Assembly: GCA_946478865.1 (NCBI GenBank)
Contig: CAMLDO010000016.1
Span: forward strand, 1 to 46,157
Origin: an uncultured Methylobacillus sp.
GTDB taxonomy: Bacteria > Pseudomonadota > Gammaproteobacteria > Burkholderiales > Methylophilaceae
DNA: 46,157 nucleotides
Direction of reading: 5' to 3'
The notes below the pieces were generated by a model, which was not told the origin of the DNA, did no database searches, and saw only the letters and a program-made list of their open reading frames with translations. Both the position numbers and the translations under genes were made by a program. Of the stretch, positions 1 through 46,157 are shown piece by piece. How positions within the stretch are numbered: position 1 is the first letter of the stretch; every line of letters begins with the position of its first letter.

Positions 1-1354
1 GCGCGCGGCCCCAGGACGGGAAAAACTGCGTGTGATCCACCGCCGCATTGGCGATACCGCGTAGCGTCTGGCCGCCGGTACCGTGCTGCCCCATGCCGAT
101 GAACCACTGGTGCGTCGCGCGGAAGATCACCGGCGTCTTGTGGCGCCAGCAGTGCGGGTAGCTATGGTTGAGGCGTGCGGAAGCCATGAGCACGCCATTG
201 GCAGCGAGGGTTTCGATCACGGCCTTGTTCGCATCCCAGATGCTCATGCCGGCGAATTTCTCGACGCGGCTGTAGAACTTGCCGTCATCGCCCACCGGAT
301 TATCCACCGGCAGGTCATAACGCATGCCGACCGCATAGTCTTCCAGGCCATGCGCGGGAGCCGTATGGACCAGGCCGGTACCTGCGTCAGTAGTGACGTG
401 GTCGCCGCAGATCACCGGCACGATGCGGTCGTAGAACGGATGCTGCAGCTTGAGCAGCTCCAGCGTCTTGCCCTTGGCCGAGCCCAGCACCTGCGTGTCG
501 GTTTCGCCGTAGCGCGCCAGCGTCGCTTCGGCCAGCTCGCGCACCAGGATCAGCAGCCCCTTGCTGGTCTGGATCAGATCGTAGGTGAGTTCGGGGTGCA
601 CGCACACTGCCTGGTTGGCGGGCAGCGTCCACGGCGTGGTGGTCCAGATCACCGCATAAGCGGGCGCATTCAGGTGCGCGACGCCGAAGGCCTTGGCCAG
701 CGCATCGTTGTCCACTGCCTTGAAGCCGACGTCGATTGCAGGCGAATTCTTGTCCTCGTACTCGACTTCCGCTTCCGCGAGCGCCGAACCGCAATCCACG
801 CACCAGTGCACCGGCTTGGAGCCCTGGTACAGGTAGCCGTTCTTATAGATCTCGCCGAGCGCGCGCATGATGTCAGCCTCGGTCCTGAAATCCATCGTGA
901 GATAAGGATTGTCCCAGTCGCCCAGCACGCCGAGGCGGATGAAATCGGCCTTCTGCCGCTCGACCTGCGCCTTGGCGTATTCGCGGCACAGCTCGCGGAA
1001 TTTCGCTGGCGCGATGTCCTTGCCGTGCAGCTTTTCCACCATGAGTTCGATCGGCAGACCGTGACAGTCCCAGCCCGGCACATAAGGCGCATCGAAGCCG
1101 GAGAGCGTCTTCGACTTGATGATGATGTCCTTGAGGATCTTGTTGACCGCGTGACCGATGTGAATGTCGCCGTTGGCATAGGGCGGACCGTCGTGCAGGA
1201 TGAATTTGGGGCGCCCTTGCGCCTTCTCGCGGATCTTGCGGTAGCGCTGCTTGTCTTGCCACGCTTTCACCCACGCCGGTTCGCGCTTGGCGAGGTCGCC
1301 GCGCATTGGGAACGGAGTATCGGGCAGGTTCAGCGTGTCTTTATAGTCGGTCAT
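1..1354 (-). CDS. ileS: Isoleucyl-tRNA synthetase, N-terminal part (runs off the left edge)
   Basis: Class I aminoacyl-tRNA synthetase that charges tRNA-Ile in the cytoplasm. The minus-strand frame starts at the ATG at 1354-1352 and stays open to the window edge, giving about 451 residues of a protein usually near 930. The class I signature is visible: [11 protein letters not shown] at about residues 60-70, followed by the ILKD and [10 protein letters not shown] blocks. The first part of the editing (CP1) domain is also present; the KMSKS loop lies outside the window. The start codon overlaps the ribF stop (ATGA), so the two are probably translationally coupled in the classic murJ-ribF-ileS order. 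Confidence 0.96.
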
Positions 1355-2265
1355 GATTCGTTTTTAAAAAAGTCTCTCGCCATCTGTTCGTCGATGGCGA
1401 TCTGGCGCGTCAGCGCCTCCAGGTCAGGGAATTTCTCTTCGTCGCGCAGTTTCTTCAGGAAAATCACGTGCACGTGGCGACCATAAATATCCTGATTGAA
1501 ATCGAACAGGTGCACTTCCAGCGTCGGCCTGCCGTTTTCCTTGGTCGTCGGCCGTACGCCCAGGCTGGCCACGCCGGGCAGCGCAACCTCGGCAATACCG
1601 CTCAATTTTACCGCATAGATGCCCAGAAGCGGCGGCCGGTCATGCAGCATATGGATATTGGCGGTGGGATAGCCGAGTTCGCGTCCCAGCTTGTCGCCGT
1701 GGGTCACATGGCCGCTCAGGCTGTACGGCCGGCCGAGCAGCCGGGCGGCACGCTCGAGATCGCCTTCCGCCAGCGCCTTGCGGATTGCGGTGCTGGAAAC
1801 ACGTTCGCCGTCCAGCGTGACGTCCGGCACGCTCGCGACCTCGAACCCTGCGGCGCGCAGCAAAGGAATATCTCCGGCGCGATCGGCTCCGAAGCGGAAA
1901 TCGTTGCCGACCATGATGAGACGCGCATTCAGCTTCAACAGAATATCGTGCATGAAGGCCTGCGCGCCGATGGAGGCAAACGCCTCGTCGAAGCGACACA
2001 GATAAACGTGCTCCACACCCGCCTCTTCGAACATTTCCAGCTTCTCGCGCAGCGAGGTGAGTCTTGCCGGTGCCGTGAGCGGCGTGAAGAATTCGCGAGG
2101 ATGGGGTTCGAACGTCATTACGCAGGGCAGCAGGCCCCGCTCTCGCGAATGCGCGACCAAGGTGTCCAGGATCGCGCGGTGGCCGAGATGCATACCATCG
2201 AAATTGCCGATCGCTAGCGCGATCGGCGCAGCGGCATGTTCGGGAATATGTCGAAAAACCTGCAT
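1351..2265 (-). CDS. ribF: Bifunctional riboflavin kinase / FAD synthetase
   Basis: Makes FMN and FAD from riboflavin in two ATP-dependent steps. At 304 residues it has the usual family length. The N-terminal FAD synthetase domain carries the nucleotidyltransferase motif [10 protein letters not shown] at about residues 22-31, and [10 protein letters not shown] follows near residue 160. The C-terminal flavokinase barrel begins near [20 protein letters not shown]. It sits 15 bases downstream of murJ and overlaps ileS by four bases. Lumazine synthase (ribH) is also in this window but far away. Confidence 0.97.
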
Positions 2266-2280
2266 GTTATTCGTTTTCTT

Positions 2281-3819
2281 TCACGCAGTAGCCCGGCGCA
2301 TGAAGTCGCGCGGGCGGATGCCCAGCAGCCACAGCACCGCAAAATAGGTCAAAGCCCCGCCGCTCACCAATAGCGTGAGACGCACGATCTTCTCGGCAAA
2401 GCCGTAATGCAGCCACGCAGACTGCGCGCCCATGCCGAACCACAGCACCGCCGCCATCGCGCCAGCCGCCAGCAGCAGTTTGAACACGAACAGCAGCCAG
2501 CCAGGCTGCGGCCGGAAAATATCGTCGCGGCGCAGATGGTAATACAGCAAGCCGGCATTGATGCAGGCACCCAGCGAGATTGCCAGCGCCAGCCCGGCAT
2601 GCTTGAGCTGCCAGACGAACAATAGATTCATCACCTGCGTCGCAAGCAAGGTGAATACTGCAATCTTGACCGGCGTCTTGATGTTCTGCCGCGCATAAAA
2701 GCCCGGCGCCAGCACCTTGATCAGGATCAGCCCGAGCAAGCCTACACTGTAAGCGACGAGCGCCTGTTGCGTCATCTGCAGGTCATGCGCATCGAACGCG
2801 CCGTACAGGAACAGCGCCGCCACCAGCGGCACCGCCAGCACCGCCAGCGCCACTGCGGCCGGCACCGCCAGCATGAAGGTCAGGCGCAGGCCCCAGTCCA
2901 GCAACTGCGAGTATTCGCCGTCTGCCTTGTCGGCATGGCTCTTGGAGAGGCTGGGCAGCAGGATGGTCCCCAGTGCGACCCCCAGTATGCCGGTCGGAAA
3001 CTCCATGAGGCGGTCAGCGTAGTACAGCCACGACACGCTGCCAGTGGCCAGAAAGGAAGCAAAGATGGTGTTGATCAGCAGACTCAACTGCGCGATCGAC
3101 ACACCAAATACCGCCGGCCCCATGAGCTTAAGGATGCGACGTACGCCCTCATCCTTGAAATTGAAGCGGATGCGCGGCAGGAAACCGATCTGCGCGAGAA
3201 ACGGCAGCTGGAACACCAGCTGCACGATGCCGCCGACGAACACGGCCCACGCCAGCACCTTGATCGGCGGATCGAAATACGGCGCGAAGAACAGCGCGGC
3301 GACGATGAATGCGATATTCAGCCACACCGGGCCGAAGGCCGGTATTGAGAACTTGTTATAGGTATTGAGCACGCCGCCGGCGAGCGACACCAGCGAAATG
3401 AAGAAGATATAAGGAAAGGTGATGCGCAGCAGCTCGACCGTGAGTGCGAACTTGTCCGGGCTGGCGGCAAAGCCCGGTGCGCTCACATAAACGATCCACG
3501 GCGCGGCCAGTATGCCGAGCACGGTCACCGCGATCAGCACGAGCGCCAGCAGGCTGGTGACATGATCTACCAGATCGCGCGTCGCTTCCGGCCCGCGCTG
3601 GTTCTTGTATTCGGCCAGCACCGGCACGAAGGCCTGCGAGAAAGCACCCTCCGCCGATAGCCGGCGCAACAGGTTGGGAATCTTGAAGGCGACGAAAAAC
3701 GCATCCGTCAGCACGCCGGCACCGAACACTCGCGCCACCAGCGTATCGCGCACGAAGCCCAGGATGCGGGACAGGAATGTCATGCTGCCGACGGTCGCCA
3801 GCGCTTTGAGCAGATTCAT
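2281..3819 (-). CDS. murJ: Lipid II flippase MurJ (MviN family)
   Basis: Integral inner-membrane protein that flips lipid II to the periplasmic face for peptidoglycan synthesis. The 512 residues contain about 14 hydrophobic segments, as the family expects. The N-terminus, with [19 protein letters not shown] at about residues 19-37, is a hallmark MurJ stretch with the conserved arginines of the central cavity. It is the first gene of the murJ-ribF-ileS group and is divergent from rpsT, the common betaproteobacterial arrangement. Confidence 0.97.
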
Positions 3820-3875
3820 TACAACCGATTGAAATTCAAAGGCGCCTATCTTACCATGACGACCTCACATCGACC

Positions 3876-3904
3876 TTGCAAAAGCCGAAACGACTCTGTA
3901 TGAT
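3876..3904 (+). promoter_or_regulatory. Sigma-70 promoter of rpsT
   Basis: TTGCAA at 3876-3881 and TATGAT at 3899-3904 are separated by exactly 17 bases, close to the sigma-70 consensus. Transcription would start near 3911, about 30 bases before the rpsT start codon. Confidence 0.65.
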
Positions 3905-3942
3905 TGCGCGTTTCAAATTTTGCACAACTTTCAGGAGTTTTC

Positions 3943-4212
3943 ATGGCTAACAGCGCACAAGCACGTAAGCGCGCCCGTCAGGCGGTCAAGCAACGCGCCC
4001 ACAATGCGAGCCTGCGCTCTGCCCTGCGCACCGCGATCAAGAAGGTCATCAAGGCCGTTGAAGCGGGCGACAAGGCTGCCGCGCAAGCCGCCTTCAACGA
4101 AAACGTCAGCGTGATCGACCGCATCGCCGACAAGAAGATCATTCACAAGAACAAGGCCGCTCGTCACAAGAGCCGCCTGTCCGCTGCCGTGAAGGCAATG
4201 GCTGCCGCTTAA
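3943..4212 (+). CDS. rpsT: 30S ribosomal protein S20
   Basis: Small, strongly basic primary 16S rRNA-binding protein of the 30S subunit. The start at 3943 gives an 89-residue protein beginning [13 protein letters not shown], the standard S20 N-terminus, with the AGG AG ribosome binding site at 3933-3937. A longer in-frame extension upstream (from 3904) is rejected because S20 proteins begin at this MAN. It is monocistronic: its own promoter lies upstream and a strong hairpin terminator lies 20 bases downstream. Confidence 0.98.
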
Positions 4213-4232
4213 TCGCGTGCTTCTTGTATCGT

Positions 4233-4262
4233 AAAAAAGCCAACCCGCGGGTTGGCTTTTTT
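4233..4262. terminator. Bidirectional rho-independent terminator after rpsT
   Basis: A perfect GC-rich inverted repeat (GCCAACCC / GGGTTGGC) is flanked by six A on the left and six T on the right, so it can terminate from both strands. It separates convergent rpsT and the EAL-HDOD gene. The minus-strand gene's TAA lies at 4263-4261, so its stop codon falls inside the A/T tract of the terminator. Confidence 0.9.
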
Positions 4263-5514
4263 ATTGCCGCTCCATCCCGGCTGCAGCCACCTCGTCCGCA
4301 ACAGCCCCTGCCCAAAGCATGGCCTCGCGCTGCGCTTCCATGAGGCGCGCCTCTCGAATACCGCAGGAAGTTGCCAGCACAGACAAGGCATTGAAATCGG
4401 CGGCTTCCAGCGCTTCGCAGATTCTCAGCAACTGCCCCAACACGCCGTTGCGCGTCAGAATCGCATCCCGAATCTCTTCATCGACACCTATCCTCGGCAG
4501 AACTTCATCGATGGGCGCATTCAGCAATACATCGACCAGCGACAGCACGCCCACCATGAACCCTTTTTCCTGACGAGAAGATCCCATTTGATGTGTCACG
4601 TCCTGCACCAGGGATTCGATGATGCGCCCGCGGCGAACCGCCAGCTCGAACAAAGCCAGGCTGCGTTCGCTGCCGCCCGAAATGAACAGCAACACCTGCA
4701 GCCAGTTCGCAAGCTTGCTTCTGCCGAACATATTGAGGAGTTCGCGCACCGAGCCGACTCTTCCGCGCATTCCAAAAGCGGCCGAATTGGCCAGCCACAA
4801 CAGATGCAGGGTCAACTCGGGGCTCAGTTTCAGCGCGCGCTCGATATCCTTGTCGCCCGCGTCGTTCTCGAACATGGCCAGCAGCACGAGAACCTTGGTC
4901 CTGCGCGGCTCCGGCGTTGCGTCTGCGGCTTCCCCCGGATGCGCAAAATAATGCCCCTGATACAAATCGAACCCCAAGGCCTTGCACTGCTCGAATGTCT
5001 GCGGCGAAGCAACGTTTTCTGCCAGCGTTTTTATGGCACGTCCCTCCAGCATTTGCATCGTTTCGGTCAGCTCTTCCCGAGAGAGTGCAGCGATATCCAG
5101 TTTCACGATATCGACCATGTCGAGAAGGTCGGCCATTCCAGTCCCGGAGACAAAATGGCCGAGCGCGAGGGTATATCCCATGCGGCGATACCCGGCACAC
5201 AAATCGCGGCAACTTTGGGAGAAATCCGGGAAATCCGTCAGTTCCAATAGCGTTTTATTGGCCGGCAGCATCGACACCATGCCGCTTTCGAGAAAAGCCG
5301 GATCGACTTGGACAAACACTTTCCGCTTGCCCAATCGCTCGACCGCCTCCGGATTCAGAAAGGCATTGACGGCGATGCGCTCCGTTACCACCGCCTCGTC
5401 TTCATTGCTCACGCTGGATTCGGCATTTTTGTAGCGTACGGAAAAAGCAAATATCCGCCCTTCCCGATCCAGAACAGGCTGGTAAGAAAATGGGCAATCA
5501 ACGGAGGGCAGCAT
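4261..5514 (-). CDS. Degenerate EAL domain / HDOD signalling protein (YuxH-type)
   Basis: The N-terminal part is EAL-like and the C-terminal part (from about residue 200) is an HDOD domain, the YuxH-type architecture. The EAL fold is recognisable from QPVLDREGR near the start, DIVKLD in the middle and YQGHYFAHP at its end. Catalytic signatures are missing: the ExLxR motif reads FAFSVRYKN and the DDFG metal site reads ALGHF. The protein is therefore probably not an active phosphodiesterase (inference). I chose the ATG at 5514 (417 residues) because homologues begin just before the QPxxDR block. A TTG at 5544 would add ten residues but lies inside a hairpin. No clear ribosome binding site is visible for either. 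A c-di-GMP-I riboswitch precedes the gene. Confidence 0.88.
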   Translation of the reverse strand: MLPSVDCPFSYQPVLDREGRIFAFSVRYKNAESSVSNEDEAVVTERIAVNAFLNPEAVERLGKRKVFVQVDPAFLESGMVSMLPANKTLLELTDFPDFSQSCRDLCAGYRRMGYTLALGHFVSGTGMADLLDMVDIVKLDIAALSREELTETMQMLEGRAIKTLAENVASPQTFEQCKALGFDLYQGHYFAHPGEAADATPEPRRTKVLVLLAMFENDAGDKDIERALKLSPELTLHLLWLANSAAFGMRGRVGSVRELLNMFGRSKLANWLQVLLFISGGSERSLALFELAVRRGRIIESLVQDVTHQMGSSRQEKGFMVGVLSLVDVLLNAPIDEVLPRIGVDEEIRDAILTRNGVLGQLLRICEALEAADFNALSVLATSCGIREARLMEAQREAMLWAGAVADEVAAAGMERQ

Positions 5515-5520
5515 CTTGTA

Positions 5521-5545
5521 TTTGTCTTTATAAATGAAAGACAAA
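5521..5545 (-). repeat. Perfect 9-bp hairpin between riboswitch and start codon
   Basis: TTTGTCTTT and AAAGACAAA form a perfect 9-bp stem with a 7-base loop, six bases before the ATG at 5514. It is AT-rich and has no following T-run, so it looks more like a translation-control hairpin than a terminator. It may be the expression platform of the riboswitch aptamer just upstream. Confidence 0.55.
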
Positions 5546-5570
5546 GGCAGACCGATGCGCCAGGAGAATT

Positions 5571-5647
5571 CGGCAACCCCGCTGCCCTATGACATGCGTC
5601 ACGTAGGCCGGAAGCTTTGCGCCCTCGCCTTTCGGTCGAGTTTGCCT
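5571..5647 (-). promoter_or_regulatory. Cyclic-di-GMP-I (GEMM-I) riboswitch aptamer
   Basis: Read on the minus strand, the leader shows the GEMM-I pattern in order. P1 5' strand GGCAAA lies at 5646-5641. A CTCG/CGAG stem (5640-5637 with 5627-5624) is capped by a CC-GAAA-GG GNRA tetraloop. The core GCAAAGC lies at 5620-5614 and CCGGCCTA at 5611-5604. A TGAC/GTCA hairpin spans 5601-5590. GGGCAGCGGGGTTGCC follows, whose GTTGCC (5577-5572) closes P1. This matches the known aptamer (Rfam family Cyclic di-GMP-I) in motif order and spacing. It lies about 57 bases upstream of the EAL-HDOD start codon. Whether the effect is transcriptional or translational cannot be told from the sequence. Confidence 0.9.
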
Positions 5648-5795
5648 TTGTCGTAAACCCTTTCCAGAGAAAAGGTCAGGAGAAAATACCTGTTATGGAT
5701 GAGCTATGCAACGCCGGTTCAGTACAAACCGACAAAAGAGATGAAAGCGGGAACGAACGGCGCGATTTTCCGAAAAACCGCGCCGTTGATAACCA

Positions 5796-6923
5796 TTATC
5801 CTTCGACCTTGATACGTGCCCGGGCCTCCATTGCTCCCTTGAGCACTTCCTCGGCTTCGTCGCCGATCACGGTAAAGTGCCCCATCTTGCGGCCAGGGCG
5901 CGCCTCGTGCTTGCCGTAGAGATGCAGCTTGAGATCGAGTTGCTCGAACAGCACATTCCACTCCGGTTCGCCGTCGCGCCAGATATCGCCCAGCAGATTG
6001 ACCATCACAGCCGGGCTATGCAGTCGCGCATCGCCCAGCGGCAAGCCGCACAAGGCGCGAATCTGCTGTTCGAACTGGTCGGTCACGCAGGCATCGATGG
6101 TGTAGTGGCCGGAATTGTGCGGGCGCGGCGCCATTTCGTTGACATACAGCTGACCGCCGCAGACGAAAAATTCCACGCCCAATGTGCCGACATAATCCAG
6201 CTTTTCCGCCACGCCGCGCGCCAGGGCTTGCGCCTGTTCGCGCACTTCCGCGCTGCCGCGCGCCGGCACGATGCTGATATCGAGGATGCCGTTGCGATGG
6301 ATGTTTTCCGCAACCGGGAACGGCGCGACATTACCCTTCGCATCGCGTGCCAGCACTACGGACACTTCATAATCGAGCGCGAGCATCTTTTCCAGCACGC
6401 ACTGCTCGCCCTTGAAATTGCGGAATGCGGTCAGGGCTTCCTCGCGATTGCGCACGCGTGCCTGTCCCTTGCCGTCATAGCCGAAGCGGGCCACTTTCAG
6501 GATGCCGGGATACAGGCCGGCATCGTCCGCAGGAATATCCGTCTCGGCGTTGATCTCGGCATAAGGTGCATGCGGAAAATCGTTGTCGCGCAGGAAATTC
6601 TTTTCAGATACGCGATGCTGGCAGATCGCCACGGCCGAGGCTGCCGGATGCACCGGCACATGCTGCGCGAGCGCGCTCAAGGTCGCCGCCGGCACGTTTT
6701 CGAATTCGGTCGTCACCGCAACGCATTCGCGCGCCATGCGGTCGAGCGCAGCCTGGTCATCGTAAGCAGCGCACAGATGTACATCAGCCAGCAGGCCGGC
6801 CGGGCTGTTCTTGTCGGGATCGAGCACCATGACGCGGTAACCCATCTCATGGGCGGCAATCACAAAAAAGCGGGCCAGCTGCCCGCCGCCCAACATGCCG
6901 AGCATGGAAGGTGGCAGGATCAT
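5796..6923 (-). CDS. purK: N5-carboxyaminoimidazole ribonucleotide synthase
   Basis: ATP-grasp enzyme of purine synthesis that carboxylates AIR with bicarbonate to N5-CAIR. The 375 residues are the normal length. The N-terminal nucleotide-binding loop reads [11 protein letters not shown] at about residues 9-19. The ATP-grasp core includes YDGKGQ and the metal-binding stretch [15 protein letters not shown]. The start overlaps the purE stop by four bases (6920-6923), so the two consecutive enzymes are co-translated. Confidence 0.97.
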
Positions 6924-7420
6924 GCATCCCCCTTGAGCGTCATGCCGAGCACCTTCTCGGTCTGTTTGCGGCGAAAATCATTCAGCTTCTCGGCCAGCGA
7001 GGCATCCGTGGTCGCCAGCAGCGCAACGGCAAACAGGCCGGCATTGGCCGCGCCGGCTTCGCCGATGGCGAAGGTCGCGACCGGGATGCCCTTGGGCATC
7101 TGCACGATGGAAAGCAGCGAATCCTGGCCTTGCAAGTGCTTGGAAGGCACCGGCACGCCAAGCACCGGCACCGTGGTTTTCGCAGCCACCATACCCGGCA
7201 AATGGGCGGCACCACCGGCACCAGCGATGATTGCGCGGAAGCCGCGACCAGCGGCTTGCTCGGCGAATTCAAACATGAGATCGGGCGTACGGTGCGCAGA
7301 GACAACACGCGCTTCGTACGGCACGCCGAAGTCGTCCAGCATCGCGGCGGCGGCCTTCATCACCGGCCAGTCGCTGTCCGAGCCCATGATGATGGCGACT
7401 AAAGGTTGAGATGTAGTCAT
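6920..7420 (-). CDS. purE: N5-carboxyaminoimidazole ribonucleotide mutase
   Basis: Converts N5-CAIR to CAIR in purine synthesis. The class I PurE signature GSDSDWPVM is at about residues 14-22, with the conserved SAHRTP block at 42-47 that contains the catalytic histidine. [11 protein letters not shown] and [20 protein letters not shown] follow. The 166 residues match the family. It is the upstream partner of purK in a two-gene unit. Confidence 0.97.
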
Positions 7421-7433
7421 GATTTCCCTTTGA

Positions 7434-9607
<2,174 letters not shown>

Positions 9608-9637
9608 CTATCCGTTTACCGGCAGGAAATCAAAATA

Positions 9638-9668
9638 AAAAAGCCCTATCTGGCCGATAGGGCTTTTT
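9638..9668. terminator. Rho-independent terminator between rpmA and obgE
   Basis: GCCCTATC / GATAGGGC forms a stem with a 5-base loop, flanked by A-rich and T-rich runs on both sides. On the minus strand it lies 17 bases after the rpmA stop. It should partly uncouple the ribosomal protein genes from obgE-proB. Confidence 0.85.
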
Positions 9669-9685
9669 GCGGAGCCATGCCTCGC

Positions 9686-9943
9686 TTACGCGGGGATGAT
9701 GCTCACGAACTTATGACGCAGCGGGCCCTTGACCGTGAATGCCACCTTGCCGTCCACCTTGGCGAACAGGGTGTGGTCCTTGCCCATGCCGACGTTCTCA
9801 CCGGCATGCATACGGGTACCACGCTGACGCACGATGATGCTGCCAGCAGAGATCAGCTGATCGCCAAATACCTTTACGCCCAGTCGCTGAGCATTTGAGT
9901 CGCGGCCGTTACGGGAACTACCGCCTGCCTTTTTATGTGCCAT
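9686..9943 (-). CDS. rpmA: 50S ribosomal protein L27
   Basis: L27 sits near the peptidyl-transferase centre. The 85-residue protein begins [16 protein letters not shown], the textbook L27 N-terminus without the cleavable extension seen in Firmicutes. The rest ([19 protein letters not shown]) also matches. It is 12 bases downstream of rplU. Confidence 0.98.
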
Positions 9944-9955
9944 TGCTAACTCCTT

Positions 9956-10270
9956 TTACTTGGCAGCAATCTGCTGAATCTGGATTTCGGTGTAATTCTG
10001 ACGGTGACCTTGGGTCTTGCGATAGTGCTTGCGGCGACGCATCTTGAAAATCATCACCTTATCGTGACGACCATGCGAAACCACGGTAGCCTTGACGCTC
10101 GCGCCCTTGACCAGGGGGGAACCGATGGTGACATTGTCGCCATCCGCTACCAACAACACCTTGTCGATAACCAGTTCGCTACCGACTTCGCCGACCAGTT
10201 GTTCAACCTTCAGCTTGTCACCGGCCGCTACGCGATATTGCTTGCCGCCAGTCTTGATGACCGCATACAT
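9956..10270 (-). CDS. rplU: 50S ribosomal protein L21
   Basis: 23S rRNA-binding protein of the large subunit, 104 residues, starting [14 protein letters not shown], with the basic C-terminal [16 protein letters not shown] block typical of L21. First gene of the rplU-rpmA unit and divergent from ispB, as in most proteobacteria. Confidence 0.98.
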
Positions 10271-10308
10271 GTTAAGCCTCGTTTGCTTATGCTTCTAAAG
10301 AACCGCGC

Positions 10309-10336
10309 ATTATACGTAAACACATTCAAAATGCAA
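10309..10336 (-). promoter_or_regulatory. Sigma-70 promoter of rplU-rpmA
   Basis: On the minus strand TTGCAT (10336-10331) and a perfect TATAAT (10314-10309) are 16 bases apart. The expected start near 10302 leaves a leader of about 30 bases before the L21 start codon. Confidence 0.65.
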
Positions 10337-10433
10337 AGCCGATTTTGCACTCCCGAAAGGGTCTTGCGCCTATGCTAGAATCGCGCATCGTTCAGTGAAA
10401 TCAAGTCCATAGTCCTACTCGTCTGCGATCCCC

Positions 10434-11402
10434 GTGTCCATCGAAAACATACAAGCCGTCATCGCGCATGACATGCAGGCGGTCGACGCGGTGATCCGCG
10501 AAAGCCTGCACTCCGAAGTCGCCCTGGTCAACCAGATTTCCGAATACATCATCAATAGTGGCGGCAAGCGTCTGCGCCCCGCGCTGGTGCTGCTGGCGGG
10601 CGGCGCTCTCGGTGGAGTTACGGAACGCCATCATACGTTAGCCGCCGTGGTCGAATTCATCCATACCGCCACCCTGTTGCACGACGACGTGGTGGACGAG
10701 TCCGGCATGCGCCGCGGCAAGGCAACCGCGAATACCCTGTTCGGCAATGCCGCCAGCGTGCTGGTAGGCGATTTCGTTTATTCCCGAGCATTCCAGATGA
10801 TGGTAGGCGTGGGCAATATGCGCGTCATGCAGGTACTGGCCGATGCCACCAACATCATTGCCGAGGGCGAAGTGCTGCAACTGCTGAACTGCAATGACGC
10901 AGACATCAGCGACGACACTTATCTCAAGGTAATCCAGTACAAGACCGCGAAACTGTTCGAGGCAGCCACGCGCCTCGGTGCCATCGTCAGCGACGCAACT
11001 CCGGCCGACGAAGAAGCACTGCGCGAATATGGCATGCGCCTCGGCACTGCATTTCAACTGATCGACGATGTGCTCGACTTCAGCGGGCAGGCCAGCGAAA
11101 TCGGCAAGAACGTCGGCGACGACCTCGCCGAAGGCAAACCTACCCTGCCGCTGCTGCACGCCATGCGTCATGGGTCGCACACCCAAAGCAAACTGATCCG
11201 TGAAGCCATCGAGCAAGGCGGGCTGGACAATCTCGAGCAAGTCGTTGAAGCGGTTCGCGAAACTGGCGCACTCGAGCATGTGCGCAGCCTTGCACGCCTC
11301 GAAGCAGATGCGGCCTGCGCAGCCATTTCAAACTTTCCGGCTTCCCTTTACCGGGAAGCCCTGCTAGAATTGTCGTCCTTTGCGGTTGACCGCAACTTCT
11401 AG
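10434..11402 (+). CDS. ispB: Octaprenyl diphosphate synthase
   Basis: Trans-prenyltransferase that builds the polyprenyl tail of ubiquinone. The 322 residues carry both Asp-rich motifs: LLHDDVVDESGMRRG (first, about residue 80) and QLIDDVLDF (second, about 207). GGKRLRPALV near residue 43 is the IPP-binding block. The start is a GTG. It is divergent from rplU, and tRNA-Pro follows 20 bases downstream on the same strand. Confidence 0.95.
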   Translation: MSIENIQAVIAHDMQAVDAVIRESLHSEVALVNQISEYIINSGGKRLRPALVLLAGGALGGVTERHHTLAAVVEFIHTATLLHDDVVDESGMRRGKATANTLFGNAASVLVGDFVYSRAFQMMVGVGNMRVMQVLADATNIIAEGEVLQLLNCNDADISDDTYLKVIQYKTAKLFEAATRLGAIVSDATPADEEALREYGMRLGTAFQLIDDVLDFSGQASEIGKNVGDDLAEGKPTLPLLHAMRHGSHTQSKLIREAIEQGGLDNLEQVVEAVRETGALEHVRSLARLEADAACAAISNFPASLYREALLELSSFAVDRNF

Positions 11403-11422
11403 ATGGTCTTCCCAGACCACTT

Positions 11423-11499
11423 CGGGGTGTAGCTTAGCCTGGTAGAGCGCTACGTTCGGGACGTAGAGGCCGGAGGTTCGAATCCTCTCACCCCGACCA
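11423..11499 (+). tRNA. tRNA-Pro (anticodon CGG)
   Basis: A 77-base cloverleaf. Acceptor CGGGGTG pairs with CACCCCG, the anticodon stem CTACG/CGTAG holds loop TTCGGGA with anticodon CGG, and the T arm is GGAGG-TTCGAAT-CCTCT. The 3' CCA is encoded. It reads proline codon CCG. Confidence 0.97.
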
Positions 11500-11642
11500 G
11501 AATTCCTTGTCATTTCCCATTCAAGTGCGTGTACTCATAATTTGCCCCCAAATGGCACCTTATGATTCCCTTTAGCAAGGGACATTTCATGCTTCCTCTT
11601 CCCGCTACAAAGACACCAGTATTGTTTGCTTAAAAATGAATC

Positions 11643-11671
11643 AGCCCTGATGCCCCTTCAGGGCTTTTTTT
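11643..11671 (+). terminator. Rho-independent terminator downstream of tRNA-Pro
   Basis: AGCCCTGA / TCAGGGCT form an 8-bp stem around a 7-base loop, followed by a run of eight T. It lies about 145 bases after the tRNA and would end the ispB/tRNA transcript. Confidence 0.85.
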
Positions 11672-11789
11672 GTATGTGACAGAACAACGCAGGCGAGCGA
11701 ATGACTCTCCTAGTTCCAGTTCGGTCAGCCAGTGATTGCTAGACCATATGAGTGATCATTTCAGGTCTCTATTTATAAAAAAATAACTT

Positions 11790-11818
11790 TTAACAGTTTT
11801 AACTTTACAAAGTATATT
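11790..11818 (+). promoter_or_regulatory. Probable sigma-70 promoter for the secreted helical protein gene
   Basis: TTAACA (11790-11795) and TATATT (11813-11818) are separated by 17 bases in an AT-rich stretch. The gene starts about 40 bases after the expected transcription start, behind a good GAGGAG ribosome binding site near 11854. Confidence 0.55.
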
Positions 11819-11865
11819 ATAGGGAGTAATTTTGAGTCTCCACCAACGAATTTGAGGAGATAAAA

Positions 11866-12516
11866 ATGAAAGCCCTTAAATTGAAATCATGTGTCGCAGC
11901 TGTCTGCTCCACGATTTTATTTTCTGCAGCATTCCCGGGTTATGCCCATGACGGCCACACGAATATTCCCGAAGCAACGAAAACCGTTCAAACAGATGCC
12001 GCCCTCAGAGATTTATGGGTAGGCCACGCATTCTGGGTGCGTAACGTAGTCATTGAAACGCTACGTGGAAATAAGGCAGGCGCAAGCGCAGCCGAACAGG
12101 AAGTTGTGGCCAACGCCAAGGCAATTGCTGGCACCATCGAGCCGTTTTATGGGAAAGCCGCCTCGGAAAAACTCTTCGGGTTGCTGGCCGGTCATTATGG
12201 AGCTGTAAAACAATACCTGGATGCAGCGAATGAAGGCAGCAAAGCGAAGCAAGATGCGGCAATGAAAACATTGACGACGAATGTGGACGAGATTGCCGCT
12301 TTTCTAAGCAAGGCAAATCCGAATCTGCCTTATGAAACTCTTCAAAGCCTGCTGTTAGCCCATGGCAGCCATCACGTCCAGCAGATTCAACAAATCAAAG
12401 CAAAGCAGTACGCGGAAGAAGCGAAGACCTGGAGCGCGATGAAGGATCACATGTATGTAATCGCGGACGCCCTGACCGGAGCCCTGGCAAAACAATTTCC
12501 AGATAAGTTCCAGTAA
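11866..12516 (+). CDS. Secreted His-containing helical protein, function unknown
   Basis: A 216-residue protein with a clear Sec signal peptide: basic start MKALKLKS, hydrophobic core, probable cleavage after GYA near residue 27, then HDGHTN. The mature part looks all-helical, with regularly placed histidines: LWVGHAFWVRN, LLAGHYG and LLAHGSHHVQQ. From memory the pattern (LW-x-x-H-x-x-W-x-R, then PFYG, then DEIAxFLxxxNP) is shared with cytoplasmic Firmicutes proteins sometimes mislabelled acetylglutamate kinase; I cannot verify that here. A metal- or haem-binding four-helix bundle in the periplasm is conceivable but only inference. The gene is monocistronic, lower in GC than its neighbours, and convergent with a SufR-like regulator. 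Confidence 0.8.
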   Translation: MKALKLKSCVAAVCSTILFSAAFPGYAHDGHTNIPEATKTVQTDAALRDLWVGHAFWVRNVVIETLRGNKAGASAAEQEVVANAKAIAGTIEPFYGKAASEKLFGLLAGHYGAVKQYLDAANEGSKAKQDAAMKTLTTNVDEIAAFLSKANPNLPYETLQSLLLAHGSHHVQQIQQIKAKQYAEEAKTWSAMKDHMYVIADALTGALAKQFPDKFQ

Positions 12517-12529
12517 GCGGCCCTGCAAT

Positions 12530-12558
12530 TCCCTCCCTAGCGATATGCCAGGGAGGGA
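12530..12558. terminator. Hairpin after the secreted-protein gene, possible terminator
   Basis: TCCCTCCCT / AGGGAGGGA gives a perfect 9-bp stem with an 11-base loop, 14 bases after the stop codon. No strong T-run follows, so efficient intrinsic termination is uncertain. Confidence 0.4.
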
Positions 12559-12706
12559 TGCTTATTGAGTTCGGCTGCATCCGCTTACAGTCGGGAACGT
12601 TGGGGCCGACCAGCGCCATCCAAAGGGAATCAGGGTATGAAGAACCTTGGAATCGATCACTCGTAGCAATTGGCAAAAGAGTTATCGATGGAAAGCAGAA
12701 ATAGAA

Positions 12707-13354
12707 TCAGTTTTTCGTAACACCAAATCGGCAGCACTCTCCGCCTCTGACCATGCATTCTCTATGGTCAATCCTGGCATCCAATAATGAAGACATGAGC
12801 GATAAATCCAAATCGCAAACTTCTTTGCAGCCTTCGGCCAGCTTATGAAACACACAATTACTCGCCACGATTTCCAATGGGCTGGATTCGTCCGCGTCTT
12901 CCGTATCCAAGGAAGTTTCGTAGCCCAACTCGTACATTATCAGTTTTACTTCCCTGACCTTGTCAGCCATGGAGCTCTTGCTTTGAACACGTGCTTTATA
13001 TTCAGAAGCCAATTGCTCGCCCAAGTCGGTCATGCACTCTTTCAGCGTCTCTTCGCCGAGCTTTTGCTGAACCAACTGCAATAACAACCTGGAGAATAAC
13101 GAATAGTGCCTGGGGAACAGTTCCAGCCCTGTTGCAGAGAGCCGATACACCCTGCCTGGCCTGCCGCCCGTGCTGGATTGCAAAGAGTTTTCCACATAGC
13201 GCTGCCCTTCAAGGCTGGATAAATGCTGATTAACGGCATTCCTTGAAATAGAGAGCTCTTGAGCCAAATGGTCGACAGTCAAACCTTTGTGGCTATGCAG
13301 CAACGCCTTGAGCAAAAGCTGCTGTCGATGACCCATGTTCAATAATGCGGACAT
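12707..13354 (-). CDS. SufR-like winged-helix regulator with C-terminal cysteine cluster
   Basis: DNA-binding regulator of about 215 residues. The N-terminal winged helix-turn-helix reads LTVDHLAQELSISRNAVNQH, followed by the GGRPGRVYRLS wing. The C-terminal domain contains six cysteines in its last 50 residues: one in SNCVFHK, two in GCKEVC, then HREC and GECC. This layout resembles SufR-type repressors of the Fe-S assembly (suf) genes, which hold a [4Fe-4S] cluster; the assignment is by pattern. The ATG at 13354 is preferred to a GTG at 13360. No ribosome binding site is visible, and the predicted promoter would start transcription about at the ATG, so the message may be leaderless. No suf genes are nearby. 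Confidence 0.85.
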   Translation of the reverse strand: MSALLNMGHRQQLLLKALLHSHKGLTVDHLAQELSISRNAVNQHLSSLEGQRYVENSLQSSTGGRPGRVYRLSATGLELFPRHYSLFSRLLLQLVQQKLGEETLKECMTDLGEQLASEYKARVQSKSSMADKVREVKLIMYELGYETSLDTEDADESSPLEIVASNCVFHKLAEGCKEVCDLDLSLMSSLLDARIDHRECMVRGGECCRFGVTKN

Positions 13355-13360
13355 GGGCAC

Positions 13361-13389
13361 ATTCTACAAACAAAAAAATCAATTGTCAC
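13361..13389 (-). promoter_or_regulatory. Probable promoter of the SufR-like regulator
   Basis: GTGACA (13389-13384) and TAGAAT (13366-13361) on the minus strand are 17 bases apart. The transcription start would fall at or next to the ATG at 13354. The -35 box abuts the inverted repeat at 13389-13414. Confidence 0.45.
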
Positions 13390-13414
13390 TTATGCAATAT
13401 TTATGTTGCATAAG
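13389..13414. promoter_or_regulatory. Palindromic operator candidate of the SufR-like regulator
   Basis: CTTATGCAA and TTGCATAAG form a perfect 9-bp inverted repeat with an 8-base spacer, immediately upstream of and touching the -35 box of the regulator gene. A dyad of this kind fits a dimeric winged-helix protein controlling its own promoter. The inner CAA-N8-TTG recalls the CAAC-N6-GTTG site reported for cyanobacterial SufR, but is not identical. Confidence 0.6.
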
Positions 13415-13470
13415 AAGCATGCATAAATTTTCTTAGGCGCTGACCAAAAGCCAAACCACGGCACCGACAG

Positions 13471-13502
13471 AAATAAAAAAGGCCGGATCCATAATCCGGC
13501 CT
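13471..13502 (-). terminator. Rho-independent terminator of the HU gene
   Basis: On the minus strand AGGCCGGAT / ATCCGGCCT is a 9-bp stem with a 5-base loop, followed by TTTTTTATTT. It lies 67 bases after the HU stop codon. Confidence 0.85.
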
Positions 13503-13568
13503 GATCAACGCTTTCTTCACCCGCTCTCCATGAGGCGAAGAAAAAGAGCCATAAGGCCCTTGCGTCGA

Positions 13569-13841
13569 TTAGTTCACTGCGTCCTTCAGTGCCTTGCCGG
13601 CGGTAAAAGCCGGGGACTTGCGAGCAGCGATCTTGATTTCCTTGCCGGTTTGCGGATTGCGGCCAGTGCGAGCTGCGCGTTGGTTCACCTTGAAGGTGCC
13701 GAAACCGATCAGAGCAACGCTGTCACCCTTCTTCAGAGCTTTGGTAACGGCATTGGTAAAAGCGTTGACGGCCTTGCCAGCATCTGCCTTGCTGATGTTA
13801 GCTTCTGCGGCGATGGCATCGATAAGTTCAGTCTTGTTCAT
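13569..13841 (-). CDS. hupB: DNA-binding protein HU
   Basis: Small nucleoid-associated protein that bends DNA. Ninety residues from the ATG at 13841, starting [19 protein letters not shown], with [21 protein letters not shown] forming the DNA-binding arm and the expected [14 protein letters not shown] end. A GGAGAA ribosome binding site lies 4 bases upstream; the longer in-frame extension is rejected. A single gene with its own promoter and terminator. Confidence 0.96.
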
Positions 13842-13899
13842 GCGGTTCTCCGTGTTAATGTTGAGTTGCTCACTGCAGGACTTAACCCACAGGCTCCGA

Positions 13900-13928
13900 A
13901 CTGTATCGCCTGTTTCGCCGCTTGGCAA
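13900..13928 (-). promoter_or_regulatory. Probable promoter of the HU gene
   Basis: TTGCCA (13928-13923) and TACAGT (13905-13900) on the minus strand are exactly 17 bases apart. The leader would be about 50 bases long. Confidence 0.5.
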
Positions 13929-13982
13929 TCCGTAAAATGTTAAAAATCGCGATTCCATGCGCTTTGCGGCGCATTTTTCCGC

Positions 13983-14011
13983 TTGCAGCCACCTCCAAAA
14001 CCGCGTAAATT
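13983..14011 (+). promoter_or_regulatory. Probable promoter of the UmuD-like gene
   Basis: TTGCAG (13983-13988) and TAAATT (14006-14011) are 17 bases apart. The -10 box lies inside the left arm of the long inverted repeat at 14003-14041, so a protein bound there would block RNA polymerase. Confidence 0.5.
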
Positions 14012-14041
14012 TGATTTCAGTTACAGAAATCAAATTTACGC
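14003..14041. promoter_or_regulatory. Perfect 16-bp inverted repeat, operator candidate of the UmuD-like gene
   Basis: Both arms (14003-14018 and 14026-14041) are perfectly complementary over 16 bp, around a 7-base spacer AGTTACA. The repeat covers the predicted -10 box and transcription start and ends two bases before the ATG at 14043. If transcription starts near 14018 the mRNA would carry only the right half, so a DNA operator is more likely than an RNA hairpin. It leaves no room for a normal ribosome binding site. Confidence 0.7.
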
Positions 14042-14042
14042 A

Positions 14043-14630
14043 ATGGACAACAGCAACATCAAACGCGGCGGATCACGGCCTGGGGCAGGGCGCAAACCGG
14101 GCGAACCTACCACTCTTTTGCGGGTGCCTGTCAGCCAGACCGAGCCCGTCCGGGATTTTCTTGCCGCTCAATTGAAGAAGCGGCAGCAAACCGCGCAGTA
14201 CAACGTAGCGGAAATCGTGGAGCTTGCCGCAGAGAATATCTCGCTCTCGCTGCCGCTCTATACGACCAAGGTTGCGGCCGGCCTCCCTTCCCCTGCGGAC
14301 GACCACGTCGAAAAACGCATGAGCCCCAGCGAATATCTGGTAGACAACGATACCGCGACCTTCTTCGTGCGCGTCAAGGGCGACTCAATGGTGGATGCCG
14401 GTATTTTCGAGGACGACGTACTGGTCATTGACCGCTCGCGCGTACCGCAAGTGGGCGACATCGTTCTGGCCATGCTGGATGGCGAATTCACGGTCAAGAC
14501 CCTGGGCAAAGGCAAGGAAGGCATACGCCTGATCCCGGCCAACAAGCTCTATTCCGTTATTGAAGTAAAAAGGGAACAATCCTTCGAACTCTGGGGCGTC
14601 GTCACAGGCTCGATGCGCAAGTTCAAATGA
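14043..14630 (+). CDS. UmuD/LexA-like S24 autoprotease with N-terminal extension
   Basis: A 195-residue S24-family protein. The autocleavage site is VAAG (A79-G80), the nucleophile Ser115 lies in KGDSM and the general base Lys152 in FTVKTL. The 36-residue cleavage-to-Ser and 37-residue Ser-to-Lys distances equal those of E. coli UmuD (C24, S60, K97). The segment before the cleavage site is about 55 residues longer than in UmuD and contains [12 protein letters not shown] and an LRVP-x-S-like stretch, reminiscent of DNA-binding or ribbon-helix-helix leaders. No umuC follows. It may be a polymerase V subunit or, like UmuDAb of Acinetobacter, a LexA-like repressor; the palindrome at its start supports the latter (inference). 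Confidence 0.85.
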
Positions 14631-14683
14631 ACGTGCGCGCGATTGCGCTGAATATCTGATGCCTCAAAGCATCAGGATTCCGT

Positions 14684-15001
14684 CTAGTTAAGCAGCACCC
14701 TCTCGCCACTCTCGGCGTTGAAATACTGCAGCCGTGCAAAACCAGGAGAGAACGTGAGTTGCCCGTCATAGAGGGTTTCGCCATCGACATCGACGGTAGC
14801 GTAGCCAGTGCGATACAGGACAACTTCCGCTTTTTCCGATCCATGGCGGAATGAAAAGGCATCGTACTGCTCGTCCTCATCCTCGTCCATCAACGTCCAG
14901 CCGGACTTGCCCGTCAGCTCCTTCAGCCACAACGGCAGGTCGACCTCAGCCTGGCACACGATCGCATAATCGAATGCGGATATTACGGACTGTTCGAGCA
15001 T
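14684..15001 (-). CDS. Hypothetical protein
   Basis: A 105-residue protein I do not recognise. It is acidic, with a DEDEDEQYD run near residue 40, and has no signal peptide or membrane segment. The second half alternates charged and hydrophobic residues in a way that suggests beta strands (AEVVLYRTGYATVDVDGETL). It stands alone between the UmuD-like gene and pilD, convergent with the former and divergent from the latter. The codon use is like the neighbours, which supports it being a real gene. Confidence 0.65.
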   Translation of the reverse strand: MLEQSVISAFDYAIVCQAEVDLPLWLKELTGKSGWTLMDEDEDEQYDAFSFRHGSEKAEVVLYRTGYATVDVDGETLYDGQLTFSPGFARLQYFNAESGERVLLN

Positions 15002-15148
15002 GTTCTGTCACCTCACTTCAAACCACTTACCCTGTTATCGGCCAGATGGCGCCGAATTTTAGTTTTTCAAGCAGTCTCGCCCGCCTTGCCAAGGCTGGAC
15101 AAGGGTGCGAAGATGCCCGCTCCAAAACGCTGCATAGAGCATGCCAAC

Positions 15149-16009
15149 ATGCCTGAAATCATCGAACTGCTGCAACGCGAACCCACACTCTTTATAACGG
15201 CCGCCACGCTGTTCGGTTTACTGGTAGGCAGTTTTCTCAATGTCGTGATCCATCGTCTGCCCAAGATGATGGAGCAGGAATGGCACCGCAATTGTGCGGA
15301 GCTGCGCGGCGAGGAAGCGGCCGAGGCGCCCCAGTACAATCTCGTCGCCCCCCGCTCCGCCTGTCCCTCCTGCGGCCATCGCATCAGCGCCTGGGAAAAT
15401 ATTCCGGTCGTCAGCTACCTTGCGCTGCGCGGGAAATGCGCGGGATGCAAAACCTCAATCAGCCCGCGCTATCCGCTGGTTGAAATCTTCGCGGGCACAC
15501 TGGCCGGCATCATTGCCTGGCACTTCGGATTCGGTGCAACAGCACTTGCCGCGATGCTGTTCACCTTCACCCTGATCGCGCTGACCTTCATTGATTTCGA
15601 CACCCATCTGCTGCCGGACGATCTCACATTGCCGCTGATGTGGCTGGGCCTGGTACTCAATATCAACGGGCTGTTTACCGATCTGCAATCGGCCGTGATC
15701 GGCGCCATAGCCGGCTACCTCGCACTCTGGTCGGTCTATTGGATATTCAAGCTGGTCACGGGCAAGGAAGGCATGGGTTATGGCGACTTCAAGCTGCTGG
15801 CGGCAATCGGCGCATGGTTCGGTTGGCAAATGCTGCCGGCGGTGATCCTGCTGTCCTCGCTGGTCGGCTCCATCATCGGCATCGGCCTGATCGTATTGGC
15901 AAAACACGGTCGCAATGTGCCGATTCCTTTCGGGCCTTATCTGGCGCTGGGCGGTATCGCCGCGCTGTTCTTCGGCCCGCAAATGGCCAACTTCTACCTG
16001 CCTGCGTGA
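15149..16009 (+). CDS. pilD: Type IV prepilin peptidase / N-methyltransferase
   Basis: Inner-membrane aspartyl protease that cleaves and N-methylates type IV prepilins and pseudopilins. The 286 residues show GSFLNVVIHRLP near the start, the two zinc-type pairs CPSC and CAGC at about 72-75 and 97-100, and the catalytic aspartates in FIDFDTHLLPDD and GMGYGDFKLL. Several membrane helices are evident. The start at 15149 (MPEIIELLQ) is chosen by homologue length; an ATG at 15113 is possible. It overlaps coaE by one base. The usual upstream pilB and pilC are absent, but it could process substrates for the two orphan secretion ATPases in this window. Confidence 0.95.
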   Translation: MPEIIELLQREPTLFITAATLFGLLVGSFLNVVIHRLPKMMEQEWHRNCAELRGEEAAEAPQYNLVAPRSACPSCGHRISAWENIPVVSYLALRGKCAGCKTSISPRYPLVEIFAGTLAGIIAWHFGFGATALAAMLFTFTLIALTFIDFDTHLLPDDLTLPLMWLGLVLNINGLFTDLQSAVIGAIAGYLALWSVYWIFKLVTGKEGMGYGDFKLLAAIGAWFGWQMLPAVILLSSLVGSIIGIGLIVLAKHGRNVPIPFGPYLALGGIAALFFGPQMANFYLPA

Positions 16010-16602
16010 TGATTGTCGGTCTGACGGGAGGAATCGGCAGCGGCAAGAGCGAAGCTGCACGACTTTTTGCGGCATTGGGTGTGCCGGTAGTCGATACCGA
16101 CGCAATAGCCCATGAAATGACCGCTGCAGGTCAGCCAGCGTTGGCGCGCATCGCCGCAGCGTTCGGCGAGGAGGCCATCGCTCCTGACGGGTCGCTCAAT
16201 CGTGCCTACATACGCAAAAAAGTTTTTTCCGATAGTGCCGCCAAACGTACGCTTGAAAGCATCCTGCACCCAATGATCCGGGCAGAAGTGGCGGCGAGGC
16301 TATCCGGGAATGCCTCGGCGTCCTATCAGATCGTAATGGTACCGCTGCTGTTCGAGACCGATGCCTACCGGTCGATGATAGATCGCAGCCTCGTAATCGA
16401 TTGCGATGAAAGCTTGCAGGTAAGCCGCGCCATGGCGCGCAGCCGGCTCACCGAAACCGAGGTTCGCGCAATCATGGACACGCAATGTTTCCGGGAACAA
16501 AGGCTTGCGCTCGCCGACGACATCATCGACAACAGCGGATCGCTGGAAAACCTGGAGAAACAGGTCAGGGAAAAACACGAAAAGTATATTAGACTTGCAT
16601 AG
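16009..16602 (+). CDS. coaE: Dephospho-CoA kinase
   Basis: Last enzyme of coenzyme A synthesis; phosphorylates the 3'-hydroxyl of dephospho-CoA. The 197 residues open with the P-loop GLTGGIGSGKS, followed by DTDAIAHEM and the lid block HPMIRAEV. The ATG overlaps the pilD TGA (TGATG). Position between pilD and zapD is typical of beta- and gammaproteobacteria. Confidence 0.96.
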   Translation: MIVGLTGGIGSGKSEAARLFAALGVPVVDTDAIAHEMTAAGQPALARIAAAFGEEAIAPDGSLNRAYIRKKVFSDSAAKRTLESILHPMIRAEVAARLSGNASASYQIVMVPLLFETDAYRSMIDRSLVIDCDESLQVSRAMARSRLTETEVRAIMDTQCFREQRLALADDIIDNSGSLENLEKQVREKHEKYIRLA

Positions 16603-16670
16603 TTAGATAATCAATTTCATAATCCACGCAAATTATTAACCATTCCATGCACAAGTAAATCCAGGACGCA

Positions 16671-17429
16671 GTGGCCAGCTACGATTACCCATTCAATGAA
16701 CGTATCCGCACCCTGCTGCGACTTGAGGATTTATTCGCCAAGATCTTCCATTACCTGGAAAGCGAACACGAACTGGATCATCACTGCGCGCTGATCAGCA
16801 TTTTTCAGGTGCTGGACGTCATCGATCGCGCAGAACTCAAGACGGACCTGCTGCAGGAACTGGACCGCCAGAAGTCCGTGATGGACAACCTGCGCGGCAA
16901 TCCTGCCATCGCCGAGGACGTGCTGAACGAGGTCATCGGCGAAATCGAGCAGACTACCCGCACGCTGCGCACTACTCCCGGCAAGATCGGCCAGGTGCTG
17001 CGCGACAATGAATGGCTCATGAGCATTAAGCAGCGCGCCGTCATTCCCGGCGGCGTGTGCGAATTCGACGTACCGTCCTACCACTACTGGCTCGGCCTCT
17101 CCGCTGAAAAACGCAAACAGGATCTGGAGGACTGGCTGAACCACCTCACGCCGCTCCATGATGGCTTGCGCATCATTCTGCATATCCTGCGCGGCAGCGG
17201 CGTACCGACACAACTGGTTGCCCAGCAAGGCACTTTTCAGCAGATGCTGGGCGGCGCCAAGCCAGCCCAGATGCTGCGCATCCAGGTGGCCGACGATCTG
17301 CCCTGCTTCCCGGAAGTCAGTGCCAACAAATATGCGATCAACATCCGCTTCAACGCGCTTGAAGGCGTGCAGAAGCCGAAGCAATGCGAGCGCGACGTCA
17401 GTTTTGAACTGACGCTGTGCAATCTCTGA
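16671..17429 (+). CDS. zapD: Cell division protein ZapD
   Basis: FtsZ-binding protein that bundles FtsZ filaments at midcell. The 252 residues match the family (formerly YacF/DUF1342): N-terminal YDYPFNERIRTLLRLEDLF, a helical region, then the beta-rich C-terminal domain with YHYWL and PQxxR-like stretches. The start is a GTG at 16671. It lies 68 bases after coaE and 31 bases before yacG. Confidence 0.95.
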   Translation: MASYDYPFNERIRTLLRLEDLFAKIFHYLESEHELDHHCALISIFQVLDVIDRAELKTDLLQELDRQKSVMDNLRGNPAIAEDVLNEVIGEIEQTTRTLRTTPGKIGQVLRDNEWLMSIKQRAVIPGGVCEFDVPSYHYWLGLSAEKRKQDLEDWLNHLTPLHDGLRIILHILRGSGVPTQLVAQQGTFQQMLGGAKPAQMLRIQVADDLPCFPEVSANKYAINIRFNALEGVQKPKQCERDVSFELTLCNL

Positions 17430-17460
17430 CTAACGGCTATCGCCTCCTGCATCTGGAATT

Positions 17461-17637
17461 ATGGCTACCCTGGTCACCTGCCCTACTTGCGGCACGCAAA
17501 CTGAATATTCCCCACAGAATCCTTACCGTCCTTTTTGCTGCGAGCGTTGCAAGATGATCGATCTCGGCGCCTGGGCCAACGAAAGCTATCGCGTGCCGGA
17601 CAACAGCCACCCGGAACTCCCGGAGGACGACCAATGA
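17461..17637 (+). CDS. yacG: DNA gyrase inhibitor YacG (zinc protein)
   Basis: A 58-residue protein with the YacG zinc site: CPTC at residues 7-10 and FCCERCK near residue 28, followed by [14 protein letters not shown], the diagnostic family block. YacG of E. coli binds GyrB and inhibits gyrase. It directly follows zapD, as in most proteobacteria, and overlaps the next gene by four bases. Confidence 0.95.
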
Positions 17638-18068
17638 TGCGCAGTCTTTGTGTCCTTTCGCTGCTATGGGCAGCGTTTGCCGCACAGGCTGCCCAGCCCG
17701 TCGAACTGAGCCGGGCCTGGGCACGCGCCACCGCTCCCGGACAGGAAGTCGGCGCTGCTTACATGGAGCTGAAAAGCGCTACCTCCCTGACGCTGGTCAA
17801 GGTAGAGAGCCCGGCGGCGGAGAGCGTGGAAATTCACAAGATGTCGATGAAAAATGGCGTGATGGAAATGCGCATGCTGCAGACACTCGAGCTTCCTGCC
17901 GGCAAGGCGGTGAAACTGGAGCCGGGCGGATTTCACCTCATGCTGTTCGCGCTGAAAAACCCGCTCAGGATTGGTGAAACCGTTCCAATGGCATTAAGCT
18001 TCAAGGATCGGGACGGCAAGGTTTCGACCATGAAGGTCGAATTGCCGGTCAAGCGCAGTGCCGATTAG
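17634..18068 (+). CDS. Periplasmic PCu(A)C copper chaperone
   Basis: A 144-residue exported protein with a short signal peptide (cleavage likely after AQA, near residue 20). The mature domain has the PCu(A)C copper ligands: HKMSM with further methionines in VMEMRM, and GGFHLML near the end. Members deliver Cu(I) to the CuA site of cytochrome oxidase or otherwise handle periplasmic copper. The start overlaps the yacG stop (ATGATG allows either of two adjacent ATGs). The stop overlaps by four bases the stop of a convergent membrane-anchored protein. Confidence 0.9.
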
Positions 18069-18475
18069 CGGCTCGTAAACGGCAGCGCGTACTGGGTCTT
18101 CCCCGCACTCAGCACCACCAGCCAGTCTTTACGCCCCTGGATGCAGGCCGGCAGCATCACTTCCCCCTGCCACCGCCCCGGTTCCTGCTGTACCAGCCGA
18201 TAACGGTTGAACCCCATTTGCATGCCATGCATCTGGAAGCTCGCATGAACTTCCGATACATCAGGCCATTCGACGGAAATCTGAAAAGGTTTCAGCGCAT
18301 CAGGCTGGTGATCGAATCGCACACTGCCCTTCGAGATCGGCAAAGCGCAGCCAGCAACGATATTCTGGCAGGCAACAGGCACGAGCTCCTCATGCGGCGC
18401 AAAGCGTGGCCACAGCAGTGCGACAGCCGCAATAAGCACCACTATCCACCAGCCATGTCGCCTGATCATTCCCAT
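18065..18475 (-). CDS. Membrane-anchored protein of unknown function
   Basis: About 136 residues from the ATG at 18475, with an AGAGGG-like ribosome binding site; an ATG at 18469 is also possible. One N-terminal transmembrane segment (WWIVVLIAAVALLW) places the rest in the periplasm. The soluble part contains two cysteines (VACQNIVAGC), a Met/His cluster (FQMHGMQMGFN) and the motif MLPACIQGRKDW. The Met/His cluster and its position facing a copper chaperone suggest metal handling, but that is inference. It overlaps the 3' end of the Nudix-ThiE gene by ten bases. Confidence 0.75.
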   Translation of the reverse strand: MGMIRRHGWWIVVLIAAVALLWPRFAPHEELVPVACQNIVAGCALPISKGSVRFDHQPDALKPFQISVEWPDVSEVHASFQMHGMQMGFNRYRLVQQEPGRWQGEVMLPACIQGRKDWLVVLSAGKTQYALPFTSR

Positions 18476-19404
18476 ATCGCCCTCTGCATCGCAATGCCAT
18501 GTGCGCCGCTCGCCCACGCCTCGGCCAGAAACTCGGTGCGCATGCCTCCCAACGCATACACCGGCAGCGAGTAATCAGTCAGCATGCCGCGAAAACTCTC
18601 CCAGCCCAGCGGTGCGACGTCAGGGTGGCTTGGCGTGACCATCACCGGCGACAGCAGCACGAAATCGCAGGCCAGCCGCTCGGCAGCCTCCAGCTCTTCC
18701 CGGTTATGACAAGAGGCTGCGCACAGCATTCCCTTTGGTCGTTCCGTCAGGGCCGCAAGCCGGGCCGAGGAGAGATGGATGCCATCGGCACCTGCCCGCA
18801 GTGCCGTCTCTACTTCGCCGTTGAGCAGGACGCGCGCGCCGTAAGGACGCGCCAACGCAATCACTTCGGCACAAAAGCGCTCCTGTTCATCCGGTGATAA
18901 CTGTTTTTCACGCACCTGTATCAGCCGCGCCCCTTGTGTCAGAGCGTGCTGCAGGCCGTCAAAAAAGCGCTCGCGCCCCAATTCGTGCAAATTGGTGATC
19001 GCATAAACGGGCGGCAGGTTCAATGCTTCGAGAATAGGAGCATTGGCCGGAAGCATCGGACCGACCGCGACACTTTGCGGAAACTGCCAGGACAACTGCT
19101 GGTTTTCTCGCCCATGCGGCTCGCCGCGCCATTGCGGAATCACGAAGAAACGCAGCTTGACGATGCGCTCAGGATATTCGAAGGTCCGCGTAACCCATGG
19201 ATGCGCCACCTCCGCCTCTATGCCCAACTCCTCGTGCAGCTCCCGCTGCAAAGCATGGAACGGCGTTTCGCCTTGCTCTATCTTTCCGCCGGGGAACTCC
19301 CACCACCCCGCCCAGGGCTTGCCTTCCGGACGTTGCCCAAGCAGCACCTGCCCATCGGGGCGACGCAGCACCGCAACTGCGGCTTCGACGTAAGGCTTGC
19401 TCAT
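18466..19404 (-). CDS. Nudix hydrolase fused to a ThiE/TenI-like domain
   Basis: A 312-residue two-domain protein. Residues 1-130 are a MutT-like Nudix domain with the box GGKIEQGETPFHALQRELHEELG, the type that removes oxidised dGTP. Residues 135-312 resemble thiamine-phosphate synthase/TenI: QVREK, GADGIHLSS, ASCHNREEL, SPVMVTPSHPD and YALGGM. The Asp of the usual NDR motif is replaced (LLNGEVE), so thiamine synthesis activity is doubtful. This fusion is known across proteobacteria. The start at 19404 (MSKPYVEAAV) overlaps the upstream ATPase stop by four bases. Confidence 0.92.
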   Translation of the reverse strand: MSKPYVEAAVAVLRRPDGQVLLGQRPEGKPWAGWWEFPGGKIEQGETPFHALQRELHEELGIEAEVAHPWVTRTFEYPERIVKLRFFVIPQWRGEPHGRENQQLSWQFPQSVAVGPMLPANAPILEALNLPPVYAITNLHELGRERFFDGLQHALTQGARLIQVREKQLSPDEQERFCAEVIALARPYGARVLLNGEVETALRAGADGIHLSSARLAALTERPKGMLCAASCHNREELEAAERLACDFVLLSPVMVTPSHPDVAPLGWESFRGMLTDYSLPVYALGGMRTEFLAEAWASGAHGIAMQRAIWE

Positions 19405-20270
19405 GAGCGGCGCAAAGCCTGCTTGCCCGCCCAGTCCCGCGCGAACTGCCATGCCACGCGACCGCTTCTCGATCCGCGCTGCAACGCAAACTGCAACGCC
19501 TCCTTGCGAAGCTGGGGCGTGACGCGCTTGATGCCGAAATGCGCGAGCCAGTAGCGCACAATGTCGAGGTATGCCTCCTGATCGAAGGGATAGAAAGTTA
19601 GCCACAAGCCAAAACGCTCGGAGAGCGAAATTTTTTCCTCGACCGTATCGCCGGGACGAATCTCGTCGCCGACATACTGCGTTTCGAGATTTTCCTTCAT
19701 GAATTCCGGCATGAGATGACGCCGATTGGAAGTCGCGCAGATCAGCATATTGTCCGCAGAGGCGGCAACCGAACCATCGAGCGCCACCTTGAGCGCCTTG
19801 TAACCGGGCTCGTCGGCATCGAATGACAGATCGTCGCAGAAAATCAGGAATTTTTCCGGGCGCTCCCGTATCAGGTCCGCGATATCCGGCAGGTCGGTCA
19901 GATCAGCCTTGTCCACCTCAACCAGCCGCAGCCCCTCATCGGCGAAATCCGTCAGCAGCGCCTTGAACAGCGAAGACTTGCCGGTTCCGCGTGCGCCAGT
20001 GAGCAGCACGTTGTTGAACGGCAGTCCAGCCAGGAACTGGCGGGTATTCGCGACCAGCAGCCGTTTCTGCGCATCGATGTCCTTCAGGTCGGCGAGATGA
20101 ATCCGGTGCGGATGCTGGACGGCCTGCAGATAGCCTCGCCCCTGTTTCCGGCGCCAGCGATAGGCGGATGCGGACCAGTCGGTATCCGGCAACGGCTCGG
20201 GCATGAGCCCTTCCAGACGCGCCAGCAGGCTCTCCGCCCGCGCAAGCAAGCTTTCGAGATCGGATGCCAT
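19401..20270 (-). CDS. AAA-type ATPase, DUF815 family
   Basis: A 289-residue cytoplasmic ATPase with Walker A GARGTGKSSL at about residues 92-101, a Walker B-like FLIFCDDLSFD at 141-151, and a sensor ATSNRRHLMPEFM. The family is widespread in proteobacteria but its role is not established. It sits between argJ (one-base overlap, TGATG) and the Nudix-ThiE gene (four-base overlap), so the three form one operon. Confidence 0.92.
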   Translation of the reverse strand: MASDLESLLARAESLLARLEGLMPEPLPDTDWSASAYRWRRKQGRGYLQAVQHPHRIHLADLKDIDAQKRLLVANTRQFLAGLPFNNVLLTGARGTGKSSLFKALLTDFADEGLRLVEVDKADLTDLPDIADLIRERPEKFLIFCDDLSFDADEPGYKALKVALDGSVAASADNMLICATSNRRHLMPEFMKENLETQYVGDEIRPGDTVEEKISLSERFGLWLTFYPFDQEAYLDIVRYWLAHFGIKRVTPQLRKEALQFALQRGSRSGRVAWQFARDWAGKQALRRS

Positions 20271-21499
20271 CAGGTTCGATAATCCGCGTTGATCTTGACG
20301 TAGTCGTATGAGAAGTCGCAGGTCCAGACCGTAGCCTCCGCATCGCCGCGGCCGAGTTCCACGCGCACAGTGATTTCGGCTTCCTTCATCACGCGCTGAC
20401 CATCGGTTTCCTGATAGCTCGCGGCGCGGCCGCCGTTTTCGGCCACCAGCACGTCACCGAGATGCAGTTTGATGCGGCTCACGTCGAGGTCGGCAATGCC
20501 GGCGTATCCGATTGCCGCCAGAATGCGGCCGAGATTGGGATCGGAAGCGAAAAATGCAGTCTTGATGAGCGGCGAATGAGCAATGGCATAACCGATCTTG
20601 CGGCATTCGGCTTCGTCGCGCCCGCCCTGGATATTGATCGTCATGAACTTGGTCGCGCCCTCGCCATCGCGGACAATCGCCTGTGCCAACAGCATCGCCA
20701 CCTCGGTCACGGTATCGCGCAAGGCCGCGTAATCGGCGCCTTGGCTGTCGGCGATTTCGGCATTGCCTGCCTGACCAGTAGCGACCAGAATGAGCGAATC
20801 GTTGGTCGAAGTGTCGCCGTCCACCGTGATGCAGTTGAACGAACGATTGACCGCATGCTGGATCATATCGTCAAGCGTCTCTTGGCCGATCGCCGCATCG
20901 GTGGCGATATAGCCCAGCATCGTGGCCATATTGGGATGGATCATGCCGGACCCCTTGGCGATGCCGGTGACCGTGACTTTCTTGCCGCCGAGCTGCAATG
21001 TGCGCGAAATTCCCTTGGCGACGATATCCGTCGTCATGATCGCGTGTGCGGCGTTCAGCCAGTTATCCTCCTTGAGATCGCCCACGCAGGCGGGCAGGCC
21101 GGCGACGATACGCTCGATGGGCAGCGGCTCCATGATGACGCCAGTGGAAAACGGCAGGACTTGCTGTTCGGTGCAACCCAGCAGTTCGGCCACTTTCTGG
21201 CACGTCTGGCGCGCGCGACGCATGCCCTCTTCTCCGGTGCCGGCATTGGCATTGCCGGTATTGACGACCAGGGCGCGTATTTCGCCGCTCGCAGCCAGAT
21301 GTTCCTTGCACAGAACCACGGGGGCGGCGCAGAAACGATTCTGCGTGAACACGCCGGCAACGCGGCTGCCGGGAGCAAGCTGCATCACCAGCAGATCCTT
21401 GCGGTTGGGCTTGCGGATATGGGCTTCGGCGATGCCGAGTTTTACGCCAGGAACGGCCGGGAGATCACCTTGGGTTGGAGCTTGGAGATTGACGGGCAT
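20270..21499 (-). CDS. argJ: Bifunctional ornithine acetyltransferase / N-acetylglutamate synthase
   Basis: Arginine synthesis enzyme that recycles the acetyl group between N-acetylornithine and glutamate. The 409-residue precursor contains [17 protein letters not shown], where the threonine of MATML is the autocleavage site and nucleophile. The C-terminal end [11 protein letters not shown] is also typical. The ATG at 21499 ([19 protein letters not shown]) is preferred to a longer frame because ArgJ proteins begin this way. First gene of the argJ-ATPase-Nudix operon. Confidence 0.96.
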
Positions 21500-21577
21500 G
21501 GTTGTTTTCCGTATGGTTCGATCCGGAATTTTACCTTGATACGGAGCTGTGCGTCTTCGGCATGGCACTTATGCAAA

Positions 21578-21606
21578 TTGACTTTTGCTACCTTCTTTTG
21601 ATAAAA
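21578..21606 (+). promoter_or_regulatory. Possible promoter of the GAF-ATPase gene
   Basis: TTGACT (21578-21583) and ATAAAA (21601-21606) are 17 bases apart in the divergent interval between argJ and the ATPase. The -35 box is good, the -10 box imperfect. Confidence 0.4.
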
Positions 21607-21645
21607 GTCATTTTGAGCACATCGTTATATGTGAAGGAATAGCCA

Positions 21646-24045
21646 ATGGCAACGACGCCGCACGCCATTCCCGCAACGCCCGGCATCAGCAGCCTGGCGG
21701 AAATCGGCAGCGAACTCGCGTTCACCAAGAAGCTGCAGGCGGTCAGCAACAAGATTCACGCGACGACCAACCTCGATCAAATCATCCTCGATGTCAGCCA
21801 TGACATCTGCCAGGTGTTCGAGGCGGAGCGCATTACGATCTACACGGTCAGCGAAGACCGGTGCATGCTGATTTCCAAGATCAAGACCGGCCTCAGCAGC
21901 TACAACGACGTACAGCGCCCGATCAGCCGCATGGCGATCGGCAAGCAAAGCGTCATCGGCTTTGTCGCGACCAACAAGACGCTGGTCAACATCGCAGACA
22001 TTTACGATACCGAGGAGCTGAAACGCATCAGCCCGGAAATCACCTTCCTCAAGAACGTCGACCAGCAGACCGGGTTCCGCACGCGCCAGATGCTGGCCTT
22101 CCCGATTCTCGACCCGGTCAACGCCGAAATCATCGGCGCCGTTCAGCTGACCAACACGCTCTCTGGCCTGCCTTTTTCACACATCGCCGAACACGGGGCC
22201 ATCGAGATCGCCAAAACGCTCGCGATCGCCTTCACGCAACGCCAGGCGGCTTCCAGCCAGATCAAGACCAAGTTCGATCAGCTCATTGCGGACGGCATCA
22301 TTTCCGCTGCCGAACTGGAACTCGCGCAACGCTCGGCGCGCAAGAAAAAAGCCAATATCGAAGACGTTCTTATCGACGAATTTCAGGTTAAGCCTGCCGA
22401 TATCGGACATGCCTTGTCAGTGTTTTTCGGTGTGCCCTACGAACCGCATCGCGCCGACCGTCTGCGCCCAATGAACCTGCTTAAAAATCTCAAGCACGAA
22501 TACATTCAGGCGAACGGCTGGCTGCCGGTTGATGAAACTCGGGAAGAAGGCCTGGTGATCATGACACCGGACCCGGAAAGCGTGCGCAGTTCGCGCATCG
22601 TCAACAATGTCTTCCCCAAGCACTCCAAGATCACCTACAAGGTCTGCCTGAACCGGGACTTCTGCAATACGACCAGCCTGTTCTATGAAATCGGCCTGCC
22701 CACCACCAATATCGACGAAATCATTTCGCACATGGGCGGGGAAGAAGAGGAGGAAAGCGACTTCACCGCGGAGGACATCTCCGCCGCCCAGGACAACGAA
22801 CTGGTCAAGCTGGTCAACAAGATCATCATCGACGCCTATACCCAGGGCGCATCGGATATTCACATCGAGCCTTATCCGGACAAGAGCAAGGTCGTGATTC
22901 GCCTGCGCCGCGACGGCAGCCTGACCCCCTATATCGAGATTCCGCCCGGCTATCGCAACGCGCTCGCCGCCCGCATCAAGATCATGGCGGAGCTGGATAT
23001 TTCCGAAAGGCGCGTGCCGCAGGACGGCAAGATCAAGTTCCGCAAGTTCGGCCCGCTCGATATCGAATTGCGGGTAGCCACGATCCCGACCGCGGGAGGA
23101 CTGGAAGATATCGTGCTGCGCATCCTCGCCTCCGGCAAGCCGATTTCGCTCGACAAGCTCGACCTCGCTCCGCGCACCTTCGAACACATCCAGCATATGG
23201 TCGCCAAGCCCTATGGACTGTTCCTGGTGGTCGGCCCGACCGGTTCCGGCAAAACTACCACCCTGCATTCGGCGATGAGCTACATCAACACGCCGGAAGC
23301 CAAGATCTGGACCGCCGAAGATCCGGTAGAAATCACCCAGCGCGGGCTGCGGCAGGTACAGGTGAACCGCAAGGCCGGCCTCAATTTCGCGACCATGATG
23401 CGCGCCTTTCTGCGCGCCGATCCGGACGTGATCATGGTGGGCGAAATGCGCGACAAGGAAACTGTCGCCCTGGGCATCGAGGCCTCGCTCACCGGCCACT
23501 TGGTCATGTCCACGCTACATACCAATAGCGCGCCCGAGACCGTGGTCCGTCTGCTCGACATGGGCATGGACCCGTTCAATTTCTCCGATGCGCTGCTGGG
23601 GATTCTGGCGCAACGGCTGGCCAAGCGATTATGCGTGTGCAAGCAGGCGTATACGCCTTCCTCAGAGGAGGTTGAAAGCCTCCTGACCGAGTACTGTCGC
23701 GAGTTGGAATCCACTTCTTCGTGGCAGTGCGATCCGCAGGCGGCACGCAAAAACATTCTGGACGAGTGGACCCAATCCTTCGGCGACAAGAATGGAAAAT
23801 TCACCCTGTACAAGGCCGTAGGATGCGACAAGTGTGCCGGCGGCTATCGCGGGCGGGTGGGCTTGTTCGAACTGCTGGAAGGCACGGACGCACTCAAGAA
23901 AGGCATCCAGGAACATTTGCGCGTCGCAGAGCTGCTGGCGATTGCCCTGGAAGAAGGCATGCGCACCCTCAAGCAGGACGGCATCGAGAAAGTACTGAAA
24001 GGCATCACCGACATGAAGCAGGTGCGTGCCGTTTGCATCAAGTAA
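21646..24045 (+). CDS. GAF-domain type II/IV secretion ATPase (PilB/GspE-like)
   Basis: A 799-residue protein. A GAF domain occupies about residues 25-205, ending in MLAFPILDPVNAEIIGAVQLTN, and a degenerate T2SSE_N/MshEN-like region about 210-330. The secretion ATPase follows: Asp box DIHIEP, Walker A GPTGSGKTT (about 530), Walker B DPDVIMVGEMRD and the His box TGHLVMSTLHTNSA. A zinc-type cysteine set brackets an insertion (CVCK and CDKC); the first pair is C-x-C rather than C-x-x-C. Such ATPases power pilus or pseudopilus assembly at the inner membrane. No pilC, pilM or pilin genes are adjacent. A GAF input suggests control by a small ligand or redox signal (inference). Confidence 0.9.
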   Translation: MATTPHAIPATPGISSLAEIGSELAFTKKLQAVSNKIHATTNLDQIILDVSHDICQVFEAERITIYTVSEDRCMLISKIKTGLSSYNDVQRPISRMAIGKQSVIGFVATNKTLVNIADIYDTEELKRISPEITFLKNVDQQTGFRTRQMLAFPILDPVNAEIIGAVQLTNTLSGLPFSHIAEHGAIEIAKTLAIAFTQRQAASSQIKTKFDQLIADGIISAAELELAQRSARKKKANIEDVLIDEFQVKPADIGHALSVFFGVPYEPHRADRLRPMNLLKNLKHEYIQANGWLPVDETREEGLVIMTPDPESVRSSRIVNNVFPKHSKITYKVCLNRDFCNTTSLFYEIGLPTTNIDEIISHMGGEEEEESDFTAEDISAAQDNELVKLVNKIIIDAYTQGASDIHIEPYPDKSKVVIRLRRDGSLTPYIEIPPGYRNALAARIKIMAELDISERRVPQDGKIKFRKFGPLDIELRVATIPTAGGLEDIVLRILASGKPISLDKLDLAPRTFEHIQHMVAKPYGLFLVVGPTGSGKTTTLHSAMSYINTPEAKIWTAEDPVEITQRGLRQVQVNRKAGLNFATMMRAFLRADPDVIMVGEMRDKETVALGIEASLTGHLVMSTLHTNSAPETVVRLLDMGMDPFNFSDALLGILAQRLAKRLCVCKQAYTPSSEEVESLLTEYCRELESTSSWQCDPQAARKNILDEWTQSFGDKNGKFTLYKAVGCDKCAGGYRGRVGLFELLEGTDALKKGIQEHLRVAELLAIALEEGMRTLKQDGIEKVLKGITDMKQVRAVCIK

Positions 24046-24046
24046 A

Positions 24047-24066
24047 GCTGCACCAAGCAGTGCAGC
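24047..24066. terminator. Small hairpin between convergent genes
   Basis: GCTGCAC / GTGCAGC form a 7-bp stem with a 6-base loop in the 28-base gap between the ATPase and Rrf2 stops. There is no T-run, so its role as terminator is uncertain. Confidence 0.3.
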
Positions 24067-24073
24067 GTAAAGC

Positions 24074-24562
24074 CTAACCTGCTGCGGCGTGGATTGGAAT
24101 GGTGGTCGTTTCCGGCATCAACGCATGCGGAATATCGCTCAAGCGGTACTTGCCGGTGCGCACCGCCTCGCTCAGCATCGCCAGCGTCTGCTCCTTGAGC
24201 ATGGTGATCACTTCCTGCTTGATGGGCTGCCATTTATAGTGCATCGGGCAAGCGGTCGCGTCGCTGCATTCCTTGAGGCCCAGCAGGCAATCCTTGGTGA
24301 ACTCCGGCCCTTCTGTGATCAGCAGAATGCGCATCAGATCGATCTTTTCCGGATCTTCACGCAGACAGAAGCCGCCCAGCCGGCCTCGATAAGACGTCAC
24401 CAAACCACCCTTGCACAGCGTCTGCATGATTTTCGCCAGATACGCGGCCGGCACCTGCAGCTTCTCGGCTACCTCGCGGCTAAGAATCGGCGAATTCTGA
24501 TCTTGCGTCGCGATGTAGATCAAGGACTGTACGGCGTACTGACTGGTGCGTGAAATCAGCAT
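24074..24562 (-). CDS. Rrf2-family Fe-S-type transcriptional regulator
   Basis: A 162-residue winged-helix regulator. The N-terminus MLISRTSQYAVQSLIYIA and the recognition region LSREVAEKLQVPAAYLAKIMQTL are canonical Rrf2. Three cysteines in CLLGLKECSDATACPMH (about residues 103-117) match the cluster loop of IscR/NsrR-type members, so it probably senses Fe-S status, NO or redox. No isc genes are adjacent. It lies 30 bases downstream of the GAF-HD-GYP gene on the same strand and may be co-transcribed with it. Confidence 0.92.
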   Translation of the reverse strand: MLISRTSQYAVQSLIYIATQDQNSPILSREVAEKLQVPAAYLAKIMQTLCKGGLVTSYRGRLGGFCLREDPEKIDLMRILLITEGPEFTKDCLLGLKECSDATACPMHYKWQPIKQEVITMLKEQTLAMLSEAVRTGKYRLSDIPHALMPETTTIPIHAAAG

Positions 24563-24592
24563 AGTGGCTAGGGTTCTCAGTAAAGGCTTCGA

Positions 24593-26218
24593 TTATGGCA
24601 CGTATCCGGGAATCTTGCTTTCATCGACTTCGTCAATCTGTTCCGGCTCCAGAAACTGCTGCGCGTATTCCAGATAGACCTTTTCACGGATAAAAAGATC
24701 GAAAAGATCGGGATCCACATGATGATCCAGTTTCATCTTGCCCAGGATGAACAGCGATTCGGACAACGTCTTGGCCTTCTTGTAGGGCCGGTCGCGTGCG
24801 GTCAGCGCCTCGAAAATATCGGCTATGCCCATGATGCGTGCGGGAATCGACATCTGCTCGCGCGTAAGGCCGCGCGGATAGCCCTTGCCGTCCATGCGCT
24901 CGTGGTGGCCGCCCGCATACTCCGGAACACGCTGCAGATCCTTGGGATAAGGCAGCGACTCCAGCATATTGATCGTCACCACGATGTGGTTGTTGATGAT
25001 CTCGCGCTCTTCCGCGGTCAGCGTGCCGCGCGCGATATTGAGATTGTAGACTTCGTTCTCGCTGAGGAAAGGGACGACCTGTCCGGCCGCGTCCAGCAAT
25101 GAATAAGTAGCGATGGCACGCACACGCTCCTGATGCTCCGGCGTCATGAACTCTCCGCCGATATTCGCGTTGCGCAGGAATTCGCGATCCCCGTCCAGTT
25201 GCCTCACGAGCGCCTGATGCTCGGCTTCGAGCGCAGCGCCTGCAGCGGTATCGCCTTGTTGCAGCGCCGTGATCTGGCGGCGCAGCATTTCGGTTTCCTT
25301 CTGCTTTTTCAACAGCTCGAAGCGCTGGTCGATGAGATGGATACGGTCAAAAATGGTCGAGAGCTTGGTCGCCTTGTCCACCACGTACTCGGGCGTCGTC
25401 ACCTTGCCGCAATCGTGCAGCCAGGAGGCGATCTTCATCTCGTACATTTCCTTGTCGTTCATGCGGAAGTCGCGCAACGGACCGTTGTCGGAGGCGTTCG
25501 CGGCTTTCGCCAGCAGCATGGAAAGTTCCGGCACGCGACGGCAATGGCCACCGGTATAAGGCGACTTCTCGTCGATGGCCTCGGCGATGAGCTCGATGAA
25601 GGATTCGAATAGCTGCTTGAGCCCTTCGATGAGGTTATGGTTGGTCAGCGCGACTGCGGCCTGGGAAGCGAGCGATTCGACCAGTTGCTGGTTCTCGACG
25701 GAAAATGCGGTGATTTCTCCGCTTTCCTCGTCACGTGCATTGAGCAGTTGCAGTACCCCGATAATCTCGTTCTCGTGGTTCTTCATCGGGATGGTGAGGA
25801 AGGACTTGGAACGATAGCCGGTCTTCTCGTCGAATTTGCGCGTACCCGAAAAGTCGAAGCCCTCCGCCGTGTAGGCATCCTGGATGTTGACCGTGCAGTC
25901 GTGCAGCACGGAATAGGCGGCGACCATATTGTTGTTCGGCGAGCCGTCCTCCGCATACAGCGGGAGCGGTGCGAATGGAATGTCTTTGCCGGTGGTGCCG
26001 CCCAAGGCGATACCGAGCGAATCGGTACGCATGATTTCGAAGCGCAGCTTGCGATCGTCGGTCACTGTATACAGCGTCCCGCCGTCGGAACCGGTAATTT
26101 CCTTGGCGCCGAGCAGAATCATTTCCAGCAGACGCGGCGCATCCCGCTCGGCGGAAAGCGCGATCCCGATGGCATTGAGACGCTCAAGACGCTTGAGCAG
26201 CTTTTTCAGTTGCGGCAT
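24593..26218 (-). CDS. GAF-HD-GYP c-di-GMP phosphodiesterase
   Basis: A 541-residue cytoplasmic signalling protein. The GAF domain spans about residues 15-205. An HD-GYP domain follows: HCRRVPELS, the HD pair in WLHDCGK, then after a helical insertion of about 100 residues HHERMDGKGYP and ADIFEALTARDRPYKKA. HD-GYP enzymes hydrolyse c-di-GMP to GMP; the HD and GYP residues needed for catalysis are present. Its GAF domain resembles that of the nearby secretion ATPase (both have an EKTGYR/QQTGFR-like block and IIGVLQLLN/IIGAVQLTN). It follows a tandem-FHA gene by 34 bases. Confidence 0.93.
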   Translation of the reverse strand: MPQLKKLLKRLERLNAIGIALSAERDAPRLLEMILLGAKEITGSDGGTLYTVTDDRKLRFEIMRTDSLGIALGGTTGKDIPFAPLPLYAEDGSPNNNMVAAYSVLHDCTVNIQDAYTAEGFDFSGTRKFDEKTGYRSKSFLTIPMKNHENEIIGVLQLLNARDEESGEITAFSVENQQLVESLASQAAVALTNHNLIEGLKQLFESFIELIAEAIDEKSPYTGGHCRRVPELSMLLAKAANASDNGPLRDFRMNDKEMYEMKIASWLHDCGKVTTPEYVVDKATKLSTIFDRIHLIDQRFELLKKQKETEMLRRQITALQQGDTAAGAALEAEHQALVRQLDGDREFLRNANIGGEFMTPEHQERVRAIATYSLLDAAGQVVPFLSENEVYNLNIARGTLTAEEREIINNHIVVTINMLESLPYPKDLQRVPEYAGGHHERMDGKGYPRGLTREQMSIPARIMGIADIFEALTARDRPYKKAKTLSESLFILGKMKLDHHVDPDLFDLFIREKVYLEYAQQFLEPEQIDEVDESKIPGYVP

Positions 26219-26252
26219 ATCCCCTGTTCCCGCGATGTATCCGAATGCGGCA

Positions 26253-26924
26253 TCACTGCTCCGCCAGATAAAACTCCATTTTCACGCCGGCAAGATCGAT
26301 CACGTCGTGATCCGAAAGCTGATGCGCCTGCATACCGATCGCCGCCCCGTTGACCTCAGGTGTTTGCTCGCCCTCGACATGCGTAATGAAATATCCATGC
26401 GGTCGGCGCGTGATGACAGCCACTTGCACACCGGTCTTGCCCAGCGTGGTCAACGTCTTGGTAAGTTCCATTTCCTTGCCTGTCGCAGGACCGTTGAGCA
26501 CCTGCACCCGAGCGGAACGCACGGCCTCGGCTGGTGCGGCTGCATCGACGGTGGCCGCTTCAGGAAGCTCTTCCTCGTCGGAAACCTGAATCAGGATGGT
26601 ATTTTCGAAATCGTCGGCCGGGACAGCACCATTGCCTGCCTCATTGACGTATGTCAGCTTGTATTTGCCGAGGCTGACCACATCGCCATGGCGCAATGCC
26701 TGCTTCTGCACCTTCTTGCCGTTAATCTGGCTGCCGTTGGTGCTTTCGAGATCTTCGATGAGGGTTTCTTCGCCGACCGTGATGAAGCGGGCGTGATCGC
26801 CGCTTATGGCAAGGTTATCGATCTGGATATCGTTGGTAGCGCGACGGCCGAGCGTCACGTACTTCTTTTCGAGCGGGTATTCCCCGAGCAATGCCCCATC
26901 GAGCGTCAGAACCAGTTTTGACAT
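26253..26924 (-). CDS. Tandem FHA-domain protein
   Basis: A 223-residue protein from the ATG at 26924 (MSKLVLTLDG). The first FHA domain (about 1-95) has the phosphothreonine-binding set GRR, SGDH and STNGSQING. A second FHA-like domain (about 140-220) is degenerate: the Arg and Ser/His are missing but VNG is kept. FHA domains bind phosphothreonine peptides and often steer secretion systems and signalling complexes. No Ser/Thr kinase gene is in the window. It probably forms an operon with the GAF-HD-GYP gene. Confidence 0.9.
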   Translation of the reverse strand: MSKLVLTLDGALLGEYPLEKKYVTLGRRATNDIQIDNLAISGDHARFITVGEETLIEDLESTNGSQINGKKVQKQALRHGDVVSLGKYKLTYVNEAGNGAVPADDFENTILIQVSDEEELPEAATVDAAAPAEAVRSARVQVLNGPATGKEMELTKTLTTLGKTGVQVAVITRRPHGYFITHVEGEQTPEVNGAAIGMQAHQLSDHDVIDLAGVKMEFYLAEQ

Positions 26925-27052
26925 ATCCACCCCAGAAAAGCCGTTTCCTGGAACGGCTTCATTATTATGGTCAGGGCGTTGATAGACCCCGAATTCCGGC
27001 AAATCTTACACCGGATTGCACAACTGATACAGACGCCCGACGGACGGGGAGT

Positions 27053-27526
27053 TTACGTGCGCGAACGGCGGCCCGACGGGCGCTTTGCCTCGTCCGGGCG
27101 AGCCTCCGCGGCCAGCCGGTCCAGCACGCCATTGACGTACTTGTAACCGTCGGTGCCGCCATAACGCTTGGCCAACTCGACGCCTTCATTGATGGCGACG
27201 CGATACGGAATGCTTACGTCGTGAATAAGCTCGAATGCGGCAATGCACAGGATCGCATGCTCGATCGGGCTCAGCTCGCTGATGTCGCGATCCAGCAGCG
27301 GCATGATGCGGGCGTCCAGTTCCTGCACGCACTCCGAGACGCCCTTGAGCAGTCCCTGGAAATACTCGATATCCGAACGGTAGTAGTCCTCGTCTTCTTC
27401 CTTGAGGCTTTCGACGATATCAGGCAGGTCACCGCGGCCGATGAACAGGCTGTACAGCCCCTTGAGTGCCAGCTCGCGTGATTTGCGGCGATTCTGGGCC
27501 GGCTTGGAAGTAGTTTTTTCGGTCAT
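27053..27526 (-). CDS. nusB: Transcription antitermination factor NusB
   Basis: All-helical RNA-binding factor that with NusE binds boxA in rRNA leader transcripts. The 157 residues contain [14 protein letters not shown] near the start, then [17 protein letters not shown] and [27 protein letters not shown], all family hallmarks. The start overlaps the ribH stop by four bases (ATGA); ribH-nusB is a conserved pair. Confidence 0.97.
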
Positions 27527-27972
27527 AGCGATTTCAGCAGGTTAGCCATTTCGATCGCCACGGACGCGGCTTCAGCACCCTTGACCGACATCCGGACCAG
27601 CGCCTGGTCGTCGTTGTCCGTCGTGAGGATGGCGTTGGCGATGGGCACGCCGGTTTCCAGCTGGACATCGGTGATACCGCGCGCGGATTCGTTGGAAACC
27701 ACTTCGAAGTGGTAGGTATCGCCGCGGATCACGGCCCCTAGGGCGATGAGTGCATCGAACTTGCCGCTGGTCGCCATTTTCTTGAGGATGAACGGGGATT
27801 CCAGCGCGCCCGGCACCGTCACCAGCGTCACGCTCTCATCTGCCACGCCCCGCTTGCGCAGCTCTTCCGTGCAGGCGCCGAGCAGGCCGTCGCCCACTTC
27901 GCTGTTGAAGCGCGACAGCACGATGCCGATGCGCATGCCCTTGCCGTGGAGGTTTTGTTCGATTTCTTTCAT
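27523..27972 (-). CDS. ribH: 6,7-dimethyl-8-ribityllumazine synthase
   Basis: Penultimate enzyme of riboflavin synthesis. The 149 residues from the ATG at 27972 show SRFN at the substrate site, [14 protein letters not shown], and [18 protein letters not shown] with the catalytic His. The upstream extension of the open frame is rejected. It overlaps nusB by four bases. Other rib genes except ribF are outside the window. Confidence 0.97.
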
Positions 27973-27979
27973 GGGATCC

Positions 27980-28558
27980 CTAATGTAAAACAAGCGGCTG
28001 AGAATGCGCCTGATGGCGCTGCCAGTTCGCGACATATTGGCGAACCAGGGCTTCGTTGCCGCTGATAAAGACGACATTTTCCGCGTTTTTGTGCTGAGCT
28101 GCACGCGTAAAATTATAAGAGCCGGTGATTATTTGCGCATTTGACCTGCCTGCGTCAATTACCATCACCTTGTTGTGCGCCCCTTGATGCTCGCCGTCCA
28201 GCCATACCGGCACGCCGGCGCGGGCGATTCCCGTTACCTGGCCGCGGCGCATTTTCTCGGTTTGTTCCCGATCGGCGATCAGCTTGACCTCGACGCCGCG
28301 CTTGTGCGCTTCGATCAGTGCACGCGCGATTTCGTCATGGGTGAAAGAGAATGCCTGCACCAGTACCTGTTTGCGCGCCTGACGAATCGCCTGAATGATC
28401 TCACCCGCGATATCGTCGCCCGGCGTAAATACGGCACGTACGCTCGCATTGAGCGTCGTCGCTGCCGCTGGTGCAGTGGCTTCGCCGGCCAGCGCCCCCG
28501 AGAATGCCAGCAGTGCGGCCAGCGCGCTCAGACTGCGCGCGTAAAAATGGCGATGCAC
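27980..28558 (-). CDS. Exported phospholipase D-family protein (Nuc-like)
   Basis: A 192-residue protein with a signal peptide (cleavage likely after ALA, near residue 24) and a single PLDc domain. The HKD motif reads HNKVMVID with [16 protein letters not shown] downstream, as in the small Nuc/BfiL-type endonucleases that work as dimers. Predicted location is the periplasm, with DNA as a possible substrate. The start is a GTG two bases after the upstream gene's stop; no good ribosome binding site is visible, so it is probably translated by coupling at the end of the formate dehydrogenase operon. Confidence 0.88.
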
Positions 28559-28560
28559 GA

Positions 28561-28836
28561 TTATCTGGACTTGTTGGAAACAGTCGCTGCGGCAGGCGAT
28601 GCTGCCACGACGGGAACAGGTCGCGCTGCGTCCGGATGCTTGAGGTAGTAACGCTTGGCGACGCGATCCTGCGCCTTGCCAAGCGCGACCTTGGCGGCCT
28701 CTTCGCTCGCCGTCTTCTTCGCTGCCGCTTCCGCCTTCTTCGCGGCTTCCTCATCGTTCGGCGGCGGCAGCTGCGCCAGTGCAATCATGGGCGCGGCCAG
28801 CAAGGCCGCAAGCAGCCATGGAGTCATTCGGTTCAT
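28561..28836 (-). CDS. Small exported protein at the end of the formate dehydrogenase operon
   Basis: About 91 residues from the ATG at 28836, which overlaps the fdhC stop (ATGA). A signal peptide (MNRMTPWLLAALLAAPMIALA) is followed by an Ala/Lys/Glu-rich helical stretch and a Pro/Ala tail. KRYYLKHPDAARP is the only distinctive motif. I do not recognise the family. The coupling to fdhC suggests a role linked to the dehydrogenase, but it could be incidental. Confidence 0.75.
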   Translation of the reverse strand: MNRMTPWLLAALLAAPMIALAQLPPPNDEEAAKKAEAAAKKTASEEAAKVALGKAQDRVAKRYYLKHPDAARPVPVVAASPAAATVSNKSR

Positions 28837-29834
28837 GCTTTTTCTTTCGTCTGCTCGTACCACAGCTCGTGGTGTTCACGCGCCCATGTTTCATCCACCA
28901 TGCCGGTCTTCATCGCCTTGAAAGCGCCCTCGGCACCGAGCGTACCCATGTAGATATGGCCGAACGCGGCGGAAATGAACAGCAATGCACCGATGCCATG
29001 CACCATGTTCGCAATCTGCATGGTCTGGCGGGTCTGCTCCATGGTGGGGAAATCCAGCACCAGTCCGGAAGCACTGACCACCAGTCCCATGAACGACACG
29101 CCGCCCCAGAACCAGGCTTTTTCACCGATGTTGTACTTGTACGACGGCACGTGCTTCTTGCCGGTGACGACCAGATGCACATTGAGCAGCCACTGCAGGT
29201 CGATCTTGCGGAGCAGGTTGTCGCGCACAAAAGTAATGAACATGGCCAGAATGGCAACTGCGAAGAACGGACCGACGATGTTATGGATGTTCTTGCCGAT
29301 GATAGCCACCCAGGAGAACGCATCATGGCCGATCACCGGGATCAGCACATGCTTGCCGAACAGGATGATCACGCCGGTCAGCCCCAGAATCACGAACGAT
29401 CCCGCAACGCTCCAGTGAATCACCTGCTCCTTTCGCGAGAAGCGACGGATGAGCTTGCCGCTCGGCGCGTCGTGCAGCTTCATCGGGCCGAACATCAGAT
29501 AGAACGCAAGGATGACCGCAGGCACCAGCATCAGCAGCCAACCGCCGTAGAACGTCACCGGGCCGTTGCGCAGGGTGCGCCACTCGTGGCCCTGGGTTTG
29601 CTGAAACACGCCAGCGTCGCGAATGCGCGACTGGGTGTAGTTGACCGCTCCAGACTCTGCCTTGCGCTGGGTATCGGACTTCACACCCAGGGTCTTGCCT
29701 TCGGCCTCGGCATAAGGTGTCGCGCTGCTGGTGCCGTCAGTCGCGGGAGCAGCCTCTTCGGCATGAGCGACGGCCATCATCGTAGCCAAAGCCATTGCCA
29801 GCATCAGTTTCAGGAAATTCTGCATCGAAAACAT
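28833..29834 (-). CDS. fdhC: Formate dehydrogenase gamma subunit (cytochrome b)
   Basis: Membrane cytochrome b subunit that takes electrons from the Fe-S subunit to quinone. The ATG at 29834 (MFSMQNFLKLML) with an AGGAG ribosome binding site gives 333 residues. An N-terminal signal-like segment and a periplasmic stretch precede four core helices. Histidines likely to bind haem lie in EQVIHWSVAGSF, IGKNIHNIVGP, NMVHGIGA and SAAFGHIYMG. The N-terminal stretch before the first helix is longer than in E. coli FdnI. It overlaps the small exported gene downstream by four bases. Confidence 0.93.
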   Translation of the reverse strand: MFSMQNFLKLMLAMALATMMAVAHAEEAAPATDGTSSATPYAEAEGKTLGVKSDTQRKAESGAVNYTQSRIRDAGVFQQTQGHEWRTLRNGPVTFYGGWLLMLVPAVILAFYLMFGPMKLHDAPSGKLIRRFSRKEQVIHWSVAGSFVILGLTGVIILFGKHVLIPVIGHDAFSWVAIIGKNIHNIVGPFFAVAILAMFITFVRDNLLRKIDLQWLLNVHLVVTGKKHVPSYKYNIGEKAWFWGGVSFMGLVVSASGLVLDFPTMEQTRQTMQIANMVHGIGALLFISAAFGHIYMGTLGAEGAFKAMKTGMVDETWAREHHELWYEQTKEKA

Positions 29835-29841
29835 CGCCGGA

Positions 29842-30066
29842 TTACTCCTGTTCTTCTGTGCGCACATATTCGTTCTGGCGCTGCGTGCGTTCGTTGACCA
29901 TTTGCTTCCAGACGGAACGGTCATGCATGAAACGCTCGCTGTCCCACATGCGGGTATCCTTCTTGCCCTGATAGCCGCCGTCCTCGTATTCGACTTTCTG
30001 CTTGTACTCGCCACAGCCCGCAAGCAGCACGGCCATCAGGCCGGCGAGAGCGTATCCGTGTTTCAT
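29842..30066 (-). CDS. Small lipoprotein inside the formate dehydrogenase operon
   Basis: A 74-residue protein with a lipoprotein signal: basic MKHGYALAG, hydrophobic core and lipobox LLAGC (Cys at residue 18). The mature chain is highly charged (YKQKVEYEDGGYQGKKDTRMWDSERF cut short here). The ATG overlaps the fdhB stop (ATGA) and the stop lies seven bases before fdhC, so it is co-translated with the two electron-transfer subunits. No family recognised. Confidence 0.85.
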   Translation of the reverse strand: MKHGYALAGLMAVLLAGCGEYKQKVEYEDGGYQGKKDTRMWDSERFMHDRSVWKQMVNERTQRQNEYVRTEEQE

Positions 30067-30704
30067 GTCTTGTCCGCTCCTTCATTCTCGGGGCGGCCGT
30101 AGGCCATGTCCCAGCCCCAGCGGGTGTCGCCGTAGCCGCGCTGCTCGATGCGGTGCTCATGGATCGCGACGATGACGGGGGCATCGCCCGCGAGCAGCGA
30201 CTTGGTCGAACACATTTCCGCGCACAACGGCAGCTTGCCTTCGGACAGGCGGTTGCGGCCGTATTTTTCGAATTCCGCTTCGGAACCGTTTTCTTCCGGT
30301 CCGCCCGCGCAGAAGGTGCACTTGTCCATCTTGCCGCGCGCGACGAAGAAGTCAGTGGCGCTCTCGCCCGGGCCCTTGCCTGCCGAGTTGGGGAATTGCG
30401 GCGCGTCGAACGGGCAGGCATAGGAGCAGTAGCCGCAGCCAATGCAGATATCCTTGTCGTGCAGCACCACGCCGTCCTCGGTCTTGTAGAAGCAGTTGAC
30501 CGGGCACACCGCCATGCACGGCGCGTCGGTGCAGTGCATGCACGCGATCGACACCGACTTCTCGCCGATCTGACCGTCGTTGACGGTGATCACGCGGCGG
30601 CGGTTGATGCCCCACGGCACCTCGTGCTCGTTCTTGCAGGCCGTGACGCAGGCGTTGCACTCGATGCAGCGCTCCACGTCGCAGATGAATTTCATTCTTG
30701 CCAT
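30063..30704 (-). CDS. fdhB: Formate dehydrogenase beta subunit (four [4Fe-4S])
   Basis: Electron-transfer subunit of 213 residues with cysteine sets for four [4Fe-4S] clusters: CIECNACVTAC, CMHCTDAPCMAVCP, CIGCGYCSYACP and CTFC with CAEMC. It has no C-terminal membrane anchor, unlike FdnH of E. coli. A GGAG ribosome binding site is visible before the ATG. It lies 20 bases after fdhA and overlaps the lipoprotein gene by four bases. Confidence 0.95.
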   Translation of the reverse strand: MARMKFICDVERCIECNACVTACKNEHEVPWGINRRRVITVNDGQIGEKSVSIACMHCTDAPCMAVCPVNCFYKTEDGVVLHDKDICIGCGYCSYACPFDAPQFPNSAGKGPGESATDFFVARGKMDKCTFCAGGPEENGSEAEFEKYGRNRLSEGKLPLCAEMCSTKSLLAGDAPVIVAIHEHRIEQRGYGDTRWGWDMAYGRPENEGADKT

Positions 30705-30723
30705 GTCGTTACTCCAGTATCCT

Positions 30724-33612
30724 TCACGCCCGCTCGAAGCGGCACAGGGTGACCTTGGTTTCCTGCATCATCGTCACCGAGTCGTAGCCGTAGGTAGTGG
30801 CGGTGTTGACCGCCTCACCGCGCACATAAGGCGCCGCACCTTCCGGATATTTGTCGAGCAGGTCGCGACCTTCCCACCAGCCGCCGAAGTGGTAAGGCAT
30901 GAAGGCCACGCCGGGCGCCACGCGTTCGGTCAGCAGCGCACGCACTTTGATGCGCACCTTGGTCGGGGTTTCCACCCAGATGTAGTCATTGTTCTTCACG
31001 CCCTGCGCCGATGCGTCCGCAGGGTTCACTTCGCAGAACATTTCCTGTTGCAGCTCGGCCAGCCACGGATTGGAACGCGTCTCCTCGCCGCCGCCCTCGT
31101 ATTCGACCAGACGGCCGCTGGTGAGGATGACCGGGTATTCGTTCGCCGCGTCCTTGTTGGCCTGCTGCACCGATTCGTACAGCGTCGGCAGGCGCCAGAA
31201 GCTCTTCATGTCCTTGTGCGTCGGGTACTTCTCGATAAGGTCGCGGCGCTTGGTGTAGAGCGGCTCGCGGTGTAGCGGCACCGGGTCGGGGAAGTTCCAG
31301 ACCACCGCGCGCGCCTTGGCATTGCCGAACGGCGCGCAGCCGTGCTTGATCGCGACGCGGATGATGCCGCCGGACATGTCGGTCTTCCAGTTCTTGCCTT
31401 CGGCCGCGGCTTTTTCGGTCTCGGTCAGGTCATTCCACCAACCCAGCTTCTTGAGCAGCACATGGTCGAATTCGGGATAGCCGCCCTCGAGCTCGGAGCC
31501 CTTCACGGTCACGCTATCCTCGGCGAGCAGGCTCACACCGTCGCGCTCCACACCGAAATTGGCGCGGAAGCCCATGCCGCCCTCGGCTACCGGCACGGTA
31601 ACGTCATAAAGATTGGGCGAACCGGGGTGCTTGAGCTCCGGCGTACCCCAGCACGGCCACGGCAGGCCGTAGTAGTCGCCGGCGCATGGACCTTCAGTCG
31701 CCTTGAGCGTGGTGACATCGAAGGTGTGCGCGTACTTCATGTGCAGCTTGAGGCGCTCGGGCGACTGGCCGCTGTAGCCGATGGTCCAGGTGCCGCGATT
31801 GATCTCGCGCAGCGTGTCCTCGATGTCCGGCTCGTCCCATCCCTGGGCATCCTTGTTCACCTTGATGTTCTTGACCAGTTCTTTCTCGAAACCGAACTTC
31901 TTGGCGAAGGCATACATGATGGTGTGGTCGGGACGCGACTCGAACAGCGGCTCGATCACCTTCTCGCGCCATTGCAGCGAGCGGTTGGAGGCAGTGCAGG
32001 AGCCGTAGGTCTCGAACTGCGTCGCCGCCGGCAGCAGGTAGGTGTTGTCCTTGCGGTCGTGCATCACGGAAGCGGCAGCCGGATAGGGGTCGATCACCAC
32101 CAGCAGGTCCAGCTTTTCCATCGCCGCCTTCATTTCCTTGCCACGCGTCTGGCTGTTGGCGGCCATGCCCCAGTAGATCGCCGCACGCAGGTTCGGGCCC
32201 TGGTCGATGTGCTCGTTCTTTTCCAGCACGCCGTCGATCCAGCGGGAGACGGGGATGCCGGATTTTTCCATGAGCTCCTTGGAAACGTAGCGGCCCTTTA
32301 CCCACTCGTAATCCACACCCCACACGTTGCACCAGTGCTTCCAGGCGCCTTCTGCAAGGCCGTAATAGCCGGGCAGCGACTCGGGATTGGGGCCGACGTC
32401 GGTCGCGCCCTGCACGTTGTCATGACCACGGAAGATATTGGTGCCGCCACCGGACACGCCGACGTTGCCGAGCGCGAGTTCGAGGATGCACAGCGCACGC
32501 GTGTTCGCGTTGCCCACGGTGTGCTGGGTGATGCCCATGCACCACACCACGGTGCCGGGCCTATGCTCATGCATGGTGCGTGCGACCTGGTAAACCTCGG
32601 CCTCAGGGATACCGGTAACGTCATGCACCTTGTCCGGCGTCCAGTTGGCGACTTCCTTGCGGATCTCGTCCATGCCGTAGACGCGGTCGTTGATGTACTG
32701 CTTGTCTTCCCAGCCATTCTGGAAGATGTGCCACAACACGCCCCAGACGAAGGGAATGTCAGTGCCCGGGCGCAGCCGTACGAATTGGTGCGCGTGCGCG
32801 GCGGTGCGGGTGAAGCGCGGATCGACGACGATCATCTTCGCGCCCTTTTCCTTGGCGTGCAGCACGTGCATCATCGCCACCGGGTGCGCTTCTGCGGCAT
32901 TGGAGCCGACGAACAGCATCGCCTTGGTGTTGTGGATGTCGTTGTAGGAGTTGGTCATCGCGCCGTAACCCCAGGTATTCGCGACGCCCGCAACCGTGGT
33001 CGAGTGGCAGATGCGTGCCTGGTGGTCGCAGTTATTGGAACCCCAGAACGACACGAATTTGCGCAGCAGATAGGACTGCTCGTTGCTGTGCTTGGAGGAG
33101 CCTACCCAGTACACCGAATCCGGCCCGGATTCCTCGCGCAGCTTGAGCAGCTTGGCGGAAATCTCGTCCATCGCCTGCTCCCAGCTGATGCGCTGGTACT
33201 TCCCGTCCACCATCTTCATCGGGTACTTGAGGCGACGCTCGCCATGGCCGTGCTCGCGCACTGAAGCGCCCTTGGCGCAGTGCGAACCGAGGTTGATCGG
33301 AGAATCGAAAGCCGGTTCCTGGCGGATCCATACACCGTTCTGCACCACGGCATTGACCGAGCAACCGACCGAGCAGTGCGTGCACACCGTACGCTTCACT
33401 TCGATCTTGCCGCCCGGCTTCGCCTCGTTGGCCTTGGCCTTGCCGATCATGCTGAACGGCAGTTGCGACAGCGCCACGCCTGCCCCGGCAGTAAGGCCGG
33501 AACGCTTGAGGAAGGTGCGGCGATCCATGGTATTGCCCAGCCAGGCGCTGACGCCGGTCGCGGCCTGTGGCGCGGCTCCCGCCGCTACGGAGGATTTCTT
33601 TTTCAGCAGCAT
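30724..33612 (-). CDS. fdhA: Formate dehydrogenase catalytic subunit, Cys form, TAT-exported
   Basis: Molybdopterin (Mo or W bis-MGD) enzyme oxidising formate to CO2. The 962 residues begin with a twin-arginine signal (DRRTFLKRSGLTAGAG, about 30-45), so the enzyme faces the periplasm. The [4Fe-4S] set is CTHCSVGC with GSHCAKG. The metal ligand is Cys202 in ARICHSTTVAG, encoded by TGC at 33009-33007, where many homologues have selenocysteine; His203 is kept. The molybdopterin dinucleotide-binding domain lies at the C-terminus. The start at 33612 has only a weak ribosome binding site; an internal ATG (MDRRTFLK) would also give a complete TAT signal. Confidence 0.96.
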   Translation of the reverse strand: MLLKKKSSVAAGAAPQAATGVSAWLGNTMDRRTFLKRSGLTAGAGVALSQLPFSMIGKAKANEAKPGGKIEVKRTVCTHCSVGCSVNAVVQNGVWIRQEPAFDSPINLGSHCAKGASVREHGHGERRLKYPMKMVDGKYQRISWEQAMDEISAKLLKLREESGPDSVYWVGSSKHSNEQSYLLRKFVSFWGSNNCDHQARICHSTTVAGVANTWGYGAMTNSYNDIHNTKAMLFVGSNAAEAHPVAMMHVLHAKEKGAKMIVVDPRFTRTAAHAHQFVRLRPGTDIPFVWGVLWHIFQNGWEDKQYINDRVYGMDEIRKEVANWTPDKVHDVTGIPEAEVYQVARTMHEHRPGTVVWCMGITQHTVGNANTRALCILELALGNVGVSGGGTNIFRGHDNVQGATDVGPNPESLPGYYGLAEGAWKHWCNVWGVDYEWVKGRYVSKELMEKSGIPVSRWIDGVLEKNEHIDQGPNLRAAIYWGMAANSQTRGKEMKAAMEKLDLLVVIDPYPAAASVMHDRKDNTYLLPAATQFETYGSCTASNRSLQWREKVIEPLFESRPDHTIMYAFAKKFGFEKELVKNIKVNKDAQGWDEPDIEDTLREINRGTWTIGYSGQSPERLKLHMKYAHTFDVTTLKATEGPCAGDYYGLPWPCWGTPELKHPGSPNLYDVTVPVAEGGMGFRANFGVERDGVSLLAEDSVTVKGSELEGGYPEFDHVLLKKLGWWNDLTETEKAAAEGKNWKTDMSGGIIRVAIKHGCAPFGNAKARAVVWNFPDPVPLHREPLYTKRRDLIEKYPTHKDMKSFWRLPTLYESVQQANKDAANEYPVILTSGRLVEYEGGGEETRSNPWLAELQQEMFCEVNPADASAQGVKNNDYIWVETPTKVRIKVRALLTERVAPGVAFMPYHFGGWWEGRDLLDKYPEGAAPYVRGEAVNTATTYGYDSVTMMQETKVTLCRFERA

Positions 33613-33622
33613 AATCTTTCGC

Positions 33623-33823
33623 CTAGACGCGGGTCGTGCGGTAGTAGCGCTTCACGTGCTCGGAAACGTGGTAGCCCTTGACGGGCTCAGGCTCGGCAGC
33701 CGTCGCTTCCGGTTGCGCCACGATGTCGGGACGCTTGCGCATCAGGACAGCGGACACGAGCCCGGCGGCACCCAGCCCGAGGGCCAGCAGGAAGTTCCTG
33801 CGCTTGTGCATGGTTTGTTCCAT
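33623..33823 (-). CDS. Small TAT-signal protein of formate dehydrogenase loci
   Basis: A 66-residue protein with the twin-arginine-like start MHKRRNFLLALGLGAAGLV (from residue 5), a transmembrane stretch and a conserved end VSEHVKRYYRTTRV. It belongs to the small formate dehydrogenase-region TAT target family found immediately upstream of fdhA; its role is unknown. GGGGTGA lies seven bases before the ATG at 33823. Confidence 0.88.
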   Translation of the reverse strand: MEQTMHKRRNFLLALGLGAAGLVSAVLMRKRPDIVAQPEATAAEPEPVKGYHVSEHVKRYYRTTRV

Positions 33824-33848
33824 TTTCGATCACCCCAAACTTGTAAGC

Positions 33849-34466
33849 TCAACCTCCGATATCGAAAGCCTGCGCCTCGATATCGAGAAAATCCTTCAAT
33901 AGCCGCGCCACGGCGCGGTAATAATTCGCACTCGGCGCCTTTTCCAGCTCGGCCGCGAATCGCGCGTACCAGGGCCTGAGATGGCGCTCGAAAAACTCTT
34001 GCTGGTTGGACAACGCCGCGGGCGAAGTCTCCGCATCTCCCGCTACCAGCCAGCGCATCACTTCGCACACGGCCGCGATATGATCCTCCGGCTCGCCCAC
34101 CTCGGCGGATTTCGCCAGACCCAGCGCTTCCAGGTCGTCGCGCAGCTTTGCGAGCGGTTCTTCCATGAGAAAGCCGGTCAGATACCAGGAGAGATAGGGC
34201 ATCACTTCGCCCTGTCCCAGGCCGATGAACAGCTTTTCGTATTCCTGTTGCGCAGCTTCTTCCTCCATCACGCGGGAAGCCGTCTGGAGACGAAGCCAGG
34301 ATTCCGCCAGTGCGGATTCCGGTGCGGCAATTTCATCCGCCTGCGCAATGGCGCCGAGCAATTCGGCATCCGGCGCCGCATAGAGCAGACGGGCCAGCAA
34401 TCCGTACAGACCGGCCCGCGCCAGGTCTTCCTCCTCCAGCATGCGCGCTTCGGCCATGGCACTCAT
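33849..34466 (-). CDS. TorD-family molybdoenzyme chaperone
   Basis: A 205-residue all-helical cytoplasmic chaperone. YEKLFIGLGQGEVMPYLSWYLTG is the TorD/DmsD signature region (E-x-x-x-LF and the P-Y block), and EPEDHIAAVCEVMRWL is the second conserved element. Such proteins bind TAT signal peptides and help cofactor insertion; the client here is almost certainly FdhA encoded just downstream. The start overlaps the upstream ferredoxin-like gene by four bases. Confidence 0.92.
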   Translation of the reverse strand: MSAMAEARMLEEEDLARAGLYGLLARLLYAAPDAELLGAIAQADEIAAPESALAESWLRLQTASRVMEEEAAQQEYEKLFIGLGQGEVMPYLSWYLTGFLMEEPLAKLRDDLEALGLAKSAEVGEPEDHIAAVCEVMRWLVAGDAETSPAALSNQQEFFERHLRPWYARFAAELEKAPSANYYRAVARLLKDFLDIEAQAFDIGG

Positions 34467-36040
34467 TTGCGTGCTCCCGCGAGCTCGCCCGCCATCATGT
34501 CTTTAACCCGACAGTCACCGCACATTTGCAGACGACGCTTCGCTTCCGGCGTGGCGAACATGCTGTGGCCAGACAGCTTGTGCAGCATGCTGCCGACCAT
34601 GCTTGCGGTGGCAAACGGCTTGCCGCAGCTCACGCATTGGAACGGTGCATCACGATGCAATATTCGCGCCTGCCTGGCTTCCGCCGTCAGCAACAGGCGT
34701 GGACGCAAACTGATCGCGTCTTCGGGGCATGCGCTCTCGCACAGGCCACACTGCACGCAATTGCGCTCGACGAACTTGAGCATCGGCGCACCCGCGCCGT
34801 CCTGCAATGCCGCAGCGGGGCACGCGCTGACGCAGGAGTAGCACAGCGTGCAGGCCTCCGCCTTGACCTCGACCACGCCATAAGGCGCATCCCCGGTCAG
34901 CGCAATTTCTTCGGGCGTCGTGATCGGTGCATGGCGCACGAAATGCTCGACGCAGAAATCCAGTGTGGTGCGCTTCTCGTCGAACAAGCGGAAGGACGCT
35001 ACATTTTCGGGCACGACAGCTACCGGCAACTCCGCCAGTGCCTGCATGCCCAGTGCATCGATCAGATGGAAATGGCCTGCGCCGTAGCCCAGGCCTTCCA
35101 GGATTTGTTCGCCCAGCGCCATCTGCTCGCGCAGAGCGTCCGCGTATTGCGGCGCTTCCCGGCCTGTGGCCAGTATGGCAACGCGGTTCGCGCCCAATGC
35201 GATGGCTCCCAGCAGGCGATCCAGCCCGACCGAGGCGATATGGAAGGTTTCGGACGGAATGACGTTGGCGGGCAACTGTGCAGATTGCAGCAGCGCAGCA
35301 CCCTCGGCCGGATCGTGCAGCAGCACGACGGCATCCTCGCCGCCCGCATCGCGGTAAGCTTCCAGCATCGCCTTGAGCTTGCCGCCCCAGTAGGATACTG
35401 AAGGAAAGTTGTACTGCATGGCACCGGAAGGGCACACCGTAGCGCAGGCGCCGCAACCCATGCACAGATGCGGCTCGACATAAATGCGATTGCCGTCGCC
35501 ACGTATCGCCTCGGTGGAGCACACCTCGATGCAGCGATTGCAGCCCTCGAGGCGGCTGCGGCTGTGGGCGCAGATATTGTCGTTGTAGAGGAAAAACTTG
35601 GGCTTCTCAAATTCGCCGACGCCATCCCGGATTTCCGCGAGCGCCTGTTCGAGCGCCTCCTCGTCATTGGGAGCAAAGTAGCCCTGGGGAGGCTGGTGCA
35701 TCGTGAAATAGGGATTTGCACCAAGGTCGAGCACCAGATCGAACTCGCCCAACTGCTCCGCGCCCTCTGTTTTCCAGGTGACAGCGAATTCGCCCAGCCA
35801 GCCCGCCACCCCGACGAGTTCGCCGCGAATCGCGGCATAGTCAGTATGGGGAGGCAGCGCTTCCGGGCTCAGCACGGTTACCGGCAGTTCGCTCGACAAT
35901 TGCTGCGCCACGGCACCGACTTGCACAGCCGCACCCAGAATAAGTACACGTCCCTGCGAGCGGTATTCGACCGCAGGCACGGGCGCAGGCGCGGCATAGC
36001 TGGCGGCTGCCGCCAGGGCGGACTGGAGAGGGAGTGTCAT
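34463..36040 (-). CDS. Large multi-cluster ferredoxin-like protein of the formate dehydrogenase locus
   Basis: A 525-residue cytoplasmic iron-sulfur protein. Cysteine sets in order: CNRCIEVC with an upstream cysteine (about 155-175), CMGCGACATVCP (about 194-204), CTLCYSCVSACP (about 398-409) and CVQCGLCESACP (about 430-441), enough for four [4Fe-4S] clusters. A C-terminal zinc-like set CVSCGK and CGDCRVKDM follows. An alpha/beta domain (EDAVVLLHDPAEG, VAILATGREAPQY) sits between the cluster pairs. It is a standard member of betaproteobacterial fdh loci; its redox partner is unknown. Overlaps of four bases on both sides tie it to DUF3306 and torD. Confidence 0.9.
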   Translation of the reverse strand: MTLPLQSALAAAASYAAPAPVPAVEYRSQGRVLILGAAVQVGAVAQQLSSELPVTVLSPEALPPHTDYAAIRGELVGVAGWLGEFAVTWKTEGAEQLGEFDLVLDLGANPYFTMHQPPQGYFAPNDEEALEQALAEIRDGVGEFEKPKFFLYNDNICAHSRSRLEGCNRCIEVCSTEAIRGDGNRIYVEPHLCMGCGACATVCPSGAMQYNFPSVSYWGGKLKAMLEAYRDAGGEDAVVLLHDPAEGAALLQSAQLPANVIPSETFHIASVGLDRLLGAIALGANRVAILATGREAPQYADALREQMALGEQILEGLGYGAGHFHLIDALGMQALAELPVAVVPENVASFRLFDEKRTTLDFCVEHFVRHAPITTPEEIALTGDAPYGVVEVKAEACTLCYSCVSACPAAALQDGAGAPMLKFVERNCVQCGLCESACPEDAISLRPRLLLTAEARQARILHRDAPFQCVSCGKPFATASMVGSMLHKLSGHSMFATPEAKRRLQMCGDCRVKDMMAGELAGARK

Positions 36041-36429
36041 ACGTTCTTGGGCTGGTCGGGGAGCTGCTCCGCTGCGGCCTCGGCAACGGATTCTTGTGTT
36101 TTTTGCAACAGCGCCTGCGCGTGATCCAGCGTTTGCAGCAGGTCGGAAGACAGGAGCGCGGGACGGGAATAATCCTCGACATACACGTCGAGCCCGTCCA
36201 TCGCCCGGTAATGATCGGTCATGAACAGCTTGCGCAGCGCCTGACGGCGCGTATCGGCATCCACGCCCTGCTGCATGAAAGGGCTGAAGTCCGCATTGAA
36301 ATCCAGCGTCTCGGTATCCGGCACAGCGATGGGCGCAACAGAGGTTTCGGGCGCAGAACCGGCGGCTCCGGCAGCGCTTTCAAGCTTGCGTTGCGACCAG
36401 CGACGCAGAAAGGATAAGGCAGAATTCAT
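36037..36429 (-). CDS. DUF3306 protein, first gene of the formate dehydrogenase operon
   Basis: A 130-residue soluble protein with FLRRWSQRKLES at the N-terminus, a Pro/Ala-rich linker, DFSPFMQQGVDADTRRQALRKLF and the end region DVYVEDYS, matching the DUF3306 pattern. It overlaps the ferredoxin-like gene by four bases. In many genomes a DUF3305 gene accompanies it; none is present here. Function unknown. Confidence 0.85.
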   Translation of the reverse strand: MNSALSFLRRWSQRKLESAAGAAGSAPETSVAPIAVPDTETLDFNADFSPFMQQGVDADTRRQALRKLFMTDHYRAMDGLDVYVEDYSRPALLSSDLLQTLDHAQALLQKTQESVAEAAAEQLPDQPKNV

Positions 36430-36702
36430 AGAGACAAATATTTTAGCACAAAGCGCAGCGGCAAGATAAGGAAAAACGTAGCAAAATCAATGCCCATAGA
36501 AAAAATGCGAGATTATCCCGCGGCACCATTGCAACGCTCTCGTGCATGGCAATATGCGGCCTGCATGACCGATTTCAAGCGGGATTGGAACTGTTTGGGA
36601 AATGCGAGCCCAGCTGGAACGCAGGCTCTCGTCGATAGGCGAGTCCGGCCGGCGCCGACCGAACTCGACTTCACTGATGAATAAAGATTGCGGCTTTCGC
36701 CG
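36430..36702. other. Intergenic region upstream of the formate dehydrogenase operon with stem-loops
   Basis: No supported gene. Two potential stem-loops lie at 36605-36628 (GAGCC/GGCTC arms) and 36640-36667 (near-perfect 14-base arms). A TAAAAT box lies just upstream of the DUF3306 ATG without a convincing -35 element. No sigma-54 site and no recognisable molybdenum-cofactor riboswitch were seen. Confidence 0.5.
36640..36667 (-). repeat. GC-rich inverted repeat downstream of the MFS operon
   Basis: The two 14-base arms are complementary except at two positions, which become G-U pairs only in minus-strand RNA. This suggests the structure, if functional, acts in a minus-strand transcript. It lies 35 bases after the small MFS-partner stop and about 210 bases before the DUF3306 start. 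No T-run follows. Confidence 0.45.
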
Positions 36703-36834
36703 TCAGACGAAAAGCGCCATCGCCTTCTTGAAGGTCTGGTACACGCCCCACCCGAGCGGGATCAGCACATAGGCCCAGAACAGCACGAGCAGCACGCCAT
36801 GGTTTTCGTTCTTGAGATTTTCGTTTTCCGTCAT
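36703..36834 (-). CDS. Small membrane partner of the OFA-type MFS transporter (43 aa)
   Basis: A 43-residue protein: charged start MTENENLKNENHG, one transmembrane helix (VLLVLFWAYVLIPLGWGVYQ) and a short basic end. It starts two bases after the MFS gene stop, on the same strand. Small one-helix proteins in this position are known partners of oxalate/formate-type MFS transporters (annotated as MFS transporter small subunit). Too short to be found by length-based gene calling, but the frame, coupling and topology support it. Confidence 0.8.
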   Translation of the reverse strand: MTENENLKNENHGVLLVLFWAYVLIPLGWGVYQTFKKAMALFV

Positions 36835-36836
36835 GA

Positions 36837-38201
36837 TCAGGCTCCCTGCTCGACTTCGTCATGCCGCATGTAATGCCGCTCGTGGACTTCCTTCATGAGC
36901 AGGTTGCAGAGAAATCCCAGCGTCAGCAGCCCGGCCATGATGTAGAGCGTGGTGGTGTAGGCATCCGCCTTGGCGACGCCCTGATCGATCTGGTACTCGC
37001 GGATGTAGTTGACCAGCACCGGCCCCAGCACGCCCGCGGTTGCCCACGCCGTCAGCAGCCGCCCGTGGATGCCGCCCACGTACTTGGTACCGAAGATGTC
37101 GGCGAGATAAGCCGGAATCGTCGCGAAGCCACCGCCGTACATGCTGAGGATGACCGCCGACGCGGCAATGAACAGCACGACATTCCCCTGCCCGCTCAGG
37201 GTGGGCAGCATCGAATAGAGGAAAGTGCCGAGCGCGAAAAACAGGAAATAGGTGTTCTGCCGCCCAAGGTAATCCGACGCCGACGACCAGATGAAGCGCC
37301 CCGCCATGTTGAACAGCGACAGCAGCCCGACGAAGCCCGCCGCCGCCTCGGGAGTGATTGACCCCTTGAACATCTCCTGGATCATCACCGACGCCTGTCC
37401 GAGGATGCCGATGCCAGCCGTCACATTGAGGCAGAGAATCGCCCACAGCAGGTAGAACTGCGGCGTCAGCAGCGCCCGATCGATATGCACATGGCGCTTG
37501 GTGACCATCTTTTTGGACTCCGCCGGCGCGGTCCAGCCTTCCGGCTTCCAATCGGCGGGTGGGATACGGATGGCGAGCGAGCCGATCACCATCGAGATGA
37601 AGTACAGCACACCCATGACCACGAAGGCTTCCTTGACGCCCACGCTGGTCGCGCTCTCGAAATGCTTCATGAGCGTGACGCCCAGCGGTGCGCCTATCAT
37701 CGCCCCGCCGCCGAAGCCCATGATCGCCAGGCCGGTCGCCATGCCGCGGCGGTCCGGGAACCACTTGATAAGCGTGGACACCGGCGACACGTAACCCAGT
37801 CCCAGCCCGCAGCCGCCGATGACGCCGTAGCCGAGGTAGAGCAACCAAATCTGGTGGGTATGCACGCCGATGGCGGACAAAATGAAACCGCCGCCAAAAC
37901 AGCAGGCGGCGGTGAACATGGTGCGGCGCGGGCCGACTTTTTCCAGCCACTTCCCGCCGAAGGCAGCCGAGAGGCCGAGGAATACGATGGCGAGGCTGTA
38001 TATCCAGCCGATGGTGGTGAGCTTCCAGTCGTCGGGCGCCGATTCGGCAACGCCGATCACGCGGGTCAGCGGTTCGTTGAATACGCTGAAGGCATAAGCC
38101 TGCCCGATACACAGATGTACGGCCAATGCCGCCGGCGGAATCAGCCAGCGGTTGTAGCGATGACTTGCGGTAATTCTTTCCTTCGAAAAAAAGCCCGGCA
38201 T
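36837..38201 (-). CDS. OFA-family MFS transporter (oxalate/formate antiporter type)
   Basis: A 454-residue inner-membrane carrier with 12 predicted helices. The first helix carries HLCIGQAYAFSVFNEPL, typical of OxlT-like proteins, and PDRRGMATGLAIMGFGGGAMIGAPL is the conserved cytoplasmic loop and following helix. LFNMAGRFIWSSASDYLGR is the second-half repeat of the MFS loop motif. Substrate cannot be read from sequence; oxalate, formate or another monocarboxylate is likely, and the neighbouring formate dehydrogenase makes formate attractive (inference). It is divergent from the second secretion ATPase and followed by a one-helix partner. Confidence 0.88.
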   Translation of the reverse strand: MPGFFSKERITASHRYNRWLIPPAALAVHLCIGQAYAFSVFNEPLTRVIGVAESAPDDWKLTTIGWIYSLAIVFLGLSAAFGGKWLEKVGPRRTMFTAACCFGGGFILSAIGVHTHQIWLLYLGYGVIGGCGLGLGYVSPVSTLIKWFPDRRGMATGLAIMGFGGGAMIGAPLGVTLMKHFESATSVGVKEAFVVMGVLYFISMVIGSLAIRIPPADWKPEGWTAPAESKKMVTKRHVHIDRALLTPQFYLLWAILCLNVTAGIGILGQASVMIQEMFKGSITPEAAAGFVGLLSLFNMAGRFIWSSASDYLGRQNTYFLFFALGTFLYSMLPTLSGQGNVVLFIAASAVILSMYGGGFATIPAYLADIFGTKYVGGIHGRLLTAWATAGVLGPVLVNYIREYQIDQGVAKADAYTTTLYIMAGLLTLGFLCNLLMKEVHERHYMRHDEVEQGA

Positions 38202-38415
38202 GCGTCCTCTCCTCTATGTCTGCTTGTTCTTGTCCTGCTGTTCTACCTCTCGAATTCATGTTGCGAAATGCAAGACTCACCCGCGTGACGGGCACCTCTT
38301 TGCAACAGAATAGTCCTATATATTCAAATCACTGGCAATTGAAATGAGATCAAGCCGCCGGACGAATCTCATGAAGACATAAAACTGCTATTATCCCGAT
38401 AAGCCTTTTTCGCCC
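38202..38415. other. Divergent intergenic region (MFS / ATPase)
   Basis: A 214-base region holding the divergent promoters of the MFS gene and the second secretion ATPase. AT-rich boxes (TATATA near 38320; TATTAT near 38389) are visible but neither has a convincing -35 partner. A GGAGAGGA ribosome binding site precedes the MFS start. No gene is supported. Confidence 0.4.
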
Positions 38416-40818
38416 ATGCCTATGAACACGCTCGCCTCTCCGCCCATGCTCGACTGGCCTCTTCCTCCTTACGCCGTTCTCGAATCCGCATTGAGCGATG
38501 CCCAATGCTTTGTACAGCTACGCGACGGCAAAACCGTCCAGGGATTGCTCGGCAGCATGAATGTCGACATCGGCATGATGGAAGTGCATAACGCCAATGG
38601 CGGCATGAGCTCCAAGGGGATCAGCTTCGGCAACCTGAAGTGGATAGACCTCACGGAACTGGTGGCGCTAAAAAGCGGCGCTACCGTGGTGAACGAGAGC
38701 AACGGAATTTTCGCCGCGCCCGAATTGCGCGACATCGAGATCGAATTCACCGACGACGACAAGATGTCCGGCAAGACTTTCGGCATGCTGGAAACGGAGC
38801 GCGGCATCCACCTTTATCTGGAGCAGTCCGAAGGCCGCTACCTTCGCCGCTACATCCCGAGCGACGTGATCCGCCGCTACTCCACCGGCGAACCGCTGGG
38901 CAAGATGCTGGTCGAGGTCAAGGGCGTGGCGCCCGAAGTGATCGCCGAAGGTCTGGACCAGCAGAAGAAACTGCGTGATCGCCCGCTCGGCGAATACCTC
39001 AAGAGCGAGGAAGTCATCAGCGGCGAGCAGCTCGACCAGGTGCTGCAGCAGCTGCGCCACCAGCCGTCGCTCAAGCTCGGCGAAGCGCTCATGAAAGCCG
39101 GCATCGTCGAAGAATCGCAGATCCAGCAGGCGCTCGAGCAGCAAAAGCACAACCGCAAGCGCGCGCTGGGTGAAATCCTCATCGAGATGGGTATCGTTGA
39201 CCGAGCCACGGTCAACCAGTTGCTCGCGCGCAAGATGGGCATTCCCTACATCAAGCTCGCCCAATTCAGCATCGATCCCAACGTGGTCAAGATGGTGCCG
39301 GAAAAGGTCGCGTCGAAATACACGCTGATGCCGCTGTGCGTGGTTGACCAGCGCATCTTCGTGGCAATGGAAAACCCGCTCATGAACGAAGCGCTCAACG
39401 AAGTGCGCTTCCATGCCAAGAAAACCGCCGAGCCGGTCATGGCCTCGGCTGATGAAATCCACACCGCCATCCGCAGCTTCTACGGCACGGCGCATTTCGA
39501 CGATCTGGCGTCGGAGCTGGCGGTCGCCCTCGACGGCGGCGAAGACGCGCCGGAAACCAGCGAACTCACGGAAAACGACACCATCCTCACGCGGATGCTC
39601 AACAAGACCATCCTGGATGCGCACCAGCAAGGGGCTTCGGATATCCACATCGAAACCTATCCCGGCAAGAAGCACAGCGTGATCCGTTTCCGCAAGGACG
39701 GTCACATGGTGCACTACTTCGACCTGCCGGCCAATTTCCGCAACGCCATCGTCTCGCGCATCAAGATCATGGCCAACCTGGACATCTCCGAGAAGCGCCG
39801 CGCGCAGGACGGCAAGATCGACTTCTCGCAGTTCGGTCCCGCACGCATCGAGTTGCGCGTGGCGACCATTCCGACCATCAACGGCCTGGAAGACGTGGTG
39901 TTGCGTATCCTCAATGCCGGCAAGCCGATTCCGCTCGACAAGATCCTGCTCAGCGAATACAACCTGGGCCAGCTCAAGACCATTTCACAGCGCCCGCACG
40001 GCATGCTGCTGGTGTGCGGCCCGACCGGCTCGGGCAAGACCACCACGCTGCACTCGGTCATGAGCTACATCAACACCCCTGAGCGCAAGATCTGGACGGC
40101 GGAAGACCCGGTGGAAATCACCCAGGAAGGCCTGCGGCAAGTGCAGGTGCACCCCAAGATCGGCTGGACGTTCGCGTCCGCACTGCGCGCCTTCCTACGC
40201 GCCGACCCGGATGTAATCATGGTGGGCGAAATGCGCGACCAGGAAACTTCGCAGATCGGCGTGGAAGCCTCGCTGACCGGCCACCTTGTGCTGTCCACGC
40301 TGCACACCAACAGCGCGGCCGAATCCGTGGTGCGCCTGCTCGACCTCGGGCTTGATCCGTTCAACTTCTCCGATGCACTGCTGGGCGTGCTGGGCCAGCG
40401 TCTTGCGCGCGCACTCTGCCCATCATGCAAGAAGCCGCATGCGGCCAAGGATGATGAAATCGAAGCGCTGGTCCGGGAATACTGCGAGAGCTTCGAGAAT
40501 GTGGGGCACCCTGTTCCCGCGAAGGACACACTGCTGGAAGACTGGAAGCGCCGTTTCGGCGATGCAAACGGCAAGTTGACGCTGTATACCGCTGCAGGCT
40601 GCAAGGAGTGCGACAAGAGCGGCTACAAGGGACGTATTGGCGTTCATGAGCTGCTGGTGAGCAACCCCAAGACCAAGCGCCTGATCCAGACGCGTGCCAG
40701 CGTCACCGAGATTCAGGCGGCGGCATTCGAAAGCGGCATGCGCACGCTGAAGCAGGACGGCATCGAGAAGGTGCTGCAAGGACTGACCGACATCCAGATG
40801 ATCCGGGCCGCCTGCTAG
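38416..40818 (+). CDS. Type II/IV secretion ATPase with MshEN-type N-terminal motifs
   Basis: An 800-residue PilB/GspE-like ATPase. Residues 1-160 form a domain I do not recognise, with beta-rich stretches such as CFVQLRDGKTVQGLLGS. About 190-320 holds two MshEN-like c-di-GMP-binding repeats: LKLGEALMKAGIVEESQIQQ and ALGEILIEMGIVDRATVNQ, matching the (R)LG-x-x-L-x-x-x-G pattern. The ATPase core follows: DIHIET, Walker A GPTGSGKTT (about 534), DPDVIMVGEMRD, TGHLVLSTLHTNSA, and zinc cysteines CPSC and CKEC around an insertion. The ATPase half is very similar to the GAF-ATPase at 21646, insertion included, so the two are paralogues. No other pilus or secretion genes flank it. Confidence 0.9.
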   Translation: MPMNTLASPPMLDWPLPPYAVLESALSDAQCFVQLRDGKTVQGLLGSMNVDIGMMEVHNANGGMSSKGISFGNLKWIDLTELVALKSGATVVNESNGIFAAPELRDIEIEFTDDDKMSGKTFGMLETERGIHLYLEQSEGRYLRRYIPSDVIRRYSTGEPLGKMLVEVKGVAPEVIAEGLDQQKKLRDRPLGEYLKSEEVISGEQLDQVLQQLRHQPSLKLGEALMKAGIVEESQIQQALEQQKHNRKRALGEILIEMGIVDRATVNQLLARKMGIPYIKLAQFSIDPNVVKMVPEKVASKYTLMPLCVVDQRIFVAMENPLMNEALNEVRFHAKKTAEPVMASADEIHTAIRSFYGTAHFDDLASELAVALDGGEDAPETSELTENDTILTRMLNKTILDAHQQGASDIHIETYPGKKHSVIRFRKDGHMVHYFDLPANFRNAIVSRIKIMANLDISEKRRAQDGKIDFSQFGPARIELRVATIPTINGLEDVVLRILNAGKPIPLDKILLSEYNLGQLKTISQRPHGMLLVCGPTGSGKTTTLHSVMSYINTPERKIWTAEDPVEITQEGLRQVQVHPKIGWTFASALRAFLRADPDVIMVGEMRDQETSQIGVEASLTGHLVLSTLHTNSAAESVVRLLDLGLDPFNFSDALLGVLGQRLARALCPSCKKPHAAKDDEIEALVREYCESFENVGHPVPAKDTLLEDWKRRFGDANGKLTLYTAAGCKECDKSGYKGRIGVHELLVSNPKTKRLIQTRASVTEIQAAAFESGMRTLKQDGIEKVLQGLTDIQMIRAAC

Positions 40819-40837
40819 AAAAAACTTCGGAGCGCTG

Positions 40838-41023
40838 TCAGCAGCAGCGCTTCACGCCCTTCCACTTGTTGTCCTGCCACTGCTTGAAAAATTCCTCGCG
40901 CGACAGCGGGGGAACATCGGCATCGGGATGATGCTGCGCATGATGCGACAGGTAGCGCTCGTAGGCGTCATCGCCCGAAAGGCGGCGTATGCCGCACCAC
41001 AGGCGGCTCAGAAAATTGCTCAC
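40838..41023 (-). CDS. YbdD/YjiX-family small protein (DUF466)
   Basis: A 61-residue protein with the family pattern: YERYLSHHAQHHPDADVPPLSREEFF in the centre, cut here by family landmarks DAYERY, HHPD and EEFFKQ, and the terminal KRCC. Family members are encoded with CstA/BtsT pyruvate transporters and are needed for their function in E. coli. Here cstA is the first gene of the same minus-strand run, with three genes in between. The start is a GTG at 41023 overlapping the methyltransferase TGA (GTGA). Confidence 0.9.
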   Translation of the reverse strand: MSNFLSRLWCGIRRLSGDDAYERYLSHHAQHHPDADVPPLSREEFFKQWQDNKWKGVKRCC

Positions 41024-41787
41024 TTCATGTTCTCCTCGATGCGGTAGCAATACAGCACGGTCTCGCGCGCATCCTCGATTTCCACCTTCATTTCCGGGCG
41101 CCGGCCGGGTACGTCAAACGACGACGACACGAACAACGTTCCCGGACGCATCTCGCGCCGCACCTTGTCGCCGACCTCGGCCATCACCGCGGGCGAAAGA
41201 AACGCGAATACCACATCATAATCCGCGAGATTCGCCTCCCAGAAACTTGCACGGTGCAGCGTCAGGTTGGGCAAACTGCGACTGCGCAGCGCGGTAAGCG
41301 CCCAGGGAATCGGGGCACGCTCCCAGGCTTCGACCTGCAACAGCGGGAAATGTTTTGCCAGCGGCACCACCACCGATCCCACGCCAGCACCGAGATCGAC
41401 GAAACGCCGGGCGCGCTCGTCATCCGCAATTTCAGCCAGCGCAAGCATGACCTCACGCGAGGAGAGAAACAGCGGCACATCGCCCCCGGCCGTGCCCCAG
41501 AACACCAGCAACAACAAGGCAAAGGCGACCAGATACAGCTCGCTCGGCAGCGCGAGCGTGGTTGCAGCCAGTACCGCCGGAAGAAAAACGAGATGCATCG
41601 GTTGCCACCAGCGCGGTTGCTGCAGCCACCTGGATGCAAAGAGCGCGGCGAAGCCTTGCGTAATAGCGAAGGCCCACATGTCATGGAACACGCGGGGCAT
41701 GATCCAGGCCAGCATCAACGCCACCGCAAGACCGATAAGCTGGGCCAGCAGCGCACGCACCGGTTGACGCTGCAGCAGTCCTGCCAT
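41020..41787 (-). CDS. Membrane-anchored class I SAM methyltransferase-like protein
   Basis: 255 residues from the ATG at 41787, which overlaps the M48 stop (TGATG). The first 110 residues contain about four hydrophobic helices. From about residue 112 a Rossmann-type methyltransferase domain shows VDLGAGVGSVVVPLA (motif I), VEAWERAPIP (post-I) and DYDVVFAFLSP (motif II/III). The substrate is unknown. It sits between the M48 peptidase and the YbdD-like gene. Confidence 0.85.
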   Translation of the reverse strand: MAGLLQRQPVRALLAQLIGLAVALMLAWIMPRVFHDMWAFAITQGFAALFASRWLQQPRWWQPMHLVFLPAVLAATTLALPSELYLVAFALLLLVFWGTAGGDVPLFLSSREVMLALAEIADDERARRFVDLGAGVGSVVVPLAKHFPLLQVEAWERAPIPWALTALRSRSLPNLTLHRASFWEANLADYDVVFAFLSPAVMAEVGDKVRREMRPGTLFVSSSFDVPGRRPEMKVEIEDARETVLYCYRIEENMK

Positions 41788-42812
41788 CAATGCGCGTCCT
41801 TGAGGCGGCGGATACGCTCCGGAGTCGCGGGGTGCGTGGACAGATAATCCAGCCACTCGGGCTGCGTTTTATCTGCCTTGCCCGGCTTCTTGCCCGCATA
41901 GGCCTCTTCCAGCTTGCCCAGCATTTCGCCCAGCCGATCGCTCGAAATACCGTTGAGCGCCAGCGTGCGTGCGGCGAAATCATCCGCGCGCCGTTCGAAA
42001 TCGCGGGAGTAGCGCGTTTCCAGCAATGCGGTCGGCGCAGCGGCGAGTATGGAACTGACATCCCCCACGTACCACGCCATCGCGAGGCCGACCACCGAAG
42101 CCTGCAACATCTGCCGCAGCGCATGACGCTCCGTGACGTGTCCCATCTCGTGCGCCAGGACGGCGATCACCTGCTCGTCGTTATCGGAAAGCTTTACCAG
42201 CTCGTCCAACAGCACCACTGTGCCGCCGGGCAACGCGAACGCGTTGGGACCGATATGCGGCGCGCTGCGGAAATAGATGCGGTTGGGCTTGGCGGCGCCT
42301 TCGGGCCATTTCATCGCGCGCAGCCGGCTCACGAAAACCTGCCGTCGTTCCTGACTGAGCTGACTCGGTTCCAGCAATCGCCCGTCGAAGGTCTTGAGGA
42401 AATGGCCGTCGATCATTACGAGCACGCTTTCCGGCATGCGTTCCGCCGCAGCCTTGGCCGCATAGGGCAAGCCCCAGAAGTAAGCGGCCGCCACCAGCGC
42501 AAGCGTTACCAGCAGCGACGCCACCGCATAGGTCCAACGCGCTTCCAGATGCGCCACCCAGGAAACGCCGTGCCCCATGGACTGGAACATCGCATCGAAG
42601 CCCGCACGGTCGTGAACCTCGCAGCGCGCGCCATCCGCAAACAGGATCTGGCGCGGCGTATCACCCAGCGGCGCGGGAATGCGTAGCGCGGCCAGCGCAT
42701 CGCTGCGCGCGACCGTGTCTCCGTTTATATGAAGAGTATCGTCGCGCAGTTCCAGCGCCACCGTATGGCGGCGCGCACTTTGCCCATCGAAATAGAAGCC
42801 GGCAATCGTCAT
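41787..42812 (-). CDS. Membrane M48-family metalloprotease
   Basis: A 341-residue zinc peptidase. The N-terminal domain (about 1-85) is followed by one transmembrane helix (YAVASLLVTLALVAAAYFW), then the peptidase domain with HEMGH (about residue 222) and the third-ligand region SRDFERRADDFAA. The conserved NAFALPGG substrate strand is present. It resembles the BepA/LoiP/Oma1 group but with its own N-terminal domain. One-base overlap with the YjgN-like gene upstream and with the methyltransferase downstream indicates tight coupling. Confidence 0.92.
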   Translation of the reverse strand: MTIAGFYFDGQSARRHTVALELRDDTLHINGDTVARSDALAALRIPAPLGDTPRQILFADGARCEVHDRAGFDAMFQSMGHGVSWVAHLEARWTYAVASLLVTLALVAAAYFWGLPYAAKAAAERMPESVLVMIDGHFLKTFDGRLLEPSQLSQERRQVFVSRLRAMKWPEGAAKPNRIYFRSAPHIGPNAFALPGGTVVLLDELVKLSDNDEQVIAVLAHEMGHVTERHALRQMLQASVVGLAMAWYVGDVSSILAAAPTALLETRYSRDFERRADDFAARTLALNGISSDRLGEMLGKLEEAYAGKKPGKADKTQPEWLDYLSTHPATPERIRRLKDAH

Positions 42813-43843
42813 CAGAGCGCGATGTCGATATCGAACATTTCGGCCATCTCCTCGCCGGCCGCGCTCGCATTCACCTGCACGCCCGCGACAAATTCATCGA
42901 GGTCGGCATTCGCCTGCAACGCCATGTTTTCCATGCGGTAGCGCGTGAGGCGGATATCGGCGAACGGCTTGAACAGGCCAAGCGTGAGGATGATCAGCAC
43001 GAAGTTGCTGGCCATGATCCAGAACATGCCGCGTGCGCGCACATGGCTCTCGAAGCCGATGGGGCCGAGCGTGGTGTTGTTCCAGATCACGTTCTGCAAG
43101 CGCGCCGCGATATAAGGGCCGATCAGCAGCAGCGCGGCAAGATAGGCGAGCAAAATGACGCCGACGACCACGGACACGGCTGCGGTACTATGCGCGCCTG
43201 CACCGGCCACCACCAGTGCGGCAATCACGCCGGCCACGACCATGATGCCGATCAGGCTAAGAAAAACGATGAGGTAAGGCTTGTAGAACGCGCCCGGTCC
43301 GGCATGAAAACCGAAGCGCTCATTGCCATACTGGCTGCTGTTGGCGAGGAAACGGCGAATCTGCTGATGCGCCAGTGGCCACAGCAGGCCCAGCGTCATG
43401 TAGGACACCAGCGGCAGCAGCAGGAAATTCACGTAGCCTTCGCCGTTCTTGCCGTGGAAAGAGAAACGCAGCCCGCGATAGCTGGTGTTGTGCAGACGGA
43501 AGCGGAAGGAGCGTACCAGCAGCCACGGCATGACCGCCAGTATCAGCACAAAAGCGACCAGCCCCGCGATGATGCTGAACTGCCCAGCTACGGAGTAAAG
43601 CGCGAATAAGCCGACCGCGATGATGCGGCCTTTGAGGATTGCGATCGGATCGCCGTGATAATCGAAATTCGCGCCGCCGACTGAGGTATGGCGGTAGAAA
43701 TACTGCATGCGCCGCACCTTGGCCCATGCCGAATAAATCCCCAGCGTGACCAGACTCAGGCACAGATTGACGATCCAGATACGGAAATACTCCCCGCCGC
43801 GCCCGCTGAACGCGAATGGCTCGCGCCGTTGCCCCTGCTCCAT
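42812..43843 (-). CDS. YjgN (DUF898) family membrane protein
   Basis: 343 residues from the ATG at 43843, behind a good GGGGAG ribosome binding site; the longer open frame is rejected. The duplicated family unit is visible: FSGRGGEYFRIWIVNLCLSLVTLGIYS at the start (shortened here) with AWAKVRRMQYFYRHT, and again in FWIMASNFVLIILTLGLFKPFA followed by DIRLTRYRMENM. Six or more transmembrane helices. Function unknown. It is commonly paired with an M48 peptidase, as here. Confidence 0.9.
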   Translation of the reverse strand: MEQGQRREPFAFSGRGGEYFRIWIVNLCLSLVTLGIYSAWAKVRRMQYFYRHTSVGGANFDYHGDPIAILKGRIIAVGLFALYSVAGQFSIIAGLVAFVLILAVMPWLLVRSFRFRLHNTSYRGLRFSFHGKNGEGYVNFLLLPLVSYMTLGLLWPLAHQQIRRFLANSSQYGNERFGFHAGPGAFYKPYLIVFLSLIGIMVVAGVIAALVVAGAGAHSTAAVSVVVGVILLAYLAALLLIGPYIAARLQNVIWNNTTLGPIGFESHVRARGMFWIMASNFVLIILTLGLFKPFADIRLTRYRMENMALQANADLDEFVAGVQVNASAAGEEMAEMFDIDIAL

Positions 43844-43904
43844 GATGCTCCCCTTTTTTGTTGTTGACGTTGTTGTAGTTTTTTCCGGAACGGTGCCGCA
43901 GCGA

Positions 43905-45974
43905 TCAATCGCGCACGTAATCCTCGACCAGACGGCTCGGAATGTGCGGCGACTCGGTGAGCGGCAACACGGGCTTACCGGCGATATGGCGCGCACTCAC
44001 TCGCAGCATGTCGAACACGATCACCCACAGCACGACCACGAAAAAGGCCGTGAGCGCGGCATCGAGCTGCTGATTAAAGATGAGTTGCGGCGCCACGGCG
44101 GCCTTTTCCGGCGGCAATGCACCTGAGGCGAGCTTGTTCGCCATATCCTGCGCCGCAGCGAGGAAGCCGACGCGGATATCGCTGCTGAAGATTTTTTCCC
44201 ACGCCGCCGAGGTTGTCACCGCCACCAGCCAGGCGAGGGGCACGCCGGTGATCCAGGCGTTTTTAAGCTTGCCGGACTTGATGAAAATGCCGGTCGCGAC
44301 GCACAAGGCGATAGCCGCGAGCATCTGGTTGGCGATGCCGAACAGCGGCCACAGCAGGTTCACGCCGCCATTGGGGTCGATCACGCCGATGTAGAGGAAA
44401 TAGCCCCACAGTCCCACGACCACCGCGCTGGTGATGATCACCGAAGGCGTCCAGGAAGTCTGGCCGAATTTGGGCGAGATATTGCCCAGCATGTCCTGCA
44501 GCATGAAGCGCCCGACGCGGGTGCCGGCGTCGAGCGTGGTAAGAATGAACACCGCCTCGAACATGATCGCGAAGTGGTACCACAGCGCCAGCATGCCGTT
44601 ACCGAACGCGCTGCCGAAAATGCTCGCCATGCCGACCGCGAGCGAAGGCGCGCCGCCGGTGCGCGCGAACAGCGTGGTTTCGCCCATCTGCTTCGCGAGC
44701 ATTTCCATCTGCTCCACCGTGACCGGGAAACCCCAGGAAGAAATCGTCGCGACGGCCGCGGCGGCCTCCTTGCCGACGATGCCGGCCGGACTGTTGATCG
44801 CAAAATACACACCGGGCTCCAGCACGGTCGCGGCGACCAGCGCCATGATCGCGACGAAGGACTCCAGCGCCATGCCGCCGTAACCGATCATGCGGATGTC
44901 ACGCTCGTTGGCAAGCAGCTTGGGCGTGGTGCCGGAAGCGATGAGCGCATGAAAACCAGAGATCGCGCCGCAGGCGATGGTGATGAACACGAAGGGAAAC
45001 AGGCTGCCGCCGAAGATCGGGCCGGTGCCGTCGATGAATTGCGTCAGCGCAGGCATCTTCACCTGCGGCTGCAGCACGGCGATCGCAAGCGCAAGCAGGA
45101 TCACCGTGCCCAGCTTCATGAAGGTGGAGAGGTAATCGCGCGGCGCGAGCAGCAGCCACACCGGCAGAATCGCCGCCGCAAAACCATAAAAAATCACGCC
45201 CCACGCGAGCGGCAAGCCTTCATGATCGAACAGCGCGCGTAGCGCAGGATGATGATCCACCCACCCGCCGCCCACCACAGCCAGCAGCAACAGAGTCACG
45301 CCAAGCAGCGAGCCTTCCAGCACGCGGCCCGGACGAATATTGCGCATGTAGAGGCCGACGATCATCGCGATAGGAATAGTCGCAGCCACCGTGGAAGTCG
45401 CCCACGGGCTGTGCTTCATCGCGTTGACGACCACCAGCCCGAGCACCGCGATCAGGATAATCATGATCGCGAAAGTGCCGATCAGCGCTGCAAATCCGCC
45501 TACCGGCCCCAGTTCGTCGCGCGCCATCTGGCCGAGACTGCGGCCATCGCGTCTCATCGAGAAGAACAGCGTGACCATGTCCTGCACGCAGCCGCCGATG
45601 ACGGCGCCGATCAGAATCCACAAGGTGCCGGGCAGATAGCCGAACTGCGCTGCCAGCGTCGGCCCGATCAATGGCCCGGGACCCGCAATCGCCGCGAAGT
45701 GGTGGCCGAACACGATCCATTTATTGGTGGGAACGAAATCGCGCCCGTTATCGAACCGCTCCGCCGGCGTGGCACGCGTCTCGTCGAACACCAACACCTT
45801 GGCTGCGATCCAGGCGGCATAAAAGCGGTAAGCGATCGCGAACACACACACCGCTGCCGTGATGAACCACAGCGCATTGATGCTTTCCCCGCGATTCAGC
45901 GCGATGCCCCCTACCGCCGACGCGCCCAGAATAGCCACTGCTATCCAGATCAATTTCCCCATCAGACTGTTCAT
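43905..45974 (-). CDS. cstA: CstA-family carbon starvation / pyruvate transporter
   Basis: A 689-residue inner-membrane protein with about 16 hydrophobic segments. Family blocks include NKWIVFGHHFAAIAGPGPLIGP near residue 85 (shortened here), then GTLWILIGAVIGGCVQDM, and FGIANQMLAAIAL near residue 540. E. coli CstA and BtsT import pyruvate (CstA also linked to peptides) by proton or ion coupling. The start at 45974 has a GGAG only three bases upstream, which is close. The YbdD-like partner is encoded at the far end of the same run. Confidence 0.94.
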   Translation of the reverse strand: MNSLMGKLIWIAVAILGASAVGGIALNRGESINALWFITAAVCVFAIAYRFYAAWIAAKVLVFDETRATPAERFDNGRDFVPTNKWIVFGHHFAAIAGPGPLIGPTLAAQFGYLPGTLWILIGAVIGGCVQDMVTLFFSMRRDGRSLGQMARDELGPVGGFAALIGTFAIMIILIAVLGLVVVNAMKHSPWATSTVAATIPIAMIVGLYMRNIRPGRVLEGSLLGVTLLLLAVVGGGWVDHHPALRALFDHEGLPLAWGVIFYGFAAAILPVWLLLAPRDYLSTFMKLGTVILLALAIAVLQPQVKMPALTQFIDGTGPIFGGSLFPFVFITIACGAISGFHALIASGTTPKLLANERDIRMIGYGGMALESFVAIMALVAATVLEPGVYFAINSPAGIVGKEAAAAVATISSWGFPVTVEQMEMLAKQMGETTLFARTGGAPSLAVGMASIFGSAFGNGMLALWYHFAIMFEAVFILTTLDAGTRVGRFMLQDMLGNISPKFGQTSWTPSVIITSAVVVGLWGYFLYIGVIDPNGGVNLLWPLFGIANQMLAAIALCVATGIFIKSGKLKNAWITGVPLAWLVAVTTSAAWEKIFSSDIRVGFLAAAQDMANKLASGALPPEKAAVAPQLIFNQQLDAALTAFFVVVLWVIVFDMLRVSARHIAGKPVLPLTESPHIPSRLVEDYVRD

Positions 45975-46018
45975 ATACTCCGGCTATCCTGTTGGTTTTA
46001 TACGTGATAATTTGCAAG

Positions 46019-46024
46019 TATAAT
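46019..46024 (+). promoter_or_regulatory. Possible -10 box of tRNA-Ala
   Basis: A perfect TATAAT lies 18 bases before the mature tRNA 5' end. The hexamer 17 bases upstream (TTTTAT) is a poor -35 box. Divergent cstA starts 45 bases to the left. Confidence 0.35.
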
Positions 46025-46041
46025 TCACGCACCATTTCTAT

Positions 46042-46114
<73 letters not shown>

Positions 46115-46157
46115 CATTCCCCACCATTTATCGCCCTGTTTCTCTCTGTTCCTAGCA

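Follow-up and report, generated by a model that had tools for sequence, protein, structure and literature searches.

The window, by which we mean the whole stretch of 46,157 nucleotides that was analysed, carries on its minus strand an EAL-HDOD gene preceded by a c-di-GMP-I (GEMM-I) riboswitch aptamer. The features of the locus are as follows.

4232..4263, no strand assigned: perfect palindrome (16-nt arms, 100%) in the gap between the EAL-HDOD gene and rpsT, a possible two-way terminator
4261..5514, minus: EAL-HDOD gene, ATG start, 417 aa, Pfam EAL and HDOD matches
4540..4866, minus: HDOD domain, residues 217-325 (Pfam PF08668, 26.0 bits)
4921..5514, minus: degenerate EAL domain, residues 1-198, from the fold model and the catalytic-type positions
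5521..5545, minus: hairpin TTTGTCTTT-CATTTAT-AAAGACAAA, 9 pairs
5540..5549, minus: T (switching) strand TGCCTTTGTC, complement of GACAAAGGCA
5569..5656, minus: c-di-GMP-I (GEMM-I) aptamer (RF01051, 79.7 bits, E 3.5e-14)
5581..5588, minus: AGGGCAGC in the 3' half of the aptamer, complementary to 5505-5512 (codons 1-4), a competing pairing
5643..5652, minus: P strand GACAAAGGCA, the conserved 5' strand of the aptamer, which can form 10 Watson-Crick pairs with T
5756..5787, minus: palindrome after purK (14-nt arms, 93%), a possible purK terminator

The protein has an EAL domain followed by an HDOD domain, both over the Pfam cut-offs (EAL 37.4 bits against 31.3, HDOD against 22.9), which makes it a member of the EAL-HDOD family. 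Its ATG start lines up with the homologs; translated from a TTG at 5544 instead, the protein would have 427 aa. The predicted structure shows an EAL fold (pLDDT 85.2, pTM 0.87). Ten positions were scored, with the catalytic roles assigned to them in work on RocR. They read QSQEGHKEAQ in the window protein and QENEDDKEEQ in most of the family, so that five of the ten are kept and five are lost, namely the ExL Glu, the Asn, both Asp and the second Glu. A sequence-only reading had described an EAL fold without the ExL and DD residues and had proposed scoring them in an alignment; that alignment, the Pfam EAL match and the fold model all bear the description out. Alignment A4 comprises 33 of 39 proteins, leaving out P0001 (98% the same), P0005, P0022 and P0023 (partial cover), P0030 (extra domains) and P0039 (no HDOD).

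With half of these positions lost, the protein lacks the residue set of an active EAL phosphodiesterase and has the structural feature of degenerate EAL receptors of the FimX and LapD type, an EAL fold without catalytic residues, which makes it a candidate for that class. It resembles FimX and LapD in fold and catalytic loss, but it has HDOD instead of GGDEF, which is absent from its Pfam scan, and a riboswitch upstream. The EAL-HDOD proteins ZpdA and CdgJ have the same domain order, length and Pfam EAL and HDOD matches.

The aptamer matches RF01051 over the full model (1-87 of 87) and far exceeds the gathering score of 35 in a cmscan of the window against all of Rfam 15, in which two tRNAs are the only other matches. 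R1, a covariance model built from 34 aptamers with those of the window and of its ortholog L149 among them, scores it 79.2 bits. It lies in the same-strand 5' leader, with 54 nt between its 3' end and the ATG at 5514. The covariance-model check suggested for the initial claim of a c-di-GMP-I aptamer in the minus-strand leader therefore came out above threshold, and the parts had been named correctly and in order (GAAA-capped stem, GCAAAGC core, second hairpin, GGTTGCC). The span first given, 5514-5647, covers most of the aptamer but omits its first 9 nt and extends to the start codon. The terminal P1 stem is doubtful: by eye none is convincing, and the 5' strand is complementary to a strand further downstream.

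Across the full model the aptamer has the sequence and structure of Vc2, Vc1 and Cd1. It differs from these in its downstream gene, a pseudo-EAL-HDOD, and in that its own 5' strand would be the switching partner. The GEMM-Ib (3',3'-cGAMP) riboswitches of Geobacter share clan and overall shape with it; they may differ from it at the position mapped to Vc2 G20, where the window aptamer keeps G and GEMM-Ib has A. Part of PMC6456294 describes the cGAMP selectivity of GEMM-Ib, without naming the residue there. The ligand-contact residues of the class, G20, A47 and C92 (part of PMC4744006), correspond in our own mapping to G11, A39 and C84 of the window aptamer, all present.

Profile A1 at E 1e-108 matches one of the 187 genomes of one family, G834, with 596 bits. 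This locus, L149, is the single close ortholog in those genomes, about 49% identical to the window protein. It has a c-di-GMP-I aptamer at L149:1377-1463 (81.9 bits), 37 nt before the ATG at 1501, and its EAL domain is likewise degenerate, with four of ten catalytic-type positions missing; in Pfam, HDOD passes (35.2 bits) and EAL fails (24.6 against 31.3). The association of aptamer and pseudo-EAL recurs this once, and none of the tested neighbour genes of the window lies within 19 kb of L149. In three other families (117, 158 and 22 genomes) the same search gave 0, 2 and 1 matches at 367-376 bits, far below the score of L149. An order-wide search of 399 genomes at E 1e-50 found matches in 170, the best at 369 bits among at most four candidates scored per genome, and in a search of genome contigs the top identity was 37% among the best 80 of 506 confirmed matches. 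Viral contigs gave two distant matches (28-29% identity) and no match to the aptamer pattern. On plasmids, 115 records matched, all below 60% identity, the best among the matches listed being 27.9%.

The 74 rows of the tree draw on a hand selection of the genome loci that leaves out L070. All 21 degenerate rows group together in it at 100/100, and do so in 100% of 200 bootstrap trees; by sequence the clade has one origin. Its base is open between P0019, the pair of P0020 and L149, and 18 rows including the window, which places the window and L149 on different basal branches. If both known aptamers were inherited, the aptamer would be about as old as the clade; this age rests on two leaders, and independent gain is possible.

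By analogy with FimX and LapD, which derive from EAL enzymes, the protein may have arisen from active EAL-HDOD enzymes and, rather than being a phosphodiesterase, may act in signalling as an adaptor or as a receptor for c-di-GMP; we place less weight on this step than on control by the riboswitch. A serious competitor, to which we give appreciable but clearly less than even credence, is that the protein has lost c-di-GMP entirely and serves as a scaffold through its HDOD domain, the riboswitch being its sole link to c-di-GMP. The many changed positions fit such a loss, among them, as judged by eye from A4, L27 to R27 and R29 to K29 in the window protein. Against it, 20-21 of the 21 clade rows retain each of Q12, K138, E166 and Q186, and three of these residues match, in our own mapping, the FimX ligand contacts Q463, E653 and Q673 (part of PMC7288161).

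The EAL-HDOD gene, with palindromes on both sides, looks like a one-gene unit; a simple terminator scan flagged neither palindrome. The window order ribF-murJ-rpsT-purK-purE-proB-obgE-rplU-ispB is the same in L153 (genome G092) and L154 (genome G045), at 64-92% identity, and in both the EAL-HDOD gene is not present between rpsT and purK. The rpsT-purK gap in L154 (L154:6950-8396) is occupied by two unrelated ORFs (293 and 198 aa); the site taken by the EAL-HDOD gene in the window has thus received other genes elsewhere. G092 is from the same family of 187 genomes as G834, many of whose genomes measure 0.8-1.4 Mb. A hexulose-phosphate synthase of the RuMP pathway was found in G092, G834, G045, G136 and G383 and not in G013 or G008, with a model that is non-exclusive (2 of 14 control genomes exceed its cut-off), and we infer from sequence that the host is a Methylophilaceae-like methylotroph.

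Elsewhere in the window, a GAF-HD_5 (HD-GYP type) gene of 541 aa at 24593-26218 (minus) is a second c-di-GMP-related gene. Two T2SSE-type ATPases of about 800 aa lie at 38416-40818 and 21646-24045 (both plus), the first with an MshEN domain (71.2 bits), the second with GAF and an MshEN match just below the cut-off (21.7 against 23.1). The MshEN domain binds c-di-GMP.

R1 recovered the aptamers of the window and L149 and found none at 114 other EAL-HDOD loci (80 and 34), a set that includes duplicates reached by two routes (e.g. L001 and L141) and some loci with little upstream DNA (none at L053, 236 nt at L009). The ExL Glu is kept in all 113 readable loci of these 114. Conversely, no EAL-HDOD gene directly follows any of the 71 other aptamers (73 in total), in flanks inspected over about 1.5-3.5 kb and less in a few. 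At L121, 878 nt downstream of the aptamer and with another reading frame between, an ORF of 138 aa matches the C-terminal HDOD part, and no EAL part was found there. At L174-L177, L179 and L180, HDOD alone is weakly matched (about 23 bits), upstream of the aptamer and on the other strand.

In the family of G834 the aptamer occurs in 39 of 187 genomes, with 13 copies in G834 alone. The first plausible ORFs behind its other copies encode an HD-GYP-like protein, a subtilase, an RTX protein, a beta-helix protein, a BTAD protein, a flavoprotein, a chemotaxis receptor, MotA, a protoglobin-kinase and a GspH-like pilin; for two of the twelve no family was found for the nearest gene. G834 also has two EAL-HDOD genes without the aptamer, L150 (10/10 positions) and L151 (9/10). 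At L197:1011-6831, also in G834, an aptamer (3907-4013, minus) precedes a short ORF (2925-3176) whose sequence looks by eye like the start of MotA; genes of filamentous-phage type come next, for a single-strand DNA binding protein and a replication protein. L193 holds another aptamer with a riboswitch-MotA gene. A Gallionellaceae-named genome has two class-I aptamers 1.5 kb apart (L143:13873-13973 and 15472-15559), one of which matches the GGC variant RF03167.

In the window leader, the 10 contiguous P-T pairs were equalled in 5 of 5000 dinucleotide shuffles of the linker, the 9 hairpin pairs in 6 of 5000 and both jointly in none of 5000, in tests picked after the repeats had been seen. The 3' arm of the hairpin, AAAGACAAA, lies 7-15 nt before the ATG, in the ribosome-binding region, and the 5' arm overlaps the T strand. 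A strong Shine-Dalgarno sequence was not seen in this leader by eye, and a consensus scan found no promoter. The P-T counterpart in L149, CCTTTGTCT against AGACAAAGG, was equalled in 21 of 5000 shuffles; the T strand there faces AAAGG just before the ATG with only 4 contiguous pairs, equalled in 1789 of 5000. An 11-nt block, CCTTTGTCTTT, is common to both linkers (as long in 4 of 3000 shuffles). The aptamer strand is identical in the two leaders, leaving no countable covariation. Among the 73 aptamers, pairing of the 5' strand reaches p 0.05 in 14 and p 0.01 in 8 (mononucleotide shuffles), and is therefore commoner than chance, yet not universal; the window ranks second. The longest, 15 pairs, is that of L187:3747-3832 (minus) in G834; the partner strand starts 65 nt downstream, and the ORF that follows, of 107 aa, has no Pfam match.

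With each state forced and the RNA folded up to the start codon, in a model without tertiary contacts or ligand energy, the T pairing is favoured over the aptamer by 9-11 kcal/mol in the window and 5.5-6.1 in L149; from at least 25 nt past the start codon the advantage falls to about 2 and about 0. The accessibility of -13 to +3 in the forced states was 0.67-0.72 against 0.25-0.26 (window) and 0.50-0.62 against 0.39 (L149). Forced-state folding thus suggests a decision during transcription, open without ligand and closed with it.

We propose a translational riboswitch with one target, a non-catalytic EAL-HDOD protein, that works through two mutually exclusive folds of the leader. With ligand the aptamer would be held together and T would pair with the strand adjacent to the ATG, which would close the ribosome site. 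Without ligand T would pair with the 5' strand of the aptamer, including the ligand-contacting G of our own mapping, the aptamer would open and the ribosome site would be free, and the protein would be made at low c-di-GMP. Cd1, in the P, A, T, H scheme set out in part of PMC9262584, is an OFF switch whose aptamer and T-H stem can coexist; the proposed OFF state would follow the same logic, T competing for P. Taken whole, a translational OFF switch on a non-catalytic signalling adaptor or receptor is the explanation we favour, with slightly more belief than doubt.

The direction itself is only somewhat better than even, since the states hardly differ when the complete leader is folded at equilibrium. 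The ribosome region of the unconstrained 182-nt leader is unpaired at 0.24 with and 0.20 without the aptamer forced, and in L149 at 0.38 in both cases (start codon placed off by one), where the two states are also equal within 0.5 kcal/mol at full length. In the full-length window a third state, AGGGCAGC paired with codons 1-4, is the lowest in energy (-61.4, against -57.7 for the T pairing and -55.6 for the aptamer). This perfect 8-nt complement allows the opposite direction, in which the start is blocked without ligand and freed by it; we hold such an ON switch to be rather unlikely. In that fold the ribosome site is covered by the hairpin whichever state is taken, and the inverted repeats of L149 include the T pairing but lack the one with the codons.

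Action on transcription, by Rho or early termination, instead of translation seems improbable. Termination is the step controlled by many c-di-GMP-I switches, including Cd1 and pilM (part of PMC9262584), but the hairpin before the ATG is G+C-poor and without a T run, and a terminator scan found no site in the leader. We give hardly any credence to an EAL domain that is still an active phosphodiesterase under plain enzyme feedback: EAL-HDOD proteins can be active, as is the phosphodiesterase ZpdA of Vibrio cholerae (part of PMC12607878), but the clade of the window is without the catalytic residues that the wider family keeps.

What the sequences support, from the aptamer, the gene behind it and the catalytic loss to the recurrence in one ortholog and the single origin of the clade, is an RNA sensor controlling a pseudo-enzyme. 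That the RNA feeds a protein sensor, as first suggested, stays a reading. In a bolder form, which we regard as doubtful, the pseudo-EAL-HDOD still binds c-di-GMP, so that the RNA would set the amount of receptor (at low c-di-GMP only) and the protein would sense the remainder, aptamer and enzyme death having arisen together at the base of the clade. All members (P0002-P0021) should then carry the riboswitch.

The arrangement of aptamer and pseudo-EAL-HDOD was not found among the titles and abstract starts listed for EAL-HDOD, c-di-GMP (GEMM) riboswitches, degenerate EAL and Methylophilaceae, a set that most subscription papers fall outside; the one paper there combining c-di-GMP riboswitch, EAL and HDOD uses the riboswitch as a reporter. 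The riboswitch class is known, and its target here is a lineage-specific pseudo-phosphodiesterase not met in these searches. One messenger is known to be sensed both by degenerate EAL receptors and by c-di-GMP riboswitches; here a single gene of a single lineage would combine the two, at the point where catalysis was lost from an enzyme family. G834, with L150 and L151 beside L149, offers a natural control. The locus would be a testable case for the retention of a pseudo-enzyme, controlled by the molecule that its ancestors degraded.
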